Part shown: piece by piece, positions 1 to 64,000 of the stretch
Position numbering within the stretch: the first letter of the stretch is position 1
Layout: each line of letters opens with the position of its first letter
Assembly (NCBI GenBank): GCA_021292105.1
Contig: CM037865.1
Coordinates: 66,337,630 to 66,401,629 of the forward strand
Length of the DNA: 64,000 nucleotides
Reading direction: 5' to 3'
Source: Anadara kagoshimensis
Lineage: Eukaryota; Mollusca; Bivalvia; Arcoida; Arcidae
Made by a program: the position numbers and the translations under genes
The notes under the pieces: model-generated
Told to the model about the DNA's origin: nothing
What the model saw: the letters and a program-made list of their open reading frames with translations, nothing else
Database searches by the model: none

Positions 1-99
1 TAAACATTATAATAATAGTACTCTTTACAAATTTAAACAGTAGAACTAGCGACATTTCCTACTGTTATAAATCTGGTAAAACTGTTTTAAAAAAATATT

Positions 100-243
100 A
101 CCATTGTCATACTCGAAAGCGGATCCGAGTGAATAGTCACTACCCTTTTTCAAGTTTTGGATCAGACCCGGCCAGAGACCAAACCCGCGACCTTCCACTT
201 CTGGAGCGGACAGTCGACACTCTACCGAGCTAACTGCTACCAA
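100..243 (-). mobile_element. tRNA-derived SINE fragment (head region)
   Basis: Read on the minus strand, this starts with a tRNA-like head: an A-box-like TAGCTCGGTAGAG (plus-strand 220-232) and a B-box-like GCGGGTTTGGTCTC (about 172-188). A body beginning 'gggtctgatccaaaacttg' follows. The same head-body order occurs at 16968-17290 and 60335-60655, so this is a truncated member of the same SINE class. The B box departs from GGTTCGANNC, so it is probably not transcribed. Confidence 0.6.
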
Positions 244-609
244 AGTGGAAGGTCTCCTTCCTCCCCTTTTTTCCACACTTGTTTAAAATTATCTATATGA
301 CATCCATCTGAACATTCAAGTTAATTTAATTATTACATTATTACACTAAATAATCAGTATAATAGTGCAACACACAAGAATCCTTTTTACCAGAAAATAG
401 CACTTATCATTTTAGATTTGTTCCATAAAGCCAATAACGGACGGATAGAATAAAAAGTCAAATGAGATGGAATTTATCTATTAAAACCAATTAAAAATAA
501 AAAAATGTACAAAAAATGTACAAAAGTTGGGACTTTTATATGAAAATAGAACCTTGCACTATAAAAATATACAAAAAGATAATCTTATGTGCTAAAAATG
601 TACCATTCT

Positions 610-610
<1 letters not shown>
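244..610. other. AT-rich non-coding, nothing recognised
   Basis: I see no coding exon, repeat family or structured element in this AT-rich stretch. Confidence 0.4.

Positions 611-665
<55 letters not shown>
611..665. repeat. (CT)n microsatellite
   Basis: An almost pure CT run of about 55 bp. Shorter CT runs recur at 1206-1231, 1950-1965, 2404-2421, 4550-4600, 6648-6667 and 53090-53138. Confidence 0.95.
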
Positions 666-667
<2 letters not shown>

Positions 668-2070
668 GCCCTGACCCTTGGTCCCAATATTCATTTATGA
701 TTAATGGAATCACTCTTTATGGAATCTGTCCTTGAATAAGAATTATTTTTGAAGTACTGATAACAACCCTGTTTAAAATTCATGCTTTCTGACAAGACAG
801 AAGTGTCTTAATTAGTATTACTAATTAACGTCATTTACTAATACTAACGGGGTTCTTTCATGCCTAAGTGATCATGTAAATAACATTATCACCTAAGACT
901 GGTCAGCACTACCTGAATTCTTTCATACCTCAGCGAACTGGTACATTACATCATCACCTGATTGCAATTACCTACCTGTACACGAATTAATTAATCAGTA
1001 CCACTAAATAACTGGTCCATCCGCTGGTTGCTTAGCAATTTGCGGTAAGCGAGAGGGAAAAAAGTCGGAAAGCAGGGGCAAATGTTGGGGTGCCCCCTCC
1101 CCGCCCACCTACCTCCATCCCGCTGGATCTGACACTGCATGATTTACCATTTTGAATTATTTTTAAACAGAACGAAAAAAGTACACGACACTGCAAATCC
1201 AAATTCTCTCTCCTCTCTCTCTCTTTCTCTCCTAGATATGACAATATTCCAACGTCAGCTGCAGACTGCTAATATCTTTTTGTGTTTGAACAACACCATT
1301 TGATTTATTTCTGGAGAAAACTTTTTTACTTTTTCTGAACATAATCAGAATAACGGGATAGCAGAGTATAGAGTTTCATTCCTGTGTCAAGATTATTTCA
1401 CTTATATCATTACTGGATTCAATGAATAAGAATTCTAGAATGGCCAAGAATGTAAAACCTGAGCGAACTGACAAATTTTCTGAGATTATGGCCTGTCCCA
1501 GTTTAATATTTTGTCAGTTTGTAACAAAATTGTATAGTCTTGTGTAGAGACTTTAAGTTCAAGGATAGTAAAGGAAATCGAAGTGCATTGAGATTAGAAC
1601 CAATATTCGACAAGCGAGTTTTCTCACACTGATGTGAACCAAGGCAGTGAGATCAAGATTTTGCTAGTTATGTTGTGGCGGCCGTCCGTTCTAGGATTGT
1701 GGATGAAACGGAAACACACAGAGAACCCCATTTTCGGCAAGAAAACAAATTAAAACGATAATTTACTTAAAATAAATGCCGATGATATAAACAAATGTTT
1801 TTTTCTTTTAATTGTTTCATTATAAATCACAACTTTATTAGCCCGAAATTCGTTAACTTGGATTGCGGACCTATTCTATGAATAGAAAATCATGCTTATA
1901 GTTTTCGCTTGTGGGAAAAAGTTCCGATAGACAGCTCTCAGCTCCGAGTTTCTCTCTCTCTCTCCCTCCATAAACAACTTGATCAGAGAATACAAGTTAT
2001 TTTACTGGATCGATCGAGAAATTATTACATGAAGAAGATAGTGCAAATGAATCTACCAGTTTTGTCTATG
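666..2070. other. Non-coding upstream/intronic DNA
   Basis: No exon with splice sites or conserved domain was recognised. Around 840-1000 there are two loosely similar copies of a roughly 70-bp segment containing 'ttctttcatrcct' and 'cattatcacct'. If the first fibrinogen-type gene has its signal-peptide exon here I could not see it; it is more likely outside the window. Confidence 0.35.
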
Positions 2071-2077
2071 AAATTGT

Positions 2078-2263
2078 GGTTTATTTATTTATTATTTATT
2101 TATTTATTTATTTATTTGATTGTTTTTTTATTTATTTGATTATTTATTTATTTATTTATTTATTTATATGATTATTTATATATTCATTTATATGATTATT
2201 TATATATTCATTTGATTATTTATTTATTAATTTATATGATAATTTATTTATTTATTTATTTAC

Positions 2264-2318
<55 letters not shown>

Positions 2319-2322
2319 TATG
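2078..2322. repeat. (TTTA)n tetranucleotide repeat
   Basis: About 245 bp of imperfect TATT/ATTT repeat interrupted by 'tatatgat'. Smaller (ATTT/AAAT)n runs lie at 2456-2490, 2817-2850 and 3183-3213. Confidence 0.9.
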
Positions 2323-2925
2323 AATATACATTTCAAGGTCATGAAATAAGAAATATCAAATAATGGTAGTTTAAAAACTGATGATGTACAAGTCTTCGCT
2401 CTGCCCTCTCTCTCTCTCTCTCATATTTCATATACTTATTAACGTTTTTAAAAATATTTATTTATTTATTTATTTTTATTTATTTATTTACACACAAATA
2501 ACAATTGGTAAAAAGTATCTAAAGTATCCCTAACATTACTACTCATGTAGATTAATCATCAGATTCCATTAAAATTCAAACCCATCTAGGTAATTAAAGA
2601 GATTAACAACATACGGTAAATTTTTCAGGTAGAATATACTATCGTCTGGCTAAAATGAGTTTGAATTTGCTTCTGTTATCAATTAGTTAGGTAAGTTGTT
2701 GATGAGATACCGGGGAAATGTTGATGATCATCAATTAGGAACCATGATTTGTATATTACCTATGGGCATAAATCCATAATGATAAATAGTCAAAACTACA
2801 CTTTGTTTTAGTTTAATAAATAAATAAATAAATAGATAAATAAATAATTAAATAAGAAGTTGTACATTGAATCAATTTAGAGCTCGGACATCATATTCGG
2901 AGCAGTATAGATTATAAATAAAAAT

Positions 2926-3100
2926 TGATTGATTAATTAATTAGTTATTGATTAATTAATTAATTGATTGATTAATTAATTAATTAATTATTAATTAATT
3001 AATAATTATTGATTAATTAATTAATTAATTAATTAATTATTGATTTAATAATTAATTAATGAATTAATCAACTAATTAATTAATTAATTAATTAATTACT
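2926..3100. repeat. (ATTA)n repeat
   Basis: Imperfect ATTAATTA/TTGATTAA tandem repeat, largely self-complementary. Confidence 0.9.
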
Positions 3101-3182
3101 TTGAAAACAATCATGAAACTTTATCACCGGACATTTATTTTTAATCGCGTTTTTCTCCAATTATTTTTGTGTAATATATACC

Positions 3183-3213
<31 letters not shown>

Positions 3214-3282
3214 GGTGCATCCTTAGCCAATTCAGGGTGGTTGAAAAAACACCATTATATGATTTAAATACATGTGTATGTC

Positions 3283-3475
3283 AGGGTGATCCTTAAAGAT
3301 CCTTAAAGCCGCATTAAAGATCCTTAAAATTTCAGTTCCATTAAGGATCTGTAAGGAAGCCTTAAAGATCCTTAAAGAAGATGGTGGTCCTTAAAGGGGT
3401 CTATAAGGAGGCTTTAAGGATCTTTAAGGACATCTTTAAGGATCTTTAAGGATTCCTTAAAGACCCTTAAAGGAG
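3283..3475. repeat. Inverted array of CCTTAAAGAT motifs
   Basis: The left part repeats 'gatccttaaag' in plus orientation (3289-3380). The right part repeats its complement 'ctttaaggatc' (about 3411-3450) before returning to 'ccttaaagacccttaaagg'. The array can fold into a hairpin. It does not match the other repeats in the window. Confidence 0.7.
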
Positions 3476-4020
3476 GGAGTTGGTCTTGTGTTAACAGCTT
3501 TTTGATAAATGCACTTTTAGTAAAACTGAAATAGAATCACTATTTTGTTTATTTACAGCTTCCCTAATGGTAATACATTTTAAACAGAAATGGAAGAAAG
3601 ATTTATTTTTTTAAAATTAAAAGAAATTTTAGGGATTGGTAATATGAATAGATTGTATTTATTCTTTAACCAAACACAGACAAACTGATTCGTGTTCAAA
3701 TCACAAATCACAAAATACAATCACTTTCAGCACTGGCAAATTAAGCATTATGCGTGGTATTGCAACTTATTTTACTTTCAATCTCTTTCATTCTAATATT
3801 TCAAGTTTTTTTAAAAAAAAAGACTGTACCTGAAATCATGTCCATAATCCTCCATTCATAATGAATTGTTGTAATATGTTTGGTCTTTTGGCCCCAATAA
3901 TGTAGTTTTAGTTTGGACGGGAGTTTATTATGTTTTACCACTCGCAATTCACTTGTTTCATATTCAACCTTCTAACAATTTCAATTGGTAAACGATAGAA
4001 ATATTTATTCGACAAATATT
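3476..4020. other. Non-coding, nothing recognised
   Basis: AT-rich intron or intergenic DNA; no conserved exon or repeat seen. Confidence 0.4.
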
Positions 4021-4021
4021 A

Positions 4022-4237
4022 GTTAACCTTGATATATTTTCCGTCCCATCGTTCCATGTTCCTTACCCACAATTTTGATTACACACGCGGTGGGTGTAGC
4101 AAGCTAAACATGAGGTGCTTACCCTTTGGGAGCACCCGGCTTCACTTCCCTGGCGGAAGTTCACGTGCTTAATCTCTCTTATCAGTTCCAATTCAGTTCC
4201 AAATTGAGATTCAGACATGGATTGGTATGTATGTGTT
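4022..4237 (+). mobile_element. Penelope-like element 3' tail fragment
   Basis: Matches the conserved tail shared by about two dozen fragments here: 'gattacacacg', 'aggtgcttaccct', 'gagcacccgg', 'ccctgg.ggaagttcacgtg', and the end 'gacatggattggtatg'. It starts about where the reverse-transcriptase ORF of fuller copies ends. It is a 5'-truncated copy lying 200 bp upstream of the first recognisable fibrinogen-gene exon. Confidence 0.75.
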
Positions 4238-4438
4238 TGATAGATCTATAACAACGTAAAGTACTAAGACCATCAACACTGTAGTTTTACAAAGGTTTTT
4301 ATAAGGGGCTTTCTAATTTTCGGGTTAAACCTGTATATTGATTTTTCTGAGTTTTTTTTCATTTAGCATATTCAGATAGTTAGATATTTTCAAGTAATAG
4401 ACATGTAATTGGTTATTTATTTATGTTTTTCATTACAG

Positions 4439-4529
4439 ATTGATTTAGGAAATTGCTCTCAAACGGAGTGTCCAAACAATTCTCAATGCATCAATATCCA
4501 GCAATATGAGCCTTATTGTAACATATACA
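4439..4529 (+). CDS. FReD gene 1: EGF-like cysteine-rich exon
   Basis: Exon bounded by acceptor 'ttcattacag' and donor 'GTAAGATG'. It encodes 30 residues plus one base (reading phase 0 in, 1 out), including NCSQTECPNNSQC and a further Tyr-Cys, the spacing of the first half of an EGF module. It splices in phase to the sushi exon at 5393. The exon that should precede it, with the signal peptide, is not in the window. The EGF assignment rests on only four cysteines and is tentative; the exon itself is supported by splice sites and phase. Confidence 0.65.
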
Positions 4530-4547
4530 GTAAGATGAACTATAAAT

Positions 4548-4549
<2 letters not shown>

Positions 4550-4631
<82 letters not shown>

Positions 4632-4642
4632 CTCTCTCTCAT
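4550..4642. repeat. (CT)n/(TATC)n microsatellite
   Basis: CT run followed by ATCT/TATC repeats immediately downstream of the EGF-like exon donor, within the intron. Confidence 0.9.
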
Positions 4643-5075
4643 TTTTAATTGCCATTTTTGTTTTATTTTTGTATTTTTTTTACAATCGTGGTAATTCAAA
4701 GGTCGGGTTTATTAAAGAAATATTGTGTAAAACTCATGGTTCCCAACAGCAGTGCTACAGTTGAAAACAAATCATCTGCGAGTAAACGTGCCTAACAAAT
4801 TTCGACAATGTTTACTTGTGTTTCCTGTTTCGGTCTGTACAGATACAAACTACAAAACTTACAAAATAGAGAATAGGCATTGTGTTACTCTAAACATTAC
4901 ATGCATACTGAATTGCGAAAACAAAACGAGTAGAATGTGTTAACGGTCCTTTGTACTCGATTACACATCGAGGCTGATACAGCTAAATAGGGAACTCATA
5001 TATACTAAGGTTTAAGTACTATTGCAAAAATAAAAATTAGAAGTTCAAGTGTTTAATCTTATTTACTAGTATAAC

Positions 5076-5330
5076 AGTTTTTACTTGGCTTTCGGATTTT
5101 GATTTGGACATGGATTGGACAAGTTTTAAAACTGACAAATTAGTTTAAACACGCGAACTTTCACAAGGGAAGTGAGGACTGATGCACCGAAAGAGTTTAA
5201 CACCTTCTGATTAGCTAGCTACACCTGCTACGTGTGTAATCAAAATTGAGAGTGGAATTTACATGGAATTATGAGACAGACGCTAAGTATATCAAGGGCA
5301 ATCCTGGAAATAGAGACATCAACAAAACAG
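5076..5330 (-). mobile_element. Penelope-like tail, inverted junction
   Basis: 5121-5330 is a minus-strand copy of the conserved tail: 'acgcgaactttcacaagggaagtgagg', 'tagctagctacacctgc', 'acgtgtgtaatcaaaattg'. It ends in the last part of the ORF. It abuts a 43-bp plus-strand piece of the extreme 3' end at 5078-5120 ('tttttacttggc', 'ggacatggattgg'). Two end fragments therefore meet in opposite orientation, as also seen at 63272-63387. Confidence 0.7.
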
Positions 5331-5392
5331 GGTATAATGTATCTTAATAAATTATGGTCAATCAATTGATTTCCTATATCTTATTATTTAAG

Positions 5393-5563
5393 AATGTGAC
5401 GAACCACCTACAATAGCTAATGGTACTTTGGAACCTGGAAGTAACTTGGTTGGGCGTTCTCGTAACTATAAATGCCTCCCCGGATACCTTCTTCATGGTT
5501 CTTCATCAGTGACATGTCTGTCAACTGGCACTTGGACACAAAACGCCACATATTGTGAAAAAG
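5393..5563 (+). CDS. FReD gene 1: sushi (CCP) domain exon
   Basis: One 57-residue complement-control-protein module in a single exon, the usual arrangement for this domain. Four cysteines are in the CCP pattern (ECDEPP, YKCLPGY, VTCL, TYCEK), with the hallmark 'NGT', 'KC.PGY' and 'G.W'. The acceptor is 'ttatttaag', the donor 'GTATGG', and the exon is in phase 1 on both sides. CCP modules mediate protein or glycan recognition in secreted immune proteins. Here the module lies between the EGF-like exon and the fibrinogen domain, implying a mosaic secreted recognition protein. Confidence 0.85.
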
Positions 5564-5633
5564 GTATGGTTGACAAACTATCAAGAGAAAGAACAGATCC
5601 TCTTTGAGAACGCTTTTCATGAGTATGAGTTTT

Positions 5634-5950
5634 GATCTTGTTGTTTTATCACACAGCATCCTCTTGTAAACCGTTTATCATAAATAAGATCTTGTTGTTT
5701 CATCACACAGCAGCCTCTTGTAAACTGTTTATCATAAATTAGATCTTGTTGTTTCATCACACATCATCCTCTTGTAAACCGTTTATCATAAATTAAATCT
5801 TGTTGTTTCATCACACAGCATCCTCTTGTAAACCGTTTATCATAAATTAGATCTTGTTGTTTCACCACTCATCGTCCTCTTGTAAACCGTTCATCATAAA
5901 TTAGATCTTGTGGTTTTGTTATACCTGATCCTTTTGGGACCGTTGATCTT
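5634..5950 (+). repeat. 54-bp minisatellite, about 5.5 copies
   Basis: Tandem copies of a 54-bp unit beginning 'gatcttgttgtttcatcac' and containing 'cctcttgtaaaccgtttatc'. The last copies are degenerate. It lies in the intron 3' of the sushi exon. Repeats touch each other with no unique spacers, so it is not a CRISPR-like array. Confidence 0.9.
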
Positions 5951-6520
5951 AAATATACCTAACAGAGAACGGTCGTTTGTGATTTGAACCTTAACATCTC
6001 TAAGATAAACTCTGTCTCTGGTTAAATTTCGATGTTTTTCGACGTGCTATATTAAGACAACATTTAGTAGTGTCCGAAATTGAGTGTTTTTTGGTATTTT
6101 AACCTGTTATTCTTTAACTTCAGTTACATCATTATAGTTTTTACAGACTCATTTGCTTTCTTAATTAAAAAGAGCAGTCATATTAACAGATTAATGTTAG
6201 TCAACATACACCGTCCTAAAATATGTTAATGATGGAAGTTTATCTCAACTATTCAGATTGTAGAAATACATAATTAATATATATATAGAAGTAGATAACA
6301 GAAAATTGTATGATATGAATTGTTATAATTATAATAATTATGATAAAATTTCATCTGCAAACGCATAGGACAACAATTATTTTTTATTCTAAAACGTTAC
6401 TTAAAATATATTATATTGACTTGCTTCATCCTACATAAATAACATTAACAAATTGCTTCTATATAGAACTTTCTTTGTTTTCTCCTTACCTTAAGTGTTA
6501 ACATCACATTATTATTTTAG

Positions 6521-9500
6521 AGCCCCAAGATTGCCAAGACGTTTTTCTAATGGGCCATGTGACAAATGGTGTGTATACCATATACAGATCTACCGGTCAT
6601 TATGATGTTTATTGTGACATGGAAAGAAATGGGTGGACGGTAACGCATATCTCTCTCTCTCTCTCTTCCGATTAATATTTAAAAACCAACATCCAACACA
6701 CCAGTTAAAAATGACCGTGATACACTGATCAAAAGAACCGGCTTACAGATCACAGTGTCTCACGCTATCATGTTTTAAGTTACATCAGGGAATAAGATGT
6801 AGGTAGGGTTTTAAATAGCTTAGCTTTCTGTTCTTCTAAAGGTGACAACATTGCTACTAGTGTAATGATTGTAAATTAAGTTTATAACATCATCACTTGT
6901 GAATGCTTAGCAATGGGACTACAATACATAAGAATGCACCGTTGCTGTTACTTATATCACTCGGATATACGTTTACCAATGCCACATATGTAAGGATTAG
7001 CTGTAATAGTATATATTTATACAATGAAATAACTTTTTATAAGCATAAACGCTCTTGCATATATTTTTTAACTTCATTATTATTATTTGTTAGAGAAAAT
7101 ATAAAATAGAAAGTATTTTTTCGAATACACTATGCTTCAGAAAGGCTAAGTTGGAGTACAATTTATATTTTATCAAGAAATATAAGTAAGCAGTTAGATA
7201 CTATTACATTGTATTTTTGGTATTGTTTTTAAAACATTTTTGTCAATTTATTCTTTATATCTGAACTTAATAACTAAGGTTATACTAAAGTATTTATATA
7301 TTTCATAAGTTTAACATAATTTGTCAGTTTTAGATTTTATTGGGGGGGGGATTTTGATGTTAACATCTACTGATTTTTGTTTTCATTATGTGTTATTACG
7401 GAAATAAACCTTGCTTCTAAGGTATACATTTTAATCAGTTTTTTATTATAAGGAATATTGTTCCGTGTCTTACAAATGTTTTCTGACTGACATTTAGCAT
7501 TTGTAATCTATTATAAAGGAAAAAAGAACAAAATATCACTACTCATACTTGACTTTTTGTGTCTAGGTTTTCCAGAGAAGATTGAATGGTTCTACAAATT
7601 TCTATCGTACATGGAATGCATATGTTACAGGATTTGGAAACGTAAATGACGAATTTTGGCTTGGTAAGTTTCTTTTTTATGTAACAATATCATAACTGCT
7701 TCTCCTACTTATGACGTATTTGATTTACATTTAAGGACGTATACTGCTAAACAGCCCAAACTTTCCTGCATTAAACTTTTATTACCTGATGTTTGGAAGG
7801 GTGGAAGGGTATGGCAATGATTTATGAAGAAAAGTGGTGCACTAATTTTTTGCTATGTTAATGCAGATATACCCTAATGTTTTTGCATTTATACATCCAG
7901 ACACAAAAGTCCTCATTGAATGATATTTTGAACCATCTTTTTTAGTAGGACGTGGACGAAACATGTTAAAAGAAGGATTTTATTAAATATATTTTATCTA
8001 ATATTATATTCGTGATACAGAATGGATTGCAAGTAATAAAATGGTATGCTTTTTCAAAAGTGGTTGGTTATTACATGGAACTAAGTTTCAAAAGTTTTTT
8101 TTCAGTTTTTTTACTAAGTACAAATATAAAAAATTAAATTTTGTCATAAATCTTTTCAATTGTGTTTACCACTTGAACTACAATTGAACCTTCTGTCAAT
8201 TATGTCATTGAAGTACATACTATACAGTAGTTCTTTGACAAATATAAGTTATCAAAATGTAACAAACATGTGTCAAAACTGCTTTTTTAAAACGGTTATA
8301 TAAGGAGCCTGCAAAATTTTGGGTCGGACCTGTACAATATGGACCACTGCTCTCTTGGACAAACCCCATATGTCCGTGGCGCACCACACTAAGGGCCACT
8401 ACTATTAACGATAACTCATGATATTGTTATACGTTTATTTTTTTCATGTTGGACACTTTAGCAAAATAATAAAATATGTTTAAATTTAATTATAGCGTCT
8501 GGTATTTTTGTAGGGCTTAACAAAACATATGAGATTACGTCATCAAAAGACTTGTACGAATTACGCATTGATATGGAGGATTATGCTGGGGTTTGGAAAT
8601 ATGCAATGTATAGTCATTTTAGACTAGGCACTCCCTCTGAAAAGTATAAATTGATATATCAAAGTTATGCAGGAGGGAACGCAGGTAAACCTTTTAGCGA
8701 CTTAACATACCATAACCTCTCCATACGGTAAACCAAAAATTTGTTGATAAACTGAATAAGAAATATTTTGAAATTGTTATACGATGTCATTAACACTACA
8801 GGCTATAATTTGGTTATTTAGTAACATCTTCTGCCACCTATTCATTACGATTTGATATGAAAAATCATGCAGGGGTTTGGAAATTCGCAATGTACAGTAA
8901 TTTTAGATTAATTGACGCATCGGCAAATTACAGTTTGGTTTATTTGTTTCCCAATTAATACGTTATGGTAGAGCTTGTTCCCACTACGGGGACTTTGTAC
9001 AACGAAGTAGGCTGCTTGAAAATAAATTAATGACTCCGAGATATTGCAAGCCTAGGCTTATCAAGGCCCTCAAAAAGTTTTATTGCCGTCATCACAGTAT
9101 TATTGATAACTTTAATGTCTCTGTGTCCAGGATTGCCCTGGATATATTTGACGTCTCATAGTTCCCTGTTCCTTTCACACAATTTTGATTACACACGTGG
9201 CGGGTGTAGCTAGCTAAACAGGAGATGCTTATCATTCCGGAGCACCCGGCCGCACTTCCCTGGTGGAAGTTCACGTGTCTAACCTAACTTGTCAGTTCCA
9301 AAGTTTTTACTTTGCTACTGGATTGTGGTTCGGACATGGATTAGTATGTTTGTTTTTTGAATTAATTGAATTATTTGTTTAGGTTTTTTTATTAAGATGC
9401 TATCGGTAAATATAAGGTTACAAACAATCATATCATTCCATTTTAAATTACAAAAAAAAAAAAAAACAAAAACAAAAACAAAGTAAAAACTAAAGACTAA

Positions 9501-9816
9501 CAAATTTAGTTAAACACGCCAACTTTAACTATGGGAATTTATAAAAGACTTTTTCGTCTTTTAAACAAGCTATCATGTTTATGTTTTAGGCAATGCACTA
9601 TACATTAGCAAAGGATATCCTTTCTCAACATACGACAATGATTTTAACTCATGTTCGTTGCGATGTAGTGGAGCTTGGTGGTATAATGATTGTCAAGATT
9701 CCAACCTGAATGGACTGTATGGTAGCACTGCATATGGGAAAGGAATAAATTGGGTCCAATGGCATGGGCACTACTACTCTCTAAAGACAACTGAGATGAA
9801 AATACGCCGAATGTAA
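6521..9816 (+). CDS. FReD gene 1: complete fibrinogen C-terminal domain (4 exons)
   Basis: Exons are 6521-6639, 7567-7663, 8514-8684 and 9590-9816, all with GT/AG borders. Phases 1-0-1-1 match, and together with the two upstream exons they total 292 codons including the stop (TAA 9814-9816). The protein starts [26 protein letters not shown] (first beta strands and disulfide), then [57 protein letters not shown] and [15 protein letters not shown], and ends in [18 protein letters not shown]. These are the standard landmarks of a fibrinogen-related domain such as ficolins and mollusc FREPs, which bind acetylated or microbial glycans outside the cell. The calcium-loop DxDxD is only partly kept (YDNDFN), and there is an extra cysteine (CSLRC). 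No AATAAA lies close after the stop; the first clear one is at 10400-10405. Confidence 0.92.
6640..7566. other. Intron of FReD gene 1, no recognised element
   Basis: Apart from a short CT run at 6648-6667 and a G run near 7345 I recognise nothing. The short frame at 6903-7109 has no conserved features. Confidence 0.5.
7664..8513. other. Intron of FReD gene 1, no recognised element
   Basis: AT-rich intron with no repeat family or additional exon that I can support. Confidence 0.5.
8801..8943 (+). pseudogene. Duplicated FReD exon, decayed and truncated
   Basis: A second copy of the 8514-8684 exon lies 117 bp downstream of it. Codon for codon it aligns from the acceptor side (…[12 protein letters not shown] versus …[13 protein letters not shown]) and continues [15 protein letters not shown] and ANYSLVY. 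It has an in-frame TAA in its second codon and is one codon shorter. It ends abruptly at 8943, where a Penelope-like fragment begins, so its donor side is missing. It cannot be a usable alternative exon; it is best read as a tandem exon duplication that died or was killed by insertion. Confidence 0.8.
8939..9352 (+). mobile_element. Penelope-like element, 3' ORF end plus tail
   Basis: 5'-truncated copy starting at 'tatttgtttcccaatta' inside the decayed FReD exon. It covers the end of the reverse-transcriptase ORF (decayed equivalents of [13 protein letters not shown] and KFYGRHHSIVDKFDV) and the tail ('attacacacgtggcgggtg', 'ggagcacccgg', 'ggacatggattagtatg'). It is followed near 9455 by an A-rich run. 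Confidence 0.85.
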
Positions 9817-9895
9817 TTTTAATATCTAAAGGTTTTAAAGTACCCCGTTTTCAAATGTTTACAAATTGTTTTGAATTTAATGTTCCAGTTTTTTT

Positions 9896-10062
9896 TTACG
9901 ACGGGTGTAGCTAGCGAAACAGGGAGTACTGACCCCTCCGGAGCACCCGGCCTCACTTTCCTGGTGGAAGTTTACGTGTCTTATCTTACTTGTCAGTTCC
10001 AAAGTTTTTACTTGGCTTCTGGATTTTGATTCAGACATAGATTAGTAGTATGTTTGTTTTTG
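9896..10062 (+). mobile_element. Penelope-like 3' tail fragment
   Basis: Starts at 'gacgggtgtagctagcgaaac' only 80 bp after the stop codon of FReD gene 1 and runs to the tail end 'gacatagattagtagtatg'. It probably lies within the 3' UTR of that gene. Confidence 0.8.
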
Positions 10063-10601
10063 ATTATGTTACTTTTGATTTCATAAGTGCAAAAAAGTCA
10101 CGAACTTTCAAGTGGATGATTTTATGAAGTATTATGTGAAATATTGAAATTATGTTACTGTAACAAGTTTATTTGTTTAGTTTTATTGTTTCATTGGCTA
10201 TTATTACGTACGTGTTTTACACATTGCCGTTTTTTATTTGTAATTTCGTTGTAGAATTCGTCAAATATTTCATGATAATTAAAACAAACGGAAAACATAT
10301 GTCAGCATCATGTAGTCTTTATTGTTACATGAAGCAAGCTAATGCTGACACGACGGCAGTCAAATACGGAGGGTACAGTCCACGGTATGTTTGTAAGTTA
10401 ATAAATAGTTGCTAATACACATTCTTATGATGTATATTTATTAACAATCCATCGTAACCATTATGATGTAACATTTTTAGGTTACATTTGAATGATGTGC
10501 TTATTTAATAATCCATGGTAAGTTACATATGTATGATGCATTTATTTAACAAACAATAGTAATCGTTGTTTTATATCTCTTTATCAGCAATATTTCATAT
10601 A

Positions 10602-10812
10602 CTATGATAATAGTTCCTTGTTCATTTTACAAAATTTTGATTACACACGTGGCGGGTGTGGCAAGCCTAAAACAGGAGGTGTTTGCCCTTCCGGTGCACC
10701 CGGCCGCTGGTGGAGTTTCGCGTGTCTGACTTAACTTGTCAGTTCAAAAGTTTTTACTTTGCTTCTGGATTGTAATTCGGACATGGATTGGTATGTTTGT
10801 TTTGATATATAT
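10602..10812 (+). mobile_element. Penelope-like 3' tail fragment
   Basis: From 'tagttccttgttcattttac' to 'ggacatggattggtatgttt'. It begins just after the position of the ORF stop in fuller copies. Confidence 0.8.
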
Positions 10813-11245
10813 GGACTAAATATTGTATATATGTGGAGGATTCTATCTTTCGTACATCTAACATCTAACATCTCACATACACTAGGTGTAAACACAAAGA
10901 TTAACTGCATTCGGGGTTTTTAAAATGATGTACATAAAGTTACACATGCCATAAAGGCATTGTGTTACATAACTTTTGTTTTTAAATAGAAAAAAATGTT
11001 TAATATTTCTTTATTTAACAATCAGTAGCTGTGATAGCCACGCGATTGTGTTGCTTTCTGGTATGTATTGTGTTTAAAATTTGAAAGAATAATTATAATT
11101 GTCTAAATTTCCTGCATTAAAATTTGAAATTTACTAAAACTAAGGTATACTCCCTCATGCAAAGTATTTTCTTAGCTTAATTTGGTAAAATATATTTTGG
11201 TCCTTTGTGTAGCTTTTCAACGTCTTCAAAATAATTTTGGTTTCA

Positions 11246-11313
11246 TAATTTTGGTCCAAGCACTACTGATGAGGAATTGTATTCCGAAACGGCCGTCTAG
11301 TGCTGTAAAATTA
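11246..11313 (+). ncRNA. Type I hammerhead ribozyme (complete core)
   Basis: All conserved core bases are present: CUGAUGA at 11266-11272, GAAA at 11286-11289, and GUC before the predicted cleavage site after 11297. Stem I is 7 bp (AGCACUA 11259-11265 with UAGUGCU 11298-11304). After an internal loop (GGUCCA/GU) it continues as a second 7-bp helix (11246-11252 with 11307-11313). Stem II is a perfect 5-bp hairpin (GGAAU-UGU-AUUCC). Stem III is minimal: ACGGCCGU is palindromic, giving a 3-bp stem with a 2-nt loop or a dimer. This is the architecture of retrozyme and Penelope-element hammerheads, which often act as dimers. It should self-cleave an RNA transcribed from the plus strand. Confidence 0.88.
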
Positions 11314-11581
11314 AAGCTGGTATAATATGTAATTTAATCCCCTGAGCCGATATCTCTGCTGGTGGCTGGTGCATCGAGGATATCACAAACTCAGTAGGCA
11401 AGGATTTCGTATTATTGTCAGAAATATACTATAATTGTCTAAATTTCCTGCATTAAAATTTGAAATTTACTAAAACTAAGGTATACTCCCTCATGCAAAG
11501 TATTTCCTTAGCTTAATTTGGTAAAATATATCTTGGTCCTTTGGGTATCTTTTCAACGTCTTCAAAATAAATTTGGTTTCA

Positions 11582-11649
11582 TAATTTTGGTCCAAGCACT
11601 ACTGATGAGGAATTGTATTCCGAAACGGCCGTCTAATGCTGTAAAATTA
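11582..11649 (+). ncRNA. Hammerhead ribozyme, second tandem copy
   Basis: Same fold as the copy 336 bp upstream: CUGAUGA 11602-11608, the same stem II hairpin, GAAA, palindromic ACGGCCGU, and predicted cleavage after 11633. One stem I pair is lost (UAAUGCU in the 3' strand, so one C-A mismatch). Cleavage at both sites would release a 336-nt RNA. Confidence 0.8.
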
Positions 11650-11672
11650 AAACTGGTATAATATGTAAATTA

Positions 11673-12239
11673 TCTCTGTAATAAAACCCGATAGCTTAAA
11701 ACATGTATTTGGCTCTATTAGCTTATGCAACCACATACAAAGTCAATAAAACACAATATATTATTGCAATACAAGATATACATATATACACGCCACTTAT
11801 TATATTTATGTATTGTATACACATTGTGTATATGATTTTTTCCTTCTGTTATTTCCAACAAGTTTATTTAAATAATTAAAAACGATTAAAACAATATACA
11901 TTAACACGGAAAACACACTTCACTATTTCATGACATATGTATTGAAGTAGTGGTGTTATAACTCGGAAATGTTTATGTTTTTGTTTGAACAAAAATACTT
12001 ACTGTATTTTATCAAGTATGGAAGAAAACAAGTCTTATGTTGGATATAATTATACAACATAGCCGTAAATGGACATAATTAGGTAAAAAGATACATGCGT
12101 GCATCTGCTACCGTTCGTAAAGCCTGTCTAGAACTTTTGATAAGACAAAATCATTCTTTTGTTACATTCTGTCGTCAAAACTACCCTGTGGTCATATGAT
12201 TTATACAAATTTATATAGTTGAATATATACATGTAATAT
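11673..12239. other. Non-coding, nothing recognised
   Basis: AT-rich intergenic DNA without recognisable exon or repeat. Confidence 0.4.
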
Positions 12240-12880
12240 CAATTAAGTCTCCCAAACGAAGTTTGTAAAGACTTATTATTGACCCCTGTTCCTTCTGTCT
12301 TCTTCGCATCTGACATTGTCATCAAAAGAGAATAGTGTAATCATGATGAAACTTTACAGGATGGTGGATATTAGTCCCAAGCGGTTCAATTGAGTCTTCG
12401 AATTTTGAAAATGGCAACGAATAACATGGCAACTAAAAAAGGCAGAAAAAAAAATTCTCAAAAATGGATGAAACTTTACAGAATGGTTGAAGAGAAAGCA
12501 CAAAACTCATTTTGGGGCTAGAAGTTATAGAAATGGCAGTCGTTTCCATGGAAACGGAACAAAGGAAAAAAATTAAAGAATTTCAGATTAGAGTTACAAA
12601 AAGTTTACATAAAAATTATATGGGAAATACTGACATTATTTGCTGGCTAAACACTCCAAAACCTGGCGGTAGATGCCATGGAAATTCCATCCAAAGTGCT
12701 CCAAACTGGATTTAACTTTACCGAAAGGTTGGATAGGAACAACATAACTCATTTTCAGACTAAAAACTCCTAAAATGGTGGTCATGGCCATGGAAACGAA
12801 GAAATCAAAATGTGTTTAATATTGGTTAAAACTTTACAGAAAAAATTGCATAGGAACAACAAGATTCAATAACCGATTGC
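12240..12880. repeat. Degenerate dispersed repeat with 'actttacag' sub-units
   Basis: Opens with 'aagtctcccaaacgaagttt' and has four loosely similar blocks, starting near 12352, 12470, 12712 and 12830. Each has 'gaaactttacagaatggt', then 'aactcatttt', then a 'ccatgg' motif such as GTTTCCATGGAAAC (12541-12554). It looks like a low-copy degenerate tandem repeat; no protein is supported. Confidence 0.5.
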
Positions 12881-13078
12881 CACTCAATTCTAGTTTGAGA
12901 ATTTTAATCAGTTCACTAATACAGGCATGAACTGATACAGAATTTTTCGTTATGCACGATTTTATGAGTCAGAAATTTTAACTATTTAAATATCTATACA
13001 AGGAAAGATATATAGCTCATCTAAATGTCCTACTTAATCACTATCGTTAACTCTAACACAAAATTTGACATTCACTAA

Positions 13079-13477
13079 TCCATGTTAGAATCACAGTTCA
13101 GAAGCAAAGTAAAAACTTTTGAATTGACAACTTAGGTTACACACGTGAACTTCTACCAGGGAAGTGAGGCCGGGTACTCCGGAAGGATAAGCAGCTCTTG
13201 TTAAGCCAGGTACACCTGTGACGTGTGTAAATAAATTGTGTAAAAGGAACATGGAACTATTGAGTGTTAAATATATCCAGGAAAGTCCTGGACACAGAGA
13301 CATTAAACTTATCAACAATACTGTGATGACGGTAATAAAACTTCTTGAGGGCCTTGATAAGCCTAGGCATGCAATATCCCTGGGTAAACAATTTATTTGC
13401 AAGCAGCCTGCTTCAATGAACAAAGCCCCCGTAATGGGAACAAGCTTTACCGTAGCATATTGGTTCGAAAACAAGTA
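13079..13477 (-). mobile_element. Penelope-like element (minus), interrupted by pogo-type element
   Basis: Minus-strand copy covering the tail and last ORF segment, up to the 'atggta..agcttgttcc' region at 13440-13460. The ORF then breaks at TA 13476-13477 and continues after the pogo-type transposon at 17727-17810 (minus-strand match to the YDKRDDFN…IV…F segment). The two parts fit end to end, showing the transposon landed in this copy. Confidence 0.8.
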
Positions 13478-13629
13478 GGAGAAATATTCCTAACTTCGAT
13501 CACCCACCTAATTTCGATCACTTGAGTTTTCAGCAATTAACTTGAATTAAGTACTATCTTCACGAACTGACCCTGTTGCGGTTTCCCCTGTTACTAATTA
13601 TTATAATTTCGGATCGGTCTTTTTATGAC

Positions 13630-13716
13630 ATGTTATCGGGTTACGACAGTTTGGATTGGTTATCTAAAGGTCATGACTTTTCACTGCTTTCCGCGCCAGA
13701 TTTAAGCCAGGTTTAC
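13630..13716 (+). CDS. Possible first exon of transposon ORF (unknown)
   Basis: Open frame with ATG at 13630, encoding MLSGYDSLDWLSKGHDFS and onward, ending at a good donor (GTAAGT at 13717). A plausible acceptor (ttttggacag) precedes the HIRAN-like frame at 14127. However, the reading phase does not run cleanly into that frame, so either the intron or the sequence is damaged. No family recognised. Confidence 0.3.
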
Positions 13717-13860
13717 GTAAGTATTTTCCTGTGTTTTTGTGAAGTTTACTTAAAAGTTCAATGTTTCATATTATTATTGTTATGTCCTTTATTCTACTTT
13801 TTATCCAATATTTTATTCATTCAATCATTCATTACATTTAAGATTTCTACATCGTTTTAA

Positions 13861-14010
13861 AGTCTTTTTATCTCTCAATATTTATTTATTTATTTGCCTT
13901 TTACATAAGGTTTTTTTTCAGGTTTATCGCGCTATCTAACTGATGATTTATTTATCTATTTATACATTTATGTATTTATTTATTTATTTATTCATTTATT
14001 TATTTATTTA
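13861..14010. repeat. (TTTA)n repeat
   Basis: Two blocks of ATTT-rich repeat inside the pogo-type transposon, in the presumed intron. Confidence 0.8.
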
Positions 14011-14127
14011 TTGAATCATCAAACCTACTTTACTTAGTTTTATGACTGAGTGTAAAAATAACTTTTTTATGTTTATGTTAATTAAGTTGTTTAAAAGATT
14101 TAAGTTATTTCATTTATTTTGGACAGA

Positions 14128-14507
14128 AAAATGATTCGTCTGATAATTCCAAGTATGTGGGCAGTAGGCAGTAAGCAGTTAGTTGTCGGGGCTGGTTATC
14201 GGTTAGAATGGGAATCTGAAAATTCAAAAGATCAAAATGTTGTAGCGGTAAAGGACGGTCTCAAAACTTATGGATATCTGAAAAGAGAGAATGCTTTTGT
14301 TATTTCACAACTTATCAAGAAAGGGGTGTCTTCAGGTCCATTGTTACTAAAGCCAAAAGAAGATGCTTGTGTACTTTTTAGGAAAATTGGTCCACAGCAG
14401 TGATGTAATATTGGTTGTCGTATCTCAAATGACTTGAAATTAGAAACTGCTGAGCGGCTTTTAAAAAATCTCGGAATTTGTTATGAACTAAAACATTCTC
14501 ACAAGTA
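14128..14507 (+). pseudogene. HIRAN-like domain ORF inside the transposon
   Basis: The frame reads VVGAGYRLEWESENSKDQN, VVAVKDGLKTYGYLKRENA, then VISQLIKKGVSSG and GPQQ. It stops at TGA 14401-14403, and the same frame continues sensibly (CNIGCRISNDLKLETAERLL) to TAG 14505-14507. The order G…L…E..N..D.N.VAV…G..K.GYL.RE.A is that of the HIRAN domain, a DNA-end-binding module of HLTF-type helicases that also occurs alone in many proteins. It is in the same orientation as, and 120 bp from, the transposase start. The domain call is by eye; a profile search is needed. Confidence 0.55.
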
Positions 14508-14626
14508 GATCTAATGTGTTTCGATATTTTCCAGCACTTAATAAAAATGTCTAAGAAAATTAACATCTATGAGGTTTATTTAAATATTCTAAAATTACGA
14601 CTTGTGGTTTTTTTATTTTCTAGAAA

Positions 14627-16644
14627 ATGTATAGAGTGAAAAGTAAGCGAGTTGAGAATGTTTATCAGAAATACAACGATAATAAGCTAGAAGATGCTTG
14701 AGTGATGTGAGAGGAGGAATGCGCCAACGCCAAGCCTCGAAGAAACATGGGGTACCACAGTCCACTATAAGTGATTATATCCGCGGTAGAACGGAACCGG
14801 GTGCAGCGCCAGGGCGTCCTGTTGTTATCCCCAGAAGATCTGAGAAAGCCCTGGCGGATAAGGTGATGCTAGCAGGGAAAATGGGGGTCGAAATGACGAA
14901 AAAGCAAGTTTTGACAAAGGTTGGGCAATTAGTTACGTCATTGAAAATAAAGACACCGTTCAAAAATGGAAAACTCGGGAAAAAATGGTGGCTTAATTTT
15001 AAGGAAAGAAACCCCGATATAACCATACGGAAGCCAGAAAAACTTTCCTCAGTCCGGGTTAGAGCAATCAATTCAGTTCAAACTGGAAATTATTTCATCG
15101 ATTTATTAAAAGTCTTGCAAGACTTGCAGTTAGAGGACAAGCCTTATGCTATTTGGAATATGGACGAAAAGAAGTCCAGTTTTGAGCATAATCCAGGCTA
15201 CGTTGTTGCATCCAAAAAGTCTAGAAACATACCGGGGCGTACAGGGGTAGTAGAGAAAGTGTTTCGGTTGTAGTTACCGTAAATGCAGCGATTACCAACG
15301 CTTATAATTGTAAGAGGAAAAAAGCCAAAAGCCCTAAATGGGTTTAGCACACAAGAAAGTCCTAGAGATGCTAATTGGACTTACCAGGAAAAGGCTTGGA
15401 CCGAAAACATTATCGGAGTCCAGTGGTTTCGAGACATTTTTTGAGGCATTGTGGGTCGCATAGACCACAATTACTCATTCTCGATGGTCATATATCGCAT
15501 GAAGTTGTATAACTGCTCGAGGAAGCTAGAAAAAACAACATACACATATTGTGCTTGCCAGCGCACAGCACTCATTACTTAAATCCATTCGACAGAAGTG
15601 TATTTGGTCCATTAGAAAAGTATTATAATACTGAGTGTTCAGGACATCTTTCAAATCCTGGCAACAAGCAGGACAAAATATCATGGCCAGGTATTTTCGC
15701 TGCAGCTTATGAAAAAGCTCTCGTACCGACAAACATTATATCAGGCTTCAGGTCATGTGGCATAGTGCCGTGGAATCCTCTTGCTGTTCCCCAGGCAGCA
15801 TTTTTGCCATCCATTCCGCAAGATGCTTATGGTTCTGCAAATGCAGATTCTGAACACCCGCTGATGTGGGTCATCAGAAAAATTACCCCTGTACAAATTA
15901 CACATTCTGATAATATAAGTGCATTAAGTTCATGCTCTAGTTACTCCACTTTGACATCAGCATCATATGTTCCTGCCGACAGAATATCACTTGACACTAC
16001 AAATTCAACGGTGAATATTGACACTGGTCTCCTTAATACCGAAGCGGTTACTGGCCGTACTTTAACCACATGTGTAAGTACTGCAGAAGGAACTGATGAT
16101 CTTGAATGGAATTCCGTATGGAATTTAGAAATTTCATCTGCAGTGTCTGGAATTATTGATTTGCCGTTCTCTCTTCCGGAAGATAACTATTAAATGTACA
16201 GGAGTTACCCGGTGATCTTCCGCCTTCCGATTTGACTAAAGACAACTCCGTTAGTACTGCACACACGTTGCCAATGCCACTATCAGGGAGCGAAATTCCT
16301 CCTTTGTCAGTACTTTCTTCCATGATGATGATAGTCCAGTACCTGCTTTACCCCTCTCAGAGATGTTATGGGATAAAGAGATTGCTTAATTGTTCACACC
16401 ACAAATGAACAAAACAAAATTTGATAAATCAAAGAAAAAGAAAGCTGTTGGTCATCGTTTACTGACAAGTGATGAAATTATTAATAACAAACTGAAGGAA
16501 CAGAAAGATTAAATGGAAGCAGAAGCGAAAAAGCTGGAAAGAAAACAAATCAGAGAAACAAAGAAAAGGGAAAAGATTGAAAAAGAAGCTCAGAAAAAAA
16601 TTTCGAAGTTAATTAAATCACAGATACTGCTGCAAACCAATTAA
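14627..16644 (+). pseudogene. pogo/CENP-B-type DDE transposase, broken
   Basis: Starts at ATG 14627, right after an acceptor-like 'ttttattttctag'. A frameshift near 14700 leads to the psq/CENP-B helix-turn-helix (MRQRQASKKHGVPQSTISDY), the second DNA-binding helix region (KKWWLNFKERNPDITIRKP), and the catalytic start (YAIWNMDEK, first Asp). After a stop at 15271 and a frameshift come the equivalents of LILDGHISHE (second Asp) with a TAA nearby (about 15508). Then comes LPAHSTHYLNPFD…VFGPLEKYY, typical of DDE_1 transposases. A Lys/Glu-rich tail continues to about 16644 with more stops. At least four lesions make it inactive. Confidence 0.85.
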
Positions 16645-16967
16645 AACATATTAAAAGTTACTTTCATGTATTAAATGTTGTTAACTTTTTAAATTTTGTA
16701 AGCAGTAATTGGATATTTTCTGAATTAATCTGAATTTTCAGAGATTACACAGTCTTTTTGCTAGTCATCATCAAATATTTTATGGATTATAGGAAGAATT
16801 GTGTAGACTTATTTAGGCAGCGCGACCTGCTAAGAAAATAAGTGCAAAAATCTCAGAAAATAACGGGAATTTCATAAGATAATTAATATTTCAAAAATAT
16901 TATTTAGTTGCAAAAAAAATATCAATACTCGAAAACTATTTACTATTTTTAATGTATAATAAGTTTA

Positions 16968-17290
16968 ATAAGGTGTTTAACGTCCCTGTCAAGACAATTT
17001 CACTTATATCGAGACGTCGCCAGCTATAGGTGAAGATGTAGACATTTTAGCTGTGCGTTGCGCTGCAGTGTTCTTTATCGTGTCTTGCCTACCGTGACAC
17101 GTGACCTCGTTTATTTTAATATCCCACCGAAAGAAGCGTGACTTCATTTCCACATGGCGAGTGCTTGGCGAAAGAATAGTAGCTACCCTCTTCCTTTGAA
17201 GTCTTGGGTCAGACTGGGTAGGGGTTCGAACCCACGACCTCACATGCACTTACGGAGCGAACACTCTACCAACTGAGCTACCGCAGTGGT
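16968..17290 (-). mobile_element. tRNA-derived SINE (near full length)
   Basis: On the minus strand it starts with a tRNA-like head: A box TAGCTCAGTTGGTAGAG (plus 17259-17279 region) and B box GGGTTCGAACCC (17222-17234). The body contains 'gtcacgtgtcacggtaggca' and ends 'cagggacgttaaacacc'. It is a polymerase III-type retroposon and non-coding. It lies inside the pogo-type transposon, the youngest layer of that nest. A tRNA gene finder may call its head; the head does not fold into a full tRNA followed by a terminator. Confidence 0.85.
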
Positions 17291-17726
17291 TTCAATGGGT
17301 AAAGAAGGAAATAAGTATATGCCAATGCTTTTGACCAGAGATTATTATACATATTTTATGTGGTCAACGAGTTCATTCTCGGGTTTTATTCTGCTTTGTA
17401 GTACCTGTAGTACACTTATGGAGATTCTTAAAGTGTGAACATACTGGCAAACAGATCATGACAGGAAAAAACATGACTGTAAAATGATTTATTATAGTGA
17501 TCGAAATAAGGCGACAATGTGATCGATTTAAGAAACCGCCGACTTTCTGTGACCATTGAATTTTAATCTTACTAGGCACATGAAGCAAGTGTTTGAAAAC
17601 AATTGTATTGTAAATATAACACGAGGAAGCGCCCTTATGATGTAGATGATATGACAGCGAGATCTGTGTAGCCATATTTTATTCTGAGAATGACCGAGGT
17701 TTTCGAAGTTAGGAATATTTCCCCTA

Positions 17727-18030
17727 CATGATAAGCAGGAAAGCAGATGTACTTCTGTATAGAAAAGGAAAGTGACAATAGAACAATTGAAGTCATCACG
17801 TTTGTCATAAGTATGATGTATATGTATCCAGAATCGTCGTGGATCTATTTGACGTCCTATGGTTCCATGTTTCATTCATTTACATGCAGTGAGTGTGAAT
17901 AGCTGAACGGGAGGTGTATACCGTTTTGGACATCCCACCTCATTTCACTGGTTGAATTCAGGTTTTGAAATGTTTACTCGGCTTTCGGGTTAGAATTTAG
18001 ACATGAAATTTGGTTTTTGACTGTATCATG
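17727..18030. mobile_element. Penelope-like fragments in opposite orientations
   Basis: 17727-17810 is minus-strand ORF sequence (the continuation of 13079-13477). 17820-18030 is plus-strand ORF end plus decayed tail ('gtggatctatttgacgtc', 'gaatagctgaacgggaggtg', 'agaatttagacatg'). The two pieces meet head to head. Confidence 0.65.
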
Positions 18031-18194
18031 TTTTAGTCTTATGTCAATAAAGTACATATATCTTTGTTTCCCATTTTTGTCTGTATAGGGAATTGCTATA
18101 TATTCAATTTAAGTTTCAAAAAGATGACAACTATTTGGACATGGATTGATGTGTGTATTTCATTTATTATAAAATCTATATAAATATATCATGC

Positions 18195-18560
18195 ATTTAG
18201 TCTCCAGGCTTACTCTATAGATAGGGTTAAAATTAAAGTTTATTCAGCCCATCGGCTAGAAAATTTCTGATTATGCCATGGTTTAGTATTGGTATAGTGA
18301 AGTAAGCTTTTGACATAGTGATGTCAAACCTGAACGTGGTGCATATTTTTTGAAAGCCTCGTTTTGTATATGATTCCCCTAAATTTTGAGTAAAATTTAT
18401 ATATTATCATTAATGATTATATTAGCGGCTATATCAATAAAATGTTATATTTTTAGACATTTTATTATTAACACATCTTGTACAATAAAGTATAACTATA
18501 ATATGATATTTAAATTAACATTTCTTTTAAAAATGAAAATTTAGGACAGAAAATCCCTAA
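18195..18560 (+). repeat. Dispersed repeat, copy 1
   Basis: Shares a series of blocks with 32625-33000 in the same orientation: 'agtctcc', 'tagaaaatttctgattat', 'agtattggtatagtgaagta', 'ccctaaattttgagtaaaat', 'attagcggctatat'. Each copy is followed a few hundred bp later by a 'tatccaagatggc' block. No coding capacity; class unknown. Confidence 0.6.
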
Positions 18561-18979
18561 AATAATGCGTTTTTACTAATGATTTGTCCTATCAATCGCT
18601 CTGTACTATTACCTAATGCTCCAATTCTATGAAACTTGTTTTATAATGTTAACATTACCTATTGTAAATGTAAAAAATCTAACATTTGTTGAAACAATAA
18701 TTTTAAACTGGCAGCTTTGGGGAATTCAACATATCCAAGATGGCGGACAAGATGGCTGCCAGAATAGTTTTCTTTGTTTAAGATTTTGTCTCATGTAATT
18801 GTGTTTTGTTCAGTATATAAAAGATTGTGTAACAATAATGCTTCACTATAATAATCAACAAATCAAGCTAGAAAAGTCATATGATATGTTTTGTGTAGAT
18901 TTGCTTTCAATCACAATGCAAACTCACTCAGCCTCCCTCTATGATCAAATGAATAACCTGATAACCAACACTGGTTTGA

Positions 18980-19165
18980 TAAAACAGAACAGCCACAGCT
19001 TTACCGTCCTGCTTTATTCTGCCCTCAAACAGAACAGTCAGTCACAGCTTTACCGTCCTGCTTTATTCTGCCCTCAAACAGAACAGTCAGTCACAGCTTT
19101 ACCGTCCTGCTTTGATTTGCACTCAGACAGAACAGTCACAGCTTAACTGTCCTGTTTTTACCTAT
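18980..19165 (+). repeat. 49-bp minisatellite, about 3.5 copies
   Basis: Tandem copies of a unit containing 'cagtcacagctttaccgtcc'. The middle copies are nearly identical. The ORF across it is a by-product of the repeat. Confidence 0.9.
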
Positions 19166-19474
19166 AACCATCACTAAAGTCTACAAGAAAATTATTTATA
19201 GTCCATATCAACAACAATTTTACACAAAATTGCATGCCATCCATTCTTAATGCTTTTAAAATCCGTGAAAAAGGTTTTTGTCGGTAAGCAAAGAAGCTAA
19301 CACTCCAAACGCTGCTTTTAGTAGCTAGCCCTTCCTTTGACTAGAGTTCGCCGTTACCATATCTGCACACTCATCAGCATGTGCATACCACTTAATCGAA
19401 GTACAAGTTTTGGGAACAAATCTGGTTGTACTCATATGACATTTAATATAATCTTTGATATAATAAAAATGAAC

Positions 19475-19590
19475 ACATCAATCCGTGTCCAATTCAAAAA
19501 GCAAATTAAAAACTGGCGAATTAAATGAGTGAACTTCCACCAGGGAAGTGAGGCGGGGTGCTACTGAAGGGTTATCATCTTAACTGTTTA
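19475..19590 (-). mobile_element. Penelope-like tail fragment (minus)
   Basis: Minus-strand tail: 'gtgaacttccaccagggaag', 'gaggcggggtgct', then 'gaagggttatcatc' before similarity fades. Confidence 0.7.
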
Positions 19591-19639
19591 TCAGCTGTAA
19601 AACAATAAAGGTTTGCATCTGAGCTTTACATAGCAGTCA

Positions 19640-19851
19640 TCTGGTGGAACCATGTCTGTAACAGGTGTATACGTGGCAGTTGTTACTGCTTGCTGATTTG
19701 TTTCTATATTTTCATGAAGTAGAATTTATGCAAAACCTTATTAAAGGAAAGAAGATTGTCGCCAAATCATACGACTCCACATACATATATATAGATGACG
19801 TTCTGTTTCTTAACAATCCTAAATTTGGAGAATATGTAAAGTCCATCTATC
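19640..19851 (+). mobile_element. Penelope-like RT fragment, left of the Gypsy insertion
   Basis: Encodes a reverse-transcriptase palm segment, ADLFLYFHEVEF, then YIYIDDVLFLNNPKFGEYV with the catalytic YIDD. It ends at the Gypsy element's target duplication (CTATC 19847-19851). The same copy resumes at 24682 and, after a SINE, at 25021. Classification as Penelope-like rests on RT flavour plus the tandem/inverted end structure and is not certain. Confidence 0.75.
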
Positions 19852-20081
19852 TGTAGTGTCCGTAGCCTGGACAATGGTGGATGGCATCAGATCAAGACAA
19901 CAACATTCACAGTTGACATTCGTTTATTCCCGGCATCACATGTTACATTAAACTATATCTATTGCGCATGTCTATACAAGGGACATAATTCAGGTGGCAG
20001 TATTAAAATACATGTAGTCTCAGGTGATAAGAGTTAGTTCCCTTTATACATAATATATATATACTGTATGTGTATATTACA
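19852..20081 (-). repeat. LTR (3' LTR in element orientation)
   Basis: 230-bp long terminal repeat with TG…CA ends. It is followed at 20082-20095 by the polypurine tract read on the minus strand (AAAAAGGGAGGAAT). Confidence 0.95.
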
Positions 20082-20095
20082 ATTCCTCCCTTTTT
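20082..20095 (-). promoter_or_regulatory. Polypurine tract
   Basis: On the minus strand AAAAAGGGAGGAAT lies immediately before the 3' LTR, the position where plus-strand DNA synthesis is primed in LTR elements. Confidence 0.85.
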
Positions 20096-20307
20096 AAACA
20101 TTTACTATTAATAGTTTTAAATGCCATTGTACAACTGTCTCTGAGAAAACAAATAAAAACTCAATACAAATAAAAAACTAAAGAACTTTTACAGTCCGTT
20201 ATAACATATATGTACTTCATATATTTTAGCAAACATAATGTCAATACTTAAAATTATCTTTTTAGTTCAGAGAAAATACACCTACTGATTAGGCCTAAAC
20301 AACACAT

Positions 20308-21090
20308 TTATGTGTCCATAACAAAATCTTTAAACTTTCCAGGAATTTTAATTTCACGCTTTGGCCTATCAACACTATTAAACTTTGGAATATCCTCAGA
20401 CTCATTATCAGACACATGAGGTTTAACAGTCTTAGGTGGTGAGGCTGGTAGTACATTTGAACTTAATTTTTGTGATTCGGACTTAATTGGCAAATCATCA
20501 ATTTCCGGTTCCGGTTCGCTTACGTCGGACAAACAGCTATCTGACCTTTCTAAGTATTTCTTTAAATGGGTTATATTGCGCTTGTAATTAACACCAGTGC
20601 TCGACTCAACTGAACAACTATTTCCTTGACGCGAAGTGACTCGATATGGCTCGGGCTCAAAAGTTGGCGTTAACTTATCTTCGCGTTTTTGTTTCAAGAG
20701 TACAGAATCGCCTACAGATATGTCACTTTCTTGTGCATTCCTCCTTTTGTCGGCATAAATTTTACCCTTCGACTTGTTTTCGTTGTCGCGATCACGAATT
20801 TCCAAATCATCGAGCGAATACTCGTCTATAGCAGGAAGCTTAGTTCGAAGTTTGCGTTTAAACAGAAGCTCGCTAGGACTTGTGCCTGTGACACTATGTG
20901 GAGTAGTTCGGTACAACACCAAATAATTATCAAGCTCGTCGCGCCAATTACGTTTCTCAATTTGTGCTATTTTAATGCGCTTAAGTAGAGAACGGTTCTG
21001 TCGTTCCACTTCACCATTAGCCTGAGGCCATAAAGGTGTTATACGTCTGTGTTCTATTGCCTCTTCGGTTAGAAACTTGCTCTTGCAAAT
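20308..21090 (-). pseudogene. pol: Gypsy integrase, core end and C-terminal region
   Basis: The open part (20308-21009) starts at the catalytic-Glu region (NGEVERQNRSLLKRI) and carries YRTTPHSVTG…PSELLF, typical of Ty3/Gypsy integrase. A charged C-terminal tail follows. Upstream, the TSDNGPQF motif (second catalytic Asp) is in another frame: a frameshift at about 21074-21090 separates it from the Glu part. Together with the in-frame stop at 21234-21236 this disables the integrase. Confidence 0.85.
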
Positions 21091-21233
21091 TGCTCGCTTA
21101 TAAACTGGGGACCATTATCAGAAGTCAATGACATTGGAAGCCCATGAGTTAGAAACATTTTACGGAGACTAGCAATGACTTTATCGGTAGTCGTCGACTT
21201 AAGTACATCAACTTCGATATAACGACTATAGTA

Positions 21234-23162
21234 CTAGTAATCTACAGCGACAAATAAATGATCTCCCGACGGTAATGACGGTATCATTAAATCAACTGCA
21301 ATATGTTGCCATGGACCTGACGGTAACTCGGTCGTCTTAATTGGTTCGGGCGGCTGCGGCATACCGACAATCTGACATGACTTACATGTTTTACAAAACA
21401 ATTCAGCATCACGGTCAATTCCTGGCCACCACACCTTCGAACGCAATAGTCGCTTCATCGAAACAATACCCGGATGACCTATATGTGCTATCTTGAGAAC
21501 ATGTTTACGTAATATTTCTGGTATCACTATGCGAGTACCACGTAAAATTAATTTACCTATGAAACAAAACTCGGATCGTACTGGTAAATATTTCTTGTTA
21601 CTCAGTTTGTGCCAATTACCCGTCTCGACACAATAACGCAAATTAACGAGATCCTCGTCTTCGTTTGATGCCCTTTCTATTTCGCGAGTAGACAACGCAT
21701 TTGGAGTAGCTTTTTCTGCAACAAATCGCACATAATCATCAGTATCGTTTGCATGATCAATTTCGGTCATTTTTGTTAAACGCGACAGACAGTCTGCTAT
21801 ATTCGATTTACCTGCAATATGCCTAACTACAAAAGTGTATGGTTGCAAACGAAGTACCCACCTTTCGATACGTGCACTTGGTTTCGAACGTTTAGAATAT
21901 ATAAACTCAAGTGGTTTGTGATCGGTATAGAGTTCAAACTGTGTACCAAATAGGTACATGTGGAAACGCTCACACGCCCAGACGATTCCTAATGCCTCAC
22001 GTTCGGTCTGTGAATACCGTTTTTCTACATCACTAAGTGTTCTACTGGCGTATGATATAACGCGATGTTCACCGTCTTTCTCTTGTAGTAATACACCACC
22101 GAGTCCTACAGGGGACGCGTCTGAAATTACTATCGTTTTCGCATTGCGATCAAAATATCCCAATGTTTCTGCATTGGTTAAACTCACTTTAAGTTCATCA
22201 AATGAACGTTGTTGTTCAGAACCCCAAGTAAACTGAACACCTTTTTTGGTTAAACGGCGCAACGGCTCTGCAACGGTCGCAAGATTCGGAATAAAACGAG
22301 CCATGTAGTTTACCAATCCGAGAAAACTACGTACTTCTGATGCGGATTCTGGTTTTCGCGCTTCCGTAACAGCATCTATTTTGGACTGCGTTGGGCCAAT
22401 CCCCCTTGCTGTCAACAAATGACCCATAAACTCTAACTCGGACATTTTAAATAGGCACTTATCTTTGTTAAGAGTAAGACCTTTCTCTTGTACACGCTTT
22501 AACAATGCTTCGAGTCGAATATCGTGTTCTTCAACGGTTTCGGCATGGACAATAATGTCGTCAAAAATATTACGAACGCCTTCGCAACCTTGAAGTGCTT
22601 GCTGTATCACCCGCTGATACATTTCTGGCGCGCAACAGACCCCAAACATTAATCTTTTGTACCTGTACAGACCTTTGTGCGTAACAAAAGTCGTAATTTG
22701 CCTAGATTCCTCGGTTAACTCGAGCTGATGAAAAGCCCACTTAATATCCAACTTGCTAAACACTTTACTAGCATTCAAGTCATGAAGTACCTCGTCAACG
22801 GTAGGGATTGGGTGTCGCTCCCTTATAATTGCAGCGTTAGCTTGACGCATGTCAACGCATAATCTAATATCATTACCCGCTTTCGGAACAACTACTATTG
22901 GCGAAATCCATGGTGTCGGACCTTCCGCTTTCTCTATAACATCTAGACTCTCAAGTTCATCTAGCTTTCGTTCCAACGGCTCGCGTAAACTGAACGGAAA
23001 CCTACGTAACGGCTGAGCAACGGGTTTAACATTTGGGTCAATGGGAATTACTAACTGAAAATCACGCAACTTTCCCACACCTTCAAAGCATGACTTGTAC
23101 TTAACAAACAAATCAACGGATTCGTTTTGATCTACACGATAAACGGAAATAAATAGACCCAA
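21234..23162 (-). pseudogene. pol: Gypsy pol: RT, RNase H, integrase N-terminus
   Basis: 642 codons. Order: end of protease, reverse transcriptase (VPKAGNDIRLCVD near residue 93, FSKLDI, catalytic NIFDDIIV at 199-205), RNase H (VISDAS at 345-350, TDHKPLEF), and integrase zinc finger (HIGHPG…WWPGI…CKTCKSC). It ends in AVDLMIPS with the first catalytic Asp. The frame stops at TAG 21234-21236, where a 6-bp insertion-like 'tagtac' interrupts the core. The frame is -1 relative to gag-protease. Confidence 0.9.
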
Positions 23163-23197
23163 CTTTAAAACATCTAAATTAATAGCAGCCTCTCTAC

Positions 23198-24355
23198 CTA
23201 AAAGTGCTTGACCTCTACCCTCGATAACAGAAAATTCAGTTTGAATATATTTTGTCCAACAGTAAGATCACAGGTAAAACATCCTAACACTTGTAATGGA
23301 ACTTCACTTCCATACGAATACAATTTCTTGTCAGTTTTTCGTGATTCACATTTAATTTTACACGATTTCAGGTATTCCCACAACTGTTTGTCTATAACAT
23401 TGCAACTTGCACCGGAATCTATGATCATTTTGATATTATGAACACCTCCTACACTTGCCATAACTGTCGACTGTTTATCGTCAATAATATGAAATGCAAA
23501 ATCACTACTTTCCTCGTCCACCAAGTTAACTTTTCCTTTTCCTGCAAGTCGTCCATGTCCAGAATTCTTCTGTTTTGAATTCTTCTTAGTCTGACAACAT
23601 TTAGCGAAATGTCCTATTTTGTGACATTTGTTACACTTTTTATTCTTTGCAGGACAGTTCGGATTCTTCTGAAAATGTCCTACTCCATCACATCTGAAAC
23701 ATCTGTCCTGTCTTTGACGATTTGGTTGACTTTGACGTGACATACTTTGACCTTGATCCTTGACCTTTTGACTTATCTTGTTTACAGTCTCATTCACAGC
23801 CATTTTGTCTGCCTGAATTCCACTTGCTTCTCTAGAACGTGCAAAATCTTGTAAGTCCTTCAGTGTCAAACCTTTCCCTTTTTCAAGAAGTTTTGTTCTT
23901 AAACTTTGTGATGAGCACTCGGCAATAACCTGATCCCTGATTTCATCATCCACGTGTGTGAACTCGCAATACGCGGCTTGTTGTCGAAGTCGCGTGACGT
24001 ACTGATCTACTGTCTCTGAAGGAGTTTGAGCCATTTTCCTGAAAACATGTCTTTCATACGTTATATTCACACGAGGCTTAAAATAATTGTCCAACTGTTT
24101 GACGGCTACACTATACACATTTTCGTCTTCACCGGGCTCCACTTCCGGAAACGTGAAATAAATATCCTGTACCTGCATGCCAGCGCAATGTAACAATAAA
24201 CTTTTACTTTGTTGTTTATCAGTCACCCCTTTGGCGTTTAGGAACAATTCGAACGACCTTTTCCATTTAAGCCATCTTATGCCCACTGATGCTTGATCAC
24301 CATTACAGTTAAAATGATCCAATTGCCCTAGATCCGTCAACACCTTCGTTGCCAT
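23198..24355 (-). CDS. gag: Gypsy gag-protease polyprotein
   Basis: 385 codons from ATG 24355. Capsid-like region (IRWLKWKRSFELFL, SETVDQYVTRLR), then two zinc knuckles: CFRC…GHF…NPNC at about 219-234, with five instead of four residues before the last Cys, and CNKCHKIGHFAKCC at 241-254. The aspartic protease active site is DSGA at 313-316. The protein ends in a frame that leaves the protease early (…VEVKHF). The rest of the protease (VIEGRGQALLGREA) is in the -1 frame leading to pol. Whether this is programmed frameshifting or a 1-bp lesion cannot be told from one copy. Confidence 0.9.
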   Translation of the reverse strand: MATKVLTDLGQLDHFNCNGDQASVGIRWLKWKRSFELFLNAKGVTDKQQSKSLLLHCAGMQVQDIYFTFPEVEPGEDENVYSVAVKQLDNYFKPRVNITYERHVFRKMAQTPSETVDQYVTRLRQQAAYCEFTHVDDEIRDQVIAECSSQSLRTKLLEKGKGLTLKDLQDFARSREASGIQADKMAVNETVNKISQKVKDQGQSMSRQSQPNRQRQDRCFRCDGVGHFQKNPNCPAKNKKCNKCHKIGHFAKCCQTKKNSKQKNSGHGRLAGKGKVNLVDEESSDFAFHIIDDKQSTVMASVGGVHNIKMIIDSGASCNVIDKQLWEYLKSCKIKCESRKTDKKLYSYGSEVPLQVLGCFTCDLTVGQNIFKLNFLLSRVEVKHF

Positions 24356-24429
24356 TTCGAATTAAATTCTATTATAACGTATTTAAACACAGTACCTGCA
24401 CAGTAATGTTATGTAAACATCTACTTGTT

Positions 24430-24443
24430 CATCCTCGTCGCCA
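24430..24443 (-). promoter_or_regulatory. Primer binding site, tRNA-Ser(GCT) type
   Basis: On the minus strand TGGCGACGAGGATG follows the 5' LTR after two bases. It is the complement of CATCCTCGTCG-CCA, the 3' end of animal tRNA-Ser(GCT) as I recall it. This primes minus-strand synthesis. Confidence 0.8.
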
Positions 24444-24445
24444 AT

Positions 24446-24676
24446 TGTAGTGTCCGTAGCCTGGACAATGGTGATGGCATCAGATCAAGACAACAACATT
24501 CACCGTTGACATTCGTTTATTCCCGGCATCACATGTTACATTAAACTATATCTATTGCGCATGTCTATACAAGGGACATAATTCAGGTGGCAGTATTAAA
24601 ATACATGTAGTCTGAGGTGATAAGAGTTAGTTCCCTTTATACATAATATATATATATACTGTATGTGTATATTACA
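24446..24676 (-). repeat. LTR (5' LTR in element orientation)
   Basis: 231-bp partner of 19852-20081, with TG…CA ends and followed by target duplication CTATC. Confidence 0.95.
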
Positions 24677-24681
24677 CTATC

Positions 24682-25545
24682 CTAATAGGCTTCAAATAAA
24701 AGGTATTGCTTTATATTTAGACTTATACCCGAATCGCCCGGTCCAGGGATCGAACCCACGACCTCATGATTCGAAGGTCGTGGGTTCGATCCCTGGACCG
24801 GGCGATTTGTTGTGTCCTTGAGCAAGACACTTAATTTCACGTTGTTCCAGTTCACTCAGCTGAAAAATAAATGAGTACCAGCAAATTGCTGGGGGTTAAC
24901 CCTGCGATGGACCGGCGTCCCATTCAGGGGAGAGTCTTGTACTCTCAGTCGCTTAACGCCACCGAAACCGGGATAAGCTCCGGCCTGATGGGTCTAATGG
25001 CTCGGGACAGACTTTAACTTTATACCTGAATCACGACACACAAGAAACAATACATTTAAAACTTTATGACAAACGTGATGACTTCAATTTTTCTATTGTC
25101 AACTTTCCTTTTCTATACAACAATATGCTTGTTTCTCCTGCTATGAGGTATTTGTTTCCCAATTAACACGCTATGGTAGAGGTTGTTCCAACTATTGGAC
25201 TTTGTTCAACAAAGCAGTCTGCATGCACATAAATTGTTGACCCAGGGATATTGCAGCCTAGGCTTATCAAGGCCCTCAAAAAGTTTTATATTACAGTATT
25301 GTTGATAAGTTTGATGTCTGTGTGTTCAGGATTGCCCTGGATATATTTGACTTTCCATAGTTCTATGTTCTTTTCATACAATTGTGATTACACACGTGGT
25401 TGGTGTAGGTACTAAACAGGAGGATCGTACCCTTTCGGAGCATCCGACTTCACTTCCCTGGTGGAAGTTCACATGTATAATCTAAGTAATGTTTTACTTT
25501 GCTTCTGGATTGTTATTCGGGTACGGATGAGTATGTTTGTTTATG
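24682..25545 (+). mobile_element. Penelope-like element, right part, containing a SINE
   Basis: Continuation of the copy at 19640-19851: YCFIFRLIP-type sequence (24700-24735), then the SINE (24736-25020). After the SINE come LYDKRDDFNFSIVNFPFLY-like codons, the ORF end ('ggatatattgcagcctagg', 'gataagtttgatgtctg') and the tail ('gattacacacgtggttggtg', 'gagcatccgac'), ending near 25545. Confidence 0.85.
24736..25020 (+). mobile_element. SINE with inverted head, 12-bp target duplication
   Basis: Bounded by TATACCCGAATC (24724-24735) and TATACCTGAATC (25021-25032). The right arm of the head (24775-24805) has a consensus B box GGTTCGATCCC. The body has 'gatggaccggcgtcccattc', 'actctcagtcgcttaacgcc' and 'ataagctccggcctgatggg', a block I have seen commonly in bivalve SINEs. 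The first 31 bp form a perfect inverted repeat (24734-24764 with 24775-24805) around a 10-nt loop, so the head has been copied back on itself and no A box remains. Confidence 0.85.
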
Positions 25546-25949
25546 ATGATTACTAATGTTATTGAATCTGTTCCTTTGCAAACCATGTACTAAAGCCGCT
25601 AAATTTTGTATTTTAGCCCATTTTGTGATGAAATTTTGGTGTTTAAGTTATTTTTTTTTGTTTTAAATATTTTTATACTCTATATATTTTACAGAAACAG
25701 AATTATCAGGCATTATCAAACCCATGTTTTACAAACATGTATTTTTATAACAGCATATTAATCCAATATTTTTTAACAAATTCCCAATTAATTCTAATTT
25801 TGTGTACCCTTGTCGTAGAATACTAATATGTGGAACACATTTCGATCTGTTTGTAGAGACGTATCTTTTCTATTACAATATTATATTGAGGAAATGTATT
25901 GGACATTCTACATATGTGAATATAGTATTTAATTATCAAAATACATAAG
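25546..25949. other. AT-rich spacer, nothing recognised
   Basis: No recognisable sequence between the Penelope-like tail and the LINE 3' end. Confidence 0.4.
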
Positions 25950-26736
25950 TTTAAAATGTCAGGGTGATTAATTTGCGCTTGTATTCCGAATAAAACATTA
26001 TCTACTTTATTTTCTATATTCTCGTTGCATTTGATTTTAACTTGATAGATAAAAGTGTTCCATATATTTTTTTACATACTGACAATCAAAGAATAAATGT
26101 TGTACAGTTTCTTTTACTTCCCTAGAAAAAGTGCATAGTAGTTCAGTTTCAAGAAGCTTGCATTTCATTAATCGACTGTTTGTAAAATAAATACTGTGGT
26201 TAATTTTATATTGAAAAGCTTGAAGTTTTGTATCATCGGTAACCAGAAAACATAATTCGTATGCATTTTTCCAAAAATCATTATCATATTCAGTCCCTAT
26301 TTTTTATGCCAAATTTCTTTTGTTTTAATTTCTTTTATGTCTAAATTATCTAAATAATATTTGTAAAATATTTTGGAAACTTTTTTCTTTTCTTTCAGTT
26401 TAGAAATAAAACTATTTCTGGCTTCTCTAAGCGAAACTTCTTGTAACTAAATTGCACTTTTCCAGTTTTTTGGAATTGCATTTATCAAGCTATAATAATT
26501 TAAATAACTAACTTTAAAATCAACCTTAGCTGTAAACTCATCATAAGACATAATGTTCCCTTAATCATTTGTTAAATCCTTTATAAAATAAATATTATGT
26601 TTTGCCCATGTTTTCCAAAAGACTGTTTTATTATTTTTTTAATATTAGGATTTAACCAGAGATATTGTGAAATTACGTCAATTTGGGTTGTGGTGTAATT
26701 ATTTTGTAAATTGGCCTATGCAGTAAATACCGATCC

Positions 26737-28130
26737 TCAGAATTGATTAAACAAAGGTATGATTGAAGCCAATCCCTCTTTGTGAATATAAAAAACATTA
26801 TCACCCCCAAACTCTTCGAGATCATCCAGAAGCAGACATTTCCATGGTGAATGGCAGAGCGGACAGGGTATTTTCTGTACCCATGAAATCTTTAAAGCAT
26901 GACAAAATGACTTGATATGTGGTACCTTTAAACCACCTTCATCGTAATTTAAAACCAATATATTTCGTTTTATATTATCCACCTTGCCATTCCATATGAA
27001 AGAGAACATCGATCTATTTATTTCATTTATTATGTCGTCTGGAGGATCTGGAAGAACAGTAAATAGCTACACAAGAATAGGTAATGCTAAAGTTTTAATC
27101 ACCGCCACTTTTCCTATCAAAGATAAACTTCGGAATGACCAATCATTCAGAAGCTTCTTAAAGGACTCAAGTTTATCTGTATAATTTTCTAGGTAAAAAT
27201 CTATATCTCCCAAATTATACTTTATACCCAAAAGTTTGAAGTTTTCTTTTAAATTCCATTCTATTTTTCTATCGGTTATAAGTTTATCACCACAACCCCG
27301 TTTTACCCCAATCCATACAGCTTGGGTTTTATCGAAATTACATGTAGCTTTTAAACCGGAACAGACAGAGAAGTCTATATTAATTTCAATGCTTTATTAA
27401 GGGTATTTGGGTCATCGTCAAGTATCAAAACAGTATCATCAGCATATTGATTTATCAAATATTCTGTATCTTTGATCTTGATGCCATTTATATAGGTGTC
27501 GTTTTTATTGCTGCACTAAGTACTTCTACTGCGAGAATGAATAGGTATGGGGATAAGGGATTACCTTGTCTCACTCCTCGTTCAATGTTAAAAAGGGAGA
27601 GCAAAATCCATTATTTAAAATACAACTGTTAGCACTATTATAAAAAGTGTAAAACCATTTTATTATTGAATCACCGAAACCAAAAAAACTTAAAGTTCGT
27701 TTAATGAAAGACCATTCGAGTGAATCAAATGCTTTTTCGAAATCCTAAAAAAGTAAAATTCCCGGAACACCTGCATTCTCTGTTTTGTCAATAAGATCCA
27801 TAATAATCGGTTACATTCTCCAATAAATCTCCCTTTCATAAAACCAACTTGTGATTCTGATATAAGGTCATCTGGGACTGATTTAATTCGTTTAACAATA
27901 ACAGCTGATGCAATTTTATAGTCTACATTTAACAACGATATAGGGCGCCAATTTTTAAGAAAATATTTTGGTTTTCCTTCCTTAGGCAAACAAGTTATAA
28001 CTCCCTGCCTTTGTGTTATTGACAGAAGTTCTTTATCATAGCCAAAATTTAGAGAATTTACTACAAATTCACTAATGTCTTTCCAAAAAAATTTGTAGAA
28101 TTCAACTGTGAACCCATCTAACACAGGGGA
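26737..28130 (-). pseudogene. LINE reverse transcriptase and C-terminal segment
   Basis: Fragments of one RT in several frames: palm start at 27690-28124, YADD near 27400-27450, thumb/C-terminal part at 26737-27009. It is closely related in layout to the other LINE at 43290-45450 (compare GGLKVPHIKSFCHALKISW with GGCKMIHLNAFIKSLKLTW). Confidence 0.8.
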
Positions 28131-28877
28131 TTTCCATTATTCATATTTTTTAATACTTCAAGACATTCGAGATATTTTAGGTTACCTTCTAGTAAATTAC
28201 GTGTGTCTTCGTCTATAAAATTAAAGAAAGGATTTTCAGAATTTAGGAAGTAATCAACATTGTTAAATGTAGGATTTTTTGATTAATATAGCGATTCGTA
28301 ATACCGTTTCTGTTCCTCTAAAATGTCTTTTTGATTTTCGATTTTGGTATCATCTTCTAAAAGTAGAAACGGAATAGTTTTTTTTAACATAATGTCGCTT
28401 TTCTAAATTACAGAAGTACTTTGTTCCCTTTTTCCCTTCTACTTTCCATCTAGCTTTGGATCTCATTATTATACCCCGAATTTTTTCTTATCGTAGTGAC
28501 TTTAATTTATTTTCTAATTCAATAATGATGGTGTCATTTGCGTTTTGCGAGTGATGAAGTGAGTTGAGTTTATTTTCTAAATCTTTTTCCCCTTTTTGTT
28601 TTTCTCTTTTCTTGAAAGATGGGTAAGAAACAGTTTTACCCCTAATCATAAGTTTTTTATCATTTTCCATAAAAGCTTAAGCTGATCATTTATATCGTAT
28701 TTTTCCACCCCATCTGTATCCTTATAACTATACTGTTGTACGATATCATATATACATGTTTTACTATATTTATATATTCTGTGTCCGATAATAAACTGTT
28801 ATTGAATTTCCAAATCCCCTTACCCCATTCTTGTTTTAAAAAAATTAAAGGTGAGACTTACTGGAAAATGATCCGAT

Positions 28878-29553
28878 TTATTTTATATCAATGTCGAATT
28901 CTGTAACAAATGTATGTAAATCCGATGTAATCAGAAAGTAATCAAGACGACTCTGTTTTTCATTTGGACCATGCCAACTGTACCTTAGTAATTCGGGATG
29001 GAACTCTCTCCAAGTGTCTATTAAGTCTAAATCAGACATCATTTTATGAATTTGGGACTGGGAGTTAGGGTTATTGTTTTTGTTGTAATTTTTGGTGTCA
29101 ATACTATAGTTTAATGGGACATTAAAATCACCTCCAATTATTACGGACGTATTACCAATTACATCTATTTTACGCTGTAGTGATTCAAAAACAGAGGACA
29201 ATCGTTATTTGGGCCGTAAATTGCTGCTAACGTTAGCCTGTTTCCCTGTAGAGAAATGTCCAAGATGATATAATTCCCATTTGGATCAATAATCTCCTTA
29301 TGGAGTTTATACTCAAACGAATTTTTAAAAGTATGATGACTTCTCTGCTGTTGCTGGCGAAAGAGCTAAATATAGCTTTGTACCCCCACTCATTTCTCCA
29401 TATATTCTCTTTTTCCTTTCTACAATGACTATCAATAATAAAAGTTAAGTCATACTTTTTTCTATATCTTTCAAAAAAATATCTTCTTTTTATCAAATTT
29501 GATGACAACCCACGACAACTAACACTACCAATACTGATTTTACCTACTGACAT
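28878..29553 (-). pseudogene. LINE endonuclease segment
   Basis: Two open pieces (29233-29553 and 28878-29201) carry the endonuclease fold: SxSxRGL start, GGDFN active-site motif, and SRLDYF followed by ITSD. They are separated by a frameshift near 29210-29230. Confidence 0.8.
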
Positions 29554-29560
29554 ATATAAA

Positions 29561-30884
29561 ATTTACTATTCTAAATGTTTTTTGTATGTGGACTGAAAAT
29601 AAAAGTATATTCTGTTGTACATTCAGAGTAATGTAATTTTCTAATTCTTGTAGTTCCCCACCCATTAAATCCCTATAACATCTTCCATTCATAAATGTAA
29701 AGTTCAAAAAGTATCTGATAATTCACACTTTCAAGCTCAAAATTCCAACAAAAAAATTATGGTGATTTTTTTTAATGTTCGAAAAAAAACTTGAAAATAA
29801 TAATAATGATAATAATATAATAACTTAACTCTGTAAAAAGTACACTAACATAAAATGAAACCAAAAGCCAGCACAATAACTTATTCATATTTAAAATAAG
29901 TAAATAAATAAATGAATAAATAAATAAATAAATAAATGCTCTCCGTATCTTCTATATAACCTGGAAGCCTATGGATTGCCTGAAATTTTAATTATAAAAA
30001 CCTCTGTAAAAGTTCATGTACTGTTTCTTGGGGATTCTCTAAGCATACCAAAAATACCTTGTACAACCAGATTCTGCATCTTTTGCCCTCACATTTCTAA
30101 AGTAAATGTTTCTCGCCTGTTACGTTTTCCTGGATCTTACTCTCGAGTTACCAAAGGTACCAATTTTTTATTAATTTCCTGAAATCAATCGTTTGCATGC
30201 CAAATAAAGCATTTCATGCGTTTAACCTTCGAAGATACATCAGAATTTTCATATTTTGACTTGTCGACCTCTCATTTAACAGATGGCATCTCAAATTCCA
30301 TACGCAAATACAACAGCATTAAACACTTCGACATTACCTTTCCAGCATGCAGATTCTGTACCCTTTTATCTGTCTCGGAATTAATTTTTTACTGTCAAAT
30401 TCCGTAACACCGTCTGGCATTTCTCGACCGTGAATAATAGACAAAACACAATATCTCAGTTTCTGTAGGTATTCTCTCACTAAACTATCGTTAAACTTAA
30501 AATCAAACTTATGCTACTGGCTATTATTGACCAGGACCCGGTTTCACAATCATTCCTGAGCTAAGATTTTTCTTAACTTACATTAAGCAAATTTTGGCAA
30601 TCTCTTTTTTTGAAATACTGATGAATATTTTTGTTCAAACCAAATGCAAATGATTTAATCTAGAAATCTAAAGCTGACATCCTAAATTTCTTAATATTTT
30701 AAGAAGTAACAAAATTATATAGATTTGAATTTTGCCACATTTAAGTAAAAAAAAATCTTAGCTAAGGAATGATTGTGAACCCGGGGTCAGAGATGACCAT
30801 ATCTTAAATAAATTTTATATAATACATCTTTGCATGAAAAGCTGTATCACCTATGATTTCAGCTTGTCGCCATACCAGAAATCC
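29561..30884. other. LINE 5' flank and unassigned AT-rich DNA
   Basis: 29840-29945 (ending in an (AAAT)n run) is the exact-looking complement of about 34865-34958, so it is repeated DNA, possibly LINE 5' UTR. Minus-strand frames at 29970-30420 might be ORF1 remnants but I could not recognise a domain. The segments at 30536-30570 and 30750-30790 ('aatcattcctgagctaag', 'ttagctaaggaatgattgtg') are an inverted pair, perhaps a small palindromic element (30530-30790). Confidence 0.4.
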
Positions 30885-31272
30885 TGTAAACATTGTTGAC
30901 ACAGGAATGTTGCAAGTCTAGGCTTATCAGGGCCCTCAAGACTCTTTATAGCCGTCATCACAGTATTGTTGATAGGTATAATGTCTCTGTGTCCAGAAAT
31001 GTCCTAGATACATTTGACATAACATAGTTTGACGTTCCTTTCACTCTCAATTTTGATTACACACGTGACTTGTCTAGCTAGTTAAACAGAAGGTGCTGAC
31101 CCTTCCGAAGCACCTGGTTTCAATTACCTGGTAGAATTTCATGATCACGTGTTCAACCTAATGTATCAGTTTCAAGTTTATGGTCACGTGTTTAATCTAG
31201 TGTGTCAGTTTCAAAGTTGTTACTTTGCTTTGGGATTGTGATTTGCACATTGATTGGTATGTTTGTTTTTCA
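30885..31272 (+). mobile_element. Penelope-like ORF end plus tail
   Basis: From 'cattgttgacacaggaatg' through 'gccgtcatcacagtattg' and 'gattacacacgtgac' to 'gcacattgattggtatgttt'. A 40-bp tail segment ('atcacgtgtt.aacctaatgt') is duplicated at 31143-31203. Confidence 0.8.
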
Positions 31273-31350
31273 TTTATTGAATTTTATTGTGAAGATATTA
31301 ACAAGCTTTTTGCAGTATTTTATTATTTTAACTATTGCTCAAGTTAAAAT

Positions 31351-31435
31351 AAATAACAAACATACTAATCTATGTCCAAATCACAATCCCTTCTGCTTAA
31401 CTAGCTTAACACGCCACGTGTGTAATTAAAATTGA
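31351..31435 (-). mobile_element. Penelope-like tail fragment (minus)
   Basis: 'acatactaatctatgtccaa' and 'acacgccacgtgtgtaatta', with the middle of the tail deleted. It faces the plus-strand copy that ends at 31272. Confidence 0.65.
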
Positions 31436-32029
31436 TCTATGTTGATATACTGATATACTCAAGCTGGTAGCATTCTTTTCTTAACTGTCTACTATCATGC
31501 TTATAACACGAATAAAATTCATAAGTATGTAGACAAAATCAAATTTCAAGTCTTTGATGATTTGTTTTCTTTCGACCCAATCACATTTTACTTTGACATT
31601 TTGATTTGTACAGGGATCGGTACGTTTGGTCTTGAATTTTTTGTCCTCTGGTCATAAATATGAACCCAATAATATCTTGCTTTGCAATTGCGATTTAGAT
31701 ATAGATCAATGTGTTTGTATCTCCGCTCGTATGTCTGCTAGTGAAATTTTCTCCAAGGATAAGATTTACCAAGTATAATGTCACTGCATCTATTATACAT
31801 ATATTCGTGTTTCAGATGCAAGTGCTTTACCAGAAAGCTCTTAATGTTTAAAGTTAATAAGTATCAAACGTCGAAATCACATATTTGATATTTTGTTGAT
31901 TATTATAGATAATTTTATATAGCACTATGTCAACTTTTAATGATAAAGGTGAAACATATAATGAAAGGGGTTTGAAATTCATAAATTCTTATAGAGGTCT
32001 TTCCACTACCAGAAGAAGCAAGCATGAGA
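31436..32029. other. Non-coding, nothing recognised
   Basis: AT-rich intergenic DNA. A weak tail-like end ('acagggatcggtacgtttgg') is at 31610-31630. Confidence 0.35.
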
Positions 32030-32280
32030 ATGCTGCTAGGCTCTAAGCTTATCAATGCCCAAGAAAATTTTATGGCTGTGATGACAATATTGTGGAAATG
32101 TATATTGCCTGTGTATTCAAAATAATTTTGGATATATCTAATGTCCCTTAGTCCTATGGCCGCTCCTTTCTGAATTGTGATAACACACTTGGCTGGTGTA
32201 TGTAGCTAGATCCCTGTAAGCAGTTGATGAGGTTAACATATAGTTTTTGAAGTTTTTAACTTTGCTTTTTGGATTTTTCG
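32030..32280 (+). mobile_element. Penelope-like fragment, old
   Basis: Highly diverged: 'taggctctaagcttatcaat', 'ttatggctgtgatgacaata', 'gataacacacttggctggtg', 'ttaactttgctttttggatt'. Confidence 0.6.
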
Positions 32281-32624
32281 AACAAAGAGTATTCAAATGC
32301 AACCTTTTCTATATTAATGGACGTTAAAGTGTTAATTAAAAGTATTTTAAAAGCTATAGTAAATATGGAATGTTTAAATTTTGTAAAGTCATTTTAAGGA
32401 CCTACTTTATTTTCTTTATACTTTGGCTGATGTGATTTGTGTCTTTCAGTGGTAGAACTCAATATCTACATTTTTTAAATACTTAATGTTTTCACACCAT
32501 TTAATGGAAGCATATTAATTTTTAAATTCATCGACGATTTTTACTAGTGTTGCATATTTTTAAAATTATTTTCAAACGAGATTTCAAAGAGACTAGAATA
32601 TCAGAAGCATAAATACTTAATTAG

Positions 32625-33000
32625 TCTCCCAGCTGGCAAAGTTAAAATTAAGTTCTGTTTAACTTATCAACTAGAAAATTTCTGAGTATATCATGATTAA
32701 GTATTGGTATAATGAAGTAAGAAAAAGGTGGATGCTAAGTTTGAAAGTAGAGCAATTTTTATAACAGCCACATTTGTATGGGACCCCCTAAATTTTGAAT
32801 AAAATCCCTAAGATATCCTTGATGAATAATTTAGCGTCTATATGAATTAAACATTACAATTACACTATAGTATTTTCACACCTTTTACGTAAAAGCAGAA
32901 CCATAAAATAGTGCTAAAATTAAGTTTTTATTTTTAAAAATGATTATTTAAGACAAAAAATCTCTCAAAATCTTTATTTTTATAATAATTTTTCCGAATT
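32625..33000 (+). repeat. Dispersed repeat, copy 2
   Basis: Partner of 18195-18560 (see there). Both lie a few hundred bp downstream of a Penelope-like tail in the same orientation. Confidence 0.6.
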
Positions 33001-34328
33001 ACACTTATGTAACATAATTTCTTGTCCCAAATCAATACAATAACCACTGGTATATTACATTAGTCACACTTACTATATATATTATCTATATATAGATATA
33101 AAAAATTTATAAAATTAGTGAATAATTAGGTCGTTAGCATTGAAAATTTTTCCCCTACCCCAAATACATAAAAATATTGAAAATTTTTATTTATGGATTT
33201 TTTTCTTGTAACTTATTAATTAGGTGTAGAATACATTTGCTATCATTGCAAACAACCCTCTATGATACTATTTTCCTAAATAATGGTAAATAACAAAAAT
33301 ATAGTATAAGCTTGATGAAAAAAAAACAAAACAATACCAAAGCGATAAGTTATCATCAAATGTTATCACCACTCGTTCAAAACCATCTAAACACAACATT
33401 TAACATATCTACTAATTAAAGGTAATTAATATATAAAATTGTTTATAACGCACAAGAAAGGGGTGATAAATGAAGCATCAGTCATTAAAATATTTCCCCT
33501 ATCCTTAAATTCATAGAGATATGATTCATAGAGATAAAAGTGTTATTAACATTTACTTGTTTATGTCTTTTCAAATGATTTTTATATCGGTATCTTTGAA
33601 ACAATAATGTACATATCACGAGTTAAATATGTATCTAATCTCAAATTGTAGACAATATATAATAGTCTGGGAGCAGCTTGCAAAATCCAAAAATGTAGTC
33701 CACACGATGTTTCTTTGTTAAAAATATATGTTTAGGATGCGCTTGATAATAGTCCAAGTGATGCCACCTTGACATAAGTTGGGAAACTGGAATATCCAAG
33801 ATGGCAGCCAATATGGTTGACAAATCTAGGATATCTCGTATATATAGTTATCATAGCCACATAAAGATAATTAAAGAGTCTTTTGATAGGTTTCAGTGAT
33901 CAACAAAGTCGTTTTTTGTTGTTTATATTCACATAGAATGGATATTTGAGACAGTTTTGACGTATTGTAGATAATGTTTTGTCGAAATGGGGACCTTGCA
34001 TGAAAAACGTTTTTCTTAATGACATGCATAATTTATACAGTTTGACGGTGGTCGAATGTCGTCTATTTAGTTGTTTAGATTCTGGTAAAGACTTGACTAG
34101 TGTTGGTTCTGATAGCATCTGAAAAATAATTGGATTAAACAAGCGAAGATATGATACCATTCATGAAGATTTGGAGAGACAACTCATAAATAGTGAACCC
34201 TTACATGATTATAGTATAGAGATTGTTTGTCAACTTATATTTTAAATTTCCACATTAATTGTCATTCAAAAAGCATTCAAGTAGGGAAACTTTCCATAAT
34301 CATCAACAACAAGTATAGGCGACGATCA
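33001..34328. other. Non-coding, no supported gene
   Basis: Contains the block 'gaatatccaagatggcagcc' (33790) shared with 18730. Short frames at 33641-33823 and 33900-34160 show no recognisable domain, splice structure or start context. Confidence 0.35.
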
Positions 34329-34455
34329 TACATAAAGCAGTGAGGACCAATGTATAATCCAGACTTCAATCATCTAAGTCGATTGAGTAAAGCTGTACTA
34401 TTTTGAACTCAACAAGATATAGGGAAACGAACATTTAATGGCAACATTTGAAGAG
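34329..34455 (+). repeat. 127-bp direct repeat, left copy
   Basis: Starts 'catacataaagcagtgagga', ends 'aatggcaacatttga'. It is repeated almost identically at 34953-35079. Confidence 0.85.
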
Positions 34456-34674
34456 ACATCTAAGTTTTGAGATAGTGAAGGGGCATAAGATATGGAATTG
34501 TGAATCATGGGAGCCATCAGGGACTTCCATGCTGCATGTGAACAGGGTTAAATCGTCTGTTACAGTAACTACAGGGGGAACTGCATAAGCTATTACCAAT
34601 TCTAGTGGTAGATTGATAAGGCTTTGGTAGATAACTTAAACACCTTTTTTTTTATAAGTTTTTATAAGTTGAAA

Positions 34675-34905
34675 ACTTATTTATTTATTTATTTATTTAT
34701 TCATTTTTTTATTTATTTATTTATTTATTTATTTATTATTTATTTATTTATTTATTTATTTATACTATGATTACATATGTCTTTGCATGCATGTAATAAA
34801 ATTATTTGTATCTAAATGCTTATTGGCAGTGCATTATTTTCCATATGCCCGGGATTTTGTTATTTATTTATTTATTCATTTATTTATTTACTTATTTTAA
34901 ATATG
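34675..34905. repeat. (ATTT)n repeats
   Basis: Two (TTTA)n blocks (34675-34762 and 34859-34897), followed by about 60 bp matching the complement of 29840-29900. Confidence 0.85.
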
Positions 34906-34952
34906 AATAAGTTATTGTGCTGGCTTTTGGTTTCATTTTTATGTTAGTGTAC

Positions 34953-35079
34953 TTCATACATAAAGCAGTGAGGACCAATGTATAATCCAGACTTCAATCA
35001 TCTAAGTCGATTGAGTAAAGCTGTACTATTTTGAACTCAACAAGATATAGGGAAACGAACATTTAATGGCAACATTTGA
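34953..35079 (+). repeat. 127-bp direct repeat, right copy
   Basis: Partner of 34329-34455. The pair encloses about 500 bp including the (ATTT)n blocks and the LINE-flank segment. Confidence 0.85.
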
Positions 35080-35189
35080 GATTTCTTTGTCCGATGCTAA
35101 GGTAAAATAAAGCTAAGCTACAATTGGTATAAAATTACAATAGCATTTGAGTTAGGAAACTGAAATTCTTGCCCGGAGTACCAATAAAA

Positions 35190-35262
35190 AACAAACATGC
35201 AAATCCGAGTTCAAACCACAATCCCAAAACAAATAAACTATACAATTAACAAGTAGACTCAA
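35190..35262 (-). mobile_element. Penelope-like tail end (minus)
   Basis: 'acaaacatgcaaatccgagt' and 'aaaccacaatcccaaaacaa' match the complement of the extreme 3' tail. Confidence 0.55.
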
Positions 35263-35561
35263 CCAGTATGTACATTTTGACATTTATTAAGTCGTAGTAA
35301 CATTAAGACAATTTCACAGAACTCCCATCTTCTCAAATCTGCATGGCATACATGACTTATTGTCACATTACAACAAAGTGTTCAATTATAGAACAGAAAA
35401 TCTTCGAAAAGTGTAGTATTGATGCTTAATAACATATTACAGATTGTATTTTGTTCTATAAATGTTTCTAATACCTTCATTATCATATTACAAATACCTG
35501 AAACTATCATGTATATTTTACCCAATTTTGTCGTTCTTTCGTTAACTACCTTGAGTATTTT

Positions 35562-35703
35562 ATTAAGTTTGATGTCTCTGTGTCCATGATTGCCCTGGAT
35601 ATATTTAGCCCCCCCCCCCTAATTCCATGTACCTTTAACCCGATTTTAAGTTTTAACTATGATTCTGGGTTGTGGTTCGGACATGAATTTGTATAGTTGT
35701 TTT
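35562..35703 (+). mobile_element. Penelope-like fragment with internal deletion
   Basis: ORF end 'aagtttgatgtctctgtgtc' and 'attgccctggatatattta', a C11 run, then directly the tail end 'tgtggttcggacatgaattt'. The middle of the tail is deleted. Confidence 0.7.
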
Positions 35704-35814
35704 TGATATGTATAATAAAAAGTATTTAACGATTTGCTTACTGGATATATATTACCGATCGCTAGCGAACCGTTTCGTTTTGGTAATCAATTGTTTGAAC
35801 AGGTTTTGTAATTG

Positions 35815-35945
35815 ATTTCCGCAATTACGGAGCACGTGGTCTACCTTTACTAGTGGGGGTTCACGAGTTTTACATAATTTGGCAGTGTTCAGATTTTACT
35901 TTGCTTTTGTATTTTGATTTAGATAAGGATTGGTATATTTGTTTT
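35815..35945 (+). mobile_element. Penelope-like tail fragment
   Basis: 'cggagcacgtggtctacc', 'agtgggggttcacgag', 'actttgcttttgtattttga', 'aaggattggtat'. Confidence 0.65.
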
Positions 35946-36528
35946 ATTGATATGCATTACCAATATGTGTCAAAATAATATTAATTTTATATCGCTTTTG
36001 TTGGTATCGGAAAAAAACCTATAAATACAAAAAACTATTAAGAAAAATACTTTATTGAATAAATAATTGAAAATAACAAATAAATATCGAGATTTTTGGA
36101 AATATTTCCACTATTACATTACATAATGATTGAATACATATTACAATAGTAATCATTGCATTACTGAAGCATATACTTATAATCTAACGTAAACAAAACA
36201 ATGGGGAAGTACAATAATGTGTGGCAAGTAATCACAAATACAGAGGCAGTGACAGAGTTGGCATTACGAAAATCCGATTTAATTTAGGTTACAACGATGC
36301 AGTGCGGTTTGTGAAGTTGAAAGCACAATTTGTAGCAAATCAAAATGATTAACTGGTGTTTATTGGAAATTATTTTCCATAACAATAGTTGATTGGTTTT
36401 TATTTAAGAGACGTGTACTTAAGGTGTATCAATTAACAATTAAATAATTTATAAATACATACCCCAGACACTGGTCTCGTGACAATATATATCATATATC
36501 ACAGATATAGCACAGATCATATTTACAT
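35946..36528. other. Non-coding, nothing recognised
   Basis: AT-rich; no supported element. Confidence 0.4.
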
Positions 36529-36732
36529 ACATAACAAATATTAAAGTTTGATAGAAAACTGATCAAAGTTAGGCACATTAATATTACATCAAGCGATGCG
36601 TTTTAACAATCCACTAAACGGCAAAAAAATACATAACAAATATTAAAGTTTGATAGAAAACTGATCAAAGTAAGGCACATTAATATTATATCAAGGGATG
36701 CGTTTTAACAACCCACTAAACGGCAAAAATTA
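36529..36732 (+). repeat. 102-bp tandem duplication
   Basis: Two copies of 'acataacaaatattaaagtt…actaaacggcaaaaa' with a few substitutions (for example 'caagcgatgcg' versus 'caagggatgcg'). Confidence 0.9.
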
Positions 36733-37130
36733 TCTGGATTTATAATCAATTGTTCATATACTTGTAACATTTTGTCGGTTTGTTTAACGTGTTTGTTGTT
36801 CCGTGGTTACATCAATTATTGACATGGTCATTAATGATCAGCTACAAATAACTTTTTATTGTCTATCCATTTGTTTTTAACAAAGTTTTATTAACAATCG
36901 ATTTATTTGGTTTACGTACTGTGAAATTAATGTTATCTAACTCGATACATTGGTATCCATTTAGTAATGAAAATCAATATGATTTACCTGATTTATTGTG
37001 CCATAAAATTAAACATTCTGTCAGATGACGTTGTATAATAACAACTTATCATAAAAAACCCAATACTCCATGACTGCCTGCTAATAAAATATCTCTAAAT
37101 TTTGTAGAAAATATATAACCCAATTTAATT
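36733..37130. other. Non-coding, nothing recognised
   Basis: AT-rich; no supported element. Confidence 0.4.
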
Positions 37131-37192
37131 TTATACCAGCTTAAAACTAGATGTCCGTTTCAGAATACAATTCCTCATTAATACTTATAATT
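37131..37192 (-). ncRNA. Decayed hammerhead ribozyme remnant
   Basis: On the minus strand 'aatgaggaattgtattctgaaacggacatctagt' aligned in two parts to the hammerhead repeat. It keeps most of stem II and GAAAC but has lost CUG of CUGAUGA and stem I pairing, so it should be inactive. It shows the repeat family also inserts in this orientation. Confidence 0.6.
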
Positions 37193-37863
37193 GGAGCAAA
37201 TTGTGAAAAATCCAATTTTGTTACCTTTGACTGAGCAATACTTTCTTATCACAGACAATAGATTCACAATTAATTATAGATCACAGACAAAATGGGGATC
37301 ACGGTCACATTTTCCACAAAAGACTACAGTTAATATACAATTATATACATCACCAATATCACATTATATTATTGTTTTAAAGTCTGAGATATAAAAATTA
37401 AAAATTTAATTAACGTTTAGTAGAGATTTCGTCTCTAACTACCCCTCAATAAAATCTTCCATCAGTACTGCAGGTCATTATTTGAATAGTTATTCTCCCC
37501 CTTTACTTGCTCCCAGCATACGCTGATTCTGTCCCCTAACCAATCGTTTCTATTTCTCCTGTAATATTAATATAAATAAAATGCAAGTATTATAATAATC
37601 AATGTTGAAGAGGTCAAATAAACCGTATTGTCCAGAATTATAAATACTTCAAAATAAATTTTCAATCAATATTTTGTCAAAAATTCTTTTAAAAAACTTC
37701 TACAATTATTTTTGTAATGTGAAGATGTTGGACTGTTTCTGTTGCACATAACTTTCGTGTTACATTATAAATATGATAATGTATTTTAAAACCAATTATA
37801 AAATGTTGTACTTAGGCTGTGTCCATTGAATTCTTGTAAAGAAACATGTTGCAGCTTGTATAA

Positions 37864-38225
37864 CTAAATGAAAACAACTGTATTGTCATCGCAACAAATA
37901 CAACAGAACATATTATGTAATATAGAGTCATATTTTGATTGGAAACAAAATGCCAAACTTTCTAGCTTGATTGACTTACTTGCAAGTTGTCGATGCTTGA
38001 AGACTTTAAGCTTATCTGTCAGAGTTGGCAATGTTGCTGAATCACCTGCTTCGGTTTGCCATTTCTTCAGACTATGAAAACACTTTTCCTGCATTGATGG
38101 TTTCGTTTTATCAATTTCTACCAGGTCACCTTCAGACACTCCGAGTTTCCTCGCAATGGCTTTCCAGTCTTTGACAGCATATGGGTTTTGTGCCACTATT
38201 ATAAAAGCTCGACGGAGAAAAGAAT
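37864..38225 (-). CDS. FADD-like gene: death-domain terminal exon
   Basis: Acceptor TTTTTCTTTCCAG (minus strand) precedes the exon; stop at 37864. The exon reads DSFLRRAFIIVAQNPYAVKD, then WKAIARKLGVSEGDLVEID, then QEKCFHSLKKWQTEAGDSA and TLTDKLKVFKHRQLA. The pattern W..LA..LG…I..I…E…L..W…A....L...L is the six-helix death domain, which makes homotypic contacts in apoptosis and innate immune signalling. It joins in phase 1 to the exon at 38813-38921. A C-terminal tail of about 40 residues with CCICC follows. FADD-like architecture is inferred from the preceding exon. Confidence 0.8.
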
Positions 38226-38812
38226 CTGGAAAGAAAAACAAAAAAAAACATTAAAAATTAAGACAGAGTGCGACATTGTATTCAAGATTTTCCGTTAACC
38301 TCCCTTCCAGCTTTATATAACTCTACTGTAGTTAGACTTCGATTACAAATCCAACTAAAGTGCTAAGAAACAAAGTTCAATGACGGACAGATTGACGGAA
38401 AATTTTTAAGAGTCAAATTATGGAGATTATTTTTATAGTCGTGTACCAAATGAAAAATTAGTACAGCCTAATGTGTTAGAAATCTTCTTCTTATATAGCT
38501 CATTTGAGTTGTCCTAAAATACTTGTATCTTCTTGTTCATACACTTGTATTGAAACTAAAGCATTATTTCTAGATTTCAAACAAACTTACACAAATAATT
38601 AAATGTACGAGGCAGAAGGCAAATTCACTTTATAATAAAATAAATACATATGGCAAAAACAAATCAAACAAAGTTGAAATTATTCATTGAGAAGGTCGTC
38701 CTTGCACATGGGGTAATATCGGTTGGGCAAAAAAAGCAACTGGTAAAATCTGTGTCCACCATCCAACAATAACTCTGTACATTTGTACTACATATATGTT
38801 CGTAACAATTAC
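38226..38812. other. Intron of the FADD-like gene
   Basis: No repeat or further exon recognised. Confidence 0.5.
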
Positions 38813-38921
38813 CTCTCGCACTGTTTGCCCTTTCACGTCTAAATTCTTCATCTCTGTCTCTCAAAACTTCAGATATATCCGAACGTCCAATACTTTCAAG
38901 GGCATGTGCTAATATACCAAC
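38813..38921 (-). CDS. FADD-like gene: end of a death-effector-like domain
   Basis: 109-bp exon, acceptor 'TATTTGAAG', donor GTAATT, phase 0 in and 1 out. It encodes VGILAHALESIGRSDISEVL, then RDRDEEFRRERANSAR. The 'L..AL..IGR.DI.E.L' string is typical of helices 5-6 of death-effector domains (FADD, caspase-8). The start of the domain should be in an exon further right on the minus strand; I could not find it before the repeats at 38935-39910. Confidence 0.6.
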
Positions 38922-38934
38922 CTTCAAATAAATA

Positions 38935-39910
38935 CAAGAGGCCCATGGGCCTTAACGCTCCCCGAGGCTAAGTACATATCTCATGCAGAGGTTCAATGGT
39001 CAATAACATTTATTAAAGAGAACTCCTAATTTTCAGCAGTAAGGCAGATTTAATGGAAGGATTTTTGCAAATTAATCATACCTTTTCCCGAGATTGCTAC
39101 ATATAATATATGTATAATATATAAATAAATATAATATATAGTCTAGCTACAACACATTATTTATAAACAGCTAAAAAAGTAAAAACAAAAGTATGAAACT
39201 ATGACCTTCGTCTATATATCCAAATGATTGTTAGGCCATTAACCTACAATATTCGAATATACATGCCTATACAAAAAGTTAATAGTTTTCGAAATAATTA
39301 ACCATTTCAGTATCCTTTACCATCTATAACCTTGACCTTTGAACCCATTACCTTAATCTATATATCAAAATGAATGATTGTTAAATCAATTCCTACAATA
39401 TTCTAATATATATGTCTAAACAAAAAGTTTATAGTTTTTGAGATACTTAACCATTTCGGTATTCTTTTGCATCTGTGACCTTGACTTTTCGACCCATGAC
39501 ATTAATCTATATATCAAAATGATCGTTAAATCAAAACCTACCATATTCTTATATACATGTCTATACAAAAAGTTAATAGTTTTCGAGATAGTTAACCATT
39601 TTGGTATTGATTTGCATTTGTGACCTTGACCTTTGAACCCATGACCTTAATCTATATATAATGATCGTTAAATCAATTCCTTCAATATTTTAATATACAT
39701 GTCTATACAAAAAGTTTATAGTTTTTGAGATAATTAACCATTTCAGTACTCTTTTGCATCTGTGACCTTGACCTTTAAACCCATGACCTTTATCTATATA
39801 TCAAAGTGATCGTTAAATCAAAACCTACAGTTTTTTAATATACATGCCTATACAAAAAGTTTATAGTTTTTGAGATAATTAACCATTGCGGTATTCTTTT
39901 TATACAATTG
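38935..39910 (+). repeat. About 145-bp tandem repeat headed by 'gaggcccatgggcc'
   Basis: After the opening 'caagaggcccatgggcctta', five units with period about 144-146 bp follow (landmarks at about 39197, 39332, 39478, 39622 and 39765). Each has 'gaccttgacctttgaaccca', 'tctatatatcaaaatgatcg' and 'ctatacaaaaagttaatag'. The heading motif is, to my knowledge, widespread in bivalve genomes. It begins only 14 bp outside the death-effector exon acceptor. Confidence 0.85.
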
Positions 39911-40686
39911 AAGCGTAAAAAGATATCTTGGTGTAGAAAGATTTTCAGTAATCAAAGATATGATTCAAAACTGAATTATATCCTTTCTTTCTGTCAAAAG
40001 TAATTGTAAAACAACTCTCGTAGTAGTAGTAGTAGGGAATGCAGATTATAGTACCAAAAAGACAAATTCTTTGATATGATTACAAAATATCAGTTTTTTG
40101 TTACATTTTTAAATGTTATATTAACTGGGTTTATTTGATGAAATTGGATATTATGTTCAAATATTATACAATTCAATATTGTTAAATGTATAATATCTGA
40201 ATTACTAACATAATTAAACATTACATAAAAACTTAACTCATATTTGGTAACAATATCAAAAGGATTCAAAATTTTCCTGCAACCCCGGTATATATTCCGT
40301 GAGTTGTCTCATAAAAGCATTCCATTGACAGACAAATTGATCAGTTTCCAAGAATTAACTTTTTTTTGTCAAACTTATATATATTGGACTATATATCAAG
40401 GTCGCATTTAATAAAGCCCAATGTACTTTCCATTTTAAATCTTTTACATGGATCAGGTTAACTCTTGAAGCACAATGCACAACCAAATGTCTGCATATGC
40501 TTTAGTTCTCCTTTTCTAGCCAACGGATATAATGCTTTATTGACGAATGTTTTAAAATATCAAATATTAATGTACTAATAATGTACTATTATTACGTTTT
40601 ACAACAACTTAAAGACGACAAAAAACAGAATATGATTCACTGCAAAATGTATTTCCAAACAGTTAAAATTTTAAAGTTTCTAAACA
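39911..40686. other. Non-coding, nothing firmly recognised
   Basis: AT-rich. A short minus-strand frame near 40460-40550 (VNKALYPLARKGELKHMQT) looks protein-like but has no supported boundaries. Confidence 0.35.
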
Positions 40687-40905
40687 GTTGCCAGTTAAAA
40701 TTTGAAATTACTAAAAACTAAGGTTAACTCCCTCACGCAAGATATTTCCTGAACTAAATTTGGTAAAATATATTTGGTCCTTTGGGTATCTTTTCAAGAT
40801 CTTGAAAACAAAATTGGTTTCATATTTTTGGTCCAAGCACTAATGATGAGAAATTGTAATCCGACACGGCCGTCTAGTGCTGTAAAATAAAACTGGTATA
40901 ATATC
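40687..40905 (+). repeat. Hammerhead repeat, single decayed copy
   Basis: Same repeat as 11094-11672. The ribozyme at 40836-40881 keeps stem I (AGCACUA/UAGUGCU) and the palindromic ACGGCCGU. It has AUGAUGA instead of CUGAUGA and GACA instead of GAAA, two core changes expected to abolish cleavage. Confidence 0.8.
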
Positions 40906-41154
40906 GGAACATTTATTATTTAGCTTTTTTTATATTTTTCATTTTCTTCTGTTGTTAAAAGTCTAATTGGCGGTGATTACGTTTGATATCACATCTATTC
41001 AATTTTTTTCATTGAATTGAAACAAAACAATGACGTTTATAAACAGAAAGCATAATTGATTCTGTATAAGAAAAATATTACATTGTGGTAGTCTCATATT
41101 TTAACAAATTCGAAAAATGTATTTGACAATACTTGATGTTTAGATGTCTCTTTT

Positions 41155-41385
41155 TTAGGATTGCCCTGGGTCAATTTGACGTCTAATAGTTCCATGTTCC
41201 TTTAACTAAATTTTGATTACACACTTACACACGTGGCGAATGAAGCTTGCTAAACAGGAGGTGCTTACCCTTCCGGGGCACCCGGGCTCACTTTCCTGGT
41301 AATTCCACGCCTGAAACATAACTTGTCAGTTTTAAGGTTTTTACTTTGCTTCTGGGTTGTGATTCGGACATCGATTGGAATGTTT
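41155..41385 (+). mobile_element. Penelope-like ORF end plus tail
   Basis: 'ttaggattgccctgggtcaa', 'tttgacgtctaatag', 'aaacaggaggtgcttaccct', 'gattcggacatcgattggaa'. It lies 250 bp downstream of a hammerhead repeat in the same orientation. Confidence 0.8.
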
Positions 41386-41522
41386 TGGGTTGTTTTTAGT
41401 CAAATAGAGTAACAATTAAGTTAAATCCTTTTGCGTGTAAGATATGGTACAAAGTAAGACAATATAAAATTAGAATTTCCATACAGTAGAGACCTATCGT
41501 ACTCTCAAACTAACGACCAAAA

Positions 41523-41970
41523 GTCGGCAGAGTGTCGAAAATAAGGACAGCAAGTGACCAAAAAGATGTCGAAAGGTAGATAGCAGTTGATGAAAAATAC
41601 AGCTAACGAAGGGCCAAAGATGAGCTGCCAATTCAGCACTTATTCGCTAACTAATAATGAACTTTAGATGACCTGGGTTTTACTTTGTAGCACTGGTATT
41701 CAGATATTTAATTTGTCGAGACTTACTAGTGTCAGGGCGTTTTAAAGTCGGCAGAGTGTCGAAAATAAGGACAGCAAGTGACCAAAAAGATGTCGAAAGG
41801 TAGATAGCAGTTGATGAAAAATACAGCTAACGAAGGGCCAAAGATGAGCTGCCAATTCAGCACTTATTCGCTAACTAATAATGAACTTTAGATGACCTGG
41901 GTTTTACTTTGTAGCACTGGTATTCAGATATTTAATTTGTCGAGACTTACTAGTGTCAGGGCGTTTTAAA
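41523..41970 (+). repeat. Perfect 224-bp tandem duplication
   Basis: Two copies (41523-41746 and 41747-41970) starting 'gtcggcagagtgtcgaaaat' and ending 'gtgtcagggcgttttaaa'. I read no difference between them, implying a very recent duplication or an assembly artefact. Confidence 0.92.
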
Positions 41971-42524
41971 AAAGTATATAAACTTTTTCAATACACATAA
42001 GTACATATACAAATAATTTTAACAAACAAATTATAACAGTGTAAACAATTCAAATCTTAACACTAAGTTATTATACAAAAACATAAATAACAGTATTTTT
42101 TTATCTATCCATGTTAAATATACGAAATAATGTTTTATATATAAAGTTATCTTTGGTAAAACGTTTGCTAATAATATGAAAATTAAAAGATCACACTTCT
42201 TTTTTAGGATTGTTTTTTTCAATTAATAAATTATCTGTTAAAAATATTTTAAAACATCAACATTGAGTTTTTTATTATTCATTTTTGAAAAAAAATCCTT
42301 TGGAATGAAACATATTAAACTGATGTGTTGTTTGTATGTAAGAGAAACATTAACAAGACAAATAAGTCATTTCTGGGAATATTTCTATTAAGATTAAATT
42401 TAGAAAATATTTAAATCTTTTTGAATTCTTGCATATATACATTCATAGAATAAACGGAACACAGTCTCTGACTCACATTAAGGGAAAACACTTGTAAGAT
42501 TTACAATTATTTTTAAGAAATCAG

Positions 42525-42811
42525 TTAAAATGTTTTATGGCCGTCATCACAGTATTGTTGATAAGTTTGATGTCTCTGTGTCCAGGATTGCATTGGATAT
42601 ATTTGACGTCTCATAGTTTCATGTTCCTTTCACACAATTTTAATTACACACGTGGCTGTTGTAGCTAGCTAAACAGGAGGTGCTTACCCTTCCGGAGCAC
42701 CCGGCCTCACTTTCCTGATGGAAGTTTACGTGTCTAACCTAACTTGTCAGTTCTAAAGTTTTACTTTGCTTCTGGATTATGATTCGGACATGGATTAGTA
42801 TGTTTGTTTTG
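42525..42811 (+). mobile_element. Penelope-like ORF end plus intact tail
   Basis: One of the best-preserved tails: 'ggccgtcatcacagtattgt', 'tttgacgtctcatag' (stop), 'aggtgcttacccttccggag', 'ggacatggattagtatgttt'. Confidence 0.85.
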
Positions 42812-43289
42812 ATTAACTCCTGTTATTTTGTTTTTAATTCTAAATTGCATCCACATCCATTGTAATATTGTATTTTTCGTCAAGGATGCAGGTTGTATCT
42901 TTCTTTAATATTTTGATCATTTTGTATCATGATGGGCAATATCTCTGCCCGTTAAAGAAAAAAAAAAACAGATAACTAAAAACCCGACCTCCTTGTCTAA
43001 CTCCACTTTGTACTGTAAAGTAATCTGACAATTTCGTTTAGGAAAATATATACTTGCTAAATTTTGTTTTTCAGCATGGCCATTTTAGTTAAACGCGGCG
43101 GATGCACTTCATGATCGGTCATTCTGATTATATGTTATTTGTTCCCATAAAACAATATAAATACATAAGTAAATTGAATCAAAATCATAACATATAAACC
43201 TCTTCGACATAAAGTCACTATACGTGTGATAAAAATAAATAAGTACTTGATTAATTAATACGTAATTCATAACAAGAAAATAAGAAAAA
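42812..43289. other. Non-coding spacer
   Basis: Nothing recognised. Confidence 0.4.
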
Positions 43290-45450
43290 AAGTTTTATGT
43301 CTGGTAGATTTAATTGGGAAAATACGAAAATAAATAATGATTTACTACATTATATAGAACAAAAAACATTCCCGGAATGATAGTAATGATTGACTTTGAA
43401 AAAGCATTTAACTCCGTTTCTTGGAGTTTTATAGATCAAGTTTTACAATTTTTTGATTTCGGTTATGACATAAGAAAATGAGTTAAAGTTATAAACAGTG
43501 AAATAAATACATGCATCATTCAAAATGGTTTTCATCACACCTTTTTAGAATTATTCGAGCATGTAGACAAGGGGCCGAATCTTGTATTACATTTTTAATT
43601 GTGTGTAGAAATTTTGGTGTTGATGATACGAAAGAGAAATACAATAAAGGAATAGCTGTTGTTAATAAAGAAATAAAAATACTTCAATGTGCAGATGATA
43701 CTACTTTACCTTTAGATGGCTTAAAAGAGTCACTTAGACTTAGTCTTAATCTCCTTAACCAATATGCAAAATATTCTGGCTTAAAACCAAACATTGAAAA
43801 AAATCATGTTGTATTTGGATTGGGGCTAATCAATTATGTAAGGATAAATTTTAAGTATAGCTTCCTCTTTGCTGGTACTATTCTTATTTGACTACATTTG
43901 GTATTCATTACAGTACCAACCTTGCAGAAATAATAGATCTTAACTTTAAGGAAAAGATAGCAAAATTATCAAAAATATAGAATCTTAGTCAAAGAGGAAA
44001 ATATATCTATTTTAGGAAAAATAACAGTGGTCTAGTCAATTTATTTTAATACCTAAATTACCTCATCTATTCTTTATTTTCCCCTTACAATGTCAACATA
44101 TACTGCAAAAACTAGAACAAATGCTATATGAATTAAAATGGGGTAGCAAAATTGACAGGGTTTCTAGACAAAAAATTGTGCAGGCATATAGAAATGGGGG
44201 ATGTAAAATGATACACTTGAATGCTTTTATCAAATCTTTAAAATTGACCTGGTTCCGAAGATTATTAAAACAAATAGTTCTGCAAGGAAAGATATTTTGG
44301 TAGAGAGCAATTTAACAAAGAATCATGTCTTCATTTTAGTAATGTTTATTTTAATTTTTAATGTAAATTTGTGGAAATATCTTTCGGAAAGAAATGTATG
44401 GCATTTTGCTTGAATTTATTAATATTGTATCAAAGTCTTGTGATAATAATTTTATGTCCCACCCTTGTGGTACAATACAAATATTCTTATTGATATAAAG
44501 TTATATATATAGATGTATGCAATACAAAAGAAATTCGGTCAGTCAATGATCTATTTTATGAGAATGGAAATTTTTATGAATACAACCAATTTTGTGCATT
44601 TTATCAGTTCTCTGCCTTGATAACAGAATTCTATGGTGTAAGAAATTCAACTTTGAAGTTATTTGAGAAACCTGGCTTTGTAAAAAATAAAACTAAATTG
44701 CTATACTCATATATTTATATATTCCTCAATACATTTTTATTATTTATCAAAAGAAAAAGGCACTTAGAGTAAATGATGTATTCATAGATCAATGTAATTT
44801 CCAACTAAAATCTGAATTTAAATGGGAAAATAATTTGAATTTTAATGGTCCTGAAACATTGTGGCAAAACGCTTATTATTTTACAGTACAATTTTTATCA
44901 GATGTTAAGCTTAGATTGGTACAATTTCGTATTATTTATTAAAATTATTATTACTTATTAATATCTTTATGGCTTTAAAGATTCGCAGCTATGTACATTT
45001 TGTCACACACTACCTGAAACAATAATACATATATTGGGAATGTCATAAAGTAAAACATTTTTGGAATAGTATAAAAACATTGAATATTTTAAATACAAAC
45101 AACATAAACAAAATTATTACTGACAAAAACTGCATTTGCTGGCATCCATGATAAATCAGCTTATGTACTTAACTTAATTTTGTGTTTAGGCAAAAATCAC
45201 ATCTACAGAGTCCAAAGCTAGTTTGCTAAAGAGAAATTTATATGTTTAAATGACGAAAGTTACAAAAACAACTTTAATTTAGGATAGTCAAAATTTAGTA
45301 AATAGGTAGTGAATAAATGCATTTGATTTTAATAAGTTAATATGATTTATTGTGTATTAGGTGTATAATTGTTTTGGGTTTTGGTGTATTTGTGTTTCTT
45401 ACTTGTTAGATAGCTATAAATCTGACAATGTATTGTTTGTAATGATAGAT
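43290..45450 (+). mobile_element. L1/Tx1-like LINE, RT and 3' part, degraded
   Basis: Starts within the reverse transcriptase (IVMIDFEKAFNSVSWSFID at 43378-43434). It continues to INTCIIQNGF, a shifted polymerase motif with Tyr changed to Cys (QCADDTTLPLDG at about 43685-43720), and YSGLKPNIEKNHVVFGLG. The C-terminal region has ELKWGSKIDRVSRQKI and GGCKMIHLNAFIKSLKLTW (44121-44303). Multiple stops and shifts; the 5' half is missing, as usual for truncated LINE insertions. It is similar in kind to the element at 25950-29560. Confidence 0.82.
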
Positions 45451-45530
45451 AAAGACAAATTTTAAGACATAATTTCTTAGGTATATCATAGAAGTTTGCA
45501 CATGGCATATTCTATATCTATTATTAAATG

Positions 45531-45711
45531 TACAGTCAAACCTGTCTATAAAACCATGCAAAGGAACCAGTTAATGTAGCCTTTATGGACAGGTGGTCTT
45601 TATATACAGGTTTAATAATATAAATAAAGAACATTGGGGATAAAATTCTACTGGCCTTTATAAGCAGGTGCCCCTTATATAAAGGTGAAATTTAAGGCAG
45701 GTTTGACTGTA
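45531..45711. mobile_element. MITE with ACAGTCAAACCTG ends
   Basis: 181 bp with inverted ends TACAGTCAAACCTG and CAGGTTTGACTGTA. The interior is repetitive and self-complementary ('ggtctttatatacaggtt', 'ccccttatataaaggtg'). The outer TA on both sides fits a Tc1/mariner-type target duplication. No coding capacity. Confidence 0.85.
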
Positions 45712-45794
45712 CTATTAGACTTTGACTTGGTATGCGTGTGTGGATGTGGTATGATTGCAGTGAATTGTATTGTATGTACGTATTTCAATTTTTT

Positions 45795-47950
45795 TTATAA
45801 ATATTGCAACACATCACAATTGTACAAATTATATATACATTAGTCTATACTGGAGACTGCCTAAATGTAATCAAATTACCATTTTTACTCAAAAAACAAT
45901 TAACTTATGTTTGGTGTTTAAGACTTATTTTTTATTTCAAAATTAAATCGCCACCAGTTATTTACTCATTCAATAAACCTATTGCATCCGAAATATGTAA
46001 TTATAAACAAACATTGCAGTGTTTGAACCTTCATAATTTTACTCTACCTACCTGCTCTTGTTCGTCTTCTTCCTATATTTATGGACCAACTGGACATGCA
46101 ATAACTGGTGATCTCAATATAATCGTGAGCACTAAATTAAGATCTTTACTTTCCAAAGGTCCTAAATATAGAGAAGCTCATTCTTTTACTTGGGACAGAA
46201 TTTTAGAATTGTCATGGATTCTGTTAAGAGTACGCTAGACATTGTGCCTATAAGAAGATGTGGAGCTTGACACCTCATCCGACTTGAAAAAGGTTGTTAG
46301 ATCTTTCGTTAAAACGAGGATTGCCAAACCTAAAGGGTCTATGAGTACTAAACCATCTTCTGTACTGAGGGACCCAGAATTTTTGGCAATTATGTCAGAC
46401 ATAAACAACAAATACAATGTTGTCCCACCTGTCAAGGCATCCAACAACATTATTTTCGTTTGTAAGAGACTCTAGCGTTAATGTCTTATTAAGGAGCTTA
46501 GTGAATATGGTATATCAGATAACGCTGCATAAACTAGAACTAATTTTACCAAAGATGAAGTTCTGTCTAACCATAGGGGAGTTCTATGTTCTTTTGGCAT
46601 CAATCTTAAAGAGGAAGAACTTGACCTTTCTTACTTGTATTGAATTCCTAAACTCCATAAAAATCCATACAAGGAAAAATATATTGCAGACTCATCTTAA
46701 TGTACTACTAAATCATTATCTGTAACTCCAACACAAATTTTAACAGTCGTCTAAGAAGGTCTTCAGTGGTATTCAGAAAAGGTATATTCTACATTTGGCA
46801 TGAACCAAATGTGGATTTTAAAAAGTCTAAAGAATTACTTGAACATCTTGCTTCTAATATATTATTTCATGTAGAAAAGTATAAAAACATTTGATTGTGT
46901 ACACTATACACCACTATCCCTCATTCTAAACTGAAAGAAGGTCTTAAAGAAATTATTCACATTTCATTCTTTTACAAAACGGTAAGCCAATATACAAATA
47001 TCTGGTGTTGAACAGTGATTCTGGTTATTTTGTCAAGCATTATACGGATCGCAAACAAAAAATACTGAAGATACTATCAACAACATTTTGGAGCTTTTGA
47101 TAGAAAACATATTTGTTGTGTTTGATAATATAATTTTCCAACATAAAATCGGTATACCAATGGGCACAAACTGCGCACCATTGCTTGCTGATTTGTTTCT
47201 TTATTCTTATGAAGTCGAATTTATTCAGATCCTAGTTAAATCTGTAGAGAAAAGTGTCGCCAAATCATTCAACTCATCATACAGATATATAGATGACGTT
47301 TTGTCTCTGGACAATCCTAAATTTGGAGACTATGTGAATGTGAATGCCTATTGAGCTTAAAATTAAAGATACGACTGATTTCTATAGTTCTGCTTCATAT
47401 TTAGACTTCAACCTGGATTATGATGCCCACAAAAGGCAACGTTTGAACCTTTATGACAAAGTAAAGACTTCATTTTTATGTTGTCAACTGTCTTTGCAGC
47501 AATATACCTGCTTCTCCTTCTAATGTTGTATTTGTTTCCAATTTATACGCTATGGTAGAGCTTGTTACCACTATGGGGGCTTTGTTCAACGAAGCAGGCT
47601 ACTTGCAAATAAATTGTTGACTCAGTGATATTGCAAGCCTAGGCTTATGAAGGCCCTCAAACATTTATTTTTACATTACAGTATTGTTGATAAGTTTGAT
47701 GTGTCTGTGTGTGTCTGTGTCCAGGATTGCCTTGGATATATTTGACGTCCCAAAGTTCCATTATCCTTTTACATAATTAAGATTACACACGTGGCGGGTG
47801 TAGCTAGTTAACAGAAAGCGCTTCTCCTTCCGAAACACCCGGCCTTACTTCTCTGGTGGAAGTTCACGTGTCTAACCTAACTTGTCAGATCCAATGTTTT
47901 ACTTTGCTTCTGGATTGTGATTCAGATATAGATTAGTATGTTTGTTTTTT
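45795..47950 (+). mobile_element. Penelope-like element, longest copy
   Basis: Covers most of the protein with frameshifts. N-terminal part: VIYSFNKPIASEICNYK, YGPTGHAITGDLNI, STKLRSLLSKGPKYRE at 45950-46190; VPPVKASNNIIFVCK at 46422-46466. RT palm: FQHKIGIPMGTNCAPLLADL and YRYIDDVLSLDNPKFGDYV at 47088-47345. It ends in the ORF terminus and conserved tail ('gattacacacgtggcgggtg' at 47783). The GIPMG…APLLADLFLY and YIDD motifs are those of a Penelope-like or related RT. No GIY-YIG endonuclease is visible before the tail. Confidence 0.82.
47088..47354 (+). pseudogene. Penelope-like reverse transcriptase palm segment
   Basis: 88 open codons including IGIPMGTNCAPLLADLFLY (template/primer grip region) and the catalytic YIDD. 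The frame is lost before and after. Confidence 0.85.
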
Positions 47951-48554
47951 TAATATATTACACTGCCAATTTCCGGTAAAATAATATTTCGTTATGCAAG
48001 TTTTAATGGATATTGATCAGTTATAATTGGTCAGGCTTATCCATTTTATTGACCTACAATTGTACCTAATACACACCTGAAAACATTTATTTGTCAATGT
48101 TTATGTACAGGAGTGAATTATCATATAATATGTTTCTGCGTTTTTATCTCCAGGGAATCATTATATCGTTATCGATTAAAGTTCTGGTAAATCAATTATT
48201 TAATCTGCCAAAATCTAAACATCAAGTGTTGTCAAATACAGTTTTGAATTCATTAAAATAAAAATTACAATAATCAATATTTGTTTAATATTTAATTTCA
48301 ATCGTCAATAGAATATTTCATTCTTTGCTTATGAAAACTTATTTTTTTTAATTAAAAGTTGATAGGGGAACTGAAGCATATAAAGTGACGATTTAATTGT
48401 GTATTATGCTTCAGTAGATAATCTGAATGAGTGTTTAAAAATAAATAGACATTGGGCTATATAAATGACAACATTGCTCCATGGTCCAAATAAAAGATAT
48501 TTAGAAGAAGAAACGTCTTGGTTTTACTGTAAACGTTGTAACAGGATATTTAAA
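47951..48554. promoter_or_regulatory. 5' flank of FReD gene 2
   Basis: AT-rich sequence upstream of the first exon, starting right after the Penelope-like tail. 'tatataaatga' at 48459-48469 is a possible TATA element, but its distance to ATG 48555 is short. No promoter element can be assigned with confidence. Confidence 0.3.
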
Positions 48555-48855
48555 ATGTTTCTTCATTTAACTTTCTTTTTAGTATTTGTAGATTATATTT
48601 GCAGTTCAAGTTTGGCATTTTCAGAAAACGTTCCATTTCGTGACAAAATCTTTAACCCATTCAAACTTCAGAAAGTCTCTGGATGCCAAATATCTTTATA
48701 CAATTGTTCACAATTATGTGAGGACTTTGATCTTTGTGTGTCATTTTTCTACAAGGATGGATGCAATATATGTCAGCTACATTCGGTTACATTTACAGAT
48801 TCTACAGCAGGTCTTACTCAGACGGGATGGAAATATTACTCCGTGAATAAAACGG
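48555..48855 (+). CDS. FReD gene 2: signal peptide and PAN-like exon
   Basis: The frame is open from 48465, but I choose ATG 48555 because it starts a clear secretion signal (MFLHLTFFLVFVDYICSSS). The mature part has six cysteines in a PAN/apple-like order: GCQISLYNCSQLCEDFDLC, then FFYKDGCNICQLH and GWKYYS. Such modules bind proteins or carbohydrates. The donor is GTAAGAA at 48856. The exon ends in phase 1 and joins the FReD exon at 54688 (…NKT-E-LKPRDCEDVF). The gene therefore encodes a secreted PAN-FReD protein without the EGF-like and sushi exons of gene 1. Confidence 0.8.
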
Positions 48856-49149
48856 GTAAGAAATAGCATTTACAATTTAAGTATAAAGTTCTATCATTTT
48901 TTTTATTAATTTTATTTTTGGAGGCCAAATTCTCAACTGTTCAGTTTTTTTGATTGACGATAATAATAAATAATGTTTATACATTAATATATATCTTAAA
49001 GAGTACCTGTAACGATTTTTGTTTGATTTCATGTTTGTGTTAAATACCATTTTAATATCAGAATATCGAAAACTGCATCAAAATTGATGACCAACTTTAA
49101 AAAGTTAAATCTGTTTAAATCTACGGATTTAACCATCTCAGATTCGATA

Positions 49150-49490
49150 CAAGTGAAACTACCCATTTTGAAAGATATCTGGTGCCCCGAGGATATCACC
49201 AACTCAGTAGGCAATAATTTCGTATTATTGTCAGAAATATACTATAATTGTCTAAATTTCCCGCAAGTTAAAATTTGCAATTTCTCAAAAACTAAGGTAT
49301 ACTCCCTCATGCAAAGTATTTCCTTAATTTCATTTGGTATAATATATTTTGGTCCTTTGGGAAGCTTTTCAACATCTTTAAAATAATTTTGGTTTCATAA
49401 TTTTGGTCTAAGCACTACTGATGAGGAATTGTATTCCGAAACGTCCGTCTAGTGCTGTAAAATTAAAACTGGTATAATATGTAATATCTA
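49150..49490 (+). repeat. Hammerhead repeat, single copy in FReD gene 2 intron
   Basis: Shares 'cgaggatatcaccaactcag' and 'tattgtcagaaatatactat' with the full unit at 11.3-11.6 kb, and includes the ribozyme at 49398-49465. It is in the first intron, in sense orientation with the gene. Confidence 0.85.
49398..49465 (+). ncRNA. Type I hammerhead ribozyme (complete core)
   Basis: AGCACUA 49411-49417, CUGAUGA 49418-49424, stem II hairpin 49425-49437, GAAA 49438-49441, ACG-UC-CGU stem III, and predicted cleavage after 49449. UAGUGCU 49450-49456 closes stem I, and the outer helix UAAUUUU/AAAAUUA is also kept. The only differences from 11246-11313 are in the stem III loop (UC for GC) and the stem I internal loop. 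It would be transcribed as part of the FReD gene 2 pre-mRNA. Confidence 0.87.
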
Positions 49491-49826
49491 TATATGACGT
49501 CACCAAGACCAAGTTGTACAAATGGGCACTATTTTCCAATTCCTGATTTTTTCCATGCTTGCAAATATTTTTGAATGTAAAAATATAGAGGTCAACTTTT
49601 ACCTCCTTAGCTATAAAGCGTAAAAAAGTAACAAATCTTGGCTACATCTCAATTTTGCTGCTTTCGACAAATGCGTAAAATTAGGAACTAGAACAGTTTG
49701 TCCTACAACTTTTTGGAAAACTGACATAATGTAGTAAAAATCGTAAATGCTCCGAAAATGTAAATAAAAACAAATGTCCCCTTGCTTTAGTTTTCGCTAT
49801 GAAGCTTCAAAGGAGTAATCTAAGTA

Positions 49827-50340
49827 GTATAAACATTTGGTATAAATTTCATGAAAATCCGTCAAAATTTGTAGGCATGAGAGCGCTTGCAAGGTCAATT
49901 TTTTAGATAAAACGAGTCATTATTGTGGTCAAAGTACCATAACTCCAACAAAAAGTATCAAACAATGCTGATTTTCGAAATTGACCAAGGTAATAGCGGT
50001 ATAAACATTTGGTATAAATTTCATGAAAATCCGTCAAAATTTTTAGGCATGCGAGCGCTTACAAGGTCAATTTTTGGATAAAACGGAGTCATAATTGTGG
50101 TTAAAGTCCCATAACTCCAACAAAAAGTATCGCCCAAGGCTGATTTTCGAACTTGACCAAAGTATTAGTAGTATAAACATTTGGTAAAAATTTCATGTAA
50201 ATCCGTCAAAATTTGTAGGCATGAGAGCGCTCTACAATAAAGTGTGACGGACGCACTGTCACGCGGACGCACGGACACACGGACGCCCGGCATTTCTATG
50301 TCCCCGCCACAACGAGCATATACAAAAATATTACCAAAAT
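49827..50340 (+). repeat. 172-bp degenerate repeat, three copies, GC-rich end
   Basis: Copies start at 49827, 49999 and 50171 with 'gtataaacatttggtataaa' and 'tccgtcaaaatttgtaggca'. The third passes into a GC-rich stretch 'gacggacgcactgtcacgcg', 'acggacacacggacgcccgg'. It looks like the end of a larger dispersed element. Confidence 0.85.
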
Positions 50341-51997
50341 TAGAAATAACGCCATGATTATTAACGATATTATAAAAGGATCGACAATCATGGAAACTTC
50401 AATGCCATCGTGTCATAAACTAGGAGAGTTGTGTTTCTCCCTGTTGTAGTAAATAAAATATTTTAGAATTTGCATACAAATTACTTCATCCATTAGATTA
50501 TTTTCTATTCCTATTCACTTAAATAACAGAAACAATTACAAATGTAAATAATGAGACATTATTACTTTAAATAGCAAAAAAAAAGCATTATCATCAGAAA
50601 TGAGAGTCAATGATGATACTTCAAAAATGCCAGTCTGCGTCAGGAAAATTTTGTCAATAGAAATATTTGAAAATTAAAAAGATATTGAACTATTGAGACA
50701 TAATCTTGACTGGGGTGAAAAAAATCATAATTATCCAAAGCATTTTACTTGAACAGAGAAAGTAATTGAGGACCACCGACCTTGAAAATACGTCACTCAG
50801 AAATTATGTGCGTCATTCAAATAACACTGAAAGAATTTTGAAAATCGAAACGATATTAAAAAAGATATCATGAATTAAATTTTGTGGAAAACGTCTAAAA
50901 ATATCAATTGAAGGTATTAAAATTCCATTGTGAACCATTTTTATGTGTTGAAATCGTGTTTATTGTATATCTTTTGCTTGTCATTTTTTATAAATTTGAT
51001 TCTTTTAATTAATACATATTATGTAGTTTATTCCCTGTCACTAATTTATCAAAATCATTACAGTTATATTAAGGTAGTACTTATAATAAAACCACAAGAG
51101 CGCATACATTTATACACGCTAGGCGTAACGCCAGCGTCCATTTGTGCCACTTGGTCTTAAGTTAGAGTAGCAGTATTTAACAGAATAGACAGGAGTATCG
51201 ACGTATGATATGGTGAATGAACAGAAAATTGTCGAATCCGACAGGTAGTTGTATATTTCATGTGATTTTGCAGTTCAGCTGTATTTATTTGATCCACAAA
51301 TAGACGAATCCGGTGAAGAAACTGAGTGAACACAAAAATTTCTGAATGGTATCCTAGACGTATCCAAAAAATAAAAAATCCGACGAGAGTATTATTTTTC
51401 AAATATACGAAAATTAATTTACACTTGTTAAAATTTAAAATAAATTCAATATCTTAAAATAACACTATGGCGGTTACAAACAGCACACCTGCAACATTTT
51501 CAACGAAACTTCGAAACGTGACACTGGCGTTCACACAAATGAAGATTTTTCTTAGTTAACTGATTGAAAACTGTTCAACATTTAATGCTTAAAAAAAATA
51601 AACGTAATTTGACAATTTTGACAATTTTCAGTCTGAAAAAGCGCAAATTTCTGCATTGCGAAGGTAAGTTTTTTCCGATCATAAAAACAATTAATAAATT
51701 TATCTTGAATTCAATATGTGATCAAGAAACAAGCGTAAACTAGAAATAATAAAAGCAAATGTTTTTAAAACGTTCATACATATTTTTAAAAATTCAGTCT
51801 TTAGAAAAGTTTGCATTATTATTGAATTGAACATGAAAATTATCTTTTCATAATCATTTTACTTACGTGCCATTCTTAATTAAAGACTACATCAAACGAT
51901 CCAGGTAGTATATTACCTACCACGTGTCATTAAATGACTTTATACAAAACACCTGTTAATCATTTTTGTTAATTGCTTAAAGATACTAGTTTTAATA
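50341..51997. other. Intron of FReD gene 2, nothing firmly recognised
   Basis: AT-rich, with no exon having a conserved domain. Short frames at 50930-51160 and 51157-51402 look accidental. Confidence 0.4.
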
Positions 51998-52172
51998 AAA
52001 AACAAATATGCTAATCCATGTCCGAATCACAATCCAGAAACAAAGTAAAAAGTTTTATACTGACAAATTAGGTTAAACAGGGAAATGAGGCCGAGTGCTT
52101 CGGAAGGGTAAGCGCCTCCTGTTTAGCTAGCTTCAACCGCCACGTGTGCAATCAAAATTGGAATGTCTTATT
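51998..52172 (-). mobile_element. Penelope-like tail (minus)
   Basis: 'atgctaatccatgtccgaat', 'aggttaaacagggaaatgag', 'ggtaagcgcctcctgtttag', 'cgccacgtgtgcaatcaaaa'. Confidence 0.8.
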
Positions 52173-52714
52173 AACAAACTTTTAATCAAAGTCGACTAAT
52201 AATAATCTCGTATTATTGATATGTCCCTTATTTTGACGTTGGTTTTTATGAATTTTTTGCATTAAGTCATACTATAAAATAGAGTATAACATATGTTAAA
52301 ATCAAACATCCATATCCATGTACTCTTTAAATATATAAAAGAAAAGATCCTAAAAAAGAAGAAGAAAAAATCACACCTTCCTTTATTTTTCAATCCGTAC
52401 CGGTTAGCTCCATAAAAAACAGTCGTATAACAATCGTTTACCTCTGAGGTTGTTGATACTATGTATTTTAACAAAAACTTTGTGAAGAGCAATGTTATTG
52501 ACATCGAAACCCATGATCTACCATCACCTGCCACCTATATTAACTTTTATTTTTGCGCATGTTTTGTGTGATATAAAGGATCATGATAGCATTACTTTTG
52601 GCCGGAGCCGGTAGTAATTTATCTTTGAATTAGTTAAATATAAATTTTGTAAATGTAGAAAGTTTAAACAAATGTTTTATCGATCTGCTTAGGAGAATTA
52701 AATATAGTTTGATC
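52173..52714. other. Intron sequence, nothing recognised
   Basis: No supported element. Confidence 0.4.
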
Positions 52715-52844
52715 ACAATCAAACAATAACATACCGATCCATATTCAAACAACAATCCAAAAATAAAAGTAAAAATTTTGAAAACTGACAAATTAAGCTA
52801 AATTCGTAAACTTCCACCGGAGGAGTGAGACCGGGTGCTCAGGG
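52715..52844 (-). mobile_element. Penelope-like tail (minus), split by insertion
   Basis: 'aacataccgatccatattca', 'gtaaacttccaccggagg', 'gtgagaccgggtgctcaggg', then interrupted by the 810-bp element. After the second GCTCAGGG the tail is not clearly recognisable. Confidence 0.7.
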
Positions 52845-53091
52845 ACAATTATGGTCATTTCGTACCATGACCATATTGTACCATCCATTTCGTACCATAT
52901 CAACTACCATTTCGTACCATGTCCATTTCGTACCATGACCATTTCGTACCATAATCTTTGACCATTTCGTACCATACACTCAAGCTTTTTTTACCATATA
53001 TTTCAACTACAAAGCTACCATTTCATACCATATGATAGTGAAGTGTTACCAATTCCTACAATAAATTTTGTATCATAGTGAAAGTCTCTCT

Positions 53092-53138
<47 letters not shown>

Positions 53139-53654
53139 AAAACTTTAATGAAAACTCAATAAGACGAACATCTTCAAATAAAAAACGCTTGGACTCTATG
53201 TTAAAAAATATTTCTTTTGCTGAACTAGGAGCATCAGATCAAAAACAAAGGCCGGGTCACGAAATTTCCAAATGATAAAGTGGAGAATCTTATCATTTTT
53301 ATTTTTCTTCCTGTTCTTCTATATATCAGGCTAATTAATATTAATAAGTAACACTTATTGATAAAAAATCTCTTTTTTAAATATAATCAACAAATAATGT
53401 CATTATATTTTAAATATATGGTACGAAATGGTAGTACTATATATTTCATGTGCAGATTTTTAATGCATTATTTTAATAAAAATTTGCTAGTCATTTCGTA
53501 CCATAGTAAAATGGAAAATTTGGGTACGAAATGGTTATGGTACGAAATGGTCATATTGCATGGTACGAAATGGACAGACTTGGGTACGAAATGGTAAATT
53601 TGGGTGTGAAACGGTCATGGTACGAAATGTTTATGGTACGAAATGACTAGCTTC
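52845..53654. mobile_element. 810-bp element built on GGTACGAAATGG motifs
   Basis: Flanked by identical GCTCAGGG (52837-52844 and 53655-53662), an 8-bp target duplication as in hAT-type transposition. The left 190 bp carries six exact TTTCGTACCA motifs plus degenerate ones in plus orientation. The right 240 bp carries seven GGTACGAAAT motifs, the complement, and one reversed. The middle has a (CT)n run (53085-53138) and AT-rich DNA. The two halves can pair. There is no ORF apart from a repeat-encoded frame. Outer ends are not a clean inverted repeat, so superfamily assignment is uncertain. Confidence 0.8.
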
Positions 53655-53857
53655 GCTCAGGGAGGGTTTGTTTCTTTTTTTCTCATTAGCTGTTTTATTC
53701 TTAGGACGAGTTCTAGTAATTTTCTCATCAGTACTGAACACATAGATGAACTAATCTAATTAATTAAAATAAAATTATCAATATACCCATGTGGACTCCA
53801 AATCGAGATGACAAACATCTCTAAAATTTCAGGTTACTAGTTAATATTATTGTAATG

Positions 53858-53860
53858 AAA

Positions 53861-53951
<91 letters not shown>
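53858..53951. repeat. (CA)n(TA)n microsatellite
   Basis: CA run (53861-53878) passing into a TA run to 53951. Confidence 0.95.
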
Positions 53952-53954
<3 letters not shown>

Positions 53955-54385
53955 ATAACCCTCCTGTTTATTGATGGAATAAAACGGTGTAATATTTTTC
54001 GTATTACACAGGTACCCATGTAATATCACTTGATTGTGACGTAATCAGTTATCACGCTTCTGATTTACGTAGTGGTCGTGCCTAATGACGTCATATGAAA
54101 ACTGTGGCAGTCTGTTGTTTATTTTAGACTTTTGAAAACTTTCCGATTCTTTGAAAAATAATTTTGATGCATTCGGAAAAATATTATGATTTAAACTTAG
54201 ACACTGATTATGTCTTTTTTCTAGGTGATTAATTTACTTTTACTATAACCAAACAGAACTGTATATTCTTACTTGCGCAGTTAATTTGGAAGTGATTTGT
54301 CTGACCTAGATAGAAATCAGCTGTTTCTATATGGCATCAAATAATATGTACATGTCATTATGCCTCGGTATTTTGAGTTATGTGA

Positions 54386-54535
54386 TATATAGAATCTTAG
54401 ACTCGTGAGGGTTTAATATGAAATTTATTAAACTCGTTCAATAATTAAATATGCCACTCGCCAAGGCTCGTGGCATATTTAATTATTAAACTCGTTTAAT
54501 AAAATTTCATATTAAACCATCACTCGTCTAAGATC

Positions 54536-54546
<11 letters not shown>
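54386..54546. repeat. Long near-perfect hairpin, MITE-like
   Basis: The arm from 54386 to about 54463 ('atcttagactcgtgag', 'ggtttaatatgaaatt', 'aataattaaatatgccac') is the complement of the arm from about 54467 to 54546. There is only a few-nt loop ('caag') and a handful of mismatches. It is bordered by TA-rich DNA, including a 60-bp (TA)n run at 54539-54602. Confidence 0.85.
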
Positions 54547-54605
<59 letters not shown>

Positions 54606-54687
54606 AAAGTCTTTTATTATCCGTCTGAATGTACAATCAGTACTATTATGATATACTATATAGATGTATGAACTTGTTTTTTGCTAG

Positions 54688-54812
54688 AATTAAAGCCAAG
54701 AGATTGTGAAGATGTTTTCAGGTTGGGTAATACAATAGATGGAGTGTATACAATATACAGAGATAACAGTCAGTATGAGGTCTATTGTGATATGAACAGA
54801 CATGGATGGACG
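54688..54812 (+). CDS. FReD gene 2: first fibrinogen-domain exon
   Basis: Acceptor 'ttttttgctag', donor GTATGT; phase 1 in, 0 out. It encodes LKPRDCEDVFRLGNTIDGVY, then TIYRDNSQYEVYCDMNRHGWT. It is the counterpart of 6521-6639 in gene 1 with the same phase and almost the same length. The short region before the first Cys connects directly to the PAN-like exon. Confidence 0.9.
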
Positions 54813-54931
54813 GTATGTATCGTATTCTATAAGGTTATTAAATTGACTCGGCATTTGCACGAGCACGCGAGCGCAAATTTCGAGTAAACGAGGGACAATG
54901 TTTCAAAATATCAGTTCAATAACCCATTTAT

Positions 54932-55752
54932 TACGAGGGGAAGTCAGAAAAGTTTTAGAACAGCGTAATCAGCCAAGCGTAACACACATTTTCTTTACCT
55001 TTTTAAAGAAAACAACATTTCGCCATTTTAAACACATCAAGTTTATTTGTCACAACATATTTGTGTAATTCTCAAACGCATTCAAAGTTGGTGACCATCA
55101 AGCAATGACAGAAAATCAAAATTTTAGTTTAGGATAGTAATAAAGTTCCTCACAGTAGAGGGATCAAATTCACCGGCGAATGGCCGAGGTGTACGATGAC
55201 AGTGGTCCTGCCTATTCCACAGTGGCAAAATGGTCAGCTGAATTTAAACGTGGGCGCACCTCACTAAAGGATGACCCACGGTCAGGTCGGCCAGCTGATC
55301 CCATCACAAAGGAAATTGTAAACGTCTGTGGTAATGAATAATCGTCGAATAAGGATTGATGACATCGCTAGGGAGTGTGACATTTCACATGTAAGTGTAT
55401 AAATGGTTAACCACGAGCATCTTGGGATGCCAAACGTATCCGCAAGATGGGTCTCCAGAAAACTTAATGTGCAGGATCGCTTCCAAAGACTCCAGTCAAG
55501 TCGGGAGCTTCTTGGCATTTATAATAATAACCCGGAAAGTTTCCTGATAATGTTGGACTTAAGGCTGCCACAGAGGCATGGTTTCAGGACAAAACCGAAG
55601 CTTTCTATTACAAAGGTATAGAATAGTCTGAAAGAAAAGTTGGCTGTGTGCACTGAGGTAAATGGGGACTTTATTGAAAAATAATAATAAAATGTATGGT
55701 TTGTTGCGACAATATATACCCTGTTCTATGAACTTTTTGACCTTTCCTCGTA
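54932..55752 (+). mobile_element. mariner-type element, internal deletion derivative
   Basis: Ends TACGAGGGGAAGTCAGAAAA and, inverted, TACGAGGAAAGGTCAAAAAG, both continuing to 'ttagaaca'/'atagaaca' with flanking TA. The interior has a transposase N-terminal part (MAEVYDDSGPAYSTVAKW, DDPRSGRPADPI at 55180-55320) and HLGMPNVSARWV…LNVQDRFQR (55411-55490). After NPESFL it jumps to the last 30 or so residues (TEAWFQDKTEAFYYKGI-like, EVNGDFIEK). The catalytic core is deleted and frameshifts are present. Confidence 0.88.
55180..55690 (+). pseudogene. Deleted mariner transposase
   Basis: Helix-turn-helix region and linker retained, DDD catalytic domain absent, C-terminal end retained. Frameshifts near 55322 and 55560. 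It cannot encode an active enzyme. Confidence 0.85.
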
Positions 55753-55961
55753 TATAGCAAAATAAATTTCGTTTACTCTCGTCAAGTATTTGATTAAATT
55801 ACATTTTGTCATACAAAACATTAAATATTACAACTAGTGCAATATGACAACAACACAGCGATGACGTCGACAACAACCGTATGACGTCATGAACGACAGC
55901 GTCACGTGACAAAGCGTGCAGTATTAAAAAATTGGTTCGAAAAACATCGGACTGGAACAAA

Positions 55962-56000
55962 GTTAGCGTGCAAATATCGATATTTATTGCACGCTAACAC
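55962..56000. repeat. Short palindrome
   Basis: GTTAGCGTGCAAATATCGA pairs with its near-complement TATTGCACGCTAAC around a short loop. It lies at the end of a stretch with repeated TGACGTCA-like motifs (55862-55915). Confidence 0.7.
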
Positions 56001-56045
56001 ATCTGGATTTGAAACTTTGAATACAGACTTTTCATGAGTATAAAT

Positions 56046-56345
56046 AGTCCATGTCCAAATGAGAATACCAAAGCAAAAACTGACAAAAAATAAACACGCG
56101 AATTTACACCAGGAAAGTGAGACCGGTTGCTCCGAAAGTTTATAACCCCTTGTTTAGTTAGGTACTATCACCACGTATTTAATCGAAATTTAGGATGTAA
56201 TAAACATTGAACTATAAGACGTCAAATATATCCAGGTTAATTTTGGACACAGAGACATCATAACATTATTGCCATGATAACCATTCAATTGCTGATAAAC
56301 TGAAGCTCGCAACATCCCTTCGTTAGCGATTTGTTAGTAGGTAGC
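56046..56345 (-). mobile_element. Penelope-like ORF end plus tail (minus)
   Basis: 'agtccatgtccaaatgagaa', 'caggaaagtgagaccggttg', 'cgtcaaatatatccagg', 'acacagagacatcataacat', old and diverged. Confidence 0.75.
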
Positions 56346-57358
56346 TTCGTTTTATGAAGTTCGTATTTACGTTAAACATTTCTGTGTTTTGTTCTAATGA
56401 ATATTTCCATGTACTGATATGGGTGGAACGGTTCACTACCTTTAATTTGAAGTTTAATAGCACAAATGGACTTTTACTGCTGAGCCCGTTACAAGTCAGG
56501 AATGTTATGAGCAGCGGTTACAATATGTGTTTGTTTTCTTTGCATTTTTTTGTGTTTATTTTACCATTTATTGTTCCTTATTGTTGTTAGAGTTTGCCAT
56601 TGCTAAGTCCATGGTTTTTTGATTGCATCTTTACCTTTACTATTAATTTTTGTTTTTACACTAACTGAAAATTAGACACTATTTTACACAAAAAGATAGT
56701 TCACATAAGTTTAGCATCACTCAATATATTTTTGAGACAACAAAATGAATGATACTAGTATTTATGTAAAACTTGCAGGTATTATTTTAAATGCATTAAG
56801 TTGATTCCACACATATTCTCAGACAGCATGCCCACCAGGCAGAAGAGGGTATGTTTTATCTGATCGGGTATAACGGCCAATTCTCGGATTCATCTTTACC
56901 CCATCAATGTCAGTTTTAGAAACCAGTGTTATTTGGTTGAAGTTACACTATTGTGCCTTTTCTTACTTACATTGGGCGACACTCAATATTCCAGGATGAC
57001 AATCCTGGGGCACACATGGGTCATGTAGTAAACCATTGCTTGGTCTACAACAATTTTACATGAATGGATTGTCCAGCTATATTTCCTGAATCAGTCGCTA
57101 AAATTGAAGGACATTTGACAGCATGTAAAAGGGCAACTGGTGCAAAGTATGAGACGGAGATGCATCGTCTGCATCAATTTACATATATCTGAATTCTATA
57201 CCAGCCATGTGAATTGTTAGATTATCCCTTATAGGCTTTTATAAAGAGTTTTTGCATCTTTGATAATTTGTTAAACTTGTCAGTTAATAACGATATAATA
57301 CTGCATTAAAGAAGTTGAATGAAGTTTATGATTTTTTGTAAGATATATACCCAAATAT
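56346..57358. other. Intron sequence, nothing recognised
   Basis: No supported element. Confidence 0.4.
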
Positions 57359-57378
57359 TTAACCCTTTAATTGGCAGA

Positions 57379-59750
57379 TACGCCAAACTACGCCATTTTG
57401 ATTTTCGGCGTGTCAGGTGTACTATTTTCGGTGTGGAAATGTGATTTGTGGACGGATCTTTAAAACCCTGGTACCAAAACAAACTAGAGAAAATTTCCTA
57501 TCAACTTTGTTCTTTATGTTTTTCTTTACAGACACTCTTTCCTACATATTTGTTTACTTGAAATTCAAGCACGCAATTCAAATTTCTATTTTAGTGAATT
57601 TTTTTCTACATTATTTAAACCCGATTTTTTATTGTAATTCTAGATGTTGAAATGCTGTGAAACTTATATGTGTGAAAAATAGAGAAAAAATCATATTTAA
57701 AAAATTTACAAAATCATTTATATGATGCGAAATGACGGAAATTAAGAACTTTGAATTTGTACTACATGCGGGCGAAAAATTCGTGTTTAGGTAAACACAT
57801 CGTTTTACGTCGTAATTTTTGCACTTTTTCAGTACTTCCGAGGCATTAGCTGTAATCGACACCATGTAAAACGTGTGTTTTCGAATTGATTGTATCATAT
57901 TTTTTATCAATTGAAAGGAAATTCAATGCAGAATTCAACTATATAATTTCAAAACTCTAAAATTAGATCTGCAAAGTTTAATGAACATTTAATAAATATG
58001 CTTTGAAAAGTGTCAAATCCTATACAACTTTGACGTTTTTCTCCAGTCTTCCGCGACCGACACGCTTTCTTCACTTTAAGAATTTTCGACACTGAAATGT
58101 CAGATCAGAAAGATATTTGTAATATAATAAAAATAAGTATTTCTTATGAATTCTGTCCATTTACATTATTCAAATATTTACTTTTGATTACACTTTTATT
58201 AGTCTAAAATAAAGGGTCTTGAAAACAGCGTTGAAGACAGCCGATTTTCAGGTTTATATCCCATTGGATTGCTTAATTAAAGTGATTAAAATGAAATCTT
58301 CATATGATGAAAACGCAAATTTTCATAGCTACCCATTGATATATCAACGACTGACAGAAGTCAAATAATCTAAAAGTTATCACAAATTGAATTTGCATAA
58401 CATCTGGTACATTTTGCCGATTTTGAAGTGATCGTACGACGGTAGATAAATGTCTTCTACTACGTCCGTAACAGATGTATATAAATAAACCAGACTAGGG
58501 GTCAAATACTAGATCGGTAATTCTGAAAGGATGTTTTTTTTTAATTATCAATATCATCATTGAAAGTTTTTAACAATTCATTTGATAATCGCAGAAATAA
58601 ATTGAAGATTTTAGTGACCCACAGTATCACATACTATAATAAAACTTGGAAACGTGATCTTGGTTTAGTTCTGATCCATCACAGGTTATTTTAGAAGTGA
58701 TAATGACTGTTGATGACATTCCCATACATAAGTCTGAATCTCCTATCCACTCTGGCACATTTCTTTTTATAATACCATAAAATGTAAACAACACATTGCT
58801 TTTTAAGTATTTTTTCTTGTCGGATATGATAATTAACCACTAGTATTTATTGTAATATTAATAATTATTACTTATATTGATGAGAGTGATTGCCAGCACG
58901 AGTATCATGGCCATCGCATACTATGAGACAGCCGATGTATTTGCCTCAGTAAAAATATTACAAACACATACTTGTAAAAGGCATCTACGGGTAGGTAAGC
59001 CTGAAGTAAGCTAAACGGTCTGGTGGGGTAGCAGTGAACAAACACTATAAACTGTTAATTCTGGCAAGGAACAAGCAGCTCAAACACACGTATATATGTA
59101 CTGTGGCTAAATACTACACACATGAATAGCACATTGTCTCATTGCAAGCGGCTGAAAGATTTCCAATGCGAATTCAAACACTTTTTTTATGCAAGAAACG
59201 AATTTACTTCTTTGCCGCGTGCGCTAAATAATAGTTTTGAAGCATTATTTATTAATACTAAAACGTGTTTTGACTATGAACACTCGAAATGATTCCAGAA
59301 CACGTCAGATTGCTGGTTTTTGTACCGTTTTATTATTATTTTAATTTTTAAGGGCCCTCTGTGAAAGTGCCTTTGATGCTTCTCTGGACTTATAAAAACT
59401 TCGCCGTTTATACCACACACACACATTTTAATAAAATGGCATTGCTGCTAAACTGAAGATTCGTGTATGTAACAATATTATTTAGTATAGAAAGTGAATT
59501 TGACAATTATACAATTATAGCCCGTTTATGATAGAGGGGACACTTTCTTGCATTTTCAGTCTATTGGTTCTTGAGTTATACTTTTTTACGCCCTTCAACA
59601 GATACAATTTGTTTTCAAAAGAAACCTGAATAGCCTCTCGCACTTACAGTATATTTCATTTTAGTACATTCTTATCAGGAGTCCAATGAAATACAGAAGT
59701 TCGAACCTGCCAGTTATCCAAATCGATCTTTTTATGTTGAGTTATGGTGT
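57379..59750. other. Interior DNA without recognised genes
   Basis: No conserved exon; short frames at 57417-57650 and 57629-57910 lack support. Confidence 0.4.
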
Positions 59751-59751
59751 A

Positions 59752-59900
59752 TAATAAACGTCCCTATCAAGAACATTTCACTTATATCGAGACTTCGCCA
59801 ACTATAGGCGAAGGTGCAGAGATTTTGCCCGTGTGTTGCGCTTATGGCATTATACAGCAGGGTTTTTTAACGTACAGAGCTTACCGTGACGTGGTATGTT
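59752..59900 (-). mobile_element. SINE 3' fragment (minus)
   Basis: 'aataaacgtccctatcaaga', 'ttatatcgagacttcgccaa' and 'taccgtgacgtgg' match the body end of the SINE at 16968-17290; the head is missing. Confidence 0.75.
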
Positions 59901-60014
59901 TGGCGAGAACAATCTGTAATTAATAAAATTAGTCTCTATTTGCTAGGCTACACACCATTTATAGCATGGGCTACTATCATTATTTTCCATCATCAGTAAA
60001 TCAGTAATGATAAC

Positions 60015-60290
60015 TTAAGGGGGTTAGGTGGCCAAGTGGACTTAAGTGTGTAGTTACGGATCACAAGCCTACGTTCGAACCCCACTCGGAACACATTCTA
60101 ATGTGAGAATGTTTGTCATTTTCTTTGCTGAAGGTTGTTTTTTTTAAGACAATCCGGTTTTCTCCACCATCCTTAATCTGACCCACCTCAATATATATAA
60201 AAGCAGTTTGACTGGGTAGTAAAACATACTTGACAACACACAATGTGACCAAAAACAGAACACAACCGACAACACAACACAAGGTGATTG
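60015..60290 (+). mobile_element. tRNA-headed SINE of a second type
   Basis: Head GGTGGCCAAGTGGACTTAAG (A-box like) and ACGTTCGAACCCC (B box, 60072-60084). The body has 'caatccggttttctccacca' and 'atctgacccacc'. The serine/leucine-like head differs from the other SINEs here. Confidence 0.65.
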
Positions 60291-60334
60291 AATCAATATA
60301 GGAAAAGACATAAATATATTGAGACCACTAATTA

Positions 60335-60655
60335 TAAAACTCTTAACTGTTGATAGAGTGCTCGCTCTGTAAGGGGGGGGTCATGGGTTCGAACGGCGAC
60401 CGGGTCTGACCAAAGACTTAAATTAAGTATTGACTGTTTTTTCACTAAGCACTCGGCATTACGAAATGAAAGTCACGATTCTTTCGAATGGGAACTAAAC
60501 AGATGAGGCCCTGTGTCACGATAGGCTTGGTACGATAAAGAACCTTGATGTATAATGCCATCTGCACCTTAGCCTATAGCTGGTGACGTCTAGATATTCG
60601 TGAAATGTTCTTGATTGGGAAGTTAAACATCATTATTCACTCACTCACTCCTAAG
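60335..60655 (+). mobile_element. tRNA-derived SINE, diverged
   Basis: Head 'gttgatagagtgctcgctct', B box GGGTTCGAACGGC. The body has 'ctgtgtcacgataggcttgg' and 'tatagctggtgacgtctaga', and the end is 'gggaagttaaacatcattat'. Same family as 16968-17290. Confidence 0.8.
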
Positions 60656-60789
60656 TGTACACGGGGATTGGTATAAATGTGTTTGGTTGGTAATACGATA
60701 CATGATGTAAGTCCTGATGTTCTCAATCCCGACATTGAGAATATGTAATGACCATTTGAACTACACTCTGTTGAAAAGACACCAGTTGT

Positions 60790-62199
60790 AAACAGTTATA
60801 AACAGTTTTCTGTTTTGGTTGCCATGGTAATGGAATTTGAGATGATTAAAACGAAATAGTATGAGTCTTCTAATTTAAAAAAAATGTTTACCATTGATCA
60901 GTTTATATGTATTGTTGAAGTCATAAAGTCAAAGTTACAATCTCGCCTTTTAAAAGATATACCAAAAATAAAAGCATTTGCATGGGTTTTTTTTTCTAAT
61001 AATTGACCGAAAATCTATTATTTTCAGAGTTCCTATTTTGGGTGAAACACGCAAATTTTGAATTCCCGTCTAATCATCTTCACATAATAATCAAGTCATG
61101 TGAAATAATAAAATTTAAGTTTTACATCAACCCAAGCTCAAGGGATTATTAGAATAAAGTCTAAAGTCAAATTACACAATTTATCTCTTGTGTAACGCAG
61201 TTATAACACTTATGGTTACCATGGTAACGGATTTTTTGTTTGAAATTACCATTTTAGTAAAAGAAGAATATGAGTCTCCTTAATATATATAATTTATATA
61301 TAATTATTATTTATCCGAGCCATGATATCATTAGAGTTTTGGACTAAAATTTATCGCCTCAACTTTTTAAAAAAGGAAGCAAAATAAAAGGTTTTTGCAT
61401 GTTTTTATTAAAGAATTGGCCGAAAATGCTACGGGATTTGGAATTCATATTTTGGGCGAAAACATAGAAAATATAAAACCATCTTTCGTATTCAAATGTA
61501 TTTAATGGTTTCTTTGATATTATTTATCAAAAGCCATATATTTTACACCTGCCAATATAAGAAAATAGCAATATAAAGTGAAATAAAACAGAAATTTCCT
61601 CTGTATCTTGGTTTTTGCATGGCTTTCGTTGCCATGGCAACCGTAATTTTACTGAAAATATTTTTAAATATAAATTTTGTTGTAACAATTTATTTATGTG
61701 TATGGTTTAGTAGTGGTAAAATTTCAGCTAAAACTTTAATATTTGTGTCAAAATAATGATCAACTTTAACCAAACAAAATGCATTTTTCTCATCAATAGT
61801 ATGCCATTTTTTATATTTTTCGGCTAATAACTACGAAATTTGTTCATTTTATTTTTTGTGAAAAAATGCAAATTTCAAAATTATTTTTTTGCAGCATCTC
61901 TCATTGATACTTAACTTTGAATTTTCTGCAAAACTGTATTTTTCTAGCGTACTGGTCTCAAGATATAAGACATTTATTTTAAAAAACGCAAAATTCAGCG
62001 ATTTTCCACATGTTTTTGTCGTAAATGTGGTGTTTCTGTTGCCATGGCAACCGATATATGGATGAAACGTACCTAAAAATGAAGTATAGTATATGGAGAT
62101 ACAAAATATATATGGGTTGATTATTAGCATTTTTACTGCAAATACTCTAAAATCTGCATTGAAAATAGGGTACAGTTTTTGCACTTTTTCCAAAATTTC
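60790..62199. repeat. About 410-bp degenerate tandem repeat with X-box-like palindromes
   Basis: The palindromes GTTGCCATGGTAAT (60818), GTTACCATGGTAAC (61215), GTTGCCATGGCAAC (61628) and GTTGCCATGGCAAC (62038) are spaced 397, 413 and 410 bp apart. Each is followed by similar text ('tatgagtctyct', 'ttttgcatg.ttt', 'attg.ccgaaaat'). The motif fits the RFX X-box consensus GTNRCC-N-RGYAAC; function is not implied. Confidence 0.65.
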
Positions 62200-62219
62200 T
62201 CTGCCAATTAAAGGGTTAA

Positions 62220-63107
62220 ATGATGCTAACTTTTTTGTGGTAAGTATATATCTGCATACACATCTGTCGCTTTAAACGCGTTGTAAACATTATCATTAGA
62301 TCGTGAACAAACTATACAGATATAAATTACATTAAAATATCAAAGAAAATGTTAAAGACCTAAGTATGCCGTTGTAATACAAAAAACAAAACTAAATAAA
62401 ACAAACTACTATATAAATCGAACTGTGTTCATATAAATAATATATGAATTGGGATAAATCGATGATTAAGTTTTTAAATTAAGTTTAAGCATTATTTCAT
62501 GTTTGCATTTATTGGGCATATTAGATTATTCATTTATTTTTCATGATCAACATGTTGATGATAAAACTAATCGATCATAGTCAATGAAAATATATTGAGG
62601 AGATTATTGTTTGTTTTTGGGTTTTAAAAGATCATATAACGATCATATAAATTGTACACTTGTCTACTTTAACCAAAGAAATCCTACAATGACTACAATA
62701 GCACTAATAATGCACCAACTATTTTTTTTAAATCTCACATGGATAACAGGTCATAATCATGCATATTTCGTGAATTATACTTGTTGTATATGAATATAGC
62801 TTTTGGGAATGGTTATCAATGGCAATCAACTTGCCGTTGCCATTCTAAGATAAATAATTCATTGTTTGTTACGATTGAAGGGATTAAGTAATTACGGATT
62901 ATTATATTGAGATATACAATAAATATGTAATCTGAAGCATAACAGTAATGCATCTACCTTCAATATAGAATTAAATGTCATACAACACATTTCCTCTAAA
63001 AAGTTATAAAAACAATGGATCACGTCTTCAAAAACAGGCGGCCTATCTGTCATTAAAAAGCTGTATCAAAAATATTAAATCAAAAACAAATATACCAATA
63101 AAAATGC
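62220..63107. other. Intron sequence, nothing recognised
   Basis: No supported element; short frames at 62611 and 62975 look accidental. Confidence 0.4.
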
Positions 63108-63262
63108 ATACTAATTCAAATTCAAATAACAATTTAAAGCAGAGTAAAATAAAACTTTAAACTAAAATATAAACACGTTAACTTTCACCAGGAAAGTGAG
63201 TCCGGTGCTCCGGAAAGGTAAGCACCTCCTGTTTAGCTAGCTACACCCGCCACGCGTGAAAA
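63108..63262 (-). mobile_element. Penelope-like tail (minus)
   Basis: 'acgttaactttcaccaggaa', 'agtgagtccggtgctccgga', 'aagcacctcctgtttagcta', 'acacccgccacgcgtg'. Confidence 0.8.
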
Positions 63263-63271
63263 AAAGAACCA

Positions 63272-63387
63272 AAATCTATGTCTAATCACAATCCCAAAGC
63301 AAAACAAAACATTTGAAACTGAAAAATTAGATTACTTTGCTTGTGGATTGTGATTCAGAAATGGATAGGTATGTTTGCTTTTGATTA
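63272..63387. mobile_element. Penelope-like ends in inverted junction
   Basis: 63272-63331 is a minus-strand extreme tail ('tctatgtctaatcacaatcc'). It joins directly to a plus-strand extreme tail at 63332-63387 ('actttgcttgtggattgtga', 'atggataggtatgtttg'). With the preceding minus-strand tail, three end pieces lie within 280 bp. Confidence 0.65.
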
Positions 63388-63719
63388 AACACGGAAGTTA
63401 AGGTGTATGATAAAATCCTCCAATAAATGACATGAAAGTGTAAAATGTTATAAATATAAGATATAAATAATTGAATCAGCAGGTTCTGAATAAATGTTTG
63501 ATTTACCAGATCATGACTATATGTACAGCTAAAATTCTAAGCATTTCTTTTTTGTTCGATGTTGCACAAAATACCTAGATGCACCGACATAACATGTATA
63601 TCTGTTCAGCAGCAGTTTGAAATTAAAACATGTAGATCTTGCAATTAATTCTTTTGAAACCCAATATTAAAATGAAGGTTAAATAAAAATTCAAGAAGTA
63701 TTTCATTGTTTTATTCCAG

Positions 63720-63816
63720 GTGTTCCAGCGAAGATTTGATGGTTCCACAGATTTCTATCGGAATTGGACTTCTTATGTCACTGGATTTGGGGACACAGCT
63801 GGCGAATTCTGGCTTG
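63720..63816 (+). CDS. FReD gene 2: second fibrinogen-domain exon (gene continues)
   Basis: 97 bp, acceptor 'tttattccag', donor GTATAT; the same length and phase as 7567-7663 in gene 1. It encodes [20 protein letters not shown], then [12 protein letters not shown]. The remaining two exons should lie beyond the window. Confidence 0.92.
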
Positions 63817-64000
63817 GTATATTATCACGCTTTGTATAATTTAAACGCAAAGAGTCGTTATCATGGAACAATATTTATCAAAGGTTGAGAATAAAGTAAA
63901 TACTCAGAAATTTGTTTGCCGGTGAAATACTTCTGTGAGATAACAATAAAATTGACACCGGTGTTACAGGAAGATTTTATCACCTTATGATATTGCTACC
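63817..64000. other. Intron of FReD gene 2 to window end
   Basis: Start of the next intron. No element recognised. Confidence 0.5.

Follow-up and report, generated by a model that had tools for sequence, protein, structure and literature searches.

A High-Copy Repeat with Type I Hammerheads in Anadara kagoshimensis: a Probable Retrozyme with a Shared 3' Terminus and One Filled/Empty Insertion Site

Results and Discussion

The window analyzed here, a stretch of 64,000 nucleotides (G000:C9:66337630-66401629, in a 1.115-Gb assembly of 36 contigs), contains a short tandem repeat with two hammerhead motifs, whose relatives are dispersed over the genome. We consider it likely that this repeat is a high-copy, non-autonomous retrozyme of the metazoan non-LTR kind, whose template for reverse transcription would be circular or multimeric RNA and whose copying would begin at a fixed internal site, with a Penelope-like element as the likeliest helper. 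Elements of this kind are known; the informative additions are a fixed 3' terminus and a pair of filled and empty sites.

Two Type I Hammerheads in a 336-bp Tandem Repeat

As shown in Table 1, the tandem repeat (element A) amounts to 1.72 copies of a 336-bp unit. Self-comparison of the window aligned two 243-nt stretches (11094-11336 and 11430-11672) with 97% identity at an offset of 336 bp; the true 3' end of the element is probably at 11668. The original prediction had placed in this repeat two type I hammerheads spaced by 336 bp, with every core base kept, and both are indeed present with complete cores. In A1, stem I is composed of an outer arm (TAATTTT/AAAATTA), an internal loop and an inner arm (AGCACTA/TAGTGCT), and is accompanied by CTGATGA, a stem II (GGAAT/ATTCC), GAAA and a stem III (AC/GT) around GGCC. 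The layout is that of type I, stems II and III being closed by loops and the ends of stem I being open, in A1 and A2 as well as in the hammerhead of copy B, and all three have the conserved CUGAUGA and GAAA and a cleavable UH where the three helices meet. A two-part stem I had been claimed for both copies; in A2 its inner arm contains a mismatch, and A2 is probably the weaker ribozyme. Double cleavage would release a 336-nt unit, which has a GC content of 34.5% (32% for the window). The longest stop-free run in the element is 49 aa.

Table 1. Positions of the Retrozyme-Related Features in the Window
Feature	Position	Strand	Remarks
Element A, 1.72-unit retrozyme tandem	11094..11672	+	Both limits set by homology
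Type I hammerhead A1	11246..11313	+	Predicted cleavage after C11297; sequence, RF00163 (28.1 bits), descriptor
Type I hammerhead A2	11582..11649	+	Predicted cleavage after C11633; C11599-A11636 mismatch; RF00163 23.6 bits
336-nt unit, putative double-cleavage product	11298..11633	+	Release would require both cuts
Copy D, old fragment of hammerhead and 3' end	37122..37222	-	70-78% identity; family model R1 31 bits
Copy C, 5'-truncated, decayed, mutated hammerhead core	40695..40904	+	89% identity to the A region; family model R1 76.1 bits
Target-site duplication ATATCT, left copy	49175..49180	+	
Copy B, 303-bp insertion, 5'-truncated single unit	49181..49483	+	Missing from L042 and L043
Hammerhead of copy B, full core	49398..49465	+	Predicted cleavage after 49449; descriptor; RF00163 23.9 bits
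Target-site duplication ATATCT, right copy	49484..49489	+	

When queries of 101 bases were submitted, the top Rfam family was Hammerhead_1 (RF00163) for A1 (E = 1.5e-5), A2 and copy B alike, with scores that were all below the gathering score of 34. The whole 64-kb window gave no Rfam match at the gathering score, and with E ≤ 10 the hammerhead was absent among the matches of both 1-kb and 64-kb queries. The original prediction had itself named the lack of a covariance-model match above threshold in the window as evidence against it, and on this formal point the result is unfavorable, even the best short query (28.1 bits) remaining under 34. We infer that the misses on long queries are losses at the speed filter. 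A run of RF00163 on the whole genome gave no match, but neither did any of 14 controls.

Plain folding did not favor the hammerhead, and we regard it as uninformative. Compared with shuffled sequences, neither the 76-nt hammerheads (z = -0.49 and +0.61) nor the 336-nt unit (z = +0.42) had any extra stability, and the hammerhead fold lay 5 to 7 kcal/mol above the minimum free energy for A1, A2 and B, in a model that has no loop-loop contacts.

Three further copies were recognized in the window. The region of copy B (49179-49489) is 91% identical to that of A by self-comparison. In copy C the core reads ATGATGA for CTGATGA and GACA for GAAA, and Rfam listed no hammerhead on it.

Dispersal and Conservation of the Family

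An exact core pattern (CTGATGA-N-GAAACGNCCGTC) matched the genome 6097 times (3135 + 2962), and the reversed pattern, used as a control, 0 times. Within the window, a descriptor of the motif (CTGATGA, GAA, stem II of at least 3, stem III of at least 2 and stem I of at least 3) had two matches, A1 and B, against an expectation of 0.005 per 64 kb on both strands, as estimated from 200 first-order Markov simulations; A2 fails the descriptor because of its stem I mismatch. These figures bear out the earlier statement that chance agreement is very unlikely. A fortuitous resemblance to hammerheads would sit well with a score under the Rfam gathering threshold, yet both the descriptor matches and the genome-wide count reduce its probability to a practically negligible level.

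The core matches occur as singles and as tandem arrays, often with a spacing of 339 bp (five in locus L011). The units measure 336-339 bp, and in tandem they abut directly, uninterrupted by coding sequence. Stem III consists of two pairs closing a GNCC loop. Its palindromic character, which had been pointed out for the pair in element A, is real in that copy and is not found in all members of the family: the sequence is ACGTCCGT in copy B and ACGACCGT in several of the 100 core matches that were listed. A dimeric mode of hammerhead action is hence possible for some copies and is not a rule of the family.

Across 23 arrays, the core and inner stems had changed at 11 of 896 sites, compared with 124 of 4293 in the upstream unit (Fisher p = 0.0036, with sites treated as independent). 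The outer part of stem I (15 of 300 sites changed) was under no constraint, and 4 of 276 sites had changed in the stretch downstream of the hammerhead. In 81 distinct hammerheads, standard pairs occupied 90.4% of the paired cells (94.4% in stem III), versus 30-44% when the partners were slid out of register. Changes on both sides of a pair were seen at 12 of 21 pairs, against a mean of 4.8 after shuffling; the number of cells with such changes was 16, versus 13-21 in the slid controls. Since this cell count shows no excess over the controls, we make no claim of strong covariation.

The exact patterns had no match in the viral_contigs and genome_contigs collections, and blastn against phages and plasmids likewise returned none, leaving viral, phage, plasmid or bacterial relatives unsupported. 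Two viral-contig matches to a looser pattern (L001 and L002) were rejected, as on reading they look like GC-rich coding DNA.

Insertion Ends and a Filled/Empty Site

We mapped the ends of 45 arrays by extending their homology to one real L011 unit outward from the first and last hammerheads; we then removed four loci whose flanks are duplicated and one array truncated by the end of its locus, leaving 40. In 34 of these, the 3' end fell at +27 to +43 past the cleavage site (modulo the unit), the commonest position being +38 in unit coordinates (11 of 45). This was so for all 18 arrays that came from the window or from similarity searches. The other 22 arrays were picked consecutively on contig C1, a choice that guarantees an exact core in each, and 16 of them agreed. 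As for the six misses, one (L019, plus strand) reaches the end of its locus, four (L018, L025, L035 and L040) end elsewhere, and in L017 the printed junction has the family 3' sequence resuming after a short break.

The 5' ends, by comparison with this clustering, were scattered, occupying 9 of the 10 bins into which the unit was divided, with insert lengths from 52 to 1836 bp in the 40 arrays; along C1, three of the 22 arrays were longer than one unit. An apparent gap in the insert lengths, between 311 and 428 bp, is a selection artifact, most of the 18 arrays from the window or similarity searches having been retrieved with a 404-nt query. The junctions that we printed mostly end in or near ATATGTAAT, and none has a poly-A or simple-repeat tail. 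Matches between the two flanks were modestly more extensive than in permuted pairings for the 34 arrays with standard ends (mean 3.15 versus 2.50, reached in 2 of 500 permutations), and a looser target-site test on 44 arrays held little signal (4.52 versus 4.15, means only).

One insertion could be read directly. On the same contig, a near-identical duplicate (L042, at C9:71498835 on the minus strand) aligns with the window as far as 49180 (99.4% identity) and again beginning at 49484 (99.8%), and the intervening stretch is missing from it; ATATCT occurs once in this locus and on both flanks of copy B. A second, more distant locus (L043, 92 and 88% identical) is also empty at this site. The filled and empty sites, together with the single versus double ATATCT, identify copy B as an insertion of 303 bp that duplicated 6 bp of its target. 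Several near-identical duplicates of the window region lie on C9, near 66.26, 66.54-66.56, 71.50, 71.54 and 71.60 Mb; element A is common to two of them (100 and 97%), and copy B is missing from two. Most simply, copy B would have inserted after its segment was duplicated.

The sequence immediately to the left of copy B (48996-49180) is a separate dispersed repeat, found in many places at about 80% identity, with no hammerhead in the loci that were read. We also asked whether copy B belongs to a larger element including an upstream frame (49027-49386), and rejected this because that stretch is a separate repeat, present in L042 without the hammerhead.

Units diverged by 1.5% within arrays and by 4.9% between arrays, and 14 of 17 units had their nearest relative in their own array; among six multi-unit arrays, the exception was L054, whose internal divergence (7.1%) exceeds the between-array mean. 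Such likeness fits the repeated copying of one circle, and unequal crossing-over could give the same pattern. The repeat might accordingly be regarded as a passive satellite, spread by unequal crossing-over and duplication and carrying its ribozyme as a useless relic, a possibility with which the tandem arrangement, the unimpressive folding and the duplication of the very region around element A (L003 and L004) would also agree. We consider it very improbable, on three counts: copy B inserted cleanly and is flanked by a target-site duplication, arrays with different flanks share their 3' ends, and the core and inner stems are better conserved than the upstream unit.

A Model for the Spread of the Repeat

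Returning to the retrozyme interpretation, the shared 3' end, the scattered 5' ends, the 6-bp target-site duplication and the absence of poly-A and simple-repeat tails from the junctions that we printed together point to target-primed reverse transcription with an internal start. Because the insertions end past the ribozyme cut, the junction must have been intact in the template, which would then have been either a closed circle or a multimer left uncut. Copying of a cleaved linear monomer from its own 3' end cannot give such insertions.

The following sequence of events would account for these features. Tandem copies would be transcribed, and the transcript would be cut by its type I hammerheads into units of 336-339 nt, which a host ligase could then close into circles, as proposed by analogy with published relatives. 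Reverse transcription, primed at the target DNA, would start at a constant position within the unit, some 37 nt beyond the cleavage site, and a polymerase rounding a circle would give multi-unit, 5'-truncated insertions. The likeliest source of the enzyme would be a Penelope-like element.

Two loci have open frames with matches to both reverse transcriptase (RT) and a C-terminal GIY-YIG domain: L072, of 762 aa, and L073, of 576 aa, whose RT match lies below the Pfam cut-off. The 150 candidates scored for GIY-YIG yielded 50 matches. Neither the family model R1 nor a hammerhead search gave any match in the 3.6 kb searched of each of the two loci.

The existence of such frames in the genome raises the alternative that the repeats are no independent family at all, being instead fragments of the pseudo-LTRs of a Penelope-like element with the same hammerhead, or derivatives of such an element by deletion. 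Penelope-like elements are described as having tandem pseudo-LTR hammerheads, with 3' tails that lie beyond the ribozyme (PMC11167929). The negative R1 result on 3.6 kb of each of the two loci speaks against such an origin, as do the direct junctions between units of 336-339 bp, which no coding sequence separates, and the presence of a stem III, which Penelope hammerheads usually lack according to the available text of PMC7761336; we regard this derivation as improbable. Of the two comparisons made in the original prediction, that with animal retrozymes is supported; as far as we could see, the repeat is not itself a Penelope-like element, given that its stop-free runs do not exceed 49 aa and that stem III is kept.

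Mobilization of a retrozyme by an ordinary LINE, in place of a Penelope-like element, is somewhat less remote and still unlikely. LINE insertions, too, are characterized by 5' truncation and short target-site duplications, and another RT family is very abundant in this genome (13,272 first-look candidates, of which 150 were scored). Against a LINE stand the printed junctions, which have no poly-A or simple-repeat tail and mostly share one terminus, and the position of the insertion end past the ribozyme cut.

The abundant RT family, which we also considered as a possible helper, has long open-frame relatives across the genome. A 111-aa piece of it matched telomerase RT at E = 3e-4, and also an unrelated enzyme at 0.0054, while a 737-aa open relative had no PDB match at E ≤ 1 and no GIY-YIG match. 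Pieces of the family are present in the window at 46672-47957, 8936-9358, 25020-25542, 42527-42810 and 13074-13477 (minus strand), among others, and two of them flank element A. In L058, an array of three hammerheads (1824-2588) is followed on the same strand, after about 220 bp, by a remnant of this family (2808-4096), an adjacency that may be coincidental given the copy numbers of both.

For the preferred helper, a Penelope-like element, a parallel is provided by work on Anolis, where internal initiation of reverse transcription downstream of the hammerhead was observed in vitro and explains the genomic tail (PMC11167929). Like Poseidon of Anolis carolinensis, as described there, the present repeat has a hammerhead near the insertion end, a tandem arrangement and a 3' end matching RT initiation at an internal site beyond the hammerhead, a site that we infer here from the insertion ends (34 of 40 arrays). 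The distances differ: the Anolis element is cut 26 bp into the frame, with RT initiation at 111-118 bp of that frame (PMC11167929), compared with a tail of about 31-41 nt past the cut in our repeat. The repeat further departs from Penelope-like elements in having a stem III and no RT or GIY-YIG frame. Tentatively, and with a little less than even confidence, we propose that the terminus at about +37 corresponds, in retrozymes, to the "tail" of Penelope-like elements, and that Penelope-type machinery copies RNA with a closed junction from an internal start. According to a 2020 review, as far as its available text goes, retrozyme repeats have no conserved motif from which their autonomous partner could be deduced (PMC7761336); if our proposal is correct, the terminus would be a signature of just this kind.

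Comparison with Known Retrozymes

The retrozyme interpretation put forward at the outset gained support from the sub-threshold RF00163 matches, the tandem unit of 336-339 bp, the dispersed cores and the one insertion with an empty site. The closest described system is the retrozyme of the mussel Mytilus galloprovincialis, reported by Cervera and de la Pena to comprise about 5000 hammerheads, usually in repeats of 350-390 bp, and to give abundant circular RNA (PMC7229834). Both have type I hammerheads in short, AT-rich tandem repeats, in thousands of copies; the mussel repeat has no coding sequence, and ours no stop-free run over 49 aa. The unit is shorter in the present case. More generally, metazoan retrozymes are tandem repeats of about 150-450 bp with a low GC content, a range that includes our unit, and their target-site duplications, when present, are said to exceed 4 bp (PMC7229834), in line with the 6 bp at copy B. 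The kind is further marked by the absence of coding capacity, LTRs, a PBS and a PPT, and by expression as linear and circular RNA of unit length. Retrozyme circles are described as highly self-paired in PMC7229834, unlike the 336-nt unit here, as judged from its folding.

The satellite retrozymes of newt and axolotl resemble our repeat in their tandem units of about 330-350 bp, type I hammerheads and weak stem III (PMC7229834); in the bivalve, unlike in these amphibian repeats as described, the two pairs of stem III close a GNCC loop, and a palindrome is seen in some copies and not in others. Plant LTR retrozymes (listed in PMC4918200) are also non-autonomous, hammerhead-bearing elements with a proposed spread through circular RNA (PMC7229834), and are set apart by type III hammerheads located inside LTRs, by a PBS and a PPT and by target-site duplications of 4 bp (PMC7229834).

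The route by which animal retrozymes return to the genome, and the enzyme they use, are left open in the available text of two accounts (PMC7229834, PMC7761336). In the sections of PMC7229834 consulted, no counterpart was found for the fixed 3' terminus past the cut or for the filled/empty pair. Literature searches combining retrozymes with target-primed reverse transcription returned only work on LTR elements; for hammerhead ribozymes and bivalves, there was no retrozyme work by title, and adding tandem repeat gave none. With a sharply defined common 3' terminus, 5' ends at many positions, insertions of several units and a filled/empty pair, this large family makes the circular-template model testable from genome sequence by itself.

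Other Elements in the Window

A retroelement on the minus strand (20308-24361) has more than one open frame and matches to RT, RNase H and an integrase zinc-binding domain, and from the order of the domains we take it to be Gypsy-like. A broken transposase at 14686-16193, with Psq-type HTH and DDE_1 matches, is presumably of the pogo/Tigger type. The open frame at 37867-38250 (minus strand), which matches the Death domain (E = 4e-10), is likely a host exon. Finally, a 224-bp repeat is found twice at 41520-41970, with 100% matches, reflecting either a very recent tandem duplication or an effect of the assembly.
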